A DNA stretch of 64,000 nt from Methanomassiliicoccus sp. (GTDB lineage: Archaea; Thermoplasmatota; Thermoplasmata; Methanomassiliicoccales; Methanomassiliicoccaceae): positions 62,001 through 126,000 of the forward strand of contig JADFDJ010000007.1 in the NCBI GenBank assembly GCA_018262895.1, given 5' to 3'. The translations under genes were made by a program, and so were the position numbers. The notes under the pieces are model-generated. The model saw only the letters and a list, made by a program, of their open reading frames with translations, had not been told where the DNA came from and did not search any database. How positions within the stretch are numbered: position 1 is the first letter of the stretch; each line of letters opens with the position of its first letter. Of the stretch, positions 1-64,000 are shown one piece after another.

Positions 1-1431
1 TCGCTGTTCTCATCCAGCAACGAAGGCATCGCTCTTCATGAGCTTGTCTACGACCAGGAGGGCGTTGCACGGGACTACCGCATAATAGATGTCAATCCCG
101 CGTTCGAGCGAGCCACCGACATACCCCGGGAGAAGGCCATCGGAGCGCTCGCCAGCGAGCTGTACGGTATGGGCGAGGCCCCCTTTTTAGAAACGTATGC
201 TCAGGTCGAGAGGACCGGCGAACCGATTTTATTTGATACCCACTTCGAGCCCATGAAGAAGTATTTCCAGGTGTCTGCCTTCAAGCCTAAGAAGGGGCAG
301 TTCGCCGCCACCTTCGTCGACATCTCGAAGCTGAAGGAGGTGCAGCGCCAGGCGGAGGAGCAGAGAGCCCGCCTTCAGGCGGTCATCGACAACGCTCCTG
401 AGGCGCTCATCGTCGCCGATGATAAGGGCCGGGTCCTGATGACGAACAAGAGGGCCAATGCGCTCTATCGCCGGCCTGTCCCTTATGGCGAGAGCTTCGA
501 ATCACACGCCGTCCTACAGCTCTGCTATCCTGATGGCAGGCCGTACCTGCCCCGGGACCTTCCGCTGACCCGCTCCGCCCTGGACGGTGAGACGTACGTA
601 GACCTGGACATGGACATCGTATGGCCGGAGGGCGAGGTGCGACATCTGCTGGTGAACTCCGCGCCTATCACCGGTGATGATGGCAGGAGAATAGGTGCCG
701 TGGAGACCATCATGGACATCACCGAGCGTAGAAGGACGGAGCTGGAACTGAAGAGGTCCAACGCCGAGCTCCAGCAGTTCGCCTTCGTCGCATCCCATGA
801 TATGAAGGAGCCCCTGAGAATGATAACGGCGTACCTGTCATTGCTGGACAAGCAGTTCGGCAGTGGGCTTGAGCCGAAGGCCAAGGAGTACATGATGTAC
901 GTCAACTCCGGCGCGGAGCGCATGAGACAGCTGGTGAACGATCTTCTGCAGTTCTCCAGCATCGATACGAAGGCCAAGGACTTCTACCCCGTGGACATGA
1001 ACGAGGTCTTGTCGATCGTCAGGGAGAACATGCACTTCTCGATACTGGAGATGAACGCCGAGGTCCACTCCGAACCTCTGCCGACGGTGATAGCGGACAA
1101 GGCCCAGATGATACAGCTGGTGACCAACCTCCTGAGCAACGCCATAAAGTTCCACGGTACAGACCCGCCAAGGGTCTGGATATCGTCCACGGAAGGTTAC
1201 TCTGGATGGACCTTCACGGTTAGGGACAATGGTATAGGGATCGACCCCAAGTACCAGAAGAACCTGTTCAAGATGTTCACCAGGCTTCACTCCCAGGACG
1301 AGTATCCTGGCACTGGCATCGGTCTGGCGATAAGCAAGAAGATCGTGGAACGGCACGGGGGTCAGATCTGGTACGAATCGGACGGTGCCATCGGCTCGAC
1401 GTTCTACTTCACGCTGCCCAGGAACATATGA
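1..1431 (+). CDS. PAS-domain sensor histidine kinase (5' end cut by window edge)
   Basis: Open frame continues upstream of the listed M at 169 to base 1 (SLFSSSNEGIALHELVYDQEG...); PAS domains, H-box FAFVASHDMKEPLRM, ATPase motifs NLLSNAIKF, DNGIGI, GTGIGLAI. Confidence 0.93.
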   Translation, partial: SLFSSSNEGIALHELVYDQEGVARDYRIIDVNPAFERATDIPREKAIGALASELYGMGEAPFLETYAQVERTGEPILFDTHFEPMKKYFQVSAFKPKKGQFAATFVDISKLKEVQRQAEEQRARLQAVIDNAPEALIVADDKGRVLMTNKRANALYRRPVPYGESFESHAVLQLCYPDGRPYLPRDLPLTRSALDGETYVDLDMDIVWPEGEVRHLLVNSAPITGDDGRRIGAVETIMDITERRRTELELKRSNAELQQFAFVASHDMKEPLRMITAYLSLLDKQFGSGLEPKAKEYMMYVNSGAERMRQLVNDLLQFSSIDTKAKDFYPVDMNEVLSIVRENMHFSILEMNAEVHSEPLPTVIADKAQMIQLVTNLLSNAIKFHGTDPPRVWISSTEGYSGWTFTVRDNGIGIDPKYQKNLFKMFTRLHSQDEYPGTGIGLAISKKIVERHGGQIWYESDGAIGSTFYFTLPRNI

Positions 1432-1473
1432 TCCAAACTGTCCTTGAACAGTGACTGATCATGGCCTAATGCC

Positions 1474-2259
1474 TTATAGTCTTGACCGAAGGTCCTCATA
1501 CAATTGGTTCGTCCCTTCCGCCGTGCTCAGGTTGAACACGAGCACACCGTCGGAATGATGAACCACGATGCAGCTCGCTACTGAGTTGTATCTTGCCAGG
1601 ACATAATCGCCAAGCTCATCGTTCACGAAGTTACCGCTGCTGACCTCCATTCCTCCGAACCCCCCGCCACGACGACCGTTTTCGAAGTGGTCCCGCAGCT
1701 CCACCGAGATGATATCATCATATGCGATGCTCTCGTCAACCAACGATGCTTTGACCCGGAGACCGTCCGGCTCCAGGGAGGCATCAACGCTTCCCGAGCC
1801 AATGAGCGCGAACACGGCGATCAGGATGACGATCAGGACAGCAAGGCCGGCGATCAAAAGGCTCCTACTGCGCTTCCTGTCTTCCGCTGAAATGACCACA
1901 TCCTTGAGGCTAGCTCCTTCCTTGAGGAACCGGTTCCCAGTGTTCATGCGATAGAGCCCGTAGAACAGGATGGACAGGGCGATGATGAGCGCGATCCAGA
2001 ACAGGGTCGTACTCCCAGCAAGGATCAAGGCTTCCATCCCCAGGAGAAGAATCACAGAGAATGCCGTCATCAGCATGCCGACGAACTTGGCTAGAGCGGT
2101 AGAGTCGTATTGGTCCCTCATGGGCTTCGGGGAGGTGTTGAAACCAGCGATCAACATGGCTCCCCTCCCCGTCGCCCACATGTAGACCGATAGGGCTATC
2201 AAAGGGACCATGATCGATAACAGTAAGACCTGTACCGCTACATCCACGGAGTGAGCCAT
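1474..2259 (-). CDS. multi-TM membrane protein, DUF3784-like N-terminus with C-terminal PH-like soluble domain
   Basis: ORF with several hydrophobic segments; AGFNTSPKPMRDQYD resembles the DUF3784 signature. Confidence 0.7.
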   Translation of the reverse strand: MAHSVDVAVQVLLLSIMVPLIALSVYMWATGRGAMLIAGFNTSPKPMRDQYDSTALAKFVGMLMTAFSVILLLGMEALILAGSTTLFWIALIIALSILFYGLYRMNTGNRFLKEGASLKDVVISAEDRKRSRSLLIAGLAVLIVILIAVFALIGSGSVDASLEPDGLRVKASLVDESIAYDDIISVELRDHFENGRRGGGFGGMEVSSGNFVNDELGDYVLARYNSVASCIVVHHSDGVLVFNLSTAEGTNQLYEDLRSRL

Positions 2260-2405
2260 ATCATCAGCAATATATGGCCCTTTCCAGATTTATATATAAT
2301 ATGATATATATTTAATACGTAAGCCCATAAGAACGAATAAGCTCATACCGCGCCAACAATGGACCAATCCCATTGCACCACGGAAAGGTCCCTTGACCGT
2401 GCCCA

Positions 2406-3203
2406 TCACATAAGGCTGGCGGTAGCCCGCATCGCCGCATCGATGAACTCAGGAAGGATGTCCTTGATCCCATTTATTATGAACTGTATGGATATGGCCA
2501 TCACCAACAGCCCCATGATGCGGGTAATAACCTTCCTTCCCCCTTCCTTCAGAACCCCGTAGATCCGTTCGGAATGGACCATCATATAGAACGAGATGAC
2601 GATGACGGCAAAGATTCCCATGAACACTCCCGCCATGGCCACGACACCTATGCCAAGCCCCCCATCATGCATTATCCTCTGAGCCTCAGACATGAGAACT
2701 ACGACCGTGACTATCGTACCCGGGCCACTGATGAATGGGATGGCTATCGGTATCAAAGCGATGTCCTGAGACGCATCCTTTGCCGCTTGTCCAGAAGAAG
2801 CTGGGTTTAGCATACCGATCGCCGTCGTAAACAGTAGGATGCCACCCGCTATCCTGAACGCTCCGATCCCGAACCCGAACAGCTCGAAGATGAGCAGTCC
2901 AGTGATCGCAAAGAACAGCAATATCAATAGCGCATAATAGGAAGACCTCTTGACGATACCATTCTTTTCCTCGACCGACCTGTTCTCGGTCAGTGCCAAG
3001 AACACCGCGGACGTTGAGATAGGATTAGAGATGACGATGATCGATACCATCGCGGCCGTGACGAACTCCAGAGCTGTGATCAGGTCGCTCAACAATGATC
3101 GATGATGATAGCTCATCATCGTATTAATCTCTTGATGGTCCTGGTCTTGGATATGATGGATGGCCATCATTCCACGAAAAACGTTGAAGACCGATACCTC
3201 CAT
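2406..3203 (-). CDS. MarC/NAAT-family integral membrane protein (real start may be an internal Met near 3116)
   Basis: VISNPISTSAVFLALT, LIPIAIPFISGPGTIVTVVVL are typical MarC-family motifs. Confidence 0.85.
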   Translation of the reverse strand: MEVSVFNVFRGMMAIHHIQDQDHQEINTMMSYHHRSLLSDLITALEFVTAAMVSIIVISNPISTSAVFLALTENRSVEEKNGIVKRSSYYALLILLFFAITGLLIFELFGFGIGAFRIAGGILLFTTAIGMLNPASSGQAAKDASQDIALIPIAIPFISGPGTIVTVVVLMSEAQRIMHDGGLGIGVVAMAGVFMGIFAVIVISFYMMVHSERIYGVLKEGGRKVITRIMGLLVMAISIQFIINGIKDILPEFIDAAMRATASLM

Positions 3204-3377
3204 GTAAAAAGTTACATCGACAATACCATGGATTTACAACATTGAACGTTCTTTTTGTCAGAAGATGCAACGGGAGACCTTATAGGCCACTTAGGGGGTC
3301 TGGCCCAAAAAGAGTCACAGGTCTTTGATCCAGGTGATGTATCCTTGACAAAAATATGAAAAATTGAATATGCTTGA

Positions 3378-3452
3378 TGGTGCGGGCGCCGGGATTCGAA
3401 CCCGGGCTTCAAGCTTGGGAAGCTTAAGTCCTAACCGCTAGACTACGCCCGC
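3378..3452 (-). tRNA. tRNA-Gly (anticodon CCC), 3' CCA encoded
   Basis: Reverse complement GCGGGCGTAGTCTAGCGGTTAGGACTTAAGCTTCCCAAGCTTGAAGCCCGGGTTCGAATCCCGGCGCCCGC-A-CCA folds as a cloverleaf; anticodon stem TAAGC/GCTTG, loop TTCCCAA. Confidence 0.95.
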
Positions 3453-3507
3453 TTGTCTTGAGCCTCATGGCGGATTGTTGATTAAAATGTTTGGAGCCCA
3501 GCAAAGC

Positions 3508-3777
3508 TCACTTAACCGTTTCCAGCTGGCTGATGATGTTCCAGATCAACGTCCTTCCGTGAAGAGGGATGTTGGGGTCGTTGGCCAGCTCATCCAATAT
3601 GAAGATCGCACTGGCTGCCTTGACGTCCATGGCCTCGTTGGGTGCCTGCAGGCGCCCCTTGGCATCTGATGCCCCTCTCCGGATATTTCGGGGAACAGAG
3701 GTATCTTCCGCCAACTGGTCCAATACGTCCATTATTTGCTTCAACTTAACATTGTCCGCCATAGTTATTACCCCCAT
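3508..3777 (-). CDS. UPF0147 family protein
   Basis: LKQIMDVLDQLAEDTSVPRNIRRGASDAKGRL and NIISQLE resemble the UPF0147 family. Confidence 0.85.
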   Translation of the reverse strand: MGVITMADNVKLKQIMDVLDQLAEDTSVPRNIRRGASDAKGRLQAPNEAMDVKAASAIFILDELANDPNIPLHGRTLIWNIISQLETVK

Positions 3778-3804
3778 ATGGGGAAATTTATTTGCTCCAT
3801 GCTG

Positions 3805-4152
3805 TTAGTCGGAGGTCTCGACCTCTCCCTTCTCGAACTTGAGCTCGCCGTTCTTCTTGAAGGTGGTCACCACCATAGAGGTCTTGCTCTCCTTGATGCC
3901 GGGGATGCTCGACACCGTTTCCATGAGGAAACGTTTCAGCTTTTGGTATGAATCGAACTTGACGACCGCTACGATATCGACGTCACCTGTTACCAGGTAG
4001 ACATCGTCCACAGAGTCGTTCTGTGCGATGGCCTCGGCGATGATATCGGCCTCCTTGGTCTCCACCTTGAGGTTGATCAAGGCTGTCACCTGCTCGTCCC
4101 CGAAATACGAGGAGATAACCGAATCGTAGTCGGACTTTTCCCGGTTCTGCAT
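3805..4152 (-). CDS. Lrp/AsnC-type ligand-binding (RAM) domain protein
   Basis: ALINLKVETKEADIIAEAIAQNDSVDDVYLVTGDVDIVAVVKFDSYQKL; stand-alone RAM domain. Confidence 0.8.
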   Translation of the reverse strand: MQNREKSDYDSVISSYFGDEQVTALINLKVETKEADIIAEAIAQNDSVDDVYLVTGDVDIVAVVKFDSYQKLKRFLMETVSSIPGIKESKTSMVVTTFKKNGELKFEKGEVETSD

Positions 4153-4241
4153 CTCAATACCTCAAGACCTTATTGCAGTTATGGATGATATGCTCTGCGA
4201 GCGAATCCTCTGCCTTCTAACTAAAAGCCTAAAAGAGGAAC

Positions 4242-4409
4242 TCAGCCTGCGGTCTCGAACTCTTCCTGGAGGTCGATGATGACCTGCTCGAGGACCTCTT
4301 CGAGGGAGGAACTGCGGTACTCTCTGACCCCGCCTATCTCGCTCTGAACCCTGGCTATATAGTCGTTGTTGTCCTTAATGAATTCAACGTTGCAGAGGGT
4401 CTCTTCCAT
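4242..4409 (-). CDS. small acidic hypothetical protein (55 aa), below the ORF-track size cutoff
   Basis: Manual translation: MEETLCNVEFIKDNNDYIARVQSEIGGVREYRSSSLEEVLEQVIIDLQEEFETAG*; G/C-biased codon use like neighbouring genes; fills the gap between AsnC-like and RimI-like genes. Confidence 0.65.
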   Translation of the reverse strand: MEETLCNVEFIKDNNDYIARVQSEIGGVREYRSSSLEEVLEQVIIDLQEEFETAG

Positions 4410-4531
4410 CTTCCTTCACCCGAGCCAACATCCGCGTTAGATGACAGCACGGCGAATACTGCGGTCAGTATATATTGATTTTCCCCTCAGCGAGCTGGCC
4501 CCGTTCCTTTTTCGCAGGGCAGACCACGAAC

Positions 4532-4969
4532 TTAAAGCACCTTGATCATGAAGAACGCATCTCGTCCAGGCCCATAATAATCACCGATAACGCCTTCGAT
4601 GTTGAAGCCATGGTGCAGATAGAGGTTCATGGCCGGAACGTTAATCACCTCCACCTGAAGGACCATCTTCCGAGCGCCCCTTGCCCTGACCCTCCCTTCC
4701 GCCTCCACCAGCAGCGCATGGGCGATGCCTTGGCCCCTGTACTGGGGGAGAACGGCCAGGGACACCAGCTGGGCTGCTATCAGCTCTTGCCGGTAGTTCA
4801 CTATGGCCGACCCTATAGGTCCGTCGGCGTCGGCGAGAATGGTCTCAAAGCCATCCTCCTCCAGGATGGCTGCCAGGTCCTCGGCGGAATAGCGCTCCTC
4901 TTGGAAGCAGATGTTCTCGATCTGCTGCAATATCGGCAGGTCCTCGATGCCTGCGGTCCTGATCATCAC
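4532..4969 (-). CDS. rimI: GNAT N-acetyltransferase, RimI-like
   Basis: VSLAVLPQYRGQGIAHALLVEAEGRVRARGARKMVLQVEVINVPAMNLYLHHGF. Confidence 0.87.
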   Translation of the reverse strand: MMIRTAGIEDLPILQQIENICFQEERYSAEDLAAILEEDGFETILADADGPIGSAIVNYRQELIAAQLVSLAVLPQYRGQGIAHALLVEAEGRVRARGARKMVLQVEVINVPAMNLYLHHGFNIEGVIGDYYGPGRDAFFMIKVL

Positions 4970-5103
4970 GAAAACGCATAGTCAGAACATCGTTAATTCA
5001 CTTGTGACAAGAAATTGAAAAAACCGGCCATGGATAGATATCAAGACCGTTATCGATGACCGTCTGGCAGGGCGAAATAAAAAGATAGTTGAACCGAGTT
5101 TGA

Positions 5104-6402
5104 ATGAACATGACGTTCCTTCCCATCAGCAAGCTCATACACCTGCCTTCCGACAGCGAGGTCGAGGCACGGGGCTGGATATACCGGGCCAGGTCCAGCG
5201 GGGCCATCGTCTTTCTTGTTCTGAGGGATTCCTCGGGTATAATCCAGGTCACGGTGAAGAAGGGGAACCTCCCTGACCTGGAGTTCGAGGCCGCCCGGGA
5301 CGCAGCGGTGGAGTCATCGGTCGTGGTTCAGGGAAGGCTGTTCGAGGACAAGCGCGCTCCCGGCGGGAAGGAGCTGAGAGCATCTGCTTTCAAGGTGCTG
5401 GGCTCCGCCCAGCCGTTCCCCATAACTGAATACCAGAGCGAGGAGCTTCTGCTCGATCAGCGCCACCTGTGGATACGCTCTCGGGAGCAGACCGCGGTGA
5501 TGAAGGTCAAGGCCGCTGTCATGGCCGGCGCCAGGGACTGGCTGCGGGAGAACGAGTTCATCGAGGTCACGCCTCCCATGCTCACCCAGAACGCCTGCGA
5601 GGGCGGTACCACACTGTTCAAGCTGAACTACTTCGACCGCGAGGTGTTCCTGAGCCAGAGCTCCCAGATGTACCTGGAGGCGCTGATATTCTCCCTGGAA
5701 AGGGTCTACTCCCTGGCCCCCTCCTTCCGCGCCGAGAAATCGCGGACCAGCAGGCACCTCACCGAGTTCTGGCACCTGGAGCTGGAGGCGGCGTGGATCG
5801 ACTACAGGAAGAGCATGGAGGTCCAGGAGCAACTGGTAACTGCCATGGTGCAGAGGGCATTGCGCGACACCAGGGAGGAGCTGGTGCACCTGCGAAAGGA
5901 CATCGGGCCGCTGGAAGCTATAGCCCCCCCGTTCAAGCGAATCACCTACTCTCAGGCCATAGAGAAGCTCCAGGCCCTGGGGCACGGAATAACCTGGGGA
6001 TGCGACCTGGGGGCTCCGGAGGAGCGGGCGATCACCGCCGACGAGGCGGTGCCGGTCTTTGTGACCAACTTCCCCAAGGAGTGCAAGCCCTTCTACATGA
6101 AAGAGGATCAGGAGGACCCGCGGACGTACGCCTGCGCGGACCTGCTGGCCCCTGCCGGCTTCGGGGAGATCATCGGAGGGTCGGAGAGAGAGGTGGACCT
6201 CAGCAAGATGCTCGCTCGCCTGGAAGAGCAGGGATTATGCCTGGAGGCATACGAGTGGTACCTGGACCTCCGCCGCTATGGGTCCGTGCCGCACTCCGGG
6301 TTCGGCCTGGGGATCGAGAGGGTGGTCAAGTTCCTCTGCGACCTGGAGCACATCCGTGACGCCATCCCCTTCCCCCGCACGGTCTCCCGCGCCTACCCCT
6401 GA
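5104..6402 (+). CDS. asnS: asparaginyl-tRNA synthetase
   Basis: OB-fold N-terminus, NACEGGTTLF, SQSSQMYLEAL, TEFWHLELEAAWIDY, GFGLGIERVV, DAIPFPRTVSRAYP. Confidence 0.92.
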   Translation: MNMTFLPISKLIHLPSDSEVEARGWIYRARSSGAIVFLVLRDSSGIIQVTVKKGNLPDLEFEAARDAAVESSVVVQGRLFEDKRAPGGKELRASAFKVLGSAQPFPITEYQSEELLLDQRHLWIRSREQTAVMKVKAAVMAGARDWLRENEFIEVTPPMLTQNACEGGTTLFKLNYFDREVFLSQSSQMYLEALIFSLERVYSLAPSFRAEKSRTSRHLTEFWHLELEAAWIDYRKSMEVQEQLVTAMVQRALRDTREELVHLRKDIGPLEAIAPPFKRITYSQAIEKLQALGHGITWGCDLGAPEERAITADEAVPVFVTNFPKECKPFYMKEDQEDPRTYACADLLAPAGFGEIIGGSEREVDLSKMLARLEEQGLCLEAYEWYLDLRRYGSVPHSGFGLGIERVVKFLCDLEHIRDAIPFPRTVSRAYP

Positions 6403-7460
6403 ACGTACTTGGCGAGGTGCACGATCATGTCGTGCGCCTCCTCCAGCTCCTGTATCTCCACATACTCGTCGATGATATGGGCGAGTTTAGGATCTCCGGG
6501 CCCGCATATGTACACGTGAGGGTTCACCGCGGCATAGTGGGGCGCCTCCGTGGCATAAGGCACGACGATGGGGTCCGTGCCCAGGAAATCGGACAGTACC
6601 ATGCTGATCTCCGAGCCGGGATCGGACTCGAACGCGCCGATGGTGTACTCGACATCCATCTCGTAGACCTCCCCCCTCAGCCTGTTGACAATGATGTCCT
6701 CGATGTCATGGGTGGTCTGGGTGGAGGGATACCGGACATCGACCTCCACCGTGCAATGGTCGGAGACGACGTTGTTCTTGTTCCCTCCCTGGATGGTGGA
6801 GAAGCACATGGTCATGCCCGTCGACCTCTGCGAGGAGATCTCCGCGAGGTCCAGCAGGCGGTCGAGGCAGTAGTGCATCTTAAGGATGGCATCGTCCCCC
6901 AGCCAGGGCTGGCTGGCATGGGCGGCCCGACCCCGGGTGGTCAGACGGAAGCGGTACACCCCCTTCTCCCGGTACGCCGGCGCCAGTGCCGTCGGCTCCA
7001 TGATGAGCACGCCCTTGGCCTTGCGTACCGCGTCCTCCTTGACTATGGCCGCCACTCCCTCCATCTGCTCCTCCTCATCCGTGGTCAGGCAGATGCCGAA
7101 GGGTACGTCCTCCTTCACCAGGTCCCCGGCGGCCTCGATCATGGCGGCGCAGGCGCCCTTCATGTCCGTGGTCCCCCGGCCGTAGATCCGGTTGCCGTCG
7201 ATCTCCCCCTGGAACATTGCCCAGTTGGAGCCCACGGGAACGGTGTCGAGATGCCCTGTGAACAGCATGCCGTTCTTGCCGTAGGTTGCAAGGAGGGCCG
7301 GATACCTGTCGGGGCCTACCTGCTTCACCCGCATCCCCGCGGCCTCCAGCCGGCGCCGGGTGTAGCGGATGATGGTGCTCATGTCGGAGTGAAGGTCGCT
7401 CTCCATGGCCAGAAGGTCCTGCAGAGTGTCTAGCACTTTCTCTCTCATCGGATCACGCAC
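6393..7460 (-). CDS. M20-family metallopeptidase (ArgE/DapE-like)
   Basis: MLFTGHLDTVPVG, GRGTTDMKGACAAMI, TTDEEEQMEG. Confidence 0.9.
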   Translation of the reverse strand: MRDPMREKVLDTLQDLLAMESDLHSDMSTIIRYTRRRLEAAGMRVKQVGPDRYPALLATYGKNGMLFTGHLDTVPVGSNWAMFQGEIDGNRIYGRGTTDMKGACAAMIEAAGDLVKEDVPFGICLTTDEEEQMEGVAAIVKEDAVRKAKGVLIMEPTALAPAYREKGVYRFRLTTRGRAAHASQPWLGDDAILKMHYCLDRLLDLAEISSQRSTGMTMCFSTIQGGNKNNVVSDHCTVEVDVRYPSTQTTHDIEDIIVNRLRGEVYEMDVEYTIGAFESDPGSEISMVLSDFLGTDPIVVPYATEAPHYAAVNPHVYICGPGDPKLAHIIDEYVEIQELEEAHDMIVHLAKYVQG

Positions 7461-7779
7461 CCTCCCCGAAAGGTGGCCTCTTTATCATTGCCCAGACCGG
7501 CGGATAGTTCACCATTGCTACCAGCTCCTCACACACAAGGGAATGCCTCACGCCGACCAGATAGAAGGCATAACGTTTGCCCTGGTGTCCTGCTTTGCCC
7601 TCCTTGAGAGCACTGACGTTGTGGACGGGCGTCCCCCGTCCTCCATGCTTTGCCATCTCGTAATCCATATCAAGATGGACATCGTGCAAGGGGGCGCGCC
7701 TCATTAGCGCTCGAGGAACTCCCTGGATGAATAATATCCTTTGTGCGGATTTGGTGGCCGTTGTGAGGTCGGTGTTCAT
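7453..7779 (-). CDS. hypothetical protein overlapping the start of the M20 peptidase gene
   Basis: 108-codon ATG ORF with plausible codon use (AGG Arg, G/C third positions), 8-nt overlap with the downstream gene; no family recognised. Confidence 0.4.
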   Translation of the reverse strand: MNTDLTTATKSAQRILFIQGVPRALMRRAPLHDVHLDMDYEMAKHGGRGTPVHNVSALKEGKAGHQGKRYAFYLVGVRHSLVCEELVAMVNYPPVWAMIKRPPFGEGA

Positions 7780-7860
7780 CTACGGTCCGAGAAGCGTAGG
7801 GGCTGGACTGTGCTTGCTGACCTCAGCTAGCTGTAAATATCTGCGCATCGGTCCAGGTCC

Positions 7861-8214
7861 ATGAGCTCTACGGACTGCGCGGACCAGGCGCCGAAACTGC
7901 GCAAACCCTTCAAGGACCCGCTAGTAACATTGGGTCTGTCCATCATCCCTGGGTTGATCGGGCTTTTCGGAATAGGGCACTTCTACGTAGGTAGGCCCCT
8001 TCGAGGAATCTCCTTCCTTGTGGTCGGGGGCATAGCCGCATTCCTGCTCATATTCCACCAGTACCCACTTCTCTCCGGGCTCGTCAACAGCGTCGTGGCC
8101 TCATTCCTAATCGTCTTCCTCATAGTCATGCTGATCGCTAGCGTGGCCGACGCTCTCCTGCTGGCAAGAGCTTACAACAGGGAGGGCCAGGCCACGGGGA
8201 TAGCCCTGTGGTGA
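7861..8214 (+). CDS. small TM2-like membrane protein
   Basis: GLIGLFGIGHFYVGRPLRGISFLVVGG resembles TM2 domain. Confidence 0.72.
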   Translation: MSSTDCADQAPKLRKPFKDPLVTLGLSIIPGLIGLFGIGHFYVGRPLRGISFLVVGGIAAFLLIFHQYPLLSGLVNSVVASFLIVFLIVMLIASVADALLLARAYNREGQATGIALW

Positions 8215-8290
8215 CCCGAGGGCGTGCGGCGACGCTCCGCCCGGCACATGGCAAGGTTCATTAGCTCTGCGCGTAGTAGGATGATGCGGT

Positions 8291-9667
8291 ATGGTCCGCT
8301 CCATAAACCCTCGAACGGGCACGGTGATCGCCGAGTTCATCCCCACGTCCCCGTCCCAGCTGCGGGATGCTGAAGGCCGTGCGAGGCAGGCGCAGAGGCA
8401 GTGGTTCTCGGAGACGACGCTCGAACAGCGTATCGCCGCGGTGAAGGAGCTGGAATCGGTTTGCCGCCACAGGATCGACGAGGTCGTGGCCCTGATGCAC
8501 GAGGAGGTCGGCATCCCCATGAAAGCGCTGAGGGCGGCCTACAACAGCGTGCTGGCCGGCGTGGATCATTATGTGTCCGAGGCCGCCCGGCTACGGGACA
8601 CCGAGTATCCCTGCCCCGCGACCTGGTCGGCCACCACGGCCCGTCTGTCCCTGCATCCACATGGAGTGCTGGGTCACATAGGGGTGTGGAACTTCCCCTT
8701 CTGGCAGACCATGATAACGGCGATACCCGCTCTCCTGACCGGGAACGCAGTGGTGTACAAGCCTTCTGAGCTATGCACCGGAACGGGGCTGAGGATCGCG
8801 GAGCTGGTCCACGAGGCAGGCTACCCCAAGGACCTGTACATACCAGTGATCGGGGGGCCGGAGGTGGGCAGGATGATGGTGACCTCCGACGTTGACGCCC
8901 TGGCGTTCACCGGAGGCATGACCACGGGGCTGGACATCACACGCAACGCGGGGATTAAGCCCCTGATCCTGGAGCTGTCAGGCAACGATGCGGCCATCGT
9001 CCGCGAGGACGCCGATGTGGAGCTAGCGGCCAGGGGCATCGCTTACGGCACTTTCAGCCGGGGCGGGCAGATATGCATCCGCATAAAGCGTGTATACGCC
9101 CATGAGGACATCGCCGAGGAGCTGCTGGACCGTCTCGTGGACATCGCCACCCGCCTCAACGTGGAGCAGGACATCGGCCCGCTCATCCGCGAGGAGTCGC
9201 GGGAGAGGGTGATGAGGGCTGTGGAGGAGGCGGTAAAGGGCGGCGCCGAGCTCCTTTGTGGTGGGCGCGCCCTTCCCGGGCCCGGTTTCTTCTATCAGCC
9301 CACAGTGCTGCGGCACTCTGACGATAGGCTGTCATTGGTGCACAACGAGACCTTCGGACCAGTGTGCCCGGTGCGAGCGGTGCGCACGGACCTCGAGGCC
9401 GTCGCCCTGGCCAACGACTCCCCCTACGGTCTGGGAGCTACGGTGTGGACGAGGGACTGCGAAAAGGGTGAGCTCATCGCCCGGCAGCTGGAAGTGGGGA
9501 ACATATGGATCAACGAGTGCGTCCGCACCCTGCCCGGAGGGGAGTACTTCCAGGGTTGGAAACAGAGCAGTATACCGTCCTCCATGTCCCGCCTTCAGAT
9601 GTTCACCAAGAAGAAGATGGTGGTGACCAACCGGTCACCGGAGCCACGGGCCCACTGGTTCTCCTGA
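8291..9667 (+). CDS. NAD(P)-dependent aldehyde dehydrogenase
   Basis: NFPFWQTM, GNAVVYKPSE, LELSGNDAAIV, SRGGQICIRIKRVYAH, NETFGPVCPV. Confidence 0.93.
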   Translation: MVRSINPRTGTVIAEFIPTSPSQLRDAEGRARQAQRQWFSETTLEQRIAAVKELESVCRHRIDEVVALMHEEVGIPMKALRAAYNSVLAGVDHYVSEAARLRDTEYPCPATWSATTARLSLHPHGVLGHIGVWNFPFWQTMITAIPALLTGNAVVYKPSELCTGTGLRIAELVHEAGYPKDLYIPVIGGPEVGRMMVTSDVDALAFTGGMTTGLDITRNAGIKPLILELSGNDAAIVREDADVELAARGIAYGTFSRGGQICIRIKRVYAHEDIAEELLDRLVDIATRLNVEQDIGPLIREESRERVMRAVEEAVKGGAELLCGGRALPGPGFFYQPTVLRHSDDRLSLVHNETFGPVCPVRAVRTDLEAVALANDSPYGLGATVWTRDCEKGELIARQLEVGNIWINECVRTLPGGEYFQGWKQSSIPSSMSRLQMFTKKKMVVTNRSPEPRAHWFS

Positions 9668-9863
9668 TCGACAAGTCATTGGATCGATGGCAGAGAAAGA
9701 CGGCATCGGTCATCGGGGGCCTTCTGAGATATATGATCGTGCGCTCTGAGGACGATCCCTAAATCAGCTGCCTTTTTAGCGGACCAGCATCGCCCTTGAA
9801 GAGCCGCCTCGTTTTCTGCCGCCATACTTCGATGCTCGGAAGGGGACCGAACATCCCGCGGGA

Positions 9864-11039
9864 TCACTGCTCGCCGAGCATACCCTCCAAAAGTTCTCGC
9901 AGCACCTTCACGGGCATGTCGGGCACGGAGATGTAGGTGGTCCTCCCACCGGAGGGATCGCCGGTCACCTTCGTCTCCACCAGCCCTTCGTTGGCGAGCT
10001 GCTGCAGGTAAGCCCAGAACTGGGTGTGGCCGCGAGCCCTCTCCCCGTACTCCTCGGCGGCGACCTTGTAGGCGGTCTCCACCTCCCGCGTGGTCACGTA
10101 GGCCTGCTCCCGGGACGCGCGGGCCACCGCCAGCAGGACCAGCTTCTTCTGCACGTCCAGCACCTCGATCTTGGAGCTGGTCACCACGTTGTATGTGAGC
10201 GCCTTGGCCGTGCGCACGTTCTCGGGGGTGACCAGCTGGCTTCCCTCCTCCTCGGCCAGCATCCCTGCCTTCTCCAGGATCTCGATTGCGAATCGGGCGT
10301 CGCCCAGTTCTCCAGAGGCGTCGGCGATCAGTTCGATGGTGCTCTGAGGGACCGTTCCCGGGTAGAACGCCAGAGGCACACGCGATGCCACGATGTCCTT
10401 CAGCTCCTCCGTGGTGTACTTGTCGAAGATTATGGCGTTGGCCCTCCGGAATGTGGACATGGACGCTGGGTCCAGCATGTCCAGGAGGTACTTCTGGGAG
10501 ATCAGGATGAGGGACATCGAGGCCTTCCCCCCGACCTTCTCCTCATCGAAGCGCGATAGGAGGTATATCAGGTCCCCCACGCCCTTGCGCAGGAGCACGT
10601 CCGCCTCATCGAGCACGACCACCAGGTGTACCTTCAGGCGGTCCAGGTGCTTGTGCAGGGTCCGCAGCATCTCCGCAGTGGAGAAGCCCCGGTCCGGGAA
10701 GCGCTCGTCGAAGTGGGTGACCAGGCGCAGCAGCACGCTGGACTCGGTGTTGCGCTGGCGGCAGTTGACCACGATGAAGTCCATGGCCTTGCCCATGTTC
10801 GTACCCTCCTTGACGAGGTCCAGGCAGAAGCGCTTGCTGGTGGCCGTCTTACCGGTACCTACGTTGCCGATGAGGAAGGCGGTCTGCGACACCCCTGATT
10901 CCAGCACCGGGCGGAACATCATCCACAGCCGCTCCATCTGCTTCTCCCTGTGGACCAGCTTCTCGGGCACATAGTCGAAGGAGAGCTTGGAGGGGTCCTT
11001 GAGCACCCTGGCCGCTCTGCTCGTATGAGGGGCGGTCAC
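9864..11039 (-). CDS. cdc6: ORC1-type DNA replication protein (Cdc6/Orc1)
   Basis: GNVGTGKTATSKRF (Walker A), VVLDEADVLL (Walker B), winged-helix C-terminus; GTG start proposed at 11039 in a GTGA overlap with the upstream gene, shorter than the track ORF. Confidence 0.92.
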   Translation of the reverse strand: MTAPHTSRAARVLKDPSKLSFDYVPEKLVHREKQMERLWMMFRPVLESGVSQTAFLIGNVGTGKTATSKRFCLDLVKEGTNMGKAMDFIVVNCRQRNTESSVLLRLVTHFDERFPDRGFSTAEMLRTLHKHLDRLKVHLVVVLDEADVLLRKGVGDLIYLLSRFDEEKVGGKASMSLILISQKYLLDMLDPASMSTFRRANAIIFDKYTTEELKDIVASRVPLAFYPGTVPQSTIELIADASGELGDARFAIEILEKAGMLAEEEGSQLVTPENVRTAKALTYNVVTSSKIEVLDVQKKLVLLAVARASREQAYVTTREVETAYKVAAEEYGERARGHTQFWAYLQQLANEGLVETKVTGDPSGGRTTYISVPDMPVKVLRELLEGMLGEQ

Positions 11040-11989
11040 TGGCGCCTCACCCTGATGAATCCCGAGCAGGGGATGATCTCCAGCCCATGCTCCTCGAAGC
11101 GGTCGGCCACCAGGTTCGTCCCCAGGGAATCGGAGGCCATATGGCTCGCCACCACCAGGTTGATATGGTTCTTCCTGGCCTCCTCGCGGTGGCTCTCCGG
11201 CGCGTGCATGCACATGACCGTCCCGATGCCCGAGCGGGACAGCTGCTCGTACATCTCCTTGGGCGCGGCCGTGCCCCCGGCGAACTTCACGGCGATGCTT
11301 CCGGCCTTGCGGTCACGGCCACCGACGAAGATGGCCGGTGGATTGCACTCTCTGATGGCGTGCTGGTACTCCGGCAGGGTGGCGAGAAGGTCCAACAGGT
11401 CACCAAGCCGCTCAGGCTCTCTCTCATCGACGAGCCCCTGCATGAACTGCTGGCCCAGTAGATCACAGGGCTGGTGCAAGCACATGTAGGGAATGTCCAG
11501 GAGGCGGCATGCGTCCACAGTCTGGGCATGGTTCTGGGAGTGGATGGCGCACATGACATCGTGCATCCTCGGGCCCAGTATGTCCTCCGCTATCGTCACA
11601 GGCACGCCCCAGGAGCGCATCATCCTCTCCTGTACAGGCATGACCTTGTGAAGAGATGCATGCGCCCGGCCATGGGGGTGGTGGCTGAGGACAGCGTCGA
11701 TCTTCCTACCCTTCTCGCGCAGCCGGTCGGCGAGGAGGACCTCGGCCGAGGAAATATCGATTCCCCACATCGCCGTGGAGACCTCGGCGTCCCCCTCCCC
11801 GCACAGGATGCGGCTGTCCGCGTACGGATTCCATAAGCTGTCGACGTCGAACATGTCCCTGCCGGCAGCATCGAGCGCATCGTACGCCCTCTTCGTCTGC
11901 AGGAGGACGGACTCTAGCTCCTCCCCCTTTCGGGGATCGGCCTCCATGGCCACCTCCACTGCCAACCGGTAGTATTCTGACAACCGCAT
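11036..11989 (-). CDS. NIF3-like protein (NGG1p-interacting factor 3 family)
   Basis: MRLSEYYRLAVEVAMEADPRKG..., VLSHHPHGRAHASLHKVM, FAGGTAAPKEMYEQL, NLVVASHMASDSLGTN; start set at the internal ATG at 11989. Confidence 0.85.
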   Translation of the reverse strand: MRLSEYYRLAVEVAMEADPRKGEELESVLLQTKRAYDALDAAGRDMFDVDSLWNPYADSRILCGEGDAEVSTAMWGIDISSAEVLLADRLREKGRKIDAVLSHHPHGRAHASLHKVMPVQERMMRSWGVPVTIAEDILGPRMHDVMCAIHSQNHAQTVDACRLLDIPYMCLHQPCDLLGQQFMQGLVDEREPERLGDLLDLLATLPEYQHAIRECNPPAIFVGGRDRKAGSIAVKFAGGTAAPKEMYEQLSRSGIGTVMCMHAPESHREEARKNHINLVVASHMASDSLGTNLVADRFEEHGLEIIPCSGFIRVRRQ

Positions 11990-12173
11990 GCTATCGGCCG
12001 AATAATCCCCCTGCCACAATATAACATGTTTGTGCGGTGGGGCGTTTTCAGGGAACACTTGAAAGCGAGAACTCGCTGTTAAAGATAGAAAAACAGGTAA
12101 GAATTTTGGAAAGGGGCCGTGAGGCCTTTGGATCCGAGGGAGCGAGCTCCCGAGATCGGTCGGTTCCGCTTGT

Positions 12174-12488
12174 TCAGCCGAACAGGGCGGAAAGTCCAGC
12201 GGCGGCTTCCTCCTCGCTGACTTCCGGCTTCTTCTCTTCTTCCTTCTTCTTCTCCTTGTGCTCGGCTGGGGCAGCGGCGGCAGCGGGAGCTGCAGCAGCG
12301 GGGGCAGCGGCAACAGCGGCCGAGGCGATGGCCTCGTCGATGTTAACGCCCTCCAGGGAGGCCGTAAGGGCCTTTACCCTGGCGGCGTCCGGCTCAACAC
12401 CGGCGCTCTTCAGGACGTTCGCGATCGCATCCTCGTTGACAGTCTTTCCAGCGGCGTGAAGGACCAAGGCGCTGTATATGTACTCCAT
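12174..12488 (-). CDS. rpl12: 50S ribosomal protein P1/L12
   Basis: [35 protein letters not shown]-rich hinge; [14 protein letters not shown]-terminus. Confidence 0.97.
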
Positions 12489-12512
12489 TTTTATTCCTCC
12501 ATTGAATAGTTC

Positions 12513-13505
12513 TCATCCGAATAAAGCACTAAGGCCTGCAGCAGCTTCTTCCTCGCTGACCTCGGGCTTCTTCTCTTCCTCTTTCTTCTCTACCTTCTTT
12601 TCCTGAGGCGCAGGCGCGGCAGCCACGGTGAGCTGCTGCTTCAAACGGTCATCCTCCAGCCCAGGGACTCGGGCGGCGATGGCGAGCATCTCTGCCCGGG
12701 CCTTCGCCAGGAGGGGACCGATGGTGTCCTTTGTGGGGATAGCCGCCTTGACACCAACGGCAGAGGCTCCACGATAGGCCTTGCCAAGTAGCGGACCGAT
12801 GGTCTGCTTGGTGGGGTAGACGATGCTCACACCCAAGGCGGTTGCGTTCCTGGCCGCAGTGGCCAGCATGGTCGGGTAATAGCCAACCGGGACGTTGAGG
12901 ATCTCCCTCTCGTAAACGATGCCATCCTCGAAAGCGCCCCTAAGGTCCATACCGACGATCATGGGTAGGATCTCGAGCTTGGGAAGGATCTTGGCGAGCT
13001 CTTCGGAGACCTTGTGGCCTTTCTCGACCAGGACCTTGTCCTTGCGGATGACGATCTTGCCGCCCTCGATGGCTGCGGGGATACCGGCCTTTTGCAGCTC
13101 GCCCACGATGGGGCCGGGCTTGAAGGGTGTCTCACCCTCCTTGACGACGATATCCTCTGGGGCGATGTCGCCGGGCTTAGCGGGGGCCTTGGACTTGGTG
13201 GCCTCCATCTGCTGGAAGAGCTTGAAAGGGTTAGTGGGGGTAGCGACGATAGCGCACTGACCGCCGACCAACGGCTTCAACTTCTCCAGGCCAGGCCTCT
13301 GCTTCGCCGCCTCATCGATGGCGATCAGGAGGAGATTGTTCCTGGTCATCATGACGGAGGCGAACTTCCTCATCCCGTGACGCATGTCCTGCATCTGAGG
13401 GGATGGGATCCCATGGATATCGACGATGGCGACGACCGGGTTCTTAACCATGACGTCGGCGAGCTCCTTGACCTTTGCTTTCTTCCAAGATGCTACGTGT
13501 GCCAT
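12513..13505 (-). CDS. rpl10: 50S ribosomal protein L10 (P0)
   Basis: VAIVDIHGIPSPQMQDMRHGMR, TNPFKLFQ, C-terminus [13 protein letters not shown]. Confidence 0.97.
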   Translation of the reverse strand: MAHVASWKKAKVKELADVMVKNPVVAIVDIHGIPSPQMQDMRHGMRKFASVMMTRNNLLLIAIDEAAKQRPGLEKLKPLVGGQCAIVATPTNPFKLFQQMEATKSKAPAKPGDIAPEDIVVKEGETPFKPGPIVGELQKAGIPAAIEGGKIVIRKDKVLVEKGHKVSEELAKILPKLEILPMIVGMDLRGAFEDGIVYEREILNVPVGYYPTMLATAARNATALGVSIVYPTKQTIGPLLGKAYRGASAVGVKAAIPTKDTIGPLLAKARAEMLAIAARVPGLEDDRLKQQLTVAAAPAPQEKKVEKKEEEKKPEVSEEEAAAGLSALFG

Positions 13506-13516
13506 ATCGAAGCCTC

Positions 13517-14155
13517 CTAGATCAGTCTCTCCGACGGACCCATTGTCGTCTTGACATAGGCCGAGTCAATGTTCATCTTGCCTTTCTCTAACTTGCCGAT
13601 CACCCTCTTAAGGATGGCATCGACGTTCTCTGCGATCTGCTCGGGGGCCATGTCCACCGTTCCCACGGGAGCCTGGAAAGTCTTGCGGTCCTTGGTGCGG
13701 ACCGAGACCGACTTGCGCAGGTTCTCGATAATGGGCTTGGGGTCAGCCCCTGGGGGTATGGGCTTGGGCATCTTTCCTCTCGGCGCGAGGACGATACCCA
13801 ATCTCTTACCGATCTGGGGCATCAAGGGGGCCTCGGCGATGAAGTAATCGACCTGAGAGGCGACCTTCTTGGCCTGCTTCTTGTCATCGGCGATCTTCCC
13901 CAGTTCGTCCGGAGTGATTACCATGTCAGCGACGTCCTTGGCCTTTGCGGCCAGTTCGGCGCCTCCGATGACGCAGACCCTAAGCGCCTTCCCCCTTCCA
14001 TGTGGCAGAACAACGTCTTCCTGTATCCTGTTCTTGGGAACGGACAGGTCCACATCCCTGAGGTTGATGGCCAGGTCAACGGTCTCCTTGAAGTTCCTCT
14101 TGGGGGAGGACTCAAGGGCCTTCTTGACGGCCGCTAGGGTTGTCTTCTCTACCAA
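13517..14155 (-). CDS. rpl1: 50S ribosomal protein L1 (TTG start, SD GGAGGT)
   Basis: KRNFKETVDLAINLRDVDLS, LGPRGKMPKP-like motif (LAPRGKMPKPIPP), gene order. Confidence 0.97.
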   Translation of the reverse strand: MVEKTTLAAVKKALESSPKRNFKETVDLAINLRDVDLSVPKNRIQEDVVLPHGRGKALRVCVIGGAELAAKAKDVADMVITPDELGKIADDKKQAKKVASQVDYFIAEAPLMPQIGKRLGIVLAPRGKMPKPIPPGADPKPIIENLRKSVSVRTKDRKTFQAPVGTVDMAPEQIAENVDAILKRVIGKLEKGKMNIDSAYVKTTMGPSERLI

Positions 14156-14162
14156 ATAACAT

Positions 14163-14202
14163 ACCTCCTGTAGTGCAATTGAGCAGTGAAGCTCTCCTAC
14201 AG
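14163..14202 (-). promoter_or_regulatory. candidate L1 leader hairpin adjoining the rpl1 Shine-Dalgarno
   Basis: Minus-strand CTGTAG-GA-GAGC-TTCACT-GCTC-AATTGCA-CTACAG followed by GGAGGT and TTG start; separate TATA-like TATTTAAAG upstream. Confidence 0.45.
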
Positions 14203-14263
14203 TGCGGTCTCCCTAAGAAAACGATACTTTAAATAGTTTTTTGTAAAAGGGTTTGCGGCCGCC

Positions 14264-14743
14264 TCACTCGGTGAGCTGCTGGTCGAACTTGCCGGCCAGT
14301 ATCTCGGTGCGGGCTACCTTGGAATCCATTCCCTCGATGGTCACGCCCATGGAGGTGCAGGTTCCCACGACCTCAAGGACCTTCATCTTCAGGTCCTTTC
14401 CCATGAGGGAGTCGCCCTTCATCTGAGCGATCTTTATGGCCTGAGCGATGCTGAGGTTACCGATCTTGTTGGCCTTGGAGGAGCCGCTCCCCTTCTCCAC
14501 GCCCAGCTCCTTGGTGATGAGCGAGGACGTCGGGGGAGTTCCCACCTTGATCTCGAAGTCCTTGGTCTTGGAGTCGATGATGATCTTAACGGGGACCTTC
14601 ATTCCGTCGAAGGCCCTGGTCTTGTTGTTGATCTCCGCCACGATCTTGGGGATGTTCACACCGAGGGGGCCGAGGGCCGGTCCGAGCGGCTGGCCGGGGG
14701 TGGCCCTGCCTCCTTCCACTAATACTTCCACTGTATCTGCCAT
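14264..14743 (-). CDS. rpl11: 50S ribosomal protein L11
   Basis: VLVEGGRATPGQPLGPALGPLGVNI. Confidence 0.97.
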   Translation of the reverse strand: MADTVEVLVEGGRATPGQPLGPALGPLGVNIPKIVAEINNKTRAFDGMKVPVKIIIDSKTKDFEIKVGTPPTSSLITKELGVEKGSGSSKANKIGNLSIAQAIKIAQMKGDSLMGKDLKMKVLEVVGTCTSMGVTIEGMDSKVARTEILAGKFDQQLTE

Positions 14744-14749
14744 ATAGCT

Positions 14750-15634
14750 TCACCTTTCTTTCTCTAGAACCCTAACGTGATCTCCTCTGACCGTCACCGG
14801 GATGGGGACCATGGCCTCGAATAGCTCCACGGTGATCTCTTCCTTGGCCTCGTCGATGTTCTGGACCCTGGCCTTCTCGCCCTTGAATGGTCCTGCCACC
14901 AGCTCCACCACGTCGCCCTCCATGATCCCGGAGACCAGGGGCTTGGGCGCGAGGTAGTGGTCGATCTCGGCGAAGGTCATCTCGCCGTCAACGAAACTGT
15001 GCGCCTTCCGAACTCCCTTGACAGTGTCCCGCATCCTGTCGGTGTTCATGCCCTCTATGAGCACGTAACCGCGGAGGTTGGTGGGAGCAAGGATAGCGGA
15101 TATGTCGGACTTCCCGGACTTGGTCTTGGCGCTGATGCCGTCAGCGACGTCCTTCTCGTGTCCGATGGAGGTCTTGAGCGCCAAGATGGACTGCCTTGCC
15201 TCGGCAGCGAACTCCAGGCGGTCGCACTCGGTAGGGAACTCCACCAGGCAAACCTCCAGCTTTATCCTGACCTTGTCCTTGTAGGCGGCACCTACCGGAG
15301 CGTGCGCCTCCAGGCGGAGCTCCTTCGGCCTGGAACCCTCGAGGAAGAAATCGAACTCTGGTTGTGATTGGGAGCTATGAGTGTCGAACATGGAGCCGCC
15401 GGTCGCGTCGTAAAGCCGGATCGACCATTCTGCAGCGTCCGCAGGAATGGTCTCCAGTCCCACCTTCATACGGACCTTCTTCTTGGCTGCCTCCTTGCTC
15501 TTCACCTGAAAGTTCCAGGTGGTCATGCCGGAAGCGGGTACCTTGGACTCGCCGCCCTCACCGATGAACGATATCATACCCGACCCCTCCGAAGAGGGAG
15601 CGGCAGCCTGTTGATCATCTCTCATTTCCATCAT
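14750..15634 (-). CDS. spt5: transcription elongation factor Spt5 (NGN-KOW) with extra N-terminal domain
   Basis: C-terminal half ILALKTSIGHEKDVADGI...LRGYVLIEG...VELVAGPFKGEKARV (NGN+KOW); about 148 aa upstream of the usual Spt5 start. Confidence 0.92.
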   Translation of the reverse strand: MMEMRDDQQAAAPSSEGSGMISFIGEGGESKVPASGMTTWNFQVKSKEAAKKKVRMKVGLETIPADAAEWSIRLYDATGGSMFDTHSSQSQPEFDFFLEGSRPKELRLEAHAPVGAAYKDKVRIKLEVCLVEFPTECDRLEFAAEARQSILALKTSIGHEKDVADGISAKTKSGKSDISAILAPTNLRGYVLIEGMNTDRMRDTVKGVRKAHSFVDGEMTFAEIDHYLAPKPLVSGIMEGDVVELVAGPFKGEKARVQNIDEAKEEITVELFEAMVPIPVTVRGDHVRVLEKER

Positions 15635-15650
15635 TCCCGAACATGTTTGA

Positions 15651-15875
15651 TTAACCGAAGTACGTAGGCAGATACGTCATGAGCCAGTATATCAGGAAGC
15701 CTACGCCCCCGATGAGGAGGAGACCTAATCCAGTGATCTGGACGACCTTCATGTACTCCTCGTGGGAGGGCTTGCGGGCCATTTTTATGACTCGACCGTA
15801 CTTGCCCTTTTCGATCTTCCTGACCCGTTCCTCTACGTCCTTTTGGACTTCCCAGGACTTCTCCACTACGTCCAT
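15651..15875 (-). CDS. secE: SecE/Sec61-gamma protein translocase subunit
   Basis: [39 protein letters not shown]; position beside spt5. Confidence 0.93.
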
Positions 15876-15919
15876 AATGACACCATTTTTGTAGTGATGC
15901 GCCGTATCGTTAGAGACAT

Positions 15920-17020
15920 CTACTTAATAAAGTCGACGTCTACTATTTTTTTGGACCGGTCCTCACGGGGGCCGATGATGTTCTTGGACTTCACACCGGT
16001 GACGACCACCATCACGCGGACCATGTCCTTAAGAGCAGGATCGACAGCCGCACCCCATATGATCCGCGCGTTGGCAGATACCCTGCTCTGTATGATCTCC
16101 GCGACCTTCTCGGCCTCGGAGATGCTCATGTTCTCCCCACCGGTGACGTTCACCAGAGCTCCGGTTGCCCCAGATATGTCCACATCGATCAAAGGTGAGT
16201 TGATGGCCTCGTTGATGGCGTGTTCCACGCGGTCCTCGTCATCTCCCTCGCCCATTCCGATCATGGCCACGCCCGCGCCCTTCATGATGGTCTTGAGGTC
16301 GTTGAAGTCCAGGTTGACCAGCCCAGGCTTGGTGATGAGCTCGGTGATGCCTTTAATTGCACGCACCAGGACCTCATCAGCAACCTTGAACGCCGCGTTG
16401 AGGGCCAAACGAGGGCACAGCTCCAGTAGCTTATCGTTGGGTATTACGATGACCGTGTCCGCGGCCTGCCTGAGCCGCTCGATCCCCCAGTCCGCGTTCT
16501 CGGCCCTTATCACTCCCTCGGCCTTGAAGGGATAGGTGACCACCGCGATGGTCAATGCTCCCATGTCCTTGGCCAGTTTGGCCACGAAGGGAGCGGAGCC
16601 GGTACCGGTGCCTCCTCCCATGCCCGCGGTGACGAACACGATGTCCGTTCCGGTAAGGACCTTCCTCAGTTCCTCCTCGACCTCCTTTGCCGCCTCCTCA
16701 CCCACATGAGGCATCGCGCCTGCGCCAAGTCCCCTTGTGGAGCGCCTTCCCAGGAGGATCTTGTGCGGAGATCTTATCGCCAAAAGGTGCTGTGCGTCGG
16801 TGTTCGCAGCATAGATGTCTGCGCCAACGATCCCTACCTCGGACAACCGGTCGATGGTGTTGGAACCGCCACCACCGCAGCCGACGATCTTGATGTTCGT
16901 CCTCAGGCTTTCCAGGATCCTAACGAGCTCCTGGTCGGCCGATGTCTCATCAAACGGTGAATTAACGTCTCCGCCTTGGGCACTTGCGCGGGATATGGCA
17001 TCACTGAGGAATGATTTCAT
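15920..17020 (-). CDS. ftsZ: cell division protein FtsZ (paralogue 1)
   Basis: [39 protein letters not shown]. Confidence 0.97.
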
Positions 17021-17141
17021 TATAAGCCCTCCTGGGCAATGCCAGCTAGAGTGACCACTGGATGCCCGGGCAAAGCCTAAGAAGCATTTCTACGTTAAAA
17101 GGTTTCGGTGCTGTTCACCCTAACACTGGCTATCTGGAGGA

Positions 17142-17174
17142 ATAAAAAAGAGGCCGGAGGGGTGTGCCCCGGCC
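17142..17174 (-). terminator. hairpin plus T-tract downstream of the second ftsZ gene
   Basis: On the minus strand GGCCGGGG-N6-CCTCCGGCC-TC-TTTTTT. Confidence 0.6.
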
Positions 17175-17210
17175 TATAGGGAGGTGCGCTATGCTAGCTT
17201 CGATGGACCC

Positions 17211-18344
17211 TTACTTTATGAGGTCGATATCCGTTTCCTTCAGCCGAGCGGTCTCTCTGGCCTTGCCCAATATCTGCTTGGACTTCACACCCGTTATCAC
17301 AACCATGACCCTGATCTTGTGCTCCAGGGTGGGATCGATGGCCGCACCCCAGATGATGCGCGCTGTGGGCTGCACCTTGCTCTGAAGGACCTCTGCCACC
17401 TTCTGCGCCTCGGAGATGGTCATGTCCCCCCCTCCGATGACATTCACAAGGACGCCGGATGCACCAGCGATGTCCACGTCCAGCAAGGGGGAGTTGAGAG
17501 CGTCCTCGATGGCCTCCAGGGCCCGGTCCTCGGTCTGACCGCTGGACTCTCCCAGCCCGATCATGGCCACACCCGCGCCCTTCATGATGGTCTTCACATC
17601 GTTGAAGTCCAGGTTGACCAGCCCGGGCTTGGTGATTAGCTCAGTGATGCCTTTGATAGCCCTCATCAGTACCTCGTCGGCTACCTTGAAGGCGGCGTTT
17701 ATGGACAGGCGGGGGCAAAGCTCCAACAGCCTGTCATTGGGGATGACGATAACGGTGTCGGCGTTGTTCCGCAAGCGGTCCAGGCCCCACTCCGCGTTCT
17801 CCATCCTCATCTTCCCCTCTCCCCTGAACGGTATGGTGGTAACGGCTATGGTAAGAGCACCGATGTCCTTGGCGATCTTGGCGATGTAGGGAGCGGAGCC
17901 GGTACCGGTGCCTCCTCCCATGCCCGCGGTGACGAACACAATATTGGCATCTAGGAGAGCCTTGCGGAGCTCCTCCTCGGCCTCCATCGCTGACTCCTCA
18001 CCCACCTTCGGCAGCGCGCCTGCACCGAGGCCTCGGGTCGAGCGCCTTCCCAGAAGTATCTTGTGCGGTGCCCTTATGGCCAGAAGATGCTGGGCATCGG
18101 TGTTGGCGGCATAAAGCTCAGCACCGGATATACCCTCCTGAGCGATGCGGTTGATGGTGTTGGAACCACCACCACCGCAGCCGATGATCTTGATGTTTGT
18201 CTTCAACTTCTGCAGCAGATCTAACAGTTCCGCGTCGGCAGAACTCGATTGTTGACTGATAGTCCTAGACGACCCGACCGTTGGCCCAAACGGTGTAGCC
18301 GCAGCGCTTTCTCTAGCTAACGCTTCTTCGACCAAAGATTTCAT
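17211..18344 (-). CDS. ftsZ: cell division protein FtsZ (paralogue 2)
   Basis: [39 protein letters not shown]. Confidence 0.97.
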
Positions 18345-18420
18345 AGTGCATCCCTACTGAGCGAAATGGTAATTTTAACTATTAATACATTGACCCAGAA
18401 CTTTATAATTATCGCACTCA

Positions 18421-18570
18421 ATAAAAAAGCCCCTCAGGGGAGGGTACCAGTCTAAGATTATCGACTGGCGACGACGCTTCCTGGTCCCTTCTATCTTCTC
18501 TCCGCGCGTGCTTCGGGGCCCGAAAGCGTGCTCGAGGGATATCACCCATCGCCTCGAACGATGCCAGCCC
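18421..18570 (-). ncRNA. candidate structured RNA or leader/attenuator upstream of ftsZ paralogue 2
   Basis: Minus strand: TATA-like TATGTATATG near 18585-18596, hairpins CATCG/CGATG, GCTTtCGG/CCGAAGC, CCAGTC/GACTGG (18447-18468), then CCCTC-CCCT-GAGGG-GC-TTTTTT at 18423-18444. Confidence 0.35.
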
Positions 18571-18610
18571 ATCGGCACAGGAAAGGCATATACATACAAC
18601 CCCCACTATC

Positions 18611-18895
18611 ATGGCGGCTATGTCCGCTAGAGCAAAGGCCCGTTTCGAGGGAACGGTTCAGGGAGTGTCCTTCCGCGCTTACACCAGGCGTTATGCGATC
18701 TCTGCAGGGGTCAGCGGTTGGGTCAGGAACCTTCCTGATGGGTCGGTGGAGGCCGTCCTAGAAGGGGACCGGGAGGCCATAGAGCATGTCATCCACAGAC
18801 TGTGCACGGAGCACCCCATGGCCGTAGTGAAGAAATGCAACGTCCAGTGGGAGACCCCGACGGGAGAGTTCGATTCCTTCTCCATCCGCCAGTAG
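18611..18895 (+). CDS. acyP: acylphosphatase
   Basis: ARFEGTVQGVSFRAYTRRYAISAGVSGWVRNLPDGSVEAVLEGD. Confidence 0.95.
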   Translation: MAAMSARAKARFEGTVQGVSFRAYTRRYAISAGVSGWVRNLPDGSVEAVLEGDREAIEHVIHRLCTEHPMAVVKKCNVQWETPTGEFDSFSIRQ

Positions 18896-18896
18896 T

Positions 18897-19739
18897 TCAA
18901 TCTATACTTATGCCGTAGATACGCTCAGGATTGTCCATATGGATCCGGAAGGCCCGCTCCTCCGTGAGCTCTCCAGAGGCGATCAAGGCCTTGGTGCGCT
19001 TAGGAACGGTGTTGATGTTCATTACCGCCCCTGGCCGGCTGGGCTCGTCCAGGAAGTCGGTCTCAAGAACGAAGCGGTCACCCTTGCTGAGCGCCTCCCT
19101 TACCGACGTCCTGCTCGCCAGCACTGAAGGGAACAGGCCGTGGTTCTCCTCGTTGAGCACCAGCGGGGGCGAGTAATGCTTGACCACCTTGTCCCTGGAG
19201 ATGCCCGCGCGATCGGCATGAGATGCCAGGTCCAGCATGACCGCGGGGTCGCTGCTCTCTGTATGCAGTACCACCGGGCACGAGGCCTCCTTTGCCAGCT
19301 CCATGCCGTAGCGCATGATTTCATTGGATGCATCCCATATGTCAGGGGGCACCGGGAAATGGGGACGGCCGATCTCTCCGATGGCTACTGCTTTCCCCTC
19401 TCGAACGAGTTTCTGCGCCCCCTCCATCCCTCCCTTCATGATCTCCACAGCCCGCGACAGACCATATCTCTCCGCCAGGCCCAGGAGGAGGACCGGGTAT
19501 GGCCCCACGCACGCGAACACCTTGACCTCTGTCTCGGCGTTCCCTCGTTCGGCCATGCCGATCGTTATCTCGTAGGAGCGAGAGAAATCCTCAGCTGAGG
19601 ATATGGGGACCTCGGCATATGGAAGATGGCAAAGCATGGCATGGGTGCCCCCAGCCTTGGAGAAATCACGCAGGGCCTCTATCCCTCGCCCGGAGGGCTG
19701 AAGATGGAAGTGGTTGTCGTATATGGGAACAGCTCTCAG
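18897..19739 (-). CDS. TatD-family metal-dependent hydrolase, apparent CTG start
   Basis: Frame extends upstream of the track ORF to AVPIYDNHFHLQPSGRGIEALRDFSKAGGTHAMLCH, containing the HFH metal motif; no ATG/GTG/TTG in the extension I read, but CTG overlaps the tbp TGA as CTGA. Confidence 0.8.
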   Translation of the reverse strand: MRAVPIYDNHFHLQPSGRGIEALRDFSKAGGTHAMLCHLPYAEVPISSAEDFSRSYEITIGMAERGNAETEVKVFACVGPYPVLLLGLAERYGLSRAVEIMKGGMEGAQKLVREGKAVAIGEIGRPHFPVPPDIWDASNEIMRYGMELAKEASCPVVLHTESSDPAVMLDLASHADRAGISRDKVVKHYSPPLVLNEENHGLFPSVLASRTSVREALSKGDRFVLETDFLDEPSRPGAVMNINTVPKRTKALIASGELTEERAFRIHMDNPERIYGISID

Positions 19740-20284
19740 CGCAGCAACCCCGCGGCCTTCAGCTCTTCGGTGATCTTGCTGACCGCAGCCTCGACGTCCT
19801 GCGGTTTCTTAGCTCCGGTACAGACGAGCTTGCCGGAACCGAACAGGAGAACCACCACCTTGGGCGAGTCCAAACGGTAGACCAGGCCAGGGAACTGCTC
19901 GGGCTCGTACTCCACCCTCTCCAGACCGAGAGAGATGGCGATGGCGTTGAGGTTGATCTCCTGTCCCAGGTCCGATGAGGCTACGATGTTCTGCACCTCG
20001 ACCTTAGGCTCTGTCTTGATCATCACGCCGGCCTTCTCAAGCTGTTTGGCGACCTTGTTGATAGCCACCTTTACGTGCTCCAAGCTCTTGGCTCCCGTGC
20101 ATACGACCTTGCCGCTGCGGAAGAGCAGGGTGGCCGTCTTTGGCTCCTTCAAACGATAGATAAGGCCAGGGAACTGCTCGGGCTCGTACTCCGCCCCCTC
20201 GAGGGCCAGCGCGATCGACTGTAGGTCAAGCTCCTCGCCAAGGGACGTGGAGGCAACAACGTTCTCAATCTTGATCTTGGCCAC
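19736..20284 (-). CDS. tbp: TATA-box-binding protein
   Basis: Two imperfect repeats: PEQFPGLIYRLKEPKTATLLFRSGKVVCTGAKS and PEQFPGLVYRLDSPKVVVLLFGSGKLVCTGAKK. Confidence 0.98.
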   Translation of the reverse strand: MAKIKIENVVASTSLGEELDLQSIALALEGAEYEPEQFPGLIYRLKEPKTATLLFRSGKVVCTGAKSLEHVKVAINKVAKQLEKAGVMIKTEPKVEVQNIVASSDLGQEINLNAIAISLGLERVEYEPEQFPGLVYRLDSPKVVVLLFGSGKLVCTGAKKPQDVEAAVSKITEELKAAGLLR

Positions 20285-20501
20285 TCGGACACCTGGCCTT
20301 GGTATTTATATACCTTTATATAGCTTTTATGTTCAGCCAAAATAAAAGAACAATCTGCTGGGAACAGTATCCAAGGTCCTCTCCAGAGCTCTCTCATCAT
20401 CGTCAATCTACATGACGGTCCGACCTTCACCGCAGTTACCAGACCAGCACAAGCACCTGAAAAATCGTGGGTCCCTACGAAACCGCTCGCCCTTTTCCAA
20501 T

Positions 20502-20512
20502 ATGTCTGACAT
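20502..20512. promoter_or_regulatory. third copy of TGTCnGACA palindrome (ATGTCTGACAT)
   Basis: Perfect 11-bp palindrome in CCAATATGTCTGACATTATCAATAAAAACA, context similar to the copy near 21292. Confidence 0.35.
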
Positions 20513-20820
20513 TATCAATAAAAACAAAATACAATTCTCATTGAACCTAACCCCTCACCAGATTGGGGCGGCATATGCGATGGGACCAAAGCTTAGAAAC
20601 GAGGGCAGATGGAGAAGAGCCGCCGCGCGGGGAGGAGGGTTACCTGTTAATCACGATGAACACTCTCATCATCATTCAGCGGCAACACCGATATCCAAGG
20701 GACGATCTCGCTTGATTAGGTTTAGGTAGGCGCTGTCACATCAGCCACCATAAAGCCTGCAGCTCGGTCCATTTGTTGGTCTACAGGTGGACGGCTTCTT
20801 CTTTGGACCACTATTGTCCG

Positions 20821-21117
20821 CTAACCCGACACCAACCCGTCAACGACGATCATCTCGCCGGACGCTGACTCCTTACGAAGTCCACGGGCATGACGGTATT
20901 CGGGGGAATCATAGAACTCTCTTGCTCTCTCGATGGATGGAAACTCGATAAGAATGATCTTCCTTCTCTCTTCCGGCCCCTCCAGGGTGACAGCTGTCTC
21001 AGATCTGGCGATTACCTGGCCCCCATACTTAAGGATCACTGATGGTGCCACGGCGAGATACTGCCTGTACTGTTCCCTATCCGTGATATTGACACGTGCG
21101 ATGACAAATGCCGCCAT
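20821..21117 (-). CDS. DUF1330 family protein
   Basis: MAAFVIARVNITDREQYRQYLAVAP...IEFPSIERAREFYDSPEYRHA. Confidence 0.9.
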   Translation of the reverse strand: MAAFVIARVNITDREQYRQYLAVAPSVILKYGGQVIARSETAVTLEGPEERRKIILIEFPSIERAREFYDSPEYRHARGLRKESASGEMIVVDGLVSG

Positions 21118-21269
21118 TTTTCCTGCTCCAAATCACGTTATCCGCCATTATTCTAAATTCATTATCTAGAATGAATCAAACTTTTTAATCTTTCATTCTG
21201 ATGGCGTGCGGTTTTGGCCGGCTGTTATCGCTCGTATAGTATTATATACTTCCTTTTCTATAATGACGT

Positions 21270-21280
21270 TTGTCAGACAA
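21270..21280. promoter_or_regulatory. candidate operator 1, TTGTCAGACAA
   Basis: Perfect 11-bp palindrome, about 20-25 bp downstream of TATA-like ATTATATACT (21241-21250). Confidence 0.5.
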
Positions 21281-21291
21281 TAATACCAATA

Positions 21292-21302
21292 ATGTCGGAC
21301 AA
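21292..21302. promoter_or_regulatory. candidate operator 2, ATGTCGGACAA
   Basis: TGTC-G-GACA palindrome centred 22 bp from operator 1, immediately upstream of the RHH gene. Confidence 0.5.
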
Positions 21303-21320
21303 TAAAAACGAGTGAATTGC

Positions 21321-21629
21321 ATGAGCGAGACTGAACGGATCACCATAAGGATACCGAGCGATAAGGTCGAGGCCTTGGAGGTGCTGGTAAGGGAGGGCAA
21401 GTACCCCACAATCTCTGATGCCATTCGAGCGGCCATCGACAGCTTCGTGGACAGCAACTTCACTCCCGATCACATCGAGCGGGTGACGGTGGAACTGCCC
21501 AAAGGCAACGTGGTGGAGCTCGAATGTCTGGTCAAGGACGGCGACTCCGTCTCGATCGACGATGCCATAAGGAACGCTGTGAGGGAGTATACGCGGAAGA
21601 GGCTCCGGGTCATGGAGGAAATGCACTAG
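21321..21629 (+). CDS. tandem ribbon-helix-helix (RHH) protein, CdrS-like
   Basis: Two aligned RHH units: ERITIRIPSDKVEALEVLVREGKYPTISDAIRAAIDSFV and ERVTVELPKGNVVELECLVKDGDSVSIDDAIRNAVREYT; ATG at 21321 or GTG at 21312. Confidence 0.85.
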   Translation: MSETERITIRIPSDKVEALEVLVREGKYPTISDAIRAAIDSFVDSNFTPDHIERVTVELPKGNVVELECLVKDGDSVSIDDAIRNAVREYTRKRLRVMEEMH

Positions 21630-21672
21630 CCGCATTGATCCACATGCTGGACATAGCGGAGGTGTTGAGGCT

Positions 21673-22728
21673 GTGATCAATTTCGGGTCCCTAGAGGACC
21701 TGCAGCAGGGCGCTGCGGAGCTCAAGATACTGGTCATAGGCTGCGGTGGAGGAGGGTGCAACAGCGTCCACCGCCTTACCAGCATAGGCATCCAGGGCGT
21801 CAAGACGATAGCCATCAATACTGACAAGAGCCACCTCCGGACCATCAACGCCGATCAGAGACTTCTCATAGGGAGCCAGGTGACCCGTGGCCTGGGGGCA
21901 GGGGGCATCCCGGAGGTTGGCGAGGGATGCATGGAGAACGCTTTGGGTGCACTGAACAACATCCTTCAGGACGCGGACCTGACCTTCATCACCGCCGGTC
22001 TGGGCGGTGGCACGGGGACAGGAGTGGCCCCCGTGGTGGCCCGGGAGGCGCGCAGGCACGGCTCGCTGGTGGTCTCCATGGCGACCACGCCCTTCCAGTT
22101 CGAGCGCGGGCGCCGCATGGAGGCGGCGCGCTGGGGCATCGGGAGACTCAACGACAACTCCGATATGATGCTCCTCCTGGACAACAACCGGCTCATGGAC
22201 ATGGTCAACCACCTGCCCATCGAGCAGGGCTTCGGGGTCATGGACCAGCTGATCTCGGAGATGATCAAGGGACTGGTGGAGGCGGTGACCCTGCCCTCGC
22301 TGGTAAACATCGATTTCAACGACCTCCGCACCATCATGCGCCACAAGGGGGTCTCCACGATATTGTATGGTGAGAGCACGGACCCGGACGGGGCGGTGCG
22401 GGAGGCGCTCGGCAACCCCCTTCTGGAGATCGATTATGAGGGAGCCACCGGCGCGCTGATCCACGTCACCGGCGGGGAGAAGCTGTCGGTGAGGAAGGTG
22501 ACCAAGGTCCTGGAGGGGATGAGCGAGCAGCTGGACCCTGAGGCGCAGGTGATCTTCGGGGCCAGGGTGGACCCCTCGTACAAGGACCTCATACGCGTCA
22601 TGGCCGTCATCACTGGCATCCAAGGGGTTGGCGAGAAGAAGGGCCGGCGGTCCCACGAGCGAGAGGAGCTGGTGAACACGATCGAGGAGCTGGTGGACGG
22701 AAGGCCCCGTCGTCGCTCACCGCGGTAG
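21673..22728 (+). CDS. FtsZ-family protein (paralogue 3), GTG start with upstream GGAGGTG
   Basis: VIGCGGGGCNSVHRL, GLGGGTGTGVAPVVA, NIDFNDLRTIM. Confidence 0.95.
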   Translation: MINFGSLEDLQQGAAELKILVIGCGGGGCNSVHRLTSIGIQGVKTIAINTDKSHLRTINADQRLLIGSQVTRGLGAGGIPEVGEGCMENALGALNNILQDADLTFITAGLGGGTGTGVAPVVAREARRHGSLVVSMATTPFQFERGRRMEAARWGIGRLNDNSDMMLLLDNNRLMDMVNHLPIEQGFGVMDQLISEMIKGLVEAVTLPSLVNIDFNDLRTIMRHKGVSTILYGESTDPDGAVREALGNPLLEIDYEGATGALIHVTGGEKLSVRKVTKVLEGMSEQLDPEAQVIFGARVDPSYKDLIRVMAVITGIQGVGEKKGRRSHEREELVNTIEELVDGRPRRRSPR

Positions 22729-23436
22729 CTTCTTCCTTCCATCGATGAGCTTGGCGGCATCGCCGATGACGCCCATGATGGTGTAGAACTCCCATTTTGT
22801 CGGAACTGCCCTTCCCATCATGCGGCGGAACATGATCTCTGTGTTCTCCCTGCGGAAATCGGGGTAGTCGATAGCCTCTAAGAGGTCGGCGAAGAACTTG
22901 TAGAGCAGCTCCCGTTCCTCCTCCGAGGAGACGGGGACACGTGAGGTACGGTGCCCTTCGGCAAGGTACAGCTCGTAAATGACTATGGTCACGGCATGAG
23001 AAAGGTTCAGCACAGGGTATGCATCGTCCGAGGGGATGTGCACCAGCAGATCGCATCTGGACAGCTCATCCTGGGTTAACCCCAGCCCCTCCTGGCCGAA
23101 CAGCAGAGCGATGCGTCCATCATGTTCTGCGGTCCTTGCAGCCAGGTCCCGAGGGCTCATGGGTATGCGAACGTAATGCTTCGGACCATGGGTGACGATG
23201 CCCGTGGTGCCCACCACCAGAGAGCAGCCCTTTACGGCCTCATCGACCGTGCCCACCACGGTCGCCCTCTCCAAAATGTGACCGGCATGCTTGGCCCTCT
23301 TGAACGCCTCCTCCCCTATGGTGCAGGGGTCGACCAGGACCAGGTCCTCGAAGGCGAAGTTGCCCATCGAACGGGCCACCGCCCCCACGTTCCCTTCGTG
23401 CTCTGGCTCTACCAGAACTACCCTGAAAACAACCAT
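22717..23436 (-). CDS. trmJ: SpoU/TrmJ-type RNA 2'-O-methyltransferase
   Basis: VVLVEPEHEGNVGAVARSMGNFAFEDLVLVDP, LLFGQEGLGLTQDEL, YPVLNLSHAV; start set at ATG 23436 because the track ORF overlaps truA. Confidence 0.9.
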   Translation of the reverse strand: MVVFRVVLVEPEHEGNVGAVARSMGNFAFEDLVLVDPCTIGEEAFKRAKHAGHILERATVVGTVDEAVKGCSLVVGTTGIVTHGPKHYVRIPMSPRDLAARTAEHDGRIALLFGQEGLGLTQDELSRCDLLVHIPSDDAYPVLNLSHAVTIVIYELYLAEGHRTSRVPVSSEEERELLYKFFADLLEAIDYPDFRRENTEIMFRRMMGRAVPTKWEFYTIMGVIGDAAKLIDGRKKLPR

Positions 23437-23479
23437 GCCGTTCGGAACCATTAATAGAGCAGTTCTACTTAATCCTGAC

Positions 23480-24283
23480 GTGGTCTGGCACGCTGCGATC
23501 AAGCTCGCGTACGACGGCCGCTCCTTCATGGGCTCCCAGAGGCAGCCGGGGGAGCGAACGGTGGAATCAGAGATCATAGGCGCGCTGCTCAAGATAGGGG
23601 CCATAGGATCGGTGCCCGCTTCCCGTTTCCGCTTCGCGAGCCGCACCGACAGGGGGGTGAGCGCTCTTGGGAACGTCGCGGCCTTCGACACCGGTTTCTC
23701 ACGTCAGGCGTTGCTGCGAGCGGTCAACTCCGCCGTCGAGGACGTATACGTCTATGGGCTTGCGGAGGTCCCCCGGACCTTCACACCTCGGCGGGCCCAG
23801 GATCGATGGTACCGGTACATGATGAGCAGTGAGGGCCTGGACATGGAGAAGGTGGCGGAATGTTCCCGCCTATTCGTGGGGAGGCACGATTTCCGCCGTT
23901 TCTGCAAACCTGAGGGCCGTTCCACCATCAAGACACTGGGATCGGTGTCGGCAATAGCCCTGGGGGATACTTTGGTCATAGACCTCAGGGCGCGGGAGTT
24001 CCTGCGCAATATGGTCCGGCGCATAGTGGCCAGCATGATAAAGGTGGGGGAGGGTAAGGCCACCCTTGAGGATGTGAGGGAGGCGCTGGAAGGCGACGGA
24101 AGGAGGGACATATCCTTCGGCTTGGCGGCCCCCGAGGGACTGACCCTCATGGACATAGACTATGGGTTCTGCTTCGATGTGCAGTGCCCACAAACGATGA
24201 GGCGAAGGGCGGAGGAGAGCCGCAGGGAAGCTCTTGCCCGCCTGCTGTTCGCCGATGCACTCCTGGACCGATGCCATCAATGA
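23480..24283 (+). CDS. truA: tRNA pseudouridine synthase A-like
   Basis: KLAYDGRSFMGSQRQPGERTVE, RTDRGVSALGNVAAF, FRRFCKPE, LRNMVRRIV; GTG start inferred. Confidence 0.92.
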   Translation: MVWHAAIKLAYDGRSFMGSQRQPGERTVESEIIGALLKIGAIGSVPASRFRFASRTDRGVSALGNVAAFDTGFSRQALLRAVNSAVEDVYVYGLAEVPRTFTPRRAQDRWYRYMMSSEGLDMEKVAECSRLFVGRHDFRRFCKPEGRSTIKTLGSVSAIALGDTLVIDLRAREFLRNMVRRIVASMIKVGEGKATLEDVREALEGDGRRDISFGLAAPEGLTLMDIDYGFCFDVQCPQTMRRRAEESRREALARLLFADALLDRCHQ

Positions 24284-24534
24284 GCCTGTCCTGATGCAGA
24301 TCTGGGAGTGATGATGGAACATAAATCGTTTGTAGCACGCTTGCACAGAACGGCCCGGGCCTGGAAACTTATATTTATACTTAATTGTAGCATGCTCCAC
24401 CACCCCTTTAATATTCACAATGGGGTCTATGAACGCTCAATGGCTTTGGGGAAGGTCCATGGGGAGTCACTGCGGTCGGGACGAGCCCGGTCCGCATGGA
24501 TGTTTTTTTATCGCAGCTGCCTGTTCCTGACATC

Positions 24535-25062
24535 GTGATCCTCTCCATCACCGGCACTCCCGGGACAGGCAAGAGCAGCGTGGGAGCTTCTCTCGCGGGC
24601 AAAGGCCGCACGGTGGTGGAGCTGGGCGATCTTGTCAGGGAGCACGGTCTCTACGCTGGCATGGATGAGGAGAGAGGAAGCCTGGAGGTGGACCCTGAAG
24701 AACTCGCGGAGCGGGTACCATCCCTGCTGCCGGACGGGGATGTTATGCTCATCGGCCACCTCTCCCACTGTGTCGATGCCGACCTTATCGTGGTCCTCAG
24801 ATGCCGCCCCTCCGTCCTCAGGAAGAGGCTGGAGACAAGGGGTTGGGCCCCTGCCAAGGTGCAGGAGAACGTTGAAGCGGAGGCTCTTGACGTCATCCTG
24901 GTGGAGGCAGTGGAATCCGGCCATGAGACGCTGGAGGTGGACACCACCGAGATGACCACGGCGCAGGTCGTCGCTTCCATCGAGGAGATCCTGGCCGGAG
25001 AAAGGAAAAAGTACGAGGTCGGTCATGTGGACTGGAGCCAGGAGGTCATGGGATGGTACTAG
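24535..25062 (+). CDS. putative adenylate kinase (AK6/Fap7-type NTPase)
   Basis: SITGTPGTGKSSVGASLA (P-loop), LIGHLSHCVDADLIVVLRC, VQENVEAEALDVILVEA; GTG start inferred behind a TATA-like T-rich element. Confidence 0.9.
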   Translation: MILSITGTPGTGKSSVGASLAGKGRTVVELGDLVREHGLYAGMDEERGSLEVDPEELAERVPSLLPDGDVMLIGHLSHCVDADLIVVLRCRPSVLRKRLETRGWAPAKVQENVEAEALDVILVEAVESGHETLEVDTTEMTTAQVVASIEEILAGERKKYEVGHVDWSQEVMGWY

Positions 25063-25733
25063 ACTCGAAGCGTGACAGCGTGGAGTTCATCATAACGCCT
25101 GTCGCCAAGGCGATGTCCCGTTTCGATCCCAACACCATCTCCTGGGCCTCCTTCGTCATGGCGTGGGTGGCTGGCATCCTGCTGTTCTTCAGCCCTTACA
25201 GCTGGGAGCTTTTGCTCCCCTTGTCGGCCGTGGCCGTGCTGGTGAGCGGCTTCCTCGACGCCATCGACGGCAAGGTCGCACGTCTGACCGGCAAGGCCTC
25301 GAAGCAGGGGGATGTGCTGGACCACATCCTGGACCGCTACTCCGACGTCGTGATGATAGGGGCAGTGGCCGTGTCAGCGTGGTGCAACCCCTACATCGGG
25401 ATCATGGCCATCATCGGTGTCCTGCTGACCAGCTACATGGGCACCCAGTCCCAGGCGATCGGGGCGGGGAGATTGTACGCTGGGCTCCTTGGGAGGGCGG
25501 ACCGGGTGGTGCTGCTGACGGCGGCCGCGCTCCTGCAGTTAGTTTTCATGCTGACGCTTCCTGGCACCCTCGGGGCAGGTGATCCCACCCCCTACTACCA
25601 GTACGGCTTCCTGGAGATCACCGGTTCCATAAGCCTGTCCGCCTTCGAGCTGGTCATGCTGTGGTTTGCGGTCGTGGGCAACATCACCGCGGTTCAGCGG
25701 GCGGTGACGATCTGGAATCGATTGAAGGAGTAG
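25053..25733 (+). CDS. CDP-alcohol phosphatidyltransferase (archaetidylinositol phosphate synthase-like)
   Basis: SGFLDAIDGKVARLTGKASKQGDVLDHILDRYSD motif. Confidence 0.93.
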   Translation: MVLDSKRDSVEFIITPVAKAMSRFDPNTISWASFVMAWVAGILLFFSPYSWELLLPLSAVAVLVSGFLDAIDGKVARLTGKASKQGDVLDHILDRYSDVVMIGAVAVSAWCNPYIGIMAIIGVLLTSYMGTQSQAIGAGRLYAGLLGRADRVVLLTAAALLQLVFMLTLPGTLGAGDPTPYYQYGFLEITGSISLSAFELVMLWFAVVGNITAVQRAVTIWNRLKE

Positions 25734-26775
25734 GCACATTCTCGCCCTTCGCCCCTCTTCGCGGCAGGTTCTTGATGCGGTAGTAGCTCAGAGGGTGCCT
25801 CACATTGGCCTTGGGGTTCGTGCACAGACTGTCCGGCTCATAGCATATGCCGTAGCTCTTCATGGTGGCGCACTCCGGCGGCGTGTACTCCGTTCCAGAT
25901 GTCTGGCCGGTGATGTGGTCCACCTGGTACTTCGTCTTGCCCTGATCGAAGTCGGGGGATGTGGCGTACAATGCCAGGATATCGTCCGAGGACAGTCCGA
26001 TGTGGTGCAGGAAGGCCGTCAGGGCGAAGCGGCCCAGGTGGGGTATGTTCTCTCCGGCCTGCGCCATTCCTATCAGGTGGTTGATGCAGGGCGGAAAGTT
26101 CTCCACGCTTATCTTGCCGAAGTCCTCGGCCTTGAACTGTTCCCTCTTCACGGCGGTCCGGACCTTCAGCTCCTGCAGGTCTGCGCCCAGGGCAGTGGTG
26201 ATGAACGTGTCCACCGGCAGAGGCAGCTCCTCCTCGATGCGGTCCTGGAGCGCCTGCTGGAGCACCCTGGCCAATTTCACCTGGCTCATGGCGACCTGAC
26301 CTTCCTTCACCTCCGTGTTGATGAGCTTCCACTCCTTACTACGCATTCGTGACGTGTACCGCAGGTAGTCGGAGAAGTGCATCCTGATCTCGCCCCCCTC
26401 GGTGTTGAGCCTGACCCCTAGCTGGAAGGCGACCTCCTCCACGACCTCCATACTCTCCCTCTCCAGCCTCGCGTCCATGGCCACTCCCTCCGCGAGGGCG
26501 TAGCGCTTGGTGAGGAACCTGTCGTTGACGCCGGACACGAACATCCTGGCAACCGGATACGAAAGGATCTCCTCCAGCATGTCCTCCTCGGTGCCCATGG
26601 GACGGAGGCCGATCACTCCCTCCTCCAGGGCGTCGAGGACCCTCGCCTTACCGCGCGCCCGGGCCTGCCGGTAGGCCTCGTGGGTCAGAAGGTCCTCCAG
26701 GGTCACTCCCCGGTCCCTCACATGCTCGGCCGCATCCTTGAGGAACGGGTACCTAGCGTAGTGAAGGACATCCAT
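25684..26775 (-). CDS. priL: DNA primase large subunit
   Basis: FPPCINHLIGMAQAGENIPHLGRFALTAFLHHIGLS...CATMKSYGICYEPDSLCTNPKANVRHPLSYYR (Fe-S cysteines). Confidence 0.95.
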   Translation of the reverse strand: MDVLHYARYPFLKDAAEHVRDRGVTLEDLLTHEAYRQARARGKARVLDALEEGVIGLRPMGTEEDMLEEILSYPVARMFVSGVNDRFLTKRYALAEGVAMDARLERESMEVVEEVAFQLGVRLNTEGGEIRMHFSDYLRYTSRMRSKEWKLINTEVKEGQVAMSQVKLARVLQQALQDRIEEELPLPVDTFITTALGADLQELKVRTAVKREQFKAEDFGKISVENFPPCINHLIGMAQAGENIPHLGRFALTAFLHHIGLSSDDILALYATSPDFDQGKTKYQVDHITGQTSGTEYTPPECATMKSYGICYEPDSLCTNPKANVRHPLSYYRIKNLPRRGAKGENVPTPSIDSRSSPPAEPR

Positions 26776-26820
26776 CGCTTTTGGTCAGGGGGTGCGGGGA
26801 TAAATATTTTCAGAATTCTA

Positions 26821-28440
26821 TTACGCCCCGAAGCTCAAGAGGCCGGATATGGAGGACGCCACCGCCGCATCGTCAAGGGCCGCCACCAGGTCCGCCTCCC
26901 CCCTCAAAGGGCGCCTGCGGAACAGGCGCATCGCCCTCTTCCTTCCCACCCCCGGCAAGGCCTCGAGGGCCTTCAGGGGGCAGCTGTTGATGTTCAACGG
27001 ATGTTCTATCGCCGTGATGCTCCTGAACCCCCAGTCGATCACCGCAACGTCCACGAACCTGCCCAGCTCCACAGGATAGGGGATCCCTATCAGAATGGGA
27101 TAGCTGCCGATCTGGCGGCCGAAGGTGGTGTTGCCGTCCCTCAGCTCGGTGTAAACGTTCCTCAGGACCCTGCCCTGGGGCACCATCCTTCGCAGCATCG
27201 GTAGATCGATCTCCCGGCGCACCATCTCCTTGAAGCGAACGAAATCGGAGTGGTCCACGGTACGAGGGAAGGTCCTGCGAACGGGGATCACCTGGCGGAC
27301 GTTGATGCGCCGCAGGAGCAGGCCTTCGGCGAGCACCGTTCTCAACAGCTCCTCGTTCATCCGCAAGCTGTCCCTGGTCTCCCCCTCAAGGCCGACAATG
27401 AAGTTCAGGCCCGGCAGGAGCTCAGGAAGGCCGGTGGCCCCTACGATACCTCCGATGCGGTTTATGATGCGGATCGCTTCAAGTGCCTGCTCGGAAGTGG
27501 AGTTCAGGTTGTTGGCCTTCGCCACCGCGGGATCGGCGCTCTCCAAGCCCAGCGCCAGCACGTTGCCGCTGGTGCAATGGCGCACCAGAGACCTCAGGAC
27601 CGCCTCCGCCTCCTGGGGGTAAGTGCCCACCACTGCAGGATTGGCATTGTCCACGTGAAGTACATCGAAGTTGAGAGAGGACACGCCGGAGAACAGATCC
27701 TCCACGGCCCTGGGATCAGGCCGGGGCGGGTCACCGGCCGTGAGATCCGCCTTGTATGAAAGGATGCACGTCTGCGCCCCCAGCCTTAGGTTGGTTACCC
27801 CCAGCTCGCGGAGCCTTCGGCACTCAGCAATGACATCGACCTGGTCCCGGAAGGTGGGAGCCCCCTTTAGCGGCTCGATGCAGAACGAGCAGCCTCCTGA
27901 GAGGTATCGGACGCATCCCCTGAAGGTCTCCACCTCCGCGATCAAGGGCTGAGGGTGGTCAGGGTGAGAGAGCACGGCGTCCGCCCCCGACAGCAGCCAA
28001 GTGTTCCACTCCTCCATGGTCCTCCACCTTTCCCCGCTCCCTGTACCTGACAGGAGGTCGTGGACCATGGCTGCCGCATCTAAATGGGCGAAGTTATGGA
28101 ACATGCCCTGGTATCTAGCGTCCGAGGCCGCCGGACCTCCCAGCACCGTGACCCCCGGCAGTATGTTGGACAGCTCCTCTATCTCCCTCCCGGACGCGGG
28201 CATGGCCCTAAGATACTTGCCGGGAACGGCGGAGCCGGCGATGATGAGGCTGAGGTCGGTCCTGGGCAGCGTGACCCCCCGGCGCCACTGCTCGACGGTC
28301 AAGTATGTTGCCTCCGCCCCCGCCTCCCGCGCCGCCCCAAAGGCGGCCCTGATCTGCGGCGAGATGTATGGGGGGACCCCAAGGCAGGCAGGCTCGTCCA
28401 CAAAGCCGTCGATTATCAGCGCCTTCCGGACCTTGGCCAT
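26821..28440 (-). CDS. radical SAM protein with C-terminal helix-hairpin-helix (COG1031-like)
   Basis: ETFRGCVRYLSGGCSFCIEP, FIVGLEGETRDSL, LEALPGVGRKRAMRLFRRRP. Confidence 0.88.
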   Translation of the reverse strand: MAKVRKALIIDGFVDEPACLGVPPYISPQIRAAFGAAREAGAEATYLTVEQWRRGVTLPRTDLSLIIAGSAVPGKYLRAMPASGREIEELSNILPGVTVLGGPAASDARYQGMFHNFAHLDAAAMVHDLLSGTGSGERWRTMEEWNTWLLSGADAVLSHPDHPQPLIAEVETFRGCVRYLSGGCSFCIEPLKGAPTFRDQVDVIAECRRLRELGVTNLRLGAQTCILSYKADLTAGDPPRPDPRAVEDLFSGVSSLNFDVLHVDNANPAVVGTYPQEAEAVLRSLVRHCTSGNVLALGLESADPAVAKANNLNSTSEQALEAIRIINRIGGIVGATGLPELLPGLNFIVGLEGETRDSLRMNEELLRTVLAEGLLLRRINVRQVIPVRRTFPRTVDHSDFVRFKEMVRREIDLPMLRRMVPQGRVLRNVYTELRDGNTTFGRQIGSYPILIGIPYPVELGRFVDVAVIDWGFRSITAIEHPLNINSCPLKALEALPGVGRKRAMRLFRRRPLRGEADLVAALDDAAVASSISGLLSFGA

Positions 28441-28704
28441 AGACCGAAGTAAGAGTGGTGGTGTATATCAATTAGGCCCTTGTGACCACCCGTGCGTCCG
28501 CTTTTACGCCTTCCAGGGATCGTCCGTTCGCTATGAAGGGCAGGATTCCAATATCTTATACGATAATCGTACAGGCTAGCGCTAGAACGAGCGAGAAAGG
28601 AACGGTTCACGGTCAAATCCCTGCTAATCCTTATATAATATGATGTAAGATTTCGAGACACCCGGGCCCTGAAAACAGATCCAAACCCGGCGGAGTCGTT
28701 TCTC

Positions 28705-30051
28705 ATGACTATGGATAATAAGACCGAGGAGGAGATGCTGAAGAAAGCGTACGAGCCGGCCAGGCTGGCAATGAAATACCACCCGTTCTACGAGGGTAAG
28801 ATCGAGGTAACCGCCAAGTGCCCGGTCAAGAGCTTTCAGGATTTCGCCATCTGGTACACCCCCGGCGTAGCCGAGCCCTGCAAGGACATCAAGGCCCACC
28901 CCGAGAGAGTGTACGACCACACCTCCAAAGGCAACATGGTGGCGGTCGTGTCCGATGGCACCAGGGTCCTCGGTCTGGGGGATATCGGGCCCGAGGCAGG
29001 CCTGCCGGTGATGGAGGGCAAGGCCCTGCTGTTCAAGTACCTGGGGGGCGTGGACGCCGTCCCCATATGCTTGGACACGAAGGACCCTGAGGAGATCATC
29101 AAGACCGTCAAGTACCTGGCCCCCTCCTTCGGAGGCATCAACCTCGAGGACATCGAGAACCCGAAGTGCTTCGAGATCCTGGACCGTCTCCGAGCGGAGA
29201 TGGACATCCCGGTATGGCATGACGACCAACAGGGGACCGCCACCATCGAGACCGCGGGAGCTATCAACGCTCACAAGCTCGTGGGAAAAAAGATCGGGGA
29301 GTCGAAGGTCGCCATGATAGGGGCGGGCGCGGCCAACATCGCCATCGCCAGGGTGATGGTGTCCGCGGGCTTCAACATCAAGAACATAGTAATGGTGGAC
29401 AGCAAGGGGACGTTGCATCAGGGAAGGACCGATATCGACGATTCGTACAAGGAGAAGTGGTTCATGTGCACGCACTCCAACGCCGAGAACATCGTCGGCG
29501 GGGGCAAGGAGGCGATGAAGGGCGCGGACATCGTGGTGGCCGCATCCAAGCCCGGCCCGGGTACCATCCTCAAGGAATGGGTCCAGGGCATGGCCGATGA
29601 TTCCATCGTGTTCGCCACCGCCAACCCCATACCGGAGATATGGCCGTGGGAGGCCAAGGAGGCGGGTGCCCGCATCATCGCTACTGGTCGCTCCGACTTC
29701 CCCAACCAGGTCAACAACTCCCTGGGCTTCCCGGGCATATTCCGAGGAGCGCTGGACGTGAGGGCCAGGACCATCACCGACGAGATGTGCATCGCTGCGG
29801 CCATGGAGATCGCCAAGACAGCAGAGGATAGGGGCCTGACGGAGACCCACATCGTGCCCACGATGGACGAGTGGGAGGTGTTCCCCCGGGAGGCCGTCGC
29901 CGTAGGAATGAAGGCCATAGAGACCGGTGTGGCCCGCACCAAGATGAGCAGGGACGAGCTGATGCACCGTGCCGAGACCGCCATCAAGCGGGCCCGCGGC
30001 GAGACCCAGCTGCTCATGGACTCCGGATACATCCGCGACTTCCCTGAGTAA
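28705..30051 (+). CDS. malic enzyme (malate dehydrogenase, oxaloacetate-decarboxylating)
   Basis: FAIWYTPGVAEPCKDI, RVLGLGDIGPEAGLPVMEGKALLFKYLGG, VWHDDQQGTATIE. Confidence 0.95.
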   Translation: MTMDNKTEEEMLKKAYEPARLAMKYHPFYEGKIEVTAKCPVKSFQDFAIWYTPGVAEPCKDIKAHPERVYDHTSKGNMVAVVSDGTRVLGLGDIGPEAGLPVMEGKALLFKYLGGVDAVPICLDTKDPEEIIKTVKYLAPSFGGINLEDIENPKCFEILDRLRAEMDIPVWHDDQQGTATIETAGAINAHKLVGKKIGESKVAMIGAGAANIAIARVMVSAGFNIKNIVMVDSKGTLHQGRTDIDDSYKEKWFMCTHSNAENIVGGGKEAMKGADIVVAASKPGPGTILKEWVQGMADDSIVFATANPIPEIWPWEAKEAGARIIATGRSDFPNQVNNSLGFPGIFRGALDVRARTITDEMCIAAAMEIAKTAEDRGLTETHIVPTMDEWEVFPREAVAVGMKAIETGVARTKMSRDELMHRAETAIKRARGETQLLMDSGYIRDFPE

Positions 30052-30091
30052 ACCTTTTTCTCCTTTCCCTTTATCTATCATCTGGATTCGT

Positions 30092-30535
30092 ATGAGGTAT
30101 ACCGAGGCACGGCCGGGCAGGATATTCGTCATCAGGCTTGAACAAGGCGAAGTGGTGCACGAGGTCCTTGAGAGGTTCGCCGAGGACAAGGGCGTAAAGG
30201 CCGCCGCCCTCATAGTGGTCGGGGCCGCAGATAAGGACAGCAAGCTCGTGGTCGGTCCCCAGGATGGCGATGCCCGCCCGGTGAGACCTTTGGGTTATAC
30301 GCTCCCGGACGTGCATGAGATGACCGGTTCCGGCACACTGTTCCCCAACGAGGAGGGCCGCATGATGCTCCATGTACACGCCGCCTTCGGGAGGGATGGC
30401 AGGGCCACCATGGGATGTATCCGCCGCGGCGTGGTGGTGTGGCAGATACTGGAGGTAATCATGATAGAGCTCCTGGGCATCGATGCAGTAAGAAAAAGGG
30501 ACGCCCCCACCGGCTTCGAGATGCTTGAACCGTGA
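30092..30535 (+). CDS. PPC/DUF296 domain DNA-binding-like protein
   Basis: RIFVIRLEQGEVVHEVLERFAEDKGVKAAALIVVGAAD, HVHAAFGRDGRATMGCIRRG. Confidence 0.9.
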   Translation: MRYTEARPGRIFVIRLEQGEVVHEVLERFAEDKGVKAAALIVVGAADKDSKLVVGPQDGDARPVRPLGYTLPDVHEMTGSGTLFPNEEGRMMLHVHAAFGRDGRATMGCIRRGVVVWQILEVIMIELLGIDAVRKRDAPTGFEMLEP

Positions 30536-30594
30536 GATGGGCATGCGATGGCCAGGGCTACTGTTTTTAATAAAAAGCTAGCGATGAACGGAAC

Positions 30595-31323
30595 ATGAAC
30601 CGCCTTGCTCAGGTCGCCCTTGTCCTTGTCGTCATCGCAGCCGTATTAGTTGCGGCCATCCTAACGTTGGCCGCCCCCCTCAAGCAGGACCGGGAATCTC
30701 TTTACCAGGTCGGGTCCCTTAACGACCTTGTGGAGGGCAAATACGACGGCATCGCTTCCGTTGGCGACATCCTCTCGCAGGGCGATATCGGCCTGGGGAC
30801 GTTCGATGGCCTGGACGGGGAAATGATGGTCCTGGACGGTAAGTGCTACAAGGCACGGGCTGACGGTACTGTGCAGGTCATCAGCGCCGGCGAGACCACG
30901 CCCTTCGCGCAGGTCACCCGGTTTGATGTCGATAGCACCATCGACCTTCAGGGACACTTGAACCTGAGCGAGGTGGAAGGTCTGGTAGAGGCAGCCCTCC
31001 CCTCGTCCAGCTCTTTTTATCTCATCAAGATCACCGGGACCTTCGACAACGTTACTGTACGATCCGTTCCCAAGCAGGCAGCTCCCTACCCTCCCCTGGC
31101 TGATGTCGTTGAGAACCAGACGGTGTTCGATCATGAAGGAATCGAAGGGACCCTGATCGGCCTGTGGAGCCCGTCCGACACCTCTGTCCTGAGCTCGACG
31201 GAGTTCCACTTCCACTTCCTGAGCAGCGACCGCACCAAGGGCGGCCATGTGCTGGACTTGGACCTCACGGACCTCCGTGCGGAGTGGGACCTCACATCTC
31301 GGTACGTTGTCGACCTGGAGTGA
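30595..31323 (+). CDS. alpha-acetolactate decarboxylase-like protein with N-terminal membrane anchor or signal
   Basis: YQVGSLNDLVEGKYDG, GDIGLGTFDGLDGEMMVLDGKCYKA, EFHFHFLSSDRTKGGHVLDL. Confidence 0.9.
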   Translation: MNRLAQVALVLVVIAAVLVAAILTLAAPLKQDRESLYQVGSLNDLVEGKYDGIASVGDILSQGDIGLGTFDGLDGEMMVLDGKCYKARADGTVQVISAGETTPFAQVTRFDVDSTIDLQGHLNLSEVEGLVEAALPSSSSFYLIKITGTFDNVTVRSVPKQAAPYPPLADVVENQTVFDHEGIEGTLIGLWSPSDTSVLSSTEFHFHFLSSDRTKGGHVLDLDLTDLRAEWDLTSRYVVDLE

Positions 31324-31324
31324 T

Positions 31325-31360
31325 AAAAAAAGGACCGATCTCGGCGCCTCGGCGCCGAGA
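31325..31360 (-). terminator. GC-rich hairpin plus T7 downstream of ef1b
   Basis: TCTCGGCGCC-TC-GGCGCCGAGA perfect inverted repeat (31339-31360) followed on the minus strand by TTTTTTT (31331-31325). Confidence 0.65.
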
Positions 31361-31366
31361 GAGGTT

Positions 31367-31633
31367 TCAGATAAGGGTAACGGTGGTGTTCTCCACGCTC
31401 TGTATCTGGGGAACGGAACGCAGGGCCTCTTCCAGCTTCTCGATGATGCCCGAGGTATCGTCCATGATGCATGTTATCTCGATGATCTTCAGGCCGAAGG
31501 CGAAGGGCTTGACGACAACATTGTTGATCGCCACGCCCTCGGGGATCGTACCAGGAATGGATTTGATAATGTCCTCGAGAGGTGCCTCTGGGCTTTCGGG
31601 GATCATGTTGTAGACTGCGGCCACCTTTCCCAT
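31367..31633 (-). CDS. ef1b: translation elongation factor EF-1 beta
   Basis: MGKVAAVYNMIPESPEAPLEDIIKSIP...INNVVVKPFAFGLKIIEITCIMDD; start shortened relative to the track ORF. Confidence 0.95.
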   Translation of the reverse strand: MGKVAAVYNMIPESPEAPLEDIIKSIPGTIPEGVAINNVVVKPFAFGLKIIEITCIMDDTSGIIEKLEEALRSVPQIQSVENTTVTLI

Positions 31634-31641
31634 GTTATCAC

Positions 31642-31812
31642 CTAAGGACCGGTGAACCCGCACTTGGTGCAGGTGTAAGTGATGCTCTGGTCCCTGCACT
31701 GGGGGCAGCGGCCGATCTCGACCACACCGCACTCGGGGCACTTGAAGAACGTCATACCGTCGTTCTTGCCCAGCCTTACTCCGCATGAGCTGCAAATCTT
31801 CTCGGACTCCAT
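31642..31812 (-). CDS. small zinc-ribbon protein (56 aa, four CxxC knuckles)
   Basis: Manual translation: MESEKICSSCGVRLGKNDGMTFFKCPECGVVEIGRCPQCRDQSITYTCTKCGFTGP*; not in the ORF track; directly upstream of ef1b. Confidence 0.92.
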   Translation of the reverse strand: MESEKICSSCGVRLGKNDGMTFFKCPECGVVEIGRCPQCRDQSITYTCTKCGFTGP

Positions 31813-31873
31813 GATATTCACCGGATTTGAGCCGAGAGAGTTTTCTCCTTGTATATAAGGCCTTGCTGCCGCC

Positions 31874-32896
31874 TCAGAACCAGCCCTTGCGCCTGAATAT
31901 CAGCAGCATGAGGATGGCCAGCACCAACATTATGACCAGTACCGCAGGATAGGAGTATGGGCTGCTGAGCTCTGGCATGTGGACGAAGTTCATACCGTAC
32001 AGGCCGACAATGAACGTCAGGGGCGCGAATATTACAGATATGAGGGTCAGCACCTTCACTATCTTGTTCAGCTGATTGCTCACCATGCTCTGATACATGT
32101 CGAGCATCTCTGAGACCATGTCCCTGTGGGTATCCACGGTGTCCATGAGCTCGATGGTGTGCTCATATGCGTCGCGGTAGTAGGGGGCGGTGTAGGCATC
32201 GACCAGGTCGGACTGCCCCTTCACCAGAGCGTTGATGATCTCCCGTAGCGGCCATATTGCCTTACGGACCTTTATCAACGCCCGCCGTAGGCCCTGCACG
32301 TTCGCCAGCGCCTCCGTGCCGCTGTCATTCAGGATGCTGTCCTGAGCGTCCTCGATGAGGTCCCCCATCTCCTCCGAGATGGAAAAATAATCATCGATGA
32401 CCGAATCGATGATGTCGTAAAGGAGGTAGTCCGTGCCCATGCTCCTGATCTCATTGTGCTCATTGCCCAGGGCATCCATGGTCTTGTCCATCCTAACGCC
32501 TGGCGGCACTATGGTGATCAGGAAGCCCTTGCCCAGGAGACACACGGCACGCTCCTCATTCACCTCCAGGCCTTCCAAAAATAGCAACCTCCAGGTCAGG
32601 AAGATGACCCCCTGAAGGTCCATCAGCTTTGGCCGGCTGGGCCCCTCCTCGGCTATCTCATCGATCACCAATGGATGAAGCCCACCCCATTTCCGGAGCA
32701 CCATCAGCTCGTCCATGTCGAGCTTGCCCTGGACCACGATCCAGGTTACCCTCCGTCGGCCTATCCATTCCAGGGCAAATTTCATGTCGGTCGCGGCGCT
32801 CTTCTCGACAGCGGTGCTGTCATAGCTGACCACTGTGATCTTCGCTCCACGCCTCTTATGGGACGGTTCCTGCTCCAGCGGGGTCATGGGGTCCAT
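31874..32896 (-). CDS. corA: CorA-family magnesium/cobalt transporter
   Basis: TLISVIFAPLTFIVGLYGMNF (GMN motif) with two C-terminal TM segments. Confidence 0.95.
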   Translation of the reverse strand: MDPMTPLEQEPSHKRRGAKITVVSYDSTAVEKSAATDMKFALEWIGRRRVTWIVVQGKLDMDELMVLRKWGGLHPLVIDEIAEEGPSRPKLMDLQGVIFLTWRLLFLEGLEVNEERAVCLLGKGFLITIVPPGVRMDKTMDALGNEHNEIRSMGTDYLLYDIIDSVIDDYFSISEEMGDLIEDAQDSILNDSGTEALANVQGLRRALIKVRKAIWPLREIINALVKGQSDLVDAYTAPYYRDAYEHTIELMDTVDTHRDMVSEMLDMYQSMVSNQLNKIVKVLTLISVIFAPLTFIVGLYGMNFVHMPELSSPYSYPAVLVIMLVLAILMLLIFRRKGWF

Positions 32897-32905
32897 GGTA
32901 TGGCC

Positions 32906-33691
32906 CTAACGGACCCGAAGCTCGGTCCTGAGCACGATCGCTCTTTCCAGGTCATCGGTCTTGATGTCGTGGAGCACCAAGCTACGTCCCTCTATCTCCA
33001 GGATGCCCATGGCCGGTCGGGAACGCCCCTTGAGGCGGCGGGTGGTGGCCGTCGCCGTTGTTATGAAGAAGCAGCCGTCAAGGTTCCATATCCAGGGCAG
33101 GTGCTTGTGCCCTGAAAGAACGATGTCGACGCCCACCTCCTTGCACACTCCCAGGAGGTCTCCGGCATCGGTCGGTATCTGCCTTTCCCTTCCCGTACCA
33201 GGTATCGGGATGAGGTGGTGGTGCAGCGCCAAGATCCTGATGTTCTGACCGTTGAACTGCTCTCTGATAGGCCCGTAATGCTCCCGGCCAACGTGGCCGT
33301 CGTCCACGTCCGGCTCGGTGGAATCTAGACCCACGACCGTCACGCCCCTGCCCACATAGGTGGGGAACCTAGGCCCGAAGATCTCCTCGAAGATGGTGTA
33401 GCCAAGATTTCGGGAGTCGTGGTTACCGGGCACCACGAGCATGTCCTCCGCCTCCAGGCTGTCCAGGAAGCTCTTGGCCGCCTCGAACTCGGAGGCATAA
33501 CCATCATTGGTCAGGTCCCCTGTCACCACCAGCAGGTCCGGTCGCTCCTTCTCCATGGTCCGAGCGACGTTCTCCGCCCACCGGGGAACGAACAAGGAAC
33601 TTGAGAAATGCAGGTCCGATATATGGGCTATCTTCAACCATTGCCTCCAGCCGGTCATATCGCAGCGATAAACTATTATGATTGCGCACAT
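32906..33691 (-). CDS. metallophosphoesterase (3',5'-cNMP phosphodiesterase-like); real start probably internal (near LKIAHISDLHF)
   Basis: IAHISDLHF, LVVTGDLTNDG, VVPGNHDSRN, DIVLSGHKH. Confidence 0.93.
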   Translation of the reverse strand: MCAIIIVYRCDMTGWRQWLKIAHISDLHFSSSLFVPRWAENVARTMEKERPDLLVVTGDLTNDGYASEFEAAKSFLDSLEAEDMLVVPGNHDSRNLGYTIFEEIFGPRFPTYVGRGVTVVGLDSTEPDVDDGHVGREHYGPIREQFNGQNIRILALHHHLIPIPGTGRERQIPTDAGDLLGVCKEVGVDIVLSGHKHLPWIWNLDGCFFITTATATTRRLKGRSRPAMGILEIEGRSLVLHDIKTDDLERAIVLRTELRVR

Positions 33692-33718
33692 CGTTCGGCC
33701 CTGCGGCAGGTGAGCAGC

Positions 33719-34423
33719 ATGGCAGGTGTGGAGGATGAAACTCTCGATCGCATCATGAACGAACTTCGGACCCGGGCGGACCCCTCTTCACGTGAGGGGA
33801 TGGCGCGATACGGCATCAGGACAGACCGTGCCCTCGGCGGTTCCTCCCTCTACTTCCTCAGGGCCATGGCCAAGGACCTGGGGAGGGACCACGCCCTGGC
33901 CCTAGCCCTGTGGTCCACGGAGGTCCACGAGGCCCGCATGTTGGCCACCTTGGTCGAGGACCCCAAAGAGACCACAGAGGAGCAGATGGAGGCATGGGTG
34001 GCGGACTTCGACTCCTGGGACATATGCGACCAGTGCAGTTCCAACGTCTTCTCCTTCACCTCCAGGGGGTGGACGAAGGCCCTGGAATGGTCCTCGCGCG
34101 AGGAGGAGTTCGTAAAGAGAGCAGGCTTCGCCCTCATGGCCGCCCTGGCCGTACATGACAAGAAGGCCGGGGATGAGCAGTTCGATCCCTTCTTGTCCGC
34201 CATAGAACGGGAGTCCTACGATGAACGCAACTATGTCCGCAAGGCGGTGAACTGGGCCCTAAGGAACATCGGAAAGAGGAACGTGGCCTTGAACGCGTCG
34301 GCCATCGCCTGCGCGGAGAGGGTCAGAGCTGAGGGGACCAAGTCCGGACGTTGGATAGCATCCGACGCTCTTCGCGAGCTTCGCAGTGATGCTGTGCAGA
34401 GGCGCCTGGCAAAGCATAAGTAA
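33719..34423 (+). CDS. DNA alkylation repair (AlkD/HEAT-like) family protein
   Basis: MARYGIRTDRALGGSSLYFLRAMAKDL, LWSTEVHEARMLATLVEDP, DSWDICDQCSSNVF, NYVRKAVNWALRNIGKRN. Confidence 0.9.
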   Translation: MAGVEDETLDRIMNELRTRADPSSREGMARYGIRTDRALGGSSLYFLRAMAKDLGRDHALALALWSTEVHEARMLATLVEDPKETTEEQMEAWVADFDSWDICDQCSSNVFSFTSRGWTKALEWSSREEEFVKRAGFALMAALAVHDKKAGDEQFDPFLSAIERESYDERNYVRKAVNWALRNIGKRNVALNASAIACAERVRAEGTKSGRWIASDALRELRSDAVQRRLAKHK

Positions 34424-34639
34424 TGGCCAGGTGTTACATATGATCGCATCCAGATAGGCAGGGGCGGATGGAGCAGGACCCGTTTCGTTCGGCCGTCGCT
34501 ACGGCCTTATGTTTCGAAAAACACCCATGAGCTTTGGCCCCCCTCCAGGACCTAAGCCAACCTTTATATAATTAGAGGCTTTACATGGGCTTCTGCAATG
34601 CCTATTAGCTTGCCATGGGCCCGTAGCTCAGCTAGGTAG

Positions 34640-34674
34640 GATGGCGGTAATAACATCCCTCTATCCCTAGAAAG
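34640..34674 (+). other. predicted tRNA-Lys intron 1 (D-arm, about 35 nt; boundary ambiguous by 1 nt)
   Basis: Interrupts the GCTC/GAGC D-stem; contains GGATG/CATCC-type pairing. Confidence 0.8.
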
Positions 34675-34710
34675 AGCATCTGGCTTTTAACCAGGTGGTC
34701 CGGGGTTCGA

Positions 34711-34741
34711 AAGGCGCGCGGCCTTCCCGTGCGCTCCGAAA
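34711..34741 (+). other. predicted tRNA-Lys intron 2 (T-loop, about 31 nt; boundary ambiguous by 1-2 nt)
   Basis: Interrupts TTCGA|AT of the T-loop; internal hairpin GCGCGC/GTGCGC. Confidence 0.8.
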
Positions 34742-34882
34742 ATCCCCGCGGGCCCGCCCTGGGGAGATAGGAGTTGAACGATGGAAGGTGCAACGTTCGG
34801 GAAGCCAGTACGGCGACGTTTTATTATTCTGACCAGTGGTCAACAATTTCTTTCAATCTCATTCGCGGACGAGGTGAACTAG

Positions 34883-35155
34883 GTGGTCGAGTCTGATTTA
34901 CACGTTTTGGAGCACGATCTCGTGCCAGAGCATACCCTGCTTTCAGAGCAGGAGGCCGAGAAGGTCTTGGCCAAGTTTAAGATTACCAAGGACCAGCTCC
35001 CCAAGATCCGGAAGGATGATGCATGCATCAGGATCTTGGAGAGGATCGAAGGTCCCATAAATCCCGGAAGGGTGATACAGATAAGACGTAAGAGCGACAC
35101 CGCCGAGGAGTTCATAGTGTACCGTCTGGTGATTAGCAAGGAACTCAAGGGGTGA
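34883..35155 (+). CDS. rpoH: DNA-directed RNA polymerase subunit H (Rpb5), GTG start
   Basis: [32 protein letters not shown]. Confidence 0.97.
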
Positions 35156-35162
35156 GAACAAA

Positions 35163-38100
35163 TTGCGTGATCTTATAGAACTATACTTCAAGGACCGGTC
35201 CATCGTAAATCACCACATCGCCAGCTTCAACGATTTCCTCTCCACGATGGACAATCCCAACAGCCGCATGCAGAAGATCGTCGACAACCTGCGGGTATCG
35301 GCCGATGACACCACCAGAGGCATCATCAAGCTGGAGCAGGACCGCACCGACGGACGCCAGGTGGAGATCCGGGTCGGACGGCGACGAGACGAGAAGACCG
35401 GCAACATCGATCCACAGTACAGCCGGCCGACGATAAGGATCCTAAACCCCGTTGTCAGGGAGGCCAACGGCGCCACCCACAAGCTCACTCCCATGGAGGC
35501 CAGGCTGAGGAACCTGAACTACCTGGCGCCCATCGAGCTGGAGTTCACGATCATCGAGGACGGCATAGAGAAGGAGCCGGAGAAGGTGCACATCGGCGAC
35601 CTTCCCATCATGCTCCGGTCCAAGCGCTGCAACCTTTTCAAGGAGAGCATGGAAGAGGAGCGGGAGCTGACCGAAGCCGAGTACAAGGAGAAGCTCATCG
35701 AGTTCGGGGAGGACCCCGCTGACCCCGGCGGTTACTTCATCATCGGAGGGACGGAGAGGGTGCTGATATCCCTTGAGGACCTCGCCCCCAACAGGGTTAT
35801 GGTGGAGTACAACGAGCGCTACGGCACCCAGCTGGAGGTGGCGAAGGTGTTCTCGCAGAAGGAGGGTTACCGCGCCCTCACCTTGGTGGAGAAGAAGAAG
35901 GACGGCATCCTCATGGTCACCGTCCCTGCCGCCTCTGGACAGATCCCCCTGGTCATCCTTATGAAGGCCCTGGGGATGGAGAACGACAAGGAGATCTACG
36001 ATGCCATCGTGAGCGTCTCGGACATGGCCAACATCGTCTACGCCAACATCGAGGAGTGCCATGACAAGAAGCTCTACCCGCCCAACGGGGTCTTCACCAC
36101 CGAGGACGCCCTGAACTACCTGGAGCGCAAGTTCGCCACCGGACAGGCGCGAGAGTACAGGGAGAAGAAGGTGGAGTCCATCATCGACCGCTCCCTCCTA
36201 CCACACCTTGGCGACACCAAGGAGGACCGCATCAAGAAGGCCCACTTCCTGGGCAGGATCGCACGTTCGGTGTTGGAGCTCAGCATCGGCCTTCGCAAGG
36301 AGGACGACAAGGACCACTACGCCAACAAGCGCCTCAAGCTGTCAGGGGACCTCATGGAGGACCTCTTCCGGGTGGCCTTCACCAACCTGATGAAGGACCT
36401 GAAGTACCAGCTGGAGAGGAGCTTTGCCAGGAAGAAGGACCTGCGCATCGGGTCGGCCATCCGTCCGGACCTGCTCACGCACCGGCTCTTGCACGCACTG
36501 GCGACCGGTAACTGGGTCGGCGGTAGGGCCGGAGTGTCGCAGCTGCTGGACCGCACCTCCAACATGAGCACCCTGTCCCACCTGAGGAGGGTCACCTCCT
36601 CCCTTACCCGCTCTCAGCCTCACTTCGAGGCCCGTGACCTTCACCCCACCCAGTGGGGCCGGCTGTGCCCCAACGAGACCCCTGAGGGCCAGAACTGCGG
36701 GCTGGTGAAGAACGCCGCCCTCATAATCGACGTTTCCGAGGGATTCCGCGAGGAGGACGTCCAGTGGCTGCTCCGGGACCGGGGCGTTGTAGAGGTCAAG
36801 GCTGGAGAGATCAGCACCGGGGCCAAGGTATATGTGAACGGCGACCTGGTGGGCAATGTGGAGAACCCCCGCCTGCTGGTTTCCGAGATACGTGCCGGCA
36901 GGAGGCAGGGGCTGCTTTCCAGCGAGATCAACATACGCTACGACGAGGAGATGGGCGAGGTCATCATCAACTGCGATGAAGGCCGCCTGAGGAGGCCCCT
37001 GCTGGTTATCCAGGAGGGGCGTACCGTGATCACCCGCAGGCACCTGGAGGACATCCGCGAGGGCCGGATCAAGTGGTCCGACCTGCTGCGGGAAGGGGTC
37101 ATGGAATGGATCGACGCTGAAGAGGAAGAAGATTCCCTGGTGGCGGTGGAGCCGTTCGATCCCCCTGAGAGGTGCGCCTCATGCTCCCGCGCGCTGTCGC
37201 CCACTGACATGGACTGGATGAACCCGGGGACGGACAGCAAGGAGGCCGTCCTGAAGTGCAAGCACTGCGGCGGGGACAACAAGGTCCCCCTACTGATCAC
37301 CCCTGAGCACACCCACATGGAGGTAGATCCAATGGTCATCCTGGGAGTGGCGGCGGGAGTGGTCCCATATCCGGAGCACGACTCCTCCCCGCGTGTGACC
37401 ATGGGAGCGGGAATGGCCAAGCAGTCGCTGGGGCTGAGCTGCACCAACTATCGGAAGAGGCCGGACACCCGCGGCCACATCCTGCACTACCCCCAGAAGC
37501 CAATGGTCCAGACCAAGCCCATGGACTTCGTGGCCTTCAACGAGCGCCCGGCGGGCCAGAACTTCGTTGTGGCCGTCATATCCTATCACGGCTACAACAT
37601 GGAAGATGCCCTCATCCTTAACCGTGCCTCCATCGAGCGCGGCCTGGGACGCTCCACTTTCATGAGGACCTACCGTGCCGAGGAGCGGCGTTACCCCGGA
37701 GGGCAGGAGGACCACTTCGAGATACCCTCCCCCGACGTCCGCGGCGCGCGTACCGACCTCTCATATGCGAACCTTGGAGAGGACGGACTAATATCCCCCG
37801 AGACCTTGGTCTCCGGCGGTGATGTCCTGGTCGGAAAGACCTCGCCCCCCAGGTTCCTGGAGGAGGAGACCGACTTCCTCACCCCGCAGAAGAGGAGGGA
37901 GACATCCATCACCATCCGGCCGGGAGAGAGCGGCTGGGTCGACTCCGTCATGCTGACAGAATCGGAGAACGGTTCCCGCTTGGTCAAGGTCAAGGTGAGG
38001 GACGAGCGCATACCCGAGCTGGGCGACAAGTTCGCCTCTAGGCATGGTCAGAAGGGGGTCATCGGCCTCATCGTGCCGCAGGAGGACATGCCTTTCACCT

Positions 38101-38762
38101 GCGACGGGGTGACGCCGGACCTGGTCATCAACCCCCACGCTATCCCGTCCCGTATGACCGTCGCCCACGTCCTGGAGATGATAGGTGGTAAGGTCGGTGC
38201 CATGGAGGCCCGGTCCATCGACGGTACGTCCTTCTCCGGGGAGAAGGAGCAGGCCATCAGGGAATCCCTGGGCCGTGCCGGTTTCAGAACCACTGGAAAG
38301 GAGGTGATGTACGACGGTCAGAACGGCAAGAAGATCGAGGCCGAGATATTTACCGGCGTTATCTACTACCAGAAACTGCACCACATGGTGTCGGGCAAGA
38401 TGCACGTGCGTTCCCGCGGACCGGTGCAGATATTGACAAGACAGCCGACGGAAGGCCGCTCAAGGCAGGGCGGTCTGCGTTTCGGTGAGATGGAAAGGGA
38501 CTGCCTTATCGGGCACGGAGCGGCCATGGTCATCAAGGACCGGCTGCTGGACGAGTCCGATGGTACGTTCCTCTATGTGTGCGGCAACTCAAACTGCGGC
38601 CATATCGCAATGATGGACCGGAGGGGGGCGATACGCTGCCCGGTATGCGGCAATAACACCAACGTGCACCTCGTGCAGACGAGCTATGCGTTCAAGCTGC
38701 TGCTGGATGAGCTGCTGTCACTTGGCGTCGTCATGCGCCTTCAGCTGGAGGACCTAAGATGA
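35163..38762 (+). CDS. rpoB: DNA-directed RNA polymerase subunit B (single, unsplit), TTG start
   Basis: Full-length 1199 aa with [58 protein letters not shown]. Confidence 0.98.
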
Positions 38763-41548
38763 TGCGAGGCGTTTCAAAGAGGATAGGTTCGATCAAGTTC
38801 TCGGCGTTGTCCCCTGATGAGATCAGGAAGATGTCCGCGACCAAGGTGATCACCGCGGACACATACGATGACGATGGCTTCCCCATCGACATGGGCCTGA
38901 TGGACCCCCACCTGGGCGTCATCGAGCCCGGTCTGCGCTGCAAGACCTGCGGCAATAAGGTCGATGAGTGCCCTGGCCACTTCGGCCACATAGACCTGGC
39001 CATGCCTGTGATCCACGTCGGCCTGGTCAAGGAGATCAAGAAGCTGCTGCAGTCCACATGCAAGACCTGCGGCAAGCTGCTGATGACCAAGGAGGAGGCG
39101 CAGCGGAAGGCCCAGGAGTGGGAGCTCATGGACGACCTTGGCGGAGATGCCATCGATTACCGTCTGCTCGCGAAGGGAACGGCCAAGGATGCTTCCAAGA
39201 ACACCACTTGCCCACACTGCGGCCAGGAGCAGGGCAAGATCACCCTGGACAAGCCGACCACGTTCCGCGAGGACGGCCATAAGCTCACCCCCAAGGAAGT
39301 GAGGGAGCGTCTTGAGCGCATCCCCGATGAGGACCTGCCCCCCCTGGGCATAGACCCCAACTCCTGCCGTCCCGAGTGGATGGTGCTCACTGCTTTGGCG
39401 GTTCCGCCTGTGACGGTCCGCCCGTCCATCACCCTGGAGTCCGGCGACCGCTCCGAGGACGATCTCACCCACAAGCTGGTGGACGTCCTCAGGATCAACC
39501 AGCGTCTGCGCGAGAACCGTGACGCCGGCGCCCCCCAGCTGATAGTGGAGGACCTGTGGGAACTGCTACAGTACCACGTCACTACCTATTTCGACAACCA
39601 GACCTCCGGCATTCCCCCGGCTAGGCACCGCTCCGGCCGGCCCCTTAAGACCCTGGTCCAGAGGCTCAAGGGAAAGGAGGGCAGGTTCCGTTCCAACCTG
39701 TCAGGTAAGCGTGTCAACTTCTCGGCGCGTACCGTCATCTCTCCCGACCCCTCGTTGTCTATCAATGAGGTCGGGGTCCCATACGAGGCCGCTCGTGAAC
39801 TGACCGTTCCGGTCCACGTCACCAAGGCCAATATCGATGTCCTCAAGGCCATGGTCAAGAGGGGCTCCAGCCCAGCCCTGGAGGACGGAAGGTACACCCC
39901 TGGCGTCAACTATGTGATCCGTTCTGACGGCCGCAGGATGAAGGTCACCGACAGGAACGCCGAGATGATCGCCGACGGCCTGGAGATCGGATATGTGGTG
40001 GAGAGGCACCTTATGGACAAGGATGTCGTGCTGTTCAACAGGCAGCCTTCGCTGCACCGCATGTCCATGATGGCCCACACCGTCCGGGTCATGCCGTGGA
40101 AGACCTTCCGGTTCAACCTGTGCGTCTGCCCGCCCTACAACGCCGACTTCGATGGCGACGAGATGAACCTGCACGTCCTTCAGAGTGATGAGGCGAGGGC
40201 GGAGGCAATGATACTCATGAGGGTCCAGGAGCACATCCTGTCTCCAAGGTTCGGAGGCCCCGTCATCGGCGCCATCCATGACCACATCACCGGAACGTTC
40301 CTTCTGACCCACCAGGACCCCAAGTTCGACAAGCAGGAGACGCTGAGCATACTTTCCAAGGTGAAGCACGATCACCTCCCCGAGCCCCTGGTGGTCGATG
40401 GGAAGGAGTACTGGACAGGTCACCAGCTCTTCTCCATGGTCCTTCCCGAGGGATTCCACACTACCTTCAAGGCATCCATTTGTCGCAACTGCGCGGTATG
40501 CAAGAAGGAGGAATGCGACCTCGACGCCTACGTGAAGATACGAGAGGGCAAGCTCATCACCGGCACCATCGATGAGAAGGCCATCGGCTCCTTCAAGGGT
40601 AAGATCCTCGACAAGATCACCCGCGATTACGGCGCGGACTCTGCCAGGGAGTTCCTGGACAACGTTACCAAGCTCGCCATCGGCGCCATCATGGTGCGCG
40701 GGTTCACCACCGGTATCGATGATGAGGACATCCCCGAGGAAGCGACCCACCAGATCAACGAAATGCTGAAGGACTCGGTGCGCAAGGTCTCGGAGTACGT
40801 CCAGGCCTACCGCGACGGTACCTTGGAGCAGAGGCCCGGCCGGTCCCTCGAGGAGACCCTAGAGGTCGAGGTCATGAAGACCCTGGGCAGCGCTAGAGAT
40901 GAGGCCGGTCAGATCGCCGGCCGGCACCTGGGTATGGAGAACTCCGCGGTCATAATGGCCCGCTCCGGTGCCAGAGGTTCCATGCTCAACCTCTCGCAGA
41001 TGGCAGGCTGCATCGGTCAGCAGGCCGTCCGTGGGGAACGCCTGTCCAGAGGATATTGGAACCGGACCCTACCGCACTTCAAGAAGGGGGACCTGGGCGC
41101 GCAGGCCAAAGGCTTCGTGCAGAACTCCTACAAGAGCGGTTTGACACCGACCGAGTTCTTCTTCCACTCCATGGGTGGAAGGGAAGGTCTGGTCGATACC
41201 GCCGTCCGTACGTCCCGATCCGGTTACATGCAGCGCCGTCTTATCAACGCGCTCGAGGACCTTAAGCTGAAGCAGGACGGCACGGTCAGGAACACCGCGG
41301 ACATGATCGTCCAGCTCCAGTATGGAGAGGACGGGGTGGACCCCTGCCGCAGCGTGCAGGGAGACGCCGTGGACATCGACGACATCCTCGCGGAGGTCCT
41401 GGGCGATGATGCCGAGGCCCTCGCCCGGCTGGAGGAGAAGAAGGTGGCCGGCTACGCCACCATAGAGAAAGACCTCATGGAGACCATCGAGGAAGAGGAG
41501 GTCGAGGAGCCGGAGTACGATGCCGGAGGCGGCGGAGGTGAGGACTGA
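38759..41548 (+). CDS. rpoA1: DNA-directed RNA polymerase subunit A'
   Basis: [15 protein letters not shown] catalytic motif. Confidence 0.98.
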
Positions 41549-43020
41549 TGGCCCGTAAGGACACGTTCAAGGCATTGTTGCGCAGGGGCATTGATGAGGC
41601 CACGGCCGACAAGCTGCTCCAAGGGTACAGCAGCATCACCGATATGGCCGCGGCCTCCGCCGCGGACATGGTGGCCCTGGGGCTCACAGAGGCCCAGGCC
41701 GCCGAGGTCAGCAAGCTCCTGGGCAAGGCCAAGAAGGAGGGCGGGAAGAAGGCAGAGAAGAAGGAGGCGGCACCGGAGCCTGTCAAGAAGACAGAGTTCC
41801 AGAAGGTCGTCAAGGCCCGCCCCCTGTTGCCGATGGAAGAGAGGCTCAATAAGTTGCTCTCCGACATCGGTAAGTTCCTCCCCCGCCGCGTGGTCGTCTC
41901 CTTAGCAGAGAGGCTGGATGGAGTGAACCTTTCCGAACCCAAGATCAAGGAGATCCTGCTCAAGGCCGCCGAGAAGTATGAGCTCCACAAGATGGACGCC
42001 AACGAATCCGCGGGGATCCTGGCGGCGCAGTCCATCGGGGAGCCCGGTACTCAGATGACCATGCGTACCTTCCACTACGCCGGTGTGGCGGAGATCAACG
42101 TTACACTGGGCCTGCCGCGCCTCATCGAGATCGTGGACGCCCGTCGGGTACCCTCCACCCCCATGATGACGGTGTACATCGAGCCGGAGCTGGCCGGTGA
42201 CGTCGACGTCGTCCGTAAGGTGGCGTCAAGAATCGAGAAGACGACCCTTCTGGACATCGCGGACATCGAGACCGACATCGCCAACATGAAGGTGATAGTT
42301 CACCCTGACCGCTCCAAGCTGGAGCAGAAGGGCATCACCGAGGAGCAGATCGTGGAGAGGCTCAACAAGGACCGCCGCCTGCGCGGACAGGTGGCCCTGG
42401 TCCAGGACGAGGACGAAAAGGACCGCCGGTTGGTCGTCATATCCTCCGAGGAGGCGAGCTTCAAGAAGCTACAAGGCATCGTTCAGGCAACCCGGGATGC
42501 GGTCATCCAGGGCCTGGACGGTATCGAGAGGGCCATCCTGAGGAACCAGGGTGGCGAGTACGTCATCTACACCGCAGGCTCCAACCTCAGGGAGGTGCTG
42601 GCGGAGGAGCATGTGGACCGAAAGCGGACTACCACCAACTCCATCCAGGAGATATACGACGTACTGGGTGTGGAGGCTGCCCGGAACTCCATCATCCACG
42701 AGGCATCCAGGACCCTGGGCGAACAGGGTCTGACGGTGGACATCCGGCACATCATGCTCGTGGCCGATCTGATGACCAACGACGGCGACGTCAAGGCCAT
42801 AGGTAGGCATGGGATCTCCGGCAGGAAATCAAGCGTGCTCGCGAGGGCAGCGTTCGAGATCACTGCCACCCACTTGCTCCACGCCGCTCTCACTGGAGAG
42901 ACGGACGACCTGGACGGTGTAGCGGAGAACATTATCGTAGGGCAACCCGTGACCCTGGGGACAGGTGCTGTCAACCTGGTTTACGTGCCTAAGAAAAGGC
43001 CTAAGGAGGCAAGCGAATGA
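41548..43020 (+). CDS. rpoA2: DNA-directed RNA polymerase subunit A'' with N-terminal helix-hairpin-helix-like extension
   Basis: [34 protein letters not shown]; about 80 extra N-terminal residues. Confidence 0.97.
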
Positions 43021-43298
43021 TAGATTTGGGAAGAGCGATTAAGGCCGCTGCGACCACCGGCAAGGTGGTCTACGGCGTGCAGCAGGCAGAGAAGGCGGTC
43101 AACAGCGGAGAGGCCAAGATGGTCATTCTTTCTGCGAACTGCCCGAGTGAGTTCCTCAGATCTGGAAACCACAACAATGTCAAGGTTGTCAAGTTTGAGG
43201 GTACCAACATGGAGCTAGGGGCTCTCTGTGGGAAACCGTTCTCGGTGTCCGCTCTAGCGGTGATCGACAAGGGTACCTCCAACATCCTTTCGTTGTGA
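43017..43298 (+). CDS. rpl30e: ribosomal protein L30e-like
   Basis: [36 protein letters not shown]; position in the RNAP operon. Confidence 0.95.
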
Positions 43299-43302
43299 TC
43301 CT

Positions 43303-43731
43303 ATGCCGGCTGAGATAACTTTCACCGAGGACACCCTGAGGTACATCAACCTCTTCGAGGCGGTTACCAAGACCAGGGTCAAGGATTGCATGGAGACCGA
43401 GGAGAAGCTGGTGTTCGTGGTCGAGCCTGGCCAGGCCAACAGGGCCGTGGGCAAGGCCGGCGAGAACGTCATCCGCCTCAAGAACCAGACCGGGAAGAAC
43501 ATTCAGGTCATTGAGTACTCGGACGAGCCGGAGAAGTTCATCCGGAACGTGTTCTACAACTACAACGTGCAGAACGTCGTCATCGAGAACCGGGGCAATG
43601 TGGTGCATGCAACCGTGACCGTCGATCCCAAGGTCAAGGGGAGGGCGATCGGCAAGAACGGCCGCAACCTCAAGATCGCACGGGACATAGTCAACCGTCA
43701 CCACAACGTCCAGAGCATCAGCGTGGCTTGA
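43303..43731 (+). CDS. nusA: NusA-like transcription termination/KH protein
   Basis: VEPGQANRAVGKAGENVIRLK, VKGRAIGKNGRNLKIARDI. Confidence 0.95.
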   Translation: MPAEITFTEDTLRYINLFEAVTKTRVKDCMETEEKLVFVVEPGQANRAVGKAGENVIRLKNQTGKNIQVIEYSDEPEKFIRNVFYNYNVQNVVIENRGNVVHATVTVDPKVKGRAIGKNGRNLKIARDIVNRHHNVQSISVA

Positions 43732-44785
43732 GCGGTTCCCGCTCCACTTCCAACCGATCGGCGGTGGGGTACTCCTCCACCAGGAAGGACTCGTAGGGTA
43801 GCATGGGGGCTATCTCCTTCAGCACCCACGGGGCCACCTCAACCCTTTCCTTTTCCATGTCCTTTCTGAAGAGCCCGTCGGGCACGGTATACTTATCCCG
43901 CAGCACGGCAATGATCTCATCCATTGGTCCTTCGATGACGCCCTTGAGGAGCATGCCCTCCTCTGTGATCATGTCCGAAGGCAGGGCCACCCTCAGCGCC
44001 CGCCTCTTTATTCGCTTCCTGAGCTGAACGGAGTCCTTGAAGCTGGATGAGCAGTAGTGAACGGGGATGGCATGCTCTCCTTCGACCACGGCCAGCGCCG
44101 TCGTTTCGCTTCCCCGGACCGCGCTGGACACGTCGTCCTTGACCTCCATGCCCCTATCCTTCAGCTCCTCCCAGTTGCCCTCGGAGAACTCCAGCTCGTT
44201 GAGGTTTACGAAGTCCAGGCCCGCTTCCTGGGCGAACCGCACGAGTCGCCTCAGCTCCTCCTCCTGCCCAGGGATGGCCGGGACCTCCATCCCTATCTTC
44301 ATGCGGGAACCCTTCTTGAACTCAGCGATCCCGGACCCCTCAAGCTGACCCCAGGCCTCCATAGGGGGGTGCAGCCGCAGCTCGTCCAACCCCGCTTCCT
44401 CCAGAGCGCGGAACGCGGAGGTATCCAAGGACGAGGTGTAAAGGTGAACGTGATGCCTCTTTCCGAAGGTCTTCTTTAGGAGCTTGATGAAGTGCACCGT
44501 GCGGTCCAGGCATGCCACGGGGTCCCCGCCGGTGACACCGGTGCCCTGGGCCCCTATCATCTTGGCCTCCTTGATCACGTCCTCGTCGCTGCTCGCCTTC
44601 AGCTCATTGGCATAGATGACGTTCTTCCCCCGTTTCTCCAGGGATAGGGGGCAGTAGTAGCAGCCGGTGGAGCACCTTCCGGACACGAGAAGCACCATCT
44701 TGGTCCCCTGGCGGCAAAGCACACAACCACGCGGCAACCGTCCGGTGTACGCAGACCCCGCCTCCATCGGTTCGACCCTCATCAT
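43718..44785 (-). CDS. radical SAM protein (COG2108-like)
   Basis: LVSGRCSTGCYYCPLSLEKRGKNVIYANELKA. Confidence 0.9.
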   Translation of the reverse strand: MMRVEPMEAGSAYTGRLPRGCVLCRQGTKMVLLVSGRCSTGCYYCPLSLEKRGKNVIYANELKASSDEDVIKEAKMIGAQGTGVTGGDPVACLDRTVHFIKLLKKTFGKRHHVHLYTSSLDTSAFRALEEAGLDELRLHPPMEAWGQLEGSGIAEFKKGSRMKIGMEVPAIPGQEEELRRLVRFAQEAGLDFVNLNELEFSEGNWEELKDRGMEVKDDVSSAVRGSETTALAVVEGEHAIPVHYCSSSFKDSVQLRKRIKRRALRVALPSDMITEEGMLLKGVIEGPMDEIIAVLRDKYTVPDGLFRKDMEKERVEVAPWVLKEIAPMLPYESFLVEEYPTADRLEVEREPLKPR

Positions 44786-44985
44786 TGTTCCTGAGGCCTG
44801 GTCCTCTAATAAATGTTGCTTCTCCGCGTATTGGGTCTAGTTGCTCCCGCCGGTACGCCAGGGAGCTGGAACCCCTGTTACACCCACGGGACGCCGTTAT
44901 ATTGTCCCGCACTACTGAGCCATGGACCAATGGAGGTCTACCATCCCTAAAAATATGTGCACTGTTATGAGGTGACGGTGGTCAT

Positions 44986-45639
44986 TTGAAGAAGAACACG
45001 CGGATGGTCCTGGCCCTGGACGAGACGGACGAGAGCAGGGCGCTCAAGATCGCCGATGAGGTGGCCGACCTTGTGGACGCCATCAAGATCAACTGGCCTT
45101 TGGTGCTCTCCACATCGCCGGAGATGATCACCCGCCTATCTCACCTCTGCCCGGTCATATGCGACTTCAAGATCGCGGACATACCCAACACTGACCGTCT
45201 GATCGTGGAGCAGGTGCGGAGGAGGGGTGCCTCCGGGGTGATCGTTCATGCATTCACTGGTTCTGATTCCCTGTCCGCGGCCGTGAAGGCGGCCGAGGAC
45301 CTGGACGTGTTCGTGGTAACCGAGATGTCCCATCCCGGGGGACGGGAGTTCACCGCCCCCCTGGCCGAGCGCTTTGCCGGCATGGCCGTGGAGGCGGGGG
45401 CGGCGGGCGTGATCGCACCCGCCACTCGACCGGAGAGCATTGCCAGGGTCCGTAACATCGTGGGCGACCTCCTCATACTCACCCCGGGAGTGGGAGCGCA
45501 GGGAGGGAGCGCTTCCGACGCCATCTCCATGGGCGCGGACCATGTGATCGTGGGGCGTTCCATCTATGGCTCCCCGATGCCCCGGGAGGCCGCAGAAAAG
45601 CTCGCCAAGGAGATCCGACAGGCGGCACAGGCCCTGTAG
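44986..45639 (+). CDS. pyrF: orotidine 5'-phosphate decarboxylase, TTG start
   Basis: LALDETDESRALKIADEV, VICDFKIADIPNTDRLI, DHVIVGRSIYGSP. Confidence 0.95.
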   Translation: MKKNTRMVLALDETDESRALKIADEVADLVDAIKINWPLVLSTSPEMITRLSHLCPVICDFKIADIPNTDRLIVEQVRRRGASGVIVHAFTGSDSLSAAVKAAEDLDVFVVTEMSHPGGREFTAPLAERFAGMAVEAGAAGVIAPATRPESIARVRNIVGDLLILTPGVGAQGGSASDAISMGADHVIVGRSIYGSPMPREAAEKLAKEIRQAAQAL

Positions 45640-45848
45640 CGTTCGCAGGTATGGTCTCCCCCCTTCGCGTCATCCGACCCTTCTCACGCCATCCAGCAGC
45701 CTTCGGATGCAATAATTGGGGAATGTGCCCGGAACAGGCACTTCCAAACCCCCATGCACAAGGTTGTGCCAGAAAAAAGCCCTTTAAAGCCAGATTTTTT
45801 ATACCGGACCAGTAATCTGAGGACGATTCTGCCTAGGAGACGTTAACG

Positions 45849-48800
45849 ATGGATGCAAATGATGGGAGGCCAGAGGGTCGTCCCCAAAAGGTACAGAAGC
45901 CAAAGATAGGTGGTCTCCAAGCCCTGTTCAAGGAGGATTCCTGGCTGGGTCGGAACTGGGGTACCATCCTCATCCTGGTAGCTATCATTTTCATCGCACT
46001 TTTCGTGCGTAGCTACTTCGGGTACTCCACAGCGGTGGACAATGGCTTCTTGGTCGCAGGCGGCTCGGACTCGTACTATCACCAGCGCGTTATCGGGTAC
46101 GTCGAGGACACAGGCAACCATCTGGTCAACGACCCCATGCTCAACTATCCCATGGGCGTCAGGAACATGAGGCCACCTCTATACGATTGGTCCGTAGCTG
46201 TCACCAGCATGTTCATGTCCGGCGTCACAGGGATGTCGATCACGGACAGCACAGGTTATACCCTCCTGTTCTCTACGGCCTTCTGGGGGGCACTTACCTG
46301 CATTCCAGTGTACATGCTCACGCGGGCTGCCTTCGGTAACCGCGCAGGGCTCCTAGCATCTCTTCTGTTCGCGATAATGCCGGGCAACATCACCCGCAGC
46401 GTGTTCGCGGACGCCGACCACGATGCCATGATCCTGTTCTTCGTGGTCTTCGGTCTGTACTTCCTGTTCCGTTCCCTGGTTAGTATAAACGGGACAAGAT
46501 GGGTCGAGAACTGGAAGAACATCACGTCCATCAGAACGGGCGTCAAATCTTACATGGAAACCAATCGGCGCTCCCTCATCTATGCGATGCTGGGAGGCGT
46601 CTGTTTCGCCGCAGTGGCGATGATATGGACCGGGTACACGTACATGCTCATCATCGTCCTGGTATACTTCCTGGTCCAGGTCCTGATAAACCGCTTCCGG
46701 AACATCGACTCCATGGGTGAGTTCTTCGTCATCGGGGCCATGCTCCTAACGGGCTTCGTACTCATGGCCCCTCTGTACTGGCAGCTCAGCTACTGGAGCC
46801 AGTGGTACGATGTGCCTTTCTATCTGTTCCTCGCCACGATGTTCGTGGGCGGGTTGTTCGTAGCGTCCCGGGATTACCCCTGGACACTGGTCATTCCAGT
46901 TGTCATCGGCATAATCCTGCTGGCACTCGTGGCGGTGTTCATCCTCGCCCCCAACCTGTTCGAGGCGATCGTCACTGGCCAGGGATATCTGGTCAAGAGC
47001 AAGCTATACTCCACAATCTCGGAAGCAACGGCCCCGACATTCTCCAACCTGGCGATGTCATTTGGTGTGGTCACCTTCTGGCTCGCCATCATCGGCCTCG
47101 TCTGGGCGGCGGTGAAGATACCCAAGGACCCCTCGCCCTACCTCGTGTTCATCGTAGTGTGGATGGCGGTCAGCATGTACATGGCAGCCTCGGCCAGCAG
47201 GTTCCTGTTCAACGCCTCCCCCGCCTTCGCCATGGCCGCGGGATGGATACTGGCCCTGCTCATAAAGAGGCTCAAGTTCGAGGACATGCCCAGGACCTTC
47301 AGCGGCTTCTGGTCCAATCCTCTGCGGACTTTGAGGAAGAACGTGAAGATAAGCCATGTCGTAGGAGTACTGTTCCTTGCCTTCCTGGTGATCCTCCCCA
47401 ACGCCTGGGGTGCGATAGACGCGGGTATCCCGTCGGAGACCAAGAGGGACTACGACAAGCAGATCTACTATGCCCTGCCGGACATACTGCATCCTGCTGA
47501 TTACGATACGGTCAACGGGACGTTCTGGTATCTGGGAGCGTTCTCGTATTCGCTGCCGTTACCGACCGCGTACTATCCGGCCGCTTGGTCATGGCTCAAG
47601 ACGCAGGACAGCAACCTATCGGAAGCGGACAGACCCGCCTTCCTGTCCTGGTGGGACTATGGCTTCGAGGCCATACAGGCGGGCGGTCATCCGACCGTTG
47701 CGGACAACTTCCAGAGCGGCTACGAGTATGCCGCTTCGTTCCTGATGTCGGAGAACGAGAGCGATGCCGTCTCCCTGCTCACCATCAGGCTGCTGGAGAA
47801 GACAGGCTTCACCGACAGCATCAACAGCGCGTTATCCAACAATGGTGTCGATGCCGCTGCTCTCAAGGACATCATGCAGAACCCGTCCAACTATGTCCAG
47901 ACGGTGCTCGATAACCCTGACGTCTACGGCAAGTTCACGAGCGACATAAGCGTGGCCAACGCCAAGTACGCTGCGGCCCGTATGGAGCTCGAGAAGGTCG
48001 ACCTTGAGAAACTGGTCGACACATACCATGATGTCAGGGAGGTCAGCGGTTATGACATCGGCTACGTGGCCGTGGACAGCAGGCTGTTCCCCTTCAGTGC
48101 GACGGGGAGCAACATCTTCTACGCACCCGCCAAGCTGAACGATCGTACCATAGACTCGTACACCGGGTCGCCGACCGACTACTACACCATAAAGGCCATA
48201 CTAAGCGACTACAGCGCTGTGGACCTACAGAACGTGACATCTAGAGATACCGTCCTGGGCTACCAGATCTACTATACGGACCTGTTCTACCAGACCATGA
48301 TCTACAGGACGTTCATGGGCCTGAGCCCCTCGGACATCGGCGAGACCAGCCAGGGAATACCTGGATACTCGGGTACGCTTAGCAGCTACGACGCCATGCC
48401 GGCCTACAACCTGACACACTTCAAGCAGGTCTACCGCACGGCGTACTATCTGCCTGACAACTCCACCACCTGGGAGGCGGTCTCCTATGAGGAGGCCAAG
48501 TACCTGCAGTCCCAGATAGACGCTGGGGCCATAAACGGTACCGTGGACAAGAGCGCCTCGGTGCTGCAATCAGGTGTGGTGTTCATGCAGTACTATGACG
48601 GTGCGATACTGAACGGTACTGCCATCGCCAGTGATGGAACGCCCTACTCTGGTGTCCACGTTACTGTGATCGACGAGAACGGCATACCGCATCAGACGGT
48701 CACCACATCATCTGACGGTTCCTACCAGGTCTATCTGCCGTTCGGCAACGTCAGCGTGGTATATTCTGTGGGAGACCTCGACGGCAGCACCCTGATCGGC

Positions 48801-51800
48801 TCCGAGCTCGATCGGGTTGATTACCAGGTCTCATATGCCCAGGCCATGAGGCTGGAGAGCTTCACCGCTAATGGGGACATCACCCTCGCGGGCTCGAGGC
48901 TGTCCGGTTACGTGTTCTGGGACATGGACGGTAATGGGCGTTTCAGCACCGGAGATGAGGCCATCGCCGGCGCTTCCGTGGTGCTGAAGAACAATAAAAC
49001 CGGGTTCACATCCAGCGCGACCTCCGATAGCAACGGATACTACTCCCTGCTGGGTGCGGAGAGCGACAACAACGTGCTCTACGCCACCTACGAGGATCAC
49101 ACCTTCGGTTACGAGTCCGTGGACCTGGCATCTACCGGATCACTGCGCCGTAACATCGCCATAGAGCCGGCGGTGGTCAGTGGGACCATCTCCTTCCTGG
49201 AGGGCGGGACCGCCAGCGGGGTCGTGATAAGCCTCACGGACACTGCCAGCGGTGAAGTGACCAACACCACCAGCGGGTCGGGAGGGGCGTTCACCTTTAA
49301 TCGCCTGCTGCCGGGAGACTATACTGTGGACACTGCCGATACCAATATCAGCGCAGGCTCCCAGACCGTTACCCTCAGTGCAGGAAGCACTGTCACCGTG
49401 AACCTGAAGATGTACAGGGCGACACAGATCACCGGCCAGGTCACCATCGATACGGTGCCCCAGGCAAACGTGGCGGTCGGTTTCATATCCGATGCCGGTG
49501 AGCTGTTCACAACCACCGATTCCTCAGGCAACTATGTGATCACCCTGCCCCAGGGTACGTACACCGCATATGCTTTGACCCTGAGGGAAGGCGTCAACAT
49601 GGTGGCCATGGAGCCCCTCGTCGCCAACACCAACAGCGCCACTCTCGACCTGCCATTGTCCACCGGTTCGGTGGTGACAGGTGTTGTCAAGAACGGCGGC
49701 TCCGCGGTCAGCGGCGCTTCGGTCGTCTACACCTCGGTGGCCGATGCTACGTTCCTGAGGACCTCCACCAACTCCACCGGGGACTACCGTCTGGTCCTGC
49801 CTACGGGCGATTACTTCGTGTACGCGGCAGGCTCCGGAAAGGCCTACTGGGGCAACCTGGCCATAAGCGGCACCAGCACCCAGGAGATCGCCTTACAGGA
49901 CTCCACCACTATTGGTGGAACCACCTGGTACGACACCAACCTCAACAATGAGATGGACACCAGCGAGGGCCTCGGGAACGTGGTTCTCAAGGTACAGTCC
50001 AAGACCACATCATCTCAGGTGGTGTACTTCACATCCGATGGATCGGGCGATTACAACATCACCCTGCCCACCGGTAACTCATACGTGCTCACCGCCAACC
50101 TGGACGGTTACACCGAGTATACCAACACCTACGACCCCCTGAGCTCGGCCGTTGGCAACAACATTGAGATGGTGGCCATCAACCGCACGGTCACCGGAAC
50201 GGTCACATCCGGCGGGTCCCCCGTCAACGGTATAACGGTCACCTTGACCGCCAACGGCGGAGGTGCTGTGACCACCACCGCGACCACAAGCGGCTCCGGA
50301 CAGTTCGCTGTCAGCGCGGCACCTGGCACCTACTCAATCATCGTCGATCAGAACGTCTCTGGGGACAACTCCAGCATGTACAAGGCCTCCAAGGCCCTGA
50401 CGGTGGAGGTGGGCAAGGACCCCGATGCTGTCAACGTCGCGCTCGACACGGTCGCCAGGGTCACGGTCAACGTGACCATGCCCTCGGGAGCATCTGGATC
50501 TGTGCGGTTCATCGGACCTGACGAATCCACCGTTGCCGCGTCCTCTACCATCACCGAGTACCTGACGCCAGGAACATACACAGTGTACACCGAGCTCTCG
50601 GACGATGATATATACTACACCGACCTCAGATCGGCGACAATAGCTGCGGGCACTAACATCGATATCGCTCCCCAGCTCTCCTACGCCCTCACCGGGCAGA
50701 TGCAGTACGATGGCGAGGACCTTCTGATCCCCGCAAACATCACCATCTCCTCGGGGGCGGCCGCGGTGACCATGAACGCCAACAGCCAAGGGTCGTTCAC
50801 CACCTATCTGGTGAACGGCACCTACACCGTGGATGCGGAGTACCACACCACGGGCACGATCGATGAGAAGACCCGCTACCTTGTCTACACAGCGAGCCAA
50901 GGCGTCACGGTGAACGGTGATCAGACCGTGGACATCGCTCTCGCCCGCGGCCTTGACAACGCCACCATCAGCGGGACCATAAGCGGGGCCTCCTCAGGAG
51001 TGAGCTGGAACTTCGTTGCGCTGTCCAGCACGGCCATCGACGGCTCAGTCAGCTCCGGAGCGGGCTCCTATTCCGTGAGCCTTGCACCAGGCACCTACAG
51101 CGCCTACGGTGTCGATGGTTCTGGCAACGTGTACCTGGGTGTATTAACCGTCAACTCCGAGGGGACCAACACCGCCAACGTGACGTTCGAGAGCGGCATA
51201 CTGGTCAGCGGAACGGTCCGTTACAACGGCGCGGGTGCCGGTGGCGCCAAGGTGGTGTTCTCGGACGCCGCCCAGGTGACCGCCAACGCCAACGGGGCCG
51301 GAGGCTACTCCGCCTACCTGCCACGGGGCACCTATAATGTTACGGCCACATGGACCAACGAGGAAGTGGCAGGGGTCACCGTGACCTACTCCCGCTCCTT
51401 CGATCTGGATGTAAACTCCAGTGTCAGCCGGGACATCGATCTGGTCCGCCAGATAAAGGGCGCTGTGGAGCTTGTCTGGGACTCCGGGAGCAAGAAGACA
51501 GTGAACGCAGGGGAGTCCGCTACCTATGATGTCACCGTGTACAACCGCGGCAACATTGACGACACCTACGTCCTCGGCAGCGACTCCAGCTGGAACGTGA
51601 CCTTCTCCGAGGATACCGTGGAGCTGCCCTGGGGCGCCAACAGCTTCAGGACGGTCCAGGTGACCATAGGGACCCCGGATAACGCCAAGGTCAGCCACTC
51701 CGCCATAAAGCTGAACGCCACCTCCAAGAACCACACCAGCGCCTCTGGCACGGTCAATGTGGACGTCAACATCGTGCCGGCGTACGCGGTCAGCATCAAC

Positions 51801-52289
51801 ACGTCCACGGCGCAGACCATAAAGGGCGACACCATAACCTGTCCGTTCATAATCAAGAACGACGGCAACATCGTGGACACCTACAACTTCACGGTGTCCA
51901 ACAAAGCAGAGCTGGCGGTGAAGGGATGGACAGCCACAATTTCCGGCACAAGCAACGACTACAAGGTGGTGTCGGTGGCCGCGGGAAGCACTCAGACGGT
52001 CAACGTAGTGCTGACCAGGAACCAGGAGACGCCCGATGTGAACTCCACTGTAACGGTCGCGGTCAGTTCTGAGCAGAACGCCACGGCCACAGGAGAGAGG
52101 CAGATGCAGAGGGCTGACATCAGCCTGCCGGACGACGGCCTCACGGTCAGCGGGGACGGCATCAGCATGAGAGCTCCGGAGGTACCAGGCATGACCTATG
52201 TCCTCGTGATAGCGCTGGTGCTGCTGCTGGTGATGTTCGTGGTCCTAAAGGTCAACAAGGGGGTGTTCGGACGCCGAAGAAAGAGATGA
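45849..52289 (+). CDS. aglB: AglB/STT3 oligosaccharyltransferase with giant repeat-rich C-terminal region
   Basis: N-terminal multi-TM GT-C region, LSWWDYGFEAIQAGG (WWDYG motif); residues from about 910 onward are repeated carboxypeptidase-regulatory/SdrD-B-like beta domains plus NEW3-like domains and a C-terminal TM. Confidence 0.93.
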   Translation: MDANDGRPEGRPQKVQKPKIGGLQALFKEDSWLGRNWGTILILVAIIFIALFVRSYFGYSTAVDNGFLVAGGSDSYYHQRVIGYVEDTGNHLVNDPMLNYPMGVRNMRPPLYDWSVAVTSMFMSGVTGMSITDSTGYTLLFSTAFWGALTCIPVYMLTRAAFGNRAGLLASLLFAIMPGNITRSVFADADHDAMILFFVVFGLYFLFRSLVSINGTRWVENWKNITSIRTGVKSYMETNRRSLIYAMLGGVCFAAVAMIWTGYTYMLIIVLVYFLVQVLINRFRNIDSMGEFFVIGAMLLTGFVLMAPLYWQLSYWSQWYDVPFYLFLATMFVGGLFVASRDYPWTLVIPVVIGIILLALVAVFILAPNLFEAIVTGQGYLVKSKLYSTISEATAPTFSNLAMSFGVVTFWLAIIGLVWAAVKIPKDPSPYLVFIVVWMAVSMYMAASASRFLFNASPAFAMAAGWILALLIKRLKFEDMPRTFSGFWSNPLRTLRKNVKISHVVGVLFLAFLVILPNAWGAIDAGIPSETKRDYDKQIYYALPDILHPADYDTVNGTFWYLGAFSYSLPLPTAYYPAAWSWLKTQDSNLSEADRPAFLSWWDYGFEAIQAGGHPTVADNFQSGYEYAASFLMSENESDAVSLLTIRLLEKTGFTDSINSALSNNGVDAAALKDIMQNPSNYVQTVLDNPDVYGKFTSDISVANAKYAAARMELEKVDLEKLVDTYHDVREVSGYDIGYVAVDSRLFPFSATGSNIFYAPAKLNDRTIDSYTGSPTDYYTIKAILSDYSAVDLQNVTSRDTVLGYQIYYTDLFYQTMIYRTFMGLSPSDIGETSQGIPGYSGTLSSYDAMPAYNLTHFKQVYRTAYYLPDNSTTWEAVSYEEAKYLQSQIDAGAINGTVDKSASVLQSGVVFMQYYDGAILNGTAIASDGTPYSGVHVTVIDENGIPHQTVTTSSDGSYQVYLPFGNVSVVYSVGDLDGSTLIGSELDRVDYQVSYAQAMRLESFTANGDITLAGSRLSGYVFWDMDGNGRFSTGDEAIAGASVVLKNNKTGFTSSATSDSNGYYSLLGAESDNNVLYATYEDHTFGYESVDLASTGSLRRNIAIEPAVVSGTISFLEGGTASGVVISLTDTASGEVTNTTSGSGGAFTFNRLLPGDYTVDTADTNISAGSQTVTLSAGSTVTVNLKMYRATQITGQVTIDTVPQANVAVGFISDAGELFTTTDSSGNYVITLPQGTYTAYALTLREGVNMVAMEPLVANTNSATLDLPLSTGSVVTGVVKNGGSAVSGASVVYTSVADATFLRTSTNSTGDYRLVLPTGDYFVYAAGSGKAYWGNLAISGTSTQEIALQDSTTIGGTTWYDTNLNNEMDTSEGLGNVVLKVQSKTTSSQVVYFTSDGSGDYNITLPTGNSYVLTANLDGYTEYTNTYDPLSSAVGNNIEMVAINRTVTGTVTSGGSPVNGITVTLTANGGGAVTTTATTSGSGQFAVSAAPGTYSIIVDQNVSGDNSSMYKASKALTVEVGKDPDAVNVALDTVARVTVNVTMPSGASGSVRFIGPDESTVAASSTITEYLTPGTYTVYTELSDDDIYYTDLRSATIAAGTNIDIAPQLSYALTGQMQYDGEDLLIPANITISSGAAAVTMNANSQGSFTTYLVNGTYTVDAEYHTTGTIDEKTRYLVYTASQGVTVNGDQTVDIALARGLDNATISGTISGASSGVSWNFVALSSTAIDGSVSSGAGSYSVSLAPGTYSAYGVDGSGNVYLGVLTVNSEGTNTANVTFESGILVSGTVRYNGAGAGGAKVVFSDAAQVTANANGAGGYSAYLPRGTYNVTATWTNEEVAGVTVTYSRSFDLDVNSSVSRDIDLVRQIKGAVELVWDSGSKKTVNAGESATYDVTVYNRGNIDDTYVLGSDSSWNVTFSEDTVELPWGANSFRTVQVTIGTPDNAKVSHSAIKLNATSKNHTSASGTVNVDVNIVPAYAVSINTSTAQTIKGDTITCPFIIKNDGNIVDTYNFTVSNKAELAVKGWTATISGTSNDYKVVSVAAGSTQTVNVVLTRNQETPDVNSTVTVAVSSEQNATATGERQMQRADISLPDDGLTVSGDGISMRAPEVPGMTYVLVIALVLLLVMFVVLKVNKGVFGRRRKR

Positions 52290-53017
52290 TCATGATCGCA
52301 GCGGCGATATCGCTGCTGCTGATATCTTGCCTCGCCTCGCCGGCGATGGCGGATGAGGCGAGTGACTATAGTGTAAGCTTTTCCGGCGCCGAGTACCTTA
52401 TCCCGTCCGAGAAGGGCGTGGTTGTGGTGAACATCGGGACCGACCGCCCCTCCGGCGACTACAGCTGGAACGCGTCGATAAGCTCGGGAACGATAACCCC
52501 CAACAAAGGTTCAGGGAGCGCGGACAGCTTCAACATCACTGTCACCGCTCCTACCACCACCGGGGACCCGGTCCTCAGCCTGACCCTGACCAACGGGACG
52601 GTGAACCACACCTCCACATATACCCTGCACGTCATCGAGCCGACGGTCATCTCCGCCACGGTGAAGAACAGCGGCTACCTGGCGATGCAGGATGTGAAGG
52701 TGCGGTTCCTGGCGGACGGGGCGGTCCTGAACGAGACCACCTTCGATATTGCCGCCAATGCTACCAGCACGGTGTCCTACAACTGGACAGCGCATGGACT
52801 GAGCGCGGGAGAGCACACCGTGCAGGTGGTGCTGGACCCGGACAACGAGTACGTGAGGTTCCTGGACGGCAGCTCCACGTACACGTCCAAGTTCTTCGTC
52901 GGCGAGTCCATCTGGGGCACCATGAACGTGATATTGGCCATCCTCGTGGCCCTCCTGATCTTCATCGTGTTCTTGACATACATGAACAGGGGGAAGAAGG
53001 GGAAGAAGAAGAGCTGA
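52286..53017 (+). CDS. secreted, C-terminally membrane-anchored CARDB-like protein
   Basis: Signal-like N-terminus, beta-rich TVKNSGYLAMQDVKVRFLADG, C-terminal TM and KKGKKKS tail; ATGA overlap with aglB. Confidence 0.85.
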   Translation: MIMIAAAISLLLISCLASPAMADEASDYSVSFSGAEYLIPSEKGVVVVNIGTDRPSGDYSWNASISSGTITPNKGSGSADSFNITVTAPTTTGDPVLSLTLTNGTVNHTSTYTLHVIEPTVISATVKNSGYLAMQDVKVRFLADGAVLNETTFDIAANATSTVSYNWTAHGLSAGEHTVQVVLDPDNEYVRFLDGSSTYTSKFFVGESIWGTMNVILAILVALLIFIVFLTYMNRGKKGKKKS

Positions 53018-53110
53018 AACCACTTACCTCCCTTTTACTTTCACAGGGACATTCTACGTTGTCGGGAATAGCTCCAAATAGTCCCTCCTCGATTGTTCGC
53101 AACGATCGCT

Positions 53111-53434
53111 ATGGCTGAACATGTTGAGGATATCGGTCAGGATGGTTTCGATTCGTACGTGAAGGCCCACCCCAAGCTGGTGGTGGACTGCTGGGCGGCC
53201 TGGTGCGGACCCTGCCGCATGATGGGCCCCATAATCGACAAGCTGGCCGCGGACCATGCGGGCAAGGTGGCGTTCGCCAAGCTCAACGTGGACGAGAACC
53301 AGAAGCTTGCTCAGTCGCACCGTATAATGGCTATCCCTACGTTGCTGTTCTTCAAGGACGGAAAGGTCGTGGACCAGATTGTGGGGCTAGTTCCCAAGGA
53401 TGAGATCGAAGAGGTCATCCGCAGGAAGCTGTGA
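53111..53434 (+). CDS. trx: thioredoxin
   Basis: [38 protein letters not shown]. Confidence 0.95.
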
Positions 53435-53436
53435 TC

Positions 53437-54060
53437 TCACAGCTTGCGGCAAAGCTCGTCGATCTTCTTCTGCAGTCGGGCCGAGTTCACGGCCACGGCC
53501 ACTTCCCCCCTCGTCTTTTCAAGAAGGGACCTGGCCACATCCTGTTTCCTCCTGATCGGTATCAGCGCGTCAGGGAAATCGAAGCGCATGATGACCAGGA
53601 ACATCTCCTCCATCAAGTTCAGGAACTCCGTCGCCTTCTCCACGTCGCCCTCCCTTAGCCTTTCCAGGGCGAAGCGCCGCAGCTCCCCGATGGCATCGGC
53701 CATGCCCAGCAGGTAGGCGTTTCCGGTGATGCCCATGTCATCGGGGTCCGGAAGGTCCTCGTCCTTGACCATGGCCATGAGTATGGCGGCCTCCGCCAGC
53801 TCCTGCAGAGCGCTCTCCACCAGGCCCGACTCCCATATCTCGGGGTAGTCCTCCAGCAGTGACCGAAGGCGATGGGTCTCGTCAAGCGCCTCGTGCATGA
53901 GGGGCATGGCATCGTCCTTCTTGTGGATCATGTGCACGATGCTCCCCGACAGGCGGTTGATGGCCCGCGTGGACTTGATGGCGACCTCACGCACCTGGTC
54001 CTTCTCCTCCAGTCTGGATTCGATGCGTTCAGCGATCTCTTCCAGGTTCTTCATGCCCAT
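53437..54060 (-). CDS. translin-family protein
   Basis: RAINRLSGSIVHMIHKKD, GLVESALQELAEAAIL, LLGMADAIGELRRFALERLREGDVEKAT. Confidence 0.8.
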   Translation of the reverse strand: MGMKNLEEIAERIESRLEEKDQVREVAIKSTRAINRLSGSIVHMIHKKDDAMPLMHEALDETHRLRSLLEDYPEIWESGLVESALQELAEAAILMAMVKDEDLPDPDDMGITGNAYLLGMADAIGELRRFALERLREGDVEKATEFLNLMEEMFLVIMRFDFPDALIPIRRKQDVARSLLEKTRGEVAVAVNSARLQKKIDELCRKL

Positions 54061-54081
54061 ATGAACACCGCCCGTTTACAT

Positions 54082-55410
54082 CTAACTTCTTATCGTTTCC
54101 ATATGTTCAACGCGGCGCCGTATGACCTCGGGACGGCCAATGTCATGGCGGACGAAGATGGCCTCACCTTTCACGTAGGAGAGGGCCTTCTCGCACGCCT
54201 TCTCCGCTGCCTCGATGCTGTCATCTATGCCCACCACTCCCACGGCCCGGGAGGTGGTGGTCAGCACCCTGCCGTTCTCCTCGCTCACCATGGCGTAGTA
54301 GGCTCTGGCCCCCATGGCGGCGATATTAACCTCATCGACATGCACCTCCTTGCCCGCAGCGGGGCTGGTGCCATATCCCTGGGGGACGACGTACTTGCAC
54401 ACCGTGGCCTTCCGGGCGAAGGAAACATCCTTATCGCTCAGGCTCCCCGCGGCGATGGCGGCACAGATATCGGTGAACGATGATGACACGATGGACAGTA
54501 CGTTCATGGCCTCGGGGTCCCCGAAGCGGGCGTTGAACTCGATAACCCGTGGCCCGCTCCGAGTGTTCATGAACTGCCCGTACAGGATGCCACGGTAGGG
54601 ACAGCCCTCCCTTTCCATGGCCGCGACCGTTGCCCGCATTATTTCCAGGGCCGCCTCCTTCTCCGAAGGGGTGACGAACGGCAGCAGGTGGTCCTCCTGA
54701 GAATACGAGCCCATCCCTCCCGTGTTCGGGCCCACATCTCCCTCGTAGGCACGCTTATGGTCCTGTACCAAGGGCATAGGTATGACCCTATGGCCATCGC
54801 AGAAGGCCTGCAGGGTGAACTCCTCTCCTACCAGCCGCTCCTCGAGGACCACGCCTCCGCCGCCGATGTTGTGGGCGAAGATGTCCTCTAGGTAGCGCAC
54901 GGCATCCTCCTTGGTGAGAAGGTGCTCCCCCATCACCTTGACGCCCTTGCCCCCCGTGAGCCCCACCGGCTTAACCACCAGGTCCTCGTCGTGGTCCCGG
55001 ACATATGCCTTCGCGGCCTCGAGATCGTCGAAGGCCTCGAACTCTATGTTGCCAGGAACATCGTGCTTACGCATCAGGCCCCGGGTGAAGGACTTGGACA
55101 CCTCAAGCCTAGCCGCTGCCCTGCTGGGGCCGACGCAGCTTATGCCCTTGGCCTCCAGGGCATCCACAAGACCCACCTCCAGGGGGGATTCCGGTCCTAT
55201 GACCGCCAGTTCCACGGCGTGATCCGCAGCGAACTCCACCACCTTGTCGACGTCGGTCTCCTTCACGAGCTTGAACTCCTGGGACAGGCCGGCGATACCG
55301 GGATTGTGGTTCCTCATTGCGGAATAGATCGTTGAACCGCTGGCGGACAGAGCGGCGGCGATGGCGTGCTCGCGTCCGCCCCCTCCTACGACTAGAACCT
55401 TCATGGTCAT
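54082..55410 (-). CDS. purD: phosphoribosylamine--glycine ligase
   Basis: KVLVVGGGGREHAIAAAL, GPESPLEVGLVDAL, GFMTRSGPRVIEFNARFGDPE-like. Confidence 0.96.
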   Translation of the reverse strand: MTMKVLVVGGGGREHAIAAALSASGSTIYSAMRNHNPGIAGLSQEFKLVKETDVDKVVEFAADHAVELAVIGPESPLEVGLVDALEAKGISCVGPSRAAARLEVSKSFTRGLMRKHDVPGNIEFEAFDDLEAAKAYVRDHDEDLVVKPVGLTGGKGVKVMGEHLLTKEDAVRYLEDIFAHNIGGGGVVLEERLVGEEFTLQAFCDGHRVIPMPLVQDHKRAYEGDVGPNTGGMGSYSQEDHLLPFVTPSEKEAALEIMRATVAAMEREGCPYRGILYGQFMNTRSGPRVIEFNARFGDPEAMNVLSIVSSSFTDICAAIAAGSLSDKDVSFARKATVCKYVVPQGYGTSPAAGKEVHVDEVNIAAMGARAYYAMVSEENGRVLTTTSRAVGVVGIDDSIEAAEKACEKALSYVKGEAIFVRHDIGRPEVIRRRVEHMETIRS

Positions 55411-55452
55411 GCCTCATCAGGATAATGGGGGCCCGTAATAATAATTGGCGGT

Positions 55453-56109
55453 TCAGGCCTGGATGTTGAGCGCCTGGAACAGCTCGTCCAGCCCCTCTCC
55501 CGTCTTGGCGCAGGTGCGGTAGAGCCTGGCACCCTTCTTGACGCGGTCATAGTCGCGGTCGAGCAGGGAGACATCGATGTCCATGTACGGCAGCAGGTCG
55601 ACCTTGTTAAGGACGGCGATGTCCGATTCCAGGAAGATCAACGGCTGCTTACGCACCATGTCGTCACCCTCAGTGACGGAGATGACAACCATGCGCTGGT
55701 CCGTCCCCAAAGGGAAGTCCGCGGGGCAGACCAGGTTGCCCACGTTCTCCACGAAAAGGAAGTCCAGGCTTTCCAGGTCCAGCTTGTCCAGCGCGTGGTC
55801 AACGAGGTGCGCATCCAGGTGGCATTCCTTTCCGGTGTTGACGTTTACCGCCTTTACGCCCGCCTTCTGGAACCTATCGAAGTCATCCTGTCCGGTCACG
55901 TCACCGGCGAGGACCGCCACCCTGATGCCCTTCTTCATCATCCGTACGGCCATCTGCTGGATGAGTAGGGTCTTGCCCGACCCGATGGAGCCCATGACGT
56001 CCACGGAGCGGATGCCGTGTTCCCTCAGCCGGTGGTGGTTCTCATGGCCCAGCTTCCTGTTCTCAGCGAGAACGTCCGCCTCTATGGAAATGTCCGATAC
56101 CTTGTGCAC
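55453..56109 (-). CDS. hypB: hydrogenase/urease nickel incorporation GTPase HypB
   Basis: DVMGSIGSGKTLLIQQM, NTGKECHLDAHLV, VENVGNLVCPADFPLG. Confidence 0.93.
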   Translation of the reverse strand: MHKVSDISIEADVLAENRKLGHENHHRLREHGIRSVDVMGSIGSGKTLLIQQMAVRMMKKGIRVAVLAGDVTGQDDFDRFQKAGVKAVNVNTGKECHLDAHLVDHALDKLDLESLDFLFVENVGNLVCPADFPLGTDQRMVVISVTEGDDMVRKQPLIFLESDIAVLNKVDLLPYMDIDVSLLDRDYDRVKKGARLYRTCAKTGEGLDELFQALNIQA

Positions 56110-56240
56110 GAGCGCGAAGACGAGTAGGCAGTAATAACGATTTGCTCCGATGGAGAGCGGTGCTTACGATGAAGATCATCGTCCGTCCCTCGACACAAAT
56201 TATAAGCAAAGAGCTGTATCCCCAGCTAGGTGTCTGCTGA

Positions 56241-57545
56241 ATGAGCTATTCTTCCCGCGTACGCGAGATCCTGCAGAAGACCGGTGCGGTCGAGGGCGAC
56301 ACGCTCCAGGTGAGGAGCGACGGCCACGACCACATCGGCGTCCTCATGCCCCATCACGATTTCAGCCATCCCGACGTCGTGGTGCTGAAGCTGAAGAGCG
56401 GTTACAATGTCGGGGTCAAGGTCGGGCCAACATCGGAGCTTACGGTCGTCTCCAAGGGATCGACCAGGGAGAAGACCGCTCGCGAGGGCATCAGCGGTAA
56501 GGGAAAGAAGCAGGTGGCGGTGCTCGGTACCGGCGGCACCATTGCCAGCTATGTCGACTACCGCACCGGTGCGGTCCATCCCGCCCTCTCCGCCGGCGAC
56601 CTGGTGGCCACTGTCCCGGAGATCGCCGACATTTGCGACGTGAGGGCTGAGGTGCTGTTCTCCATATTCTCCGAGAACATGAGGGCCGAGAGCTGGCAGA
56701 GGATCGCCGAGGAGGTGGCGGACCGCATTAACGGAGGGATGGAGGGATGCATCATCCCCCACGGCACGGATACCATGGGCTACACGTCGGCGGCGCTGTC
56801 CTTCATGCTTGAGGACCTGACGCGGCCAGTGGTCCTCGTGGGTGCGCAGCGCTCCTCCGACCGCCCGTCCTCGGACGCGTACACCAACCTGCTGTCCGCC
56901 GCACGCTTCATCGTGGACACCGATGCCGCCGAGGTGGTGGTGCTCATGCATAGCACCAGCTCCGACACCTCGGCCGCGGTCCACAGGGGGACCAAGGTGC
57001 GCAAGATGCACACCTCGCGGAGGGACGCCTTCCACAGCATCAACGAGGCCCCCATCGCCACGGTGGACTTTGAGGGACCGATCACCTTCCAAGGTGAACA
57101 TCGCCGTCGGTCCGCCGGCAAGACCATCGCGCGTACTGCCATGGAGACCAACGTCACGCTGCTGCAGTTCTACCCTGGCATGAGCCCCACGGTGTTCGGC
57201 AGCGTGCTCAGGAACAGCCGGGGAGCGGTCCTCGCCGGCACGGGCCTGGGCCACGTGTCCTCGGACATGGTGGAGGAGGTGAGGAAGGCGGTCGCAGGAG
57301 GCACCACCGTGGTCATGACATCCCAGTGCCTGTACGGCATGGTGGACATGAACGTGTACGACACCGGCCGGGACCTCCTGACCGCTGGCGTCATATCAGG
57401 CGGGGACATGCTGCCTGAGACAGCGTTCGTTAAGCTGATGTGGGTCCTGGGGCAGAAGGACGATGAGAAAAGCATCAGGGAGCTGATGACCACGAACCTG
57501 CGGGGAGAGCTGACATCGAGGAGGGAGCAACATGAGCGAGCATGA
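56241..57545 (+). CDS. gatD: Glu-tRNA(Gln) amidotransferase subunit D
   Basis: VAVLGTGGTIASYVDYRTGAVHPA, IIPHGTDTMGYTSAALSFML (asparaginase fold). Confidence 0.96.
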   Translation: MSYSSRVREILQKTGAVEGDTLQVRSDGHDHIGVLMPHHDFSHPDVVVLKLKSGYNVGVKVGPTSELTVVSKGSTREKTAREGISGKGKKQVAVLGTGGTIASYVDYRTGAVHPALSAGDLVATVPEIADICDVRAEVLFSIFSENMRAESWQRIAEEVADRINGGMEGCIIPHGTDTMGYTSAALSFMLEDLTRPVVLVGAQRSSDRPSSDAYTNLLSAARFIVDTDAAEVVVLMHSTSSDTSAAVHRGTKVRKMHTSRRDAFHSINEAPIATVDFEGPITFQGEHRRRSAGKTIARTAMETNVTLLQFYPGMSPTVFGSVLRNSRGAVLAGTGLGHVSSDMVEEVRKAVAGGTTVVMTSQCLYGMVDMNVYDTGRDLLTAGVISGGDMLPETAFVKLMWVLGQKDDEKSIRELMTTNLRGELTSRREQHERA

Positions 57546-59397
57546 GCTGACCTGCGGGCTGGAGATCCACCAGCAGCTTGACACCAAGAAGCTGTTCTGC
57601 GATTGCCCGACATCCCTGGTGGAGGAGGAAGGGGCCACTTTCCAGAGGCGCCTCCGACCCACGACCTCGGAGCTGGGGGAGATCGACCGGGCGGCATTGG
57701 TGCAGGCGGAGAAGAGGATGCGATTCCGCTATCAGGCGCCCCCCTCCGCCTCATGTCTTGTGGATGCGGACGAGGAACCCCCTCACTGCGCCAACAATGA
57801 GGCCCTGGACATCGTGCTGACGTTCGCGGCCATGCTCAAGGCCCGGCCAGTGGACGAGGTCCACTTCATGCGCAAGATAGTCATCGACGGCTCCAACACC
57901 ACGGGCTTCCAGCGTACAGCCATGATCGCTACCGACGGTCTCCTGGAGGTGAACGGCCGCGTCATCTCCGTACCCACGTTCTGCCTCGAGGAGGACGCCG
58001 CCCGCAAGGTGGACACCAAGGCCGGGGAGATAACATACCGCCTGGACCGCCTGGGGATACCGCTCATAGAGGTGGCCACCGGTCCCGAGCTGCACACCCC
58101 TGAGGAGGTCAAGGAGGCCGCGCAGCGCCTGGGCTCTATGATGCGTGCCACCAGAAAGGTCAAGAGGGGCATCGGGACCATCCGCGAGGACGTCAATATT
58201 TCCATCCCCGGCGGAAGCAGGATCGAGATCAAGGGAGTGCAGGAGCTGAGGCTTCTACCCATCTACGTGGAGAAGGAGGTGGAGAGGCAGCGGTCGCTTC
58301 TGCGGATACGGGAGGTACTGAAGGAGAGAAAGGTCAGCAGGAGGGACGCCGAGGTCCGAGACCTCACGGAAACCTTCTCCAAATGCCCTTCCAAGGTCAT
58401 CATGGGGGCTCTCAAGAAGGGCGGCAAGGTGCTGGGCGTTCCCCTTCCTGGCTATGCCGGGGTGCTGCGCTCCCCTGACGCCAAGCTGCGACTGGGAGCG
58501 GAGATGGCACAGTATGCCCGCACCAAAGGCGTGGCCGGAATATTCCACTCCGACGAGCTTCCGAACTATGGGATCGAGCAGGGCTACGTGGACGAAGTGC
58601 GAAAGACGTTCGAGCTGGGGCCTCAGGACGCGTTCGTGCTCTGCGCCGACGATGTTAAGAAGGCGGAGGCCGCACTGAGAGCGGCCGTGTCCCGGGCCTA
58701 CGATGCCCTGGTGGGCGTCCCCGAGGAGACCCGCGATCCGCTCCCAGACGGCACCAGCGCGTACTCCCGCCCCCTGCCGGGGGCTGCCAGGATGTACCCG
58801 GAGACGGACGTCCCCCCCATCACCCTGGAGAAGGAAAGGCTTGACCGCATCGCTTCCAACCTTCCGGAGATGCCGGAGGTGCGCACCGCCCGCATAGCAT
58901 CCACCTACGGCGTCCATGAGCAGCAGGCGAGGCAGCTGGTCCGTGATGGATGGGACGACCTTTTCGAGGAGGTCGCCTCCAGCAAGGAGCTCGCCGGCAC
59001 CGCGGCCCGGACCCTGCTATCGACCTTGCCGGAGCTGGAGCGGCAGGGCGTGGACATCAGCAAGCTGGATGAGTCTACCCTGCGCGAGGCGTTCACCGCC
59101 CTATCCAAGGGGGAGTTCGCCAAGGAGGCGGTGCCGGACGTCCTGTCGCTGATGGCCAAGGGCAAGACCGTCCCTCAGGCGATCAAGGAGCTGGGAATAT
59201 CGGTTATGTCCACGGATGAGGCTGCCAATGTGGTCTCCAGGATCGTGCACGAACGTGAGGGATTCGTGCGGGAGAAGGGAACAGGGGCTGTGGGCCCCCT
59301 AATGGGCGTGGTGATGGGCGAGCTCAAGGGAAAGCTTGACGGAAAGGCGGCAAGCGATCTGATCAAGAAGGAGATCGAGAAGCTGCTCTCATCCTGA
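57532..59397 (+). CDS. gatE: Glu-tRNA(Gln) amidotransferase subunit E
   Basis: LTCGLEIHQQLDTKKLFCDCPT, DGSNTTGFQRTAMIA, GTIREDVNISIPGG; GAD domain; C-terminal tail domain. Confidence 0.97.
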   Translation: MSEHELTCGLEIHQQLDTKKLFCDCPTSLVEEEGATFQRRLRPTTSELGEIDRAALVQAEKRMRFRYQAPPSASCLVDADEEPPHCANNEALDIVLTFAAMLKARPVDEVHFMRKIVIDGSNTTGFQRTAMIATDGLLEVNGRVISVPTFCLEEDAARKVDTKAGEITYRLDRLGIPLIEVATGPELHTPEEVKEAAQRLGSMMRATRKVKRGIGTIREDVNISIPGGSRIEIKGVQELRLLPIYVEKEVERQRSLLRIREVLKERKVSRRDAEVRDLTETFSKCPSKVIMGALKKGGKVLGVPLPGYAGVLRSPDAKLRLGAEMAQYARTKGVAGIFHSDELPNYGIEQGYVDEVRKTFELGPQDAFVLCADDVKKAEAALRAAVSRAYDALVGVPEETRDPLPDGTSAYSRPLPGAARMYPETDVPPITLEKERLDRIASNLPEMPEVRTARIASTYGVHEQQARQLVRDGWDDLFEEVASSKELAGTAARTLLSTLPELERQGVDISKLDESTLREAFTALSKGEFAKEAVPDVLSLMAKGKTVPQAIKELGISVMSTDEAANVVSRIVHEREGFVREKGTGAVGPLMGVVMGELKGKLDGKAASDLIKKEIEKLLSS

Positions 59398-59550
59398 GCG
59401 TCCCCTCTCGGCCACCCTGGAAGCGAACCATGCGCGCTTTCCCATGGCGGCACAGAGCCGGTCATGATCGTAGGGAGCGAGGCCGGGGCCATCCCCTTCA
59501 AGCCGAGCCTTTGGGAGCCTGCCTCGGCCTCTTCAAGGTCTTTTTAAGTC

Positions 59551-59820
59551 CTACTTGACTCCCTCTTCACCGGGTCCTCGTTCCTCCACATCCTCGAACT
59601 TGTCCAGGTTATTGGTCATCACCTTGTGGAGGATATCGATCTGACCCTGGTAGTAATCCCTCTTGTCCGGCTGCTCCACCTTCAGGTACTCGAGCTCATC
59701 GATGTTGTCCTGAATGTCCTGCTTAACCAGGACCACACCGCCGCTCTGCTCGATGACCTGGGTGACGTATGCGGCCATCCTGCTCGTCCTCTCCTTCCTC
59801 TTGTCCTTGGAGCTCCTCAT
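59551..59820 (-). CDS. small hypothetical protein (89 aa)
   Basis: Charged coiled-coil-like ORF filling the intergenic space; no family recognised. Confidence 0.6.
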   Translation of the reverse strand: MRSSKDKRKERTSRMAAYVTQVIEQSGGVVLVKQDIQDNIDELEYLKVEQPDKRDYYQGQIDILHKVMTNNLDKFEDVEERGPGEEGVK

Positions 59821-59997
59821 ATTAACTCCCTCCTACCGATCGATACATTGGGCTCAGGTTCCATACCTTCAGATCGTTTTTTCTTTATGGTCCACATCCA
59901 TCTTTTTGCTTTTCTGATGTGAACGATGCGTGACCTCAGTCACGTCCTGTCTGACCTCATGAACGGCTAATATGACATGATGAGAGCATGCGTTCCA

Positions 59998-61755
59998 TCA
60001 CTTCCTTCGTCTCATGAGCAATGCCACCCCTGCCAAGCCCGCTATCGCGGTCACAGCTATCCCGCCGAGGATGACAGGTTCTCCGATGATATCCCCAAGA
60101 GCATCACCGCCCGAGCTTCCCACCGAGAACTCGAGCGAGTCCTCGATGGTCCGACCTGACGTGTCCGTTCCCTTCACAGTCAGGTTGTGCGGTCCGTTCC
60201 CGAGGCCAACGAAGGAGATCGACGTGGAGTTGAGAGGTATAGCCACGAAAGCCCCGCCGTCAAGAGAGTATTCCAGCTTATTGAGGGCTGCACTGTCGAC
60301 CACGGTGAAGTGTATGGTCACGTTCCCATCCGGATAGTCCTTCCCTGGCTCTGGGAACACAATTCCAGGGGACCCTTGGGAAATGGTCAGGGTGACGTTC
60401 TTCACGTCCTCCAAATTGCCTGCCTTGTCCTCAGCATAGTATTCCACAACGTGAGTACCATTGGTTGATAGACCGACATTGCTAGTGTAGGTCAACCACC
60501 CGCCCCCGTCGATCCGGTAAGAGGTCCTCTCGATCCCCGAGGTCGAATCGGCGGATGTCAAATTGATAGCGGCCGCGCCTATGTACCCGCTCTCCCCCTC
60601 ATTCCCGTATACAGCGATCGTGGTCACCGGAGGCAGGGTATCGACGATGGTGCTGGCATCGGCCGCGTTCCTCCTTGCCTCGGTGACGCTCTCAACGTCC
60701 GTCCCCTGGGTGAAGAACTCATATCGCCCATCGCCAGGCGAGTTGAATATGATGGGGCTGGAACCGAACCTGCCGTCCGGCCTCCCAGTGGTGGTGTACA
60801 GGACCCAATCACCGGTCCCGTTGACCCTATAGTACAGCTTGATGTAGTCCATGGCGACCCAGGGATCGTTGTCCACGAAGCTCACCGGGAATGAGCTGGC
60901 GGTCTGGTAATCGTCGAGCTCTTCCACCGATGTCGTCAGGGGCAGGGACCCGACGGGCACGGTCCCGACGCAGCTGATGTCGTCAAGGAACACCCCCTCC
61001 CTCGTGCCCAATGAATTGCTGGATATCGTCCTGACACCGTACTCGGTGAAGGCATTGTATGCGTCCCCGTTGGTTGGCGGCTCTGTACCGGACACGAACT
61101 CGAAGCCTATCCACGAGGCGTTGTTGGGTATCTGCACCGATTGCTGCATCCAGGTCTGGGCCATGGCCTGTTCCTGGCCTATCGTCCACGCCACATGCTT
61201 CGTGAGACTGCTGTTGCTGCCGGTGTAGTAGACCACGTTCAGGAAGTCATACCCGACCAGGGTGCCGGTGCCGGGCTGGGTGGCGTCGGAGATCCCGGTA
61301 TCGGAGTAGAACCAGAAGGTCAAGGTGATGTTAGCGTAGACGCTCAGGCCGCTCACATACTTGCGCATCACCGCATCCATGTTCGTATCGTACCTCTGAA
61401 CGTACTCTGACTGAGATACCTCGCTCGACATGTTCAGGAGGTTGAAGTTGTAAGGCTGGTTGTTGGTAGCGTTGTAGTAGTTGGAGTTGTAACCGGACTT
61501 CGCGCAGTAGGCTGCGAAACCGCCACTACGGAAGGTGTGCTTGGACCGGCACCAGGTATCATCGCTGTCCACATGGTTCTCGTCCGTCTTGTACCAGTTA
61601 TCGAACCACTCCTGGAACACGGCCTCATCCGCGTTCTCGGTGAAGAACACATGGCTGGAAGGGACCTCTGCACTGATACTCACTGGCAGAATGGTCATGA
61701 CCATCAGCAGGCACAGAAGGATGGCTAAGGCCATCCTTGGATATCTCCGGTTCAC
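59998..61755 (-). CDS. secreted surface protein with Ig-like/OmpL47-type domains and C-terminal TM
   Basis: Signal peptide MALAILLCLLMVMTILPVSISAE; YRIDGGGWLTYTSNVGLSTNGTHVVEYYAEDKAGNLE; C-terminal GGIAVTAIAGLAGVALLMRRRK. Confidence 0.87.
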   Translation of the reverse strand: MNRRYPRMALAILLCLLMVMTILPVSISAEVPSSHVFFTENADEAVFQEWFDNWYKTDENHVDSDDTWCRSKHTFRSGGFAAYCAKSGYNSNYYNATNNQPYNFNLLNMSSEVSQSEYVQRYDTNMDAVMRKYVSGLSVYANITLTFWFYSDTGISDATQPGTGTLVGYDFLNVVYYTGSNSSLTKHVAWTIGQEQAMAQTWMQQSVQIPNNASWIGFEFVSGTEPPTNGDAYNAFTEYGVRTISSNSLGTREGVFLDDISCVGTVPVGSLPLTTSVEELDDYQTASSFPVSFVDNDPWVAMDYIKLYYRVNGTGDWVLYTTTGRPDGRFGSSPIIFNSPGDGRYEFFTQGTDVESVTEARRNAADASTIVDTLPPVTTIAVYGNEGESGYIGAAAINLTSADSTSGIERTSYRIDGGGWLTYTSNVGLSTNGTHVVEYYAEDKAGNLEDVKNVTLTISQGSPGIVFPEPGKDYPDGNVTIHFTVVDSAALNKLEYSLDGGAFVAIPLNSTSISFVGLGNGPHNLTVKGTDTSGRTIEDSLEFSVGSSGGDALGDIIGEPVILGGIAVTAIAGLAGVALLMRRRK

Positions 61756-61938
61756 GAGGACGTCGTTACCGATGGGGCGATAATTAATGGTTTCTCAAGG
61801 GCTCGGGGATGTGATCTGATGGATAGGGCAGGATGGTGTAAACCCCATTTCGATGTTGCCTTACGCTTACACCATCAACGATCCCTCCGCCCAAGAGACA
61901 GCGGGGGCAAGGGATAAAAGCAAAACACCGGCAGCGAT

Positions 61939-62508
61939 CTATGGCATCTGCAGCTCCTCGACCCACAGCTCCTCGAAGAAGTACCGGCGGGCGCCCAAAC
62001 GGCGGTGGGAGAACCCTGACAGGAGAGCTTCCAGCCCTTTAGGCTCCATCTCCGAGGACAGCAGCAGCAGGATGCGGCCCTCGGGGAGGAGATGTTCCTC
62101 CACACCCTCCAGGAACGGCGCCAGCACATCGAGGCCTGTGGCCCCACCGGCCCAGGCCTTCTCCAGTATGCCCTCGTCCTCCGCCGCCAGGTAGGGCGGG
62201 TTGAACACCAGCAGATCGAAGGACCCTCCCACGTTAGCGAACAGATCGCTCTCCACAACCTCCCCCTGTAGGCGGTTCCTTTGGAGGTTCTTCCTCGTGC
62301 ATTCCACGGCCCAGGGGTTGATGTCCGCCGCCGTAAGGACACCACCAGCGGCGGCGATATGGCAGGAGATCAAGCCGGTCCCGCACCCCATCTCCAGGAC
62401 CTTCTTCCCGGGCCTGAGCGTCAAGCACCCAAGCAGCAGGAACGTATCCTCCTTGGGAGGGTACACCAGCTCGCATTCCATGATATCTATTTCCTTGCGG
62501 TACTCCAT
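61939..62508 (-). CDS. HemK2/PrmC-like N5-glutamine methyltransferase
   Basis: YPPKEDTFLLL, VLEMGCGTGLISCHIAA, DLLVFNPPYLA (NPPY). Confidence 0.93.
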   Translation of the reverse strand: MEYRKEIDIMECELVYPPKEDTFLLLGCLTLRPGKKVLEMGCGTGLISCHIAAAGGVLTAADINPWAVECTRKNLQRNRLQGEVVESDLFANVGGSFDLLVFNPPYLAAEDEGILEKAWAGGATGLDVLAPFLEGVEEHLLPEGRILLLLSSEMEPKGLEALLSGFSHRRLGARRYFFEELWVEELQMP

Positions 62509-62624
62509 GGCTATGGACCTGTCATAACGTGAACAGCGCCCGCGTATAATATCCCCATCATGGTTCCACTGGTCCCAGAAGGACAGCGAAACGGTCTTAA
62601 CGCGCGATGTGATTGCGTGTGAGG

Positions 62625-63515
62625 ATGGAACCCACCTCCCTTGTGATCGTTGCCATTATCGTGGTCGCCCTGGCGGTGGGGTGTTTAAAGAGGTTCGACC
62701 TCTCCCATGTGATCGTGCTCAGCAACCTAGGCATCTTCTTCATAATCCTGTTCTCCAACAAGTTCCTGATATTCTACGATCTGGCGATGCAGCCTCAGGA
62801 CCTGGAGAACGGAACGGCCGTCTATACCATCCTCACCAGCATGTTCGTGCACTACGACTTCGCCCATGTTATCGGCAACATGCTGTTCCTTTTCTTCCTG
62901 GGCAATCCGCTGGAGACCAGGATCGGGAAGGGGAGGTTCGCCCTCGTCTACTTTGTCTCCGGCATCGTCGGTTCGTTGATGGCCGCTCTCTACTTCATCT
63001 TCATCGAGCCTGTCCCGGCGATCTTCATGATGGGCGCCTCTGGGGCCATCTCCGGCGTGGTAGGCACCTTCCTGGTCCTCTACCCCCGGGACGAGATTCC
63101 GATGTTCGTCGGCCCCATATTCCTGCCCCGTGTTCCCATCTGGATATCCGCCCTCAGCTGGATAATCCTGGACATATTCCTGGTGCTGCTCCTGCCGAGC
63201 AACGTGTCCTGGCAGGCCCATCTGGGGGGCTTCATAGCAGGCATGCTCATCGGCCTGCTCCTGGGCCGGAGGGTCGAGGTGGAGATTAGGAGGGAGAGCG
63301 CTCCGCACGATTACTCCAAGCTCGAGGCCTTGGCCGCCACACCTCAGCTGAAAAACGCCCTGGAGAGCATCAAGGACGAGGCCCACAGGGATGTCCGCGA
63401 GGTGTGGCTGGAGTACTTCGCAGAACATGCTCAGTGTCCTAAGTGCGGGGGCAAGATGAAGTACCGTAAGGACCACTTCATATGCCAGTGCGGGGAGGTC
63501 GTGGAGATATGGTGA
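62625..63515 (+). CDS. rhomboid-family intramembrane serine protease with C-terminal zinc-ribbon-like tail
   Basis: FVHYDFAHVIGNMLFLFFLG, MMGASGAISGVVG (GASG), AHLGGFIAGMLIG; C-terminal CPKCGGKMKYRKDHFICQCGE. Confidence 0.93.
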   Translation: MEPTSLVIVAIIVVALAVGCLKRFDLSHVIVLSNLGIFFIILFSNKFLIFYDLAMQPQDLENGTAVYTILTSMFVHYDFAHVIGNMLFLFFLGNPLETRIGKGRFALVYFVSGIVGSLMAALYFIFIEPVPAIFMMGASGAISGVVGTFLVLYPRDEIPMFVGPIFLPRVPIWISALSWIILDIFLVLLLPSNVSWQAHLGGFIAGMLIGLLLGRRVEVEIRRESAPHDYSKLEALAATPQLKNALESIKDEAHRDVREVWLEYFAEHAQCPKCGGKMKYRKDHFICQCGEVVEIW

Positions 63516-64000
63516 CATCGGTCCGCGTCATTTTCGAGGGTTGGCTGAGCAGGCAGGACGACGTGCTCCTGGAAGCCCATTCCACATCGACCCTTGTCGT
63601 GACCGAGGGTCACAATGTTCTTGTGGACACGTCCACGAAGCAGCAGCGGTCTCCCCTCCTCCAGGGCCTGAAGGCAGCAGGCCTGAGGCCCGAGGACATA
63701 GACATTTTGATCAACACTCACCTGCACCCGGACCATACCGGGAACAACGACCTTTTCACCCCAGCATCGAAGATGGCACGTTCCGAGGAGCACCCAGACG
63801 CCTCCTTCATGTGCATCACCGAAGATGCGGAGATACTGCCAGGGATCCGTCTGATGCACACGCCCGGGCACAGCAGGGGGTCCATGAGCGTAGTGGTCGA
63901 GACCGATGGCCGTCGATGTGTCATCGCCGGGGACGCCATCCCTACCAGGGACAACCTCGAGAAGTGGAGGCCCCCCATGATACATTACGACAGGAGCGTC
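63509..64000 (+). CDS. MBL-fold metallohydrolase (3' end cut by window edge)
   Basis: Manual translation from ATG 63509: LINTHLHPDHTGNN (HxHxDH), MHTPGHSRGSMSVVVE; overlaps the rhomboid stop; runs to the window end. Confidence 0.88.
   Translation, partial: MVTSVRVIFEGWLSRQDDVLLEAHSTSTLVVTEGHNVLVDTSTKQQRSPLLQGLKAAGLRPEDIDILINTHLHPDHTGNNDLFTPASKMARSEEHPDASFMCITEDAEILPGIRLMHTPGHSRGSMSVVVETDGRRCVIAGDAIPTRDNLEKWRPPMIHYDRSV

Follow-up and report, generated by a model that had tools for sequence, protein, structure and literature searches.

The window analysed here is a 64,000-nucleotide stretch (G000:C28:62001-126000) of a 2.34-Mb archaeal genome from the order Methanomassiliicoccales. On its plus strand, an ATG-initiated gene at 21321-21629, named RHH-A, encodes a 102-aa protein with two ribbon-helix-helix (RHH) units, as supported by the open reading frame, profile matches, conservation and alignment. 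It lies directly 5' of ftsZ-A (21673-22728, same strand), which starts with GTG and encodes a 351-aa FtsZ. The RHH-A stop codon ends at 21629, and the resulting 43-bp gap holds a Shine-Dalgarno sequence (GGAGGTG, 21658-21664, plus strand, 8 nt before the GTG) and leaves little room for a promoter, supporting an operon. A sequence-only reading had proposed this arrangement, and it is confirmed by the reading-frame coordinates and by the RHH_1 profile (PF01402), which matches RHH-A in two stretches (44.7 bits, cut-off 20.5) and places it in the RHH superfamily. The ATG at 21321 is backed by relatives, in which similar protein beginnings occur at the same place. The neighbours of RHH-A encode TBP, a DUF1330 protein, FtsZ and a SpoU methylase.

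Unit 1 (residues 5-46; 21333-21458, plus strand) comprises the strand ERITIRIP with an invariant Arg10, and helices at residues 13-24 and 31-46. Unit 2 (residues 53-101; 21477-21623, plus strand) comprises the strand ERVTVELP, in which the acid at Glu58 is conserved as Glu or Asp, and helices at residues 61-72 and 79-101; its best-conserved stretch is GDSVSIDDAIRNAVREYTR. The top curated match of RHH-A is the CdrS model NF058555, found in two stretches with E 1.2e-19 and a sum of 70.1 bits (44.0 and 27.1 bits for the single units), which does not reach the curated score of 100 bits. With 102 aa and two units, RHH-A is also not the short single-RHH protein described by the CdrS equivalog. A PDB sequence search with RHH-A returned nothing but meaningless OBody matches.

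FtsZ-A contains both the GTPase and the C-terminal domain, scores 344.9 bits against TIGR00065 (cut-off 295.2) and has intact T4 (GGGTGTG) and T7 (NIDFND) loops. Among its relatives outside the family Methanomethylophilaceae (f5), T4 and T7 are each kept in 28/28 proteins and a GID-like tail is found in 1/28. The C-terminal tail of FtsZ-A itself, ...DGRPRRRSPR, lacks the GID motif, which mediates SepF binding in archaeal FtsZ2 according to PMC8178401. SepF is encoded in the same genome, and GID-like tails are present in the FtsZ1-type proteins encoded at 15920, at 17211 and on contig C12. FtsZ-A would need another route to the membrane and, having no SepF tail, would depend on the FtsZ1 paralogs for any action on the ring.

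In an unrooted phylogenetic tree, whose references include no chromosomal Haloferax FtsZ2, the FtsZ1 clade (support 100/100), FtsZ-A (100/99) and the RHH-linked FtsZ2-like proteins (87/85) are separated, with FtsZ-A forming its own clade beside the last. As judged from this tree, FtsZ-A falls outside the FtsZ1 clade, either on the FtsZ2 side or as a third lineage. It had been counted as the third ftsZ, which is correct for the window; the genome encodes seven tubulin-family proteins in total. Four of them belong to the FtsZ1 clade, namely a tandem pair at 15920-18344 (minus strand) and two genes on contigs C12 and C27, and the others are FtsZ-A, a short FtsZ-B on contig C25 and a divergent one on contig C11. 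By eye, the tandem pair lies beside secE- and spt5-looking genes, and FtsZ1-type genes are also found within ~5 kb of the RHH-A/ftsZ-A operon in three relatives (G001, G015 and G135). The C11 protein (G000:C11:158126-158383; L017:3716-4648) has 310 aa and is very divergent, with a match to the latter half of the GTPase domain only; several relatives show partial matches of this kind.

Conservation of the RHH-A/ftsZ-A pair

The nearest named relative, PtaU1.Bin030, shares 99% identity in RHH-A. Across the order, RHH-A was found in 109 of 147 genomes, some of the weakest matches being other RHH paralogs. Of the 30 best loci, 29 have ftsZ directly 3' of RHH-A; G016 has RHH-A without ftsZ. This pairing is far beyond chance. 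In family f6, sequence identity is ~72-77% for RHH-A versus ~52-59% for its FtsZ. A phylum scan detected RHH-A relatives in the class Thermoplasmata and in some other Thermoplasmatota lineages, and FtsZ also follows such a relative in families f7, f8, f10, f20, f27, f29 and f38. In the Thermoplasmatales-like family f9, a pheT-like gene replaces ftsZ 3' of RHH-A in all nine loci examined (L201, L203-L206 and L208-L211), one of which was confirmed by TIGR00471 as pheT, encoding the Phe-tRNA synthetase beta subunit. RHH-A is kept in f9 genera g34 and g35, in which no tubulin-family gene was detected, and several f9 loci retain one GTCNGAC box. Single-RHH CdrS-like proteins occur with FtsZ in the sister lineages L215 and L220. 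These patterns show that a regulator of the CdrS type can undergo duplication, give rise to paralogs and outlast the loss of its FtsZ partner.

The initial view of the pair as a CdrS-like RHH and FtsZ module is upheld, with CdrS as the best curated match and the pair kept order- and class-wide. The further suggestions that it is an independent version, and that the pairing is new outside haloarchaea, did not hold up against the sister-lineage single-RHH versions and the literature: RHH-ftsZ2 synteny has been published for most archaeal clades (PMC7439475), and PMC8178401 describes 'ftsZ2 frequently with parD', the same genomic association. The RHH-A/ftsZ-A pair is a variant of the known CdrS-ftsZ2 arrangement, not an independent invention. 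As in the haloarchaeal system (PMC7439475, PMC8406309; NF058555), a small RHH protein is encoded directly 5' of an FtsZ that does not belong to the FtsZ1 clade and co-transcription is probable, and the unit-1 strand RITIRIP is close to RITIRFP of a haloarchaeal plasmid CdrS-like protein. RHH-A differs from CdrS in carrying two RHH units per chain and in scoring below the CdrS cut-off, and its partner differs from haloarchaeal FtsZ2 in forming a separate clade without the GID tail. Judged by a literature search that covered few subscription journals, the apparently new elements are the tandem form, the phased operator, a second system termed B, the patterns of loss and the linkage to pheT. The word 'tandem' is absent from the text of PMC7439475, and the accessible part of PMC8178401 does not mention tandem architecture, an operator or FtsZ decay.

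Promoter boxes

Upstream of RHH-A, a TATA-like element (TTATATA, 21242-21248, plus strand) is indicated by the sequence and by orthologous promoters. It is followed by two TGTCNGACA palindromes over the expected transcription start: box 1, TGTCAGACA, at 21271-21279 (plus strand) begins 29 bp past the start of the TATA-like element, which is the expected start site, and box 2, TGTCGGACA, at 21293-21301 (plus strand) lies 22 bp from box 1. This double site has a single exact occurrence in the genome, the next-best place having 3 mismatches. At least one GTCNGAC is present in 97/116 orthologous upstream regions versus 2.5% of control windows, and boxes paired at 22, 21 or 11 bp are present in 71/116 orthologous promoters versus 0/21,754 control windows. 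Counted by spacing, pairs lie 22 bp (61), 11 bp (9) or 21 bp (2) apart, and a single outlier has 91 bp; taken as sequence distances, the operator spacings are whole helical turns. In most orthologous promoters a TATA-like element lies 25-34 bp, mostly 29-31 bp, 5' of the first box.

An order-wide scan found one or two double sites in most genomes outside f5, with controls near zero, and located the site at the RHH-A operon in families other than f5. In f5 genus g18, system B is preceded by a double site. Second double GTCNGAC sites were observed in genus g2 of family f1 (L120-L125), upstream of a gene for a 135-aa membrane protein and of a TATA, and in f6 (L126-L129), near a gene for a ~719-aa TPR protein; both proteins are possible lineage-specific regulon members. 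A third, single TGTCNGACA box in the window (TGTCTGACA, 20503-20511), between the TBP gene and RHH-A, is compatible with chance, as at least 3 matches arose in 12/100 shuffles. No GTCNGAC was found in ~160 bp upstream of the haloarchaeal plasmid CdrS-like pair L138, and Rfam and bacterial promoter/terminator scans gave nothing useful.

Control of FtsZ levels in archaea is known in haloarchaea only, and RHH-A offers a specific predicted operator that is conserved across the whole class and consists of two TGTCNGACA boxes at the start site, spaced by 22 bp. The position of the boxes at the start site argues for repression, consistent with the rule stated in PMC8406309 that binding at this position leads to repression, and the operator predicts autorepression. 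Most mapped sites of Haloferax CdrS, in contrast, lie upstream of promoters, and CdrS is thought to activate ftsZ1 (PMC8406309). By analogy with this activation, and because the second double site of f1 genus g2 lies upstream of a TATA, RHH-A could also activate.

The proposed circuit and the reader of the boxes

Structure prediction of RHH-A gave two confident RHH half-units, as the initial proposal of a tandem protein implied. Both AlphaFold runs treated RHH-A as a monomer: with 55 sequences unit 1 alone was resolved, and with 94 sequences both units adopted the strand-helix-helix form (mean pLDDT 88, pTM 0.46) with unpaired strands. Foldseek matched the model best, with weak E-values, to the RHH domains of ParD and NikR. 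A pseudo-dimer in cis, between units 1 and 2 of one chain, was rejected because neither run paired the strands, although a monomer model could miss it. The model favours pairing in trans with a second chain, because the half-units are confident while their strands are unpaired, and two chains would then yield two ribbons, matching the two boxes. As the two boxes are identical, ribbons of the type 1+2' and 2+1' would be favoured over 1+1' and 2+2'.

In repressors of the NikR and MetJ type, the sites read by RHH ribbons are palindromic or paired and share one DNA face, and the NikR half-sites are about two turns apart. The boxes predicted to bind RHH-A are likewise palindromic, paired and on one DNA face, but RHH-A lacks the metal-binding C-domain of NikR and carries two RHH units in each chain. 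F-plasmid TraY and the archaeal virus regulator AvtR likewise have a pair of RHH motifs within a single chain; their context is unrelated, whereas RHH-A is linked to FtsZ and no cis ribbon is predicted for it.

The sequence-only reading had also noted that the two units differ and that one may have lost its DNA contacts. The difference stands; the loss appears less likely in view of the conserved Glu58 of unit 2 and the distribution of boxes in f5. In this family unit 1 of RHH-A is largely intact, and boxes are present at 17/20 loci whose unit-2 strand is intact versus 0/21 in which it is lost. Because the operator is kept with an intact unit-2 strand and absent where the strand is lost, it is more probable that unit 2 is required than that it has lost its function, although the loci are related and the link therefore represents a correlation over few independent events.

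The only other box-bearing RHH found is a stand-alone single-RHH CdrS-like protein of 79 aa (C11:236725-236961, L009; orthologs L331-L350). In 19 of its 21 loci a TGTCNGACA box lies ~30 bp past its own TATA; the remaining two are a mis-extracted locus and a locus with a near-box. An inverted repeat (AGAGGTC...GACCTCT) follows the box, and in the window's own genome the gene adjoins a PAC2-like gene identified by eye. These boxes raise the alternative that the single-RHH protein is the master regulator of both the operon and itself, with RHH-A acting as an antagonist through mixed ribbons, made plausible by the resemblance of the single-RHH strand EKVTIRLP to ERITIRIP of RHH-A unit 1. The single RHH occurs in every family but f5 (there in G103 and G104 only), nearly the same distribution as that of FtsZ with a C-terminal domain. 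However, it is absent from G016, and the RHH-A boxes persist there and in most f5 loci whose unit 2 is intact, so this alternative appears unlikely. RHH-A itself is most likely the reader of the boxes, because they persist in genomes without the single RHH; that protein, whose own promoter has the same box, may still bind or cross-regulate the RHH-A operon.

We favour, with good though not full confidence, a CdrS-type division-control operon whose tandem-RHH regulator would repress its own synthesis through two boxes and whose FtsZ-A would be an accessory FtsZ. RHH-A and FtsZ-A would be produced from one transcript. Each RHH-A chain would contribute two half-units that pair with a second chain, and the two-chain complex would cover both boxes, which share one DNA face, are separated by two helical turns and lie over the transcription start. 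Bound RHH-A would shut off the operon and so keep the amounts of both products fixed. FtsZ-A, GTPase-competent by its motifs and on the FtsZ2 side, would act on the ring via the FtsZ1 paralogs.

System B and Methanomethylophilaceae

System B (G000:C25:150223-151526; L016:3224-4528) comprises a tandem RHH protein of 127 aa and the short FtsZ-B of 268 aa, which has no C-terminal domain. Detected in 87/147 genomes, it is order-wide, like the single CdrS-like RHH outside f5. FtsZ lies 3' of the tandem RHH gene in 37/37 loci checked. Its promoter has a putative operator type of its own, TATGAC repeats that are commonly 10-11 bp apart, in 29/30 loci (background 7%). In FtsZ-B, the GTP-binding T4 loop is kept in 26/28 proteins and T7 in 0/28.

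In f5, T7 is likewise kept in 0/28 FtsZ-A proteins. FtsZ_C is absent from this family (~100 genomes, e.g. G030, G033, G036, G071 and G075) except for weak matches in G104 and G118, and in the other families each genome carries 2-8 FtsZ_C copies; several f5 genomes are single-contig assemblies of 98-99% completeness. The tubulin domain in four f5 genomes (G110, G117, G075 and G036) is that of FtsZ-B, accompanied in G075 by a degenerate FtsZ-A, and SepF was not found in 6/10 f5 genomes tested. As judged from these genomes, FtsZ-A decays in Methanomethylophilaceae and canonical FtsZ is gone. A literature search found no paper on FtsZ in this family of gut and environmental methanogens, and with canonical FtsZ missing and SepF missing in several, their mode of division can now be asked about directly.

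A wider interpretation sees in the tandem-RHH/FtsZ operons autonomous regulatory circuits whose transcription factor has a GTPase derived from FtsZ as its partner or effector, the RHH-linked FtsZ-like proteins of f5, the sole tubulin-family proteins found in the tested genomes, no longer building a canonical ring; we consider this distinctly unlikely. Even less probable, in our estimate, is that FtsZ-A and its paralog FtsZ-B are GTP-sensing partners that tune the RHH protein by titration or anti-repression and form no part of the ring, the operon being a small sensory circuit. The T4 loop of FtsZ-B together with its missing T7 and C-terminal domain, the T7 loss in f5 FtsZ-A, the constant proximity of both proteins to tandem RHH genes and the missing SepF tail of FtsZ-A fit such a role, but T7 is fully kept among the window's own relatives, and RHH-A persists without FtsZ-A in G016, several f5 genomes and Thermoplasmatales, which argues that RHH-A is independent of FtsZ-A.

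The reading of RHH-A as an ordinary ParD-like antitoxin gene beside ftsZ by chance is scarcely credible: despite the RHH fold, the Foldseek matches and the label 'parD' given to such ftsZ neighbours in PMC8178401, an antitoxin identity is contradicted by profile scores (17.3 bits against ParD TIGR02606, cut-off 46.2) and by gene context, with no toxin gene seen adjoining RHH-A and a linkage to ftsZ that is order- and class-wide.

Follow-up and report, generated by a model that had tools for sequence, protein, structure and literature searches.

Two introns at non-canonical positions in the tRNA-Lys(UUU) gene of Methanomassiliicoccales and their relatives, and a loop-less EndA

The stretch of DNA analysed here (the window: 64,000 nucleotides of contig JADFDJ010000007.1 from Methanomassiliicoccus sp.) carries what we consider, with a probability of about 0.94, to be a functional tRNA-Lys(UUU) gene, probably an essential one, of an archaeon of the Methanomassiliicoccales, interrupted by two protein-spliced introns at positions 20/21 and 59/60. 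Computation yielded exact boundaries, retention of the position in 12 families of the class Thermoplasmata, conserved pairing that is compensatory in the D-arm, and one loop-less two-domain EndA; from these we infer the transcription, cleavage and ligation of the tRNA. That the gene is real and ancient is almost certain. Its kind is already known, and its value lies in its class-wide conservation and its conflict with a published rule on the enzyme.

Gene structure and copy number in the host genome

The initial annotation had recognized a tRNA-Lys(UUU) gene at 34617-34756 with two non-canonical introns and none at 37/38, and both its placement, on the + strand, and its identity hold: the 140-nt unspliced gene yields a 74-nt spliced form with anticodon TTT (GGGCCCGTAGCTCAGCTAGGTAGAGCATCTGGCTTTTAACCAGGTGGTCCGGGGTTCGAATCCCCGCGGGCCCG). 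Its 5' half, which had been read as ending in GGTAG, included the first two bases of the intron, since the exon stops at T34637. The splice sites (Table 1) were placed by the bulge-helix-bulge (BHB) rule, under which cleavage by EndA follows the second nucleotide of either 3-nt bulge. Exon 1 so delimited matches intronless relatives (L074-L080, L099), and both the D- and T-loop joints of the spliced form are identical to the intronless gene of sister family f2.

Table 1. Coordinates of the tRNA-Lys(UUU) gene parts and the upstream element in the window
Feature	Position	Strand	Description
TATA-like box TTTATATAA	34563..34571	+	probable promoter, upstream of tRNA-Lys(UUU)
Exon 1	34617..34637	+	acceptor 5' strand, D-stem 5' strand, D-loop through U20
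D-arm intron	34638..34672	+	35 nt, position 20/21
Exon 2	34673..34711	+	A21, D-stem 3' strand, uninterrupted anticodon arm (TTT), variable loop, T-arm through A59
T-loop intron	34712..34742	+	31 nt, position 59/60
Exon 3	34743..34756	+	U60, T-stem 3' strand, acceptor 3' strand, discriminator G

The 74-nt form folds with the acceptor, anticodon and T arms in place and the D-stem shifted in the MFE structure. ARAGORN calls it tRNA-Lys(ttt) once both introns are removed and makes no call on the unspliced gene; Rfam at the curated cut-off recovers only a tRNA-Gly at 3381-3452 from the whole window, the tRNA-Lys(UUU) falling below it, and a more permissive genome-wide Rfam search (E up to 10) likewise does not recover the gene. 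The expectation that ordinary scans would miss it is thus borne out for these two tools. The pre-tRNA folds better than 200 of 200 dinucleotide shuffles (z = -3.43), and chance insertion is excluded by the 76 distinct genes, from relatives and the host, that bear both insertions at the same positions. TATA-like boxes occur at similar spacing upstream in most relatives (20 loci compared), with L163 lacking a clear box. Downstream of the tRNA lie genes whose translations we take to be RNA polymerase subunits; a small frame of 33 codons (MEGATFGKP..., 34781-34882, + strand) follows the tRNA, just ahead of the next gene, which starts at 34883, and similar frames occur in several relatives of the family.

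The host genome (Methanomassiliicoccales; 2.34 Mb, 30 contigs, completeness 99.66%) was searched with UUU anticodon-arm patterns, which match once, at this gene; hence the other intact tRNA-Lys(UUU) that the initial annotation had named as grounds for rejecting its reading was looked for and not found, with the proviso that assembly gaps could conceal a second gene despite the high completeness. The tRNA-Lys(CUU) of the host is a separate gene without an intron. A CUU anticodon does not read AAA, and four neighbouring genes use AAA codons (7 AAA versus 154 AAG); the tRNA-Lys(UUU) gene is therefore probably essential. Among the Rfam matches in the host, tRNAs for Cys, Leu(UAG), Glu(UUC) and Pro(CGG) were also unrecognized, and these may be interrupted as well.

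Splice motifs and distribution of the introns

The T-loop intron forms a strict 3-4-3 BHB in which the outer helix is the T-stem (GGGG/CCCC), the central helix is UUCG/CGAA and the bulges are AAA and AAU, with an inner hairpin beyond; in the window sequence the central-helix pair probability is 0.86-0.98. Across 84 distinct T-intron genes, 77 have all four central pairs, and 97.9% of positions are paired as against 21-68% in registers slid by 1-3 bases. As the exon side is nearly invariant, with a single variant (UCCG/CGGA in family f13), this helix contributes less covariation. The D-arm intron has the 3-nt 5' bulge (GUA) and the 4-bp central helix (CUAG, of exon bases 16-18, with CUAG) but is not a strict BHB, its exon helix being set apart from the 3' bulge: A14 and G15 lie between this helix and the D-stem and face the 3' AAA in a 3x2 internal loop, giving a 3' junction that is bulge-helix-loop (BHL)-like. 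Folding of the window sequence assigns a probability of ~0.66 to the D-arm central helix and only ~0.1 to the D-stem alongside the intron hairpin.

Conservation of the D-arm helix, between exon bases 16-18 and the 3' end of the intron, is comparably strong, with 306 of 312 positions paired (98.1%) in 78 distinct D-intron genes versus 23-47% in registers slid by 1-3 bases. None of 2000 shuffles (mean 273.7 pairs) reaches 306, a figure that overstates significance since related sequences are counted as separate; the slid registers give the more reliable control. The exon and intron partners change together in several lineages (CTAG/CTAG, CCAG/CTGG, GTAG/CTAC, ATAG/CTAT, CTCG/CGAG).

These motifs suggest the following mechanism. 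The primary transcript would fold with both intron hairpins, each intron pairing with four exon bases to present a BHB-type structure to EndA, and the central helices would take up G18 and T54-G57. With these residues occupied, the D-loop/T-loop elbow would be blocked until splicing, and recognition should consequently be local to each motif. EndA would then cut both sites, the exons would be joined, presumably by the usual archaeal tRNA ligase, and the elbow would form.

To survey the distribution of the introns, 61 genomes of relatives, 200 genomes from the class and 145 from the phylum were searched with the anticodon arm, a probe unaffected by the introns. The sample is non-exhaustive: intron states were classed only where the flanks of the match were read, counted one per genome, and the classification covers families with a lysine arm like that of the probe. 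Both introns, at the same positions, are found in 73 sampled genomes from 12 families of the class (f1 15, f3 17, f4 1, f5 1, f6 6, f10 1, f11 11, f13 3, f14 14, f21 1, f29 2, f32 1), including five of the six families of the host's order; named examples are Candidatus Haladaptatiplasma halalkaliphilum (L111) and Candidatus Sysuiplasma superficiale (L118). What the initial annotation treated as a single odd gene is thus an old and widely shared state of the class. Both introns are absent from all 10 f2 genomes read, from the genomes read of f18, f22 and f30, and from most genomes read outside the class. The D-arm intron occurs alone in G054 (f3) and G071 (f17), and the T-loop intron alone in four genomes of genus g29 (f11) within the class and in f57 (three genomes) and G318 outside it. 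In genus g13 the T-loop intron is present in G027 and G044 and absent from G054, so clean single losses seem to occur. Lengths are alike across carriers, mostly 29-37 nt for the D-arm and 28-38 nt for the T-loop intron.

Several other tRNAs show related features. In a Sysuiplasma-related family (L117, L118, L136, L209, L210) tRNA-Lys(UUU) has C at position 55, a T-loop reading TCCGAA and mostly very short introns of 14-30 nt; the T-loop of the host tRNA-Ile(GAT) is TCCAAAT. Two families from other classes of the phylum (L195-L198) have a tRNA-Lys(UUU) with a T-loop insertion only and a weaker central helix. A same-family relative (G009; 2.6 Mb, ~30 contigs, GC ~61% in three loci) has a UUU gene with both introns and also a tRNA-Lys(CTT) gene (L230) with a T-loop intron (AGGGTTCG-AAA...CGAA-TAT-CCCT), and Rfam at cut-off detects no tRNA in that CUU locus; the absence of the CUU intron from three relatives of the same family (G000, G001, G007) makes this intron at 59/60 an apparent recent gain. 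A tRNA-Arg(TCT) in locus L223 (G000:C24, overlapping 26139-26243, - strand) has an apparent 37/38 intron and a T-loop intron (TTCG-AAA-CCTTCTCTAGAAGG-CGAA-ATT-CCC), and scores only 15.1 bits with Rfam. The same locus holds a long-intron tRNA that reads as tRNA-Trp(CCA) (G000:C24 ~25766-25937, - strand; L223 1127-1298), its intron having a C/D-box match to sR3 below cut-off. Host tRNA-Thr(CGT) (L031) and tRNA-Leu(CAA) (L046) show apparent D-arm insertions of ~26 and ~22 nt, and ARAGORN finds neither.

Could the locus be a broken or decoy copy, with tRNA-Lys(UUU) supplied by another, intact gene? Its failure with ARAGORN and at the Rfam cut-off would fit such a copy, yet the single match of the anticodon-arm patterns, the intact exons, the clean splicing in silico and an arrangement kept in dozens of species make this very improbable. 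That both insertions are retained, leaving the mature tRNA with larger D- and T-loops, is scarcely credible: both follow the register of a 3-nt bulge and 4-bp helix, that of the D-arm covaries with exon bases, the elbow-forming G18 and T54-G57 would be buried, and at the joints sister lineages carry exactly the spliced sequence.

As regards history, we infer that an early ancestor of the class already had both introns and that losses followed in some lineages. The introns could instead be real but gained independently in many lineages, or have spread between species, an alternative that competes with the historical part alone. The apparent recent gain in the tRNA-Lys(CUU) of G009 and the weaker central helix of the T-loop introns outside the class (L195-L198) speak for it; nevertheless it appears unlikely, given that both positions are common to the 12 families with similar lengths, and that absences of single introns are nested (L087 in its genus, L143-L146 in their family), which shows how readily an intron is lost.

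The splicing endonuclease and published rules

The initial annotation had supposed an endonuclease with relaxed BHB specificity and proposed inspection of the EndA architecture. The only EndA found in the host is an open frame of 383 aa containing two PF01974 domains, whose C-terminal motifs GFKYG, SHF and VKK correspond to the catalytic Tyr, His and Lys in alignment with the A. fulgidus enzyme; its closest solved relative by sequence is the M. kandleri EndA (5x89). As one polypeptide with two tRNA_int_endo domains it is of the alpha-prime-2 type, and is predicted to act as a dimer. The crenarchaeal and ARMAN loops termed CSL and ASL, which have been associated with relaxed specificity, are recognized as ~10 additional residues ahead of the LSLIE motif of the catalytic unit; the catalytic half of the host protein aligns with that of A. 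fulgidus without the ~10-residue insertion of A. pernix alpha. On alignment with A. pernix alpha (the loop reference, rather than the ARMAN ASL), each of 23 EndA proteins lacks this CSL insertion; they come from lineages of the phylum with and without the introns, and two of them have one extra residue. No EndA was found in G281, which is taken as an assembly gap in view of the normal two-domain EndA of its family neighbours. The supposition of a relaxed enzyme is thus to be replaced, the EndA of the clade being, as judged by alignment, of the loop-less, ordinary fused type; moreover, of the two motifs only the D-arm 3' junction departs from the strict form.

Published statements conflict on what an EndA of this kind can cut. 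The A. fulgidus enzyme has been described as narrow or limited to canonical BHB (PMC6379350, PMC12397907), as has that of T. acidophilum (PMC6379350), and euryarchaea with alpha4 or alpha2 enzymes as having one intron only, at the canonical position (PMC4090602); Korarchaeum was presented as the only archaeon combining an alpha2 EndA with non-canonical introns (PMC4033280). On the other hand, BHL-like motifs have been stated to be cleavable by homodimers (PMC8707768), and A. fulgidus EndA removed a BHL intron at 37/38 from a full pre-tRNA (PMC6379350). Since the latter two sources allow BHL-like cutting, the conflict concerns positions, and the D-arm motif lies within some authors' limits. The statement of the initial annotation that non-canonical introns are uncommon in Euryarchaeota agrees with the reviews, which call them rare (PMC4090602, PMC4033280); since reviews present enzymes of this kind as strict and the introns of euryarchaea as canonical, the class stands out as an exception. 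We regard it as likely that a loop-less two-domain EndA has, from an early stage in the evolution of the class, routinely removed both the BHL-like 20/21 intron and the 59/60 intron from one transcript before the elbow forms, so that the rule calling for a CSL/ASL or a heterotetramer is not general.

Significance and comparison with known systems

No tRNA-Lys was detected in Methanomassiliicoccus luminyensis by Borrel et al. 2014 (PMC4153887), who suggested that it lay in the part of the genome not yet sequenced. Interrupted lysine tRNAs offer a ready explanation for this gap, both being interrupted in the relative G009 (which may not be M. luminyensis). More generally, tRNA counts and completeness checks in the class can miss essential genes, and the class furnishes a natural counter-example to the published link of EndA architecture with intron diversity. 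In open-licence papers there was no report on point for such introns in Thermoplasmata or Methanomassiliicoccus.

Two-intron tRNA genes with BHB-type junctions that simple scans miss are likewise found in Crenarchaeota (Thermoproteales), Thaumarchaeota, Korarchaeum, ARMAN and Asgard, and positions 20/21 and 59/60 are already on a published list (PMC4090602). However, the EndA of those groups is mostly described as (alpha-beta)2, epsilon-2 or alpha2 with a specificity loop (PMC4033280, PMC6379350; Asgard unstated in PMC11291895), whereas the host has the loop-less alpha-prime-2 type and one double-intron gene shared across the class. The canonical 37/38 introns of euryarchaea, apparent cases of which are also present in the host genome, share the enzyme class and the strict 3-4-3 motif of the T-loop intron, but differ in position, in number per gene and from the BHL-like D-arm junction. 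Multi-intron tRNAs among euryarchaea are known too from Methanopyrus kandleri and Methanothermobacter (PMC4033280), reported as single species and not class-wide; the M. kandleri EndA lacks the CSL (PMC6379350), as in the host, but is of the (alpha-beta)2 type.
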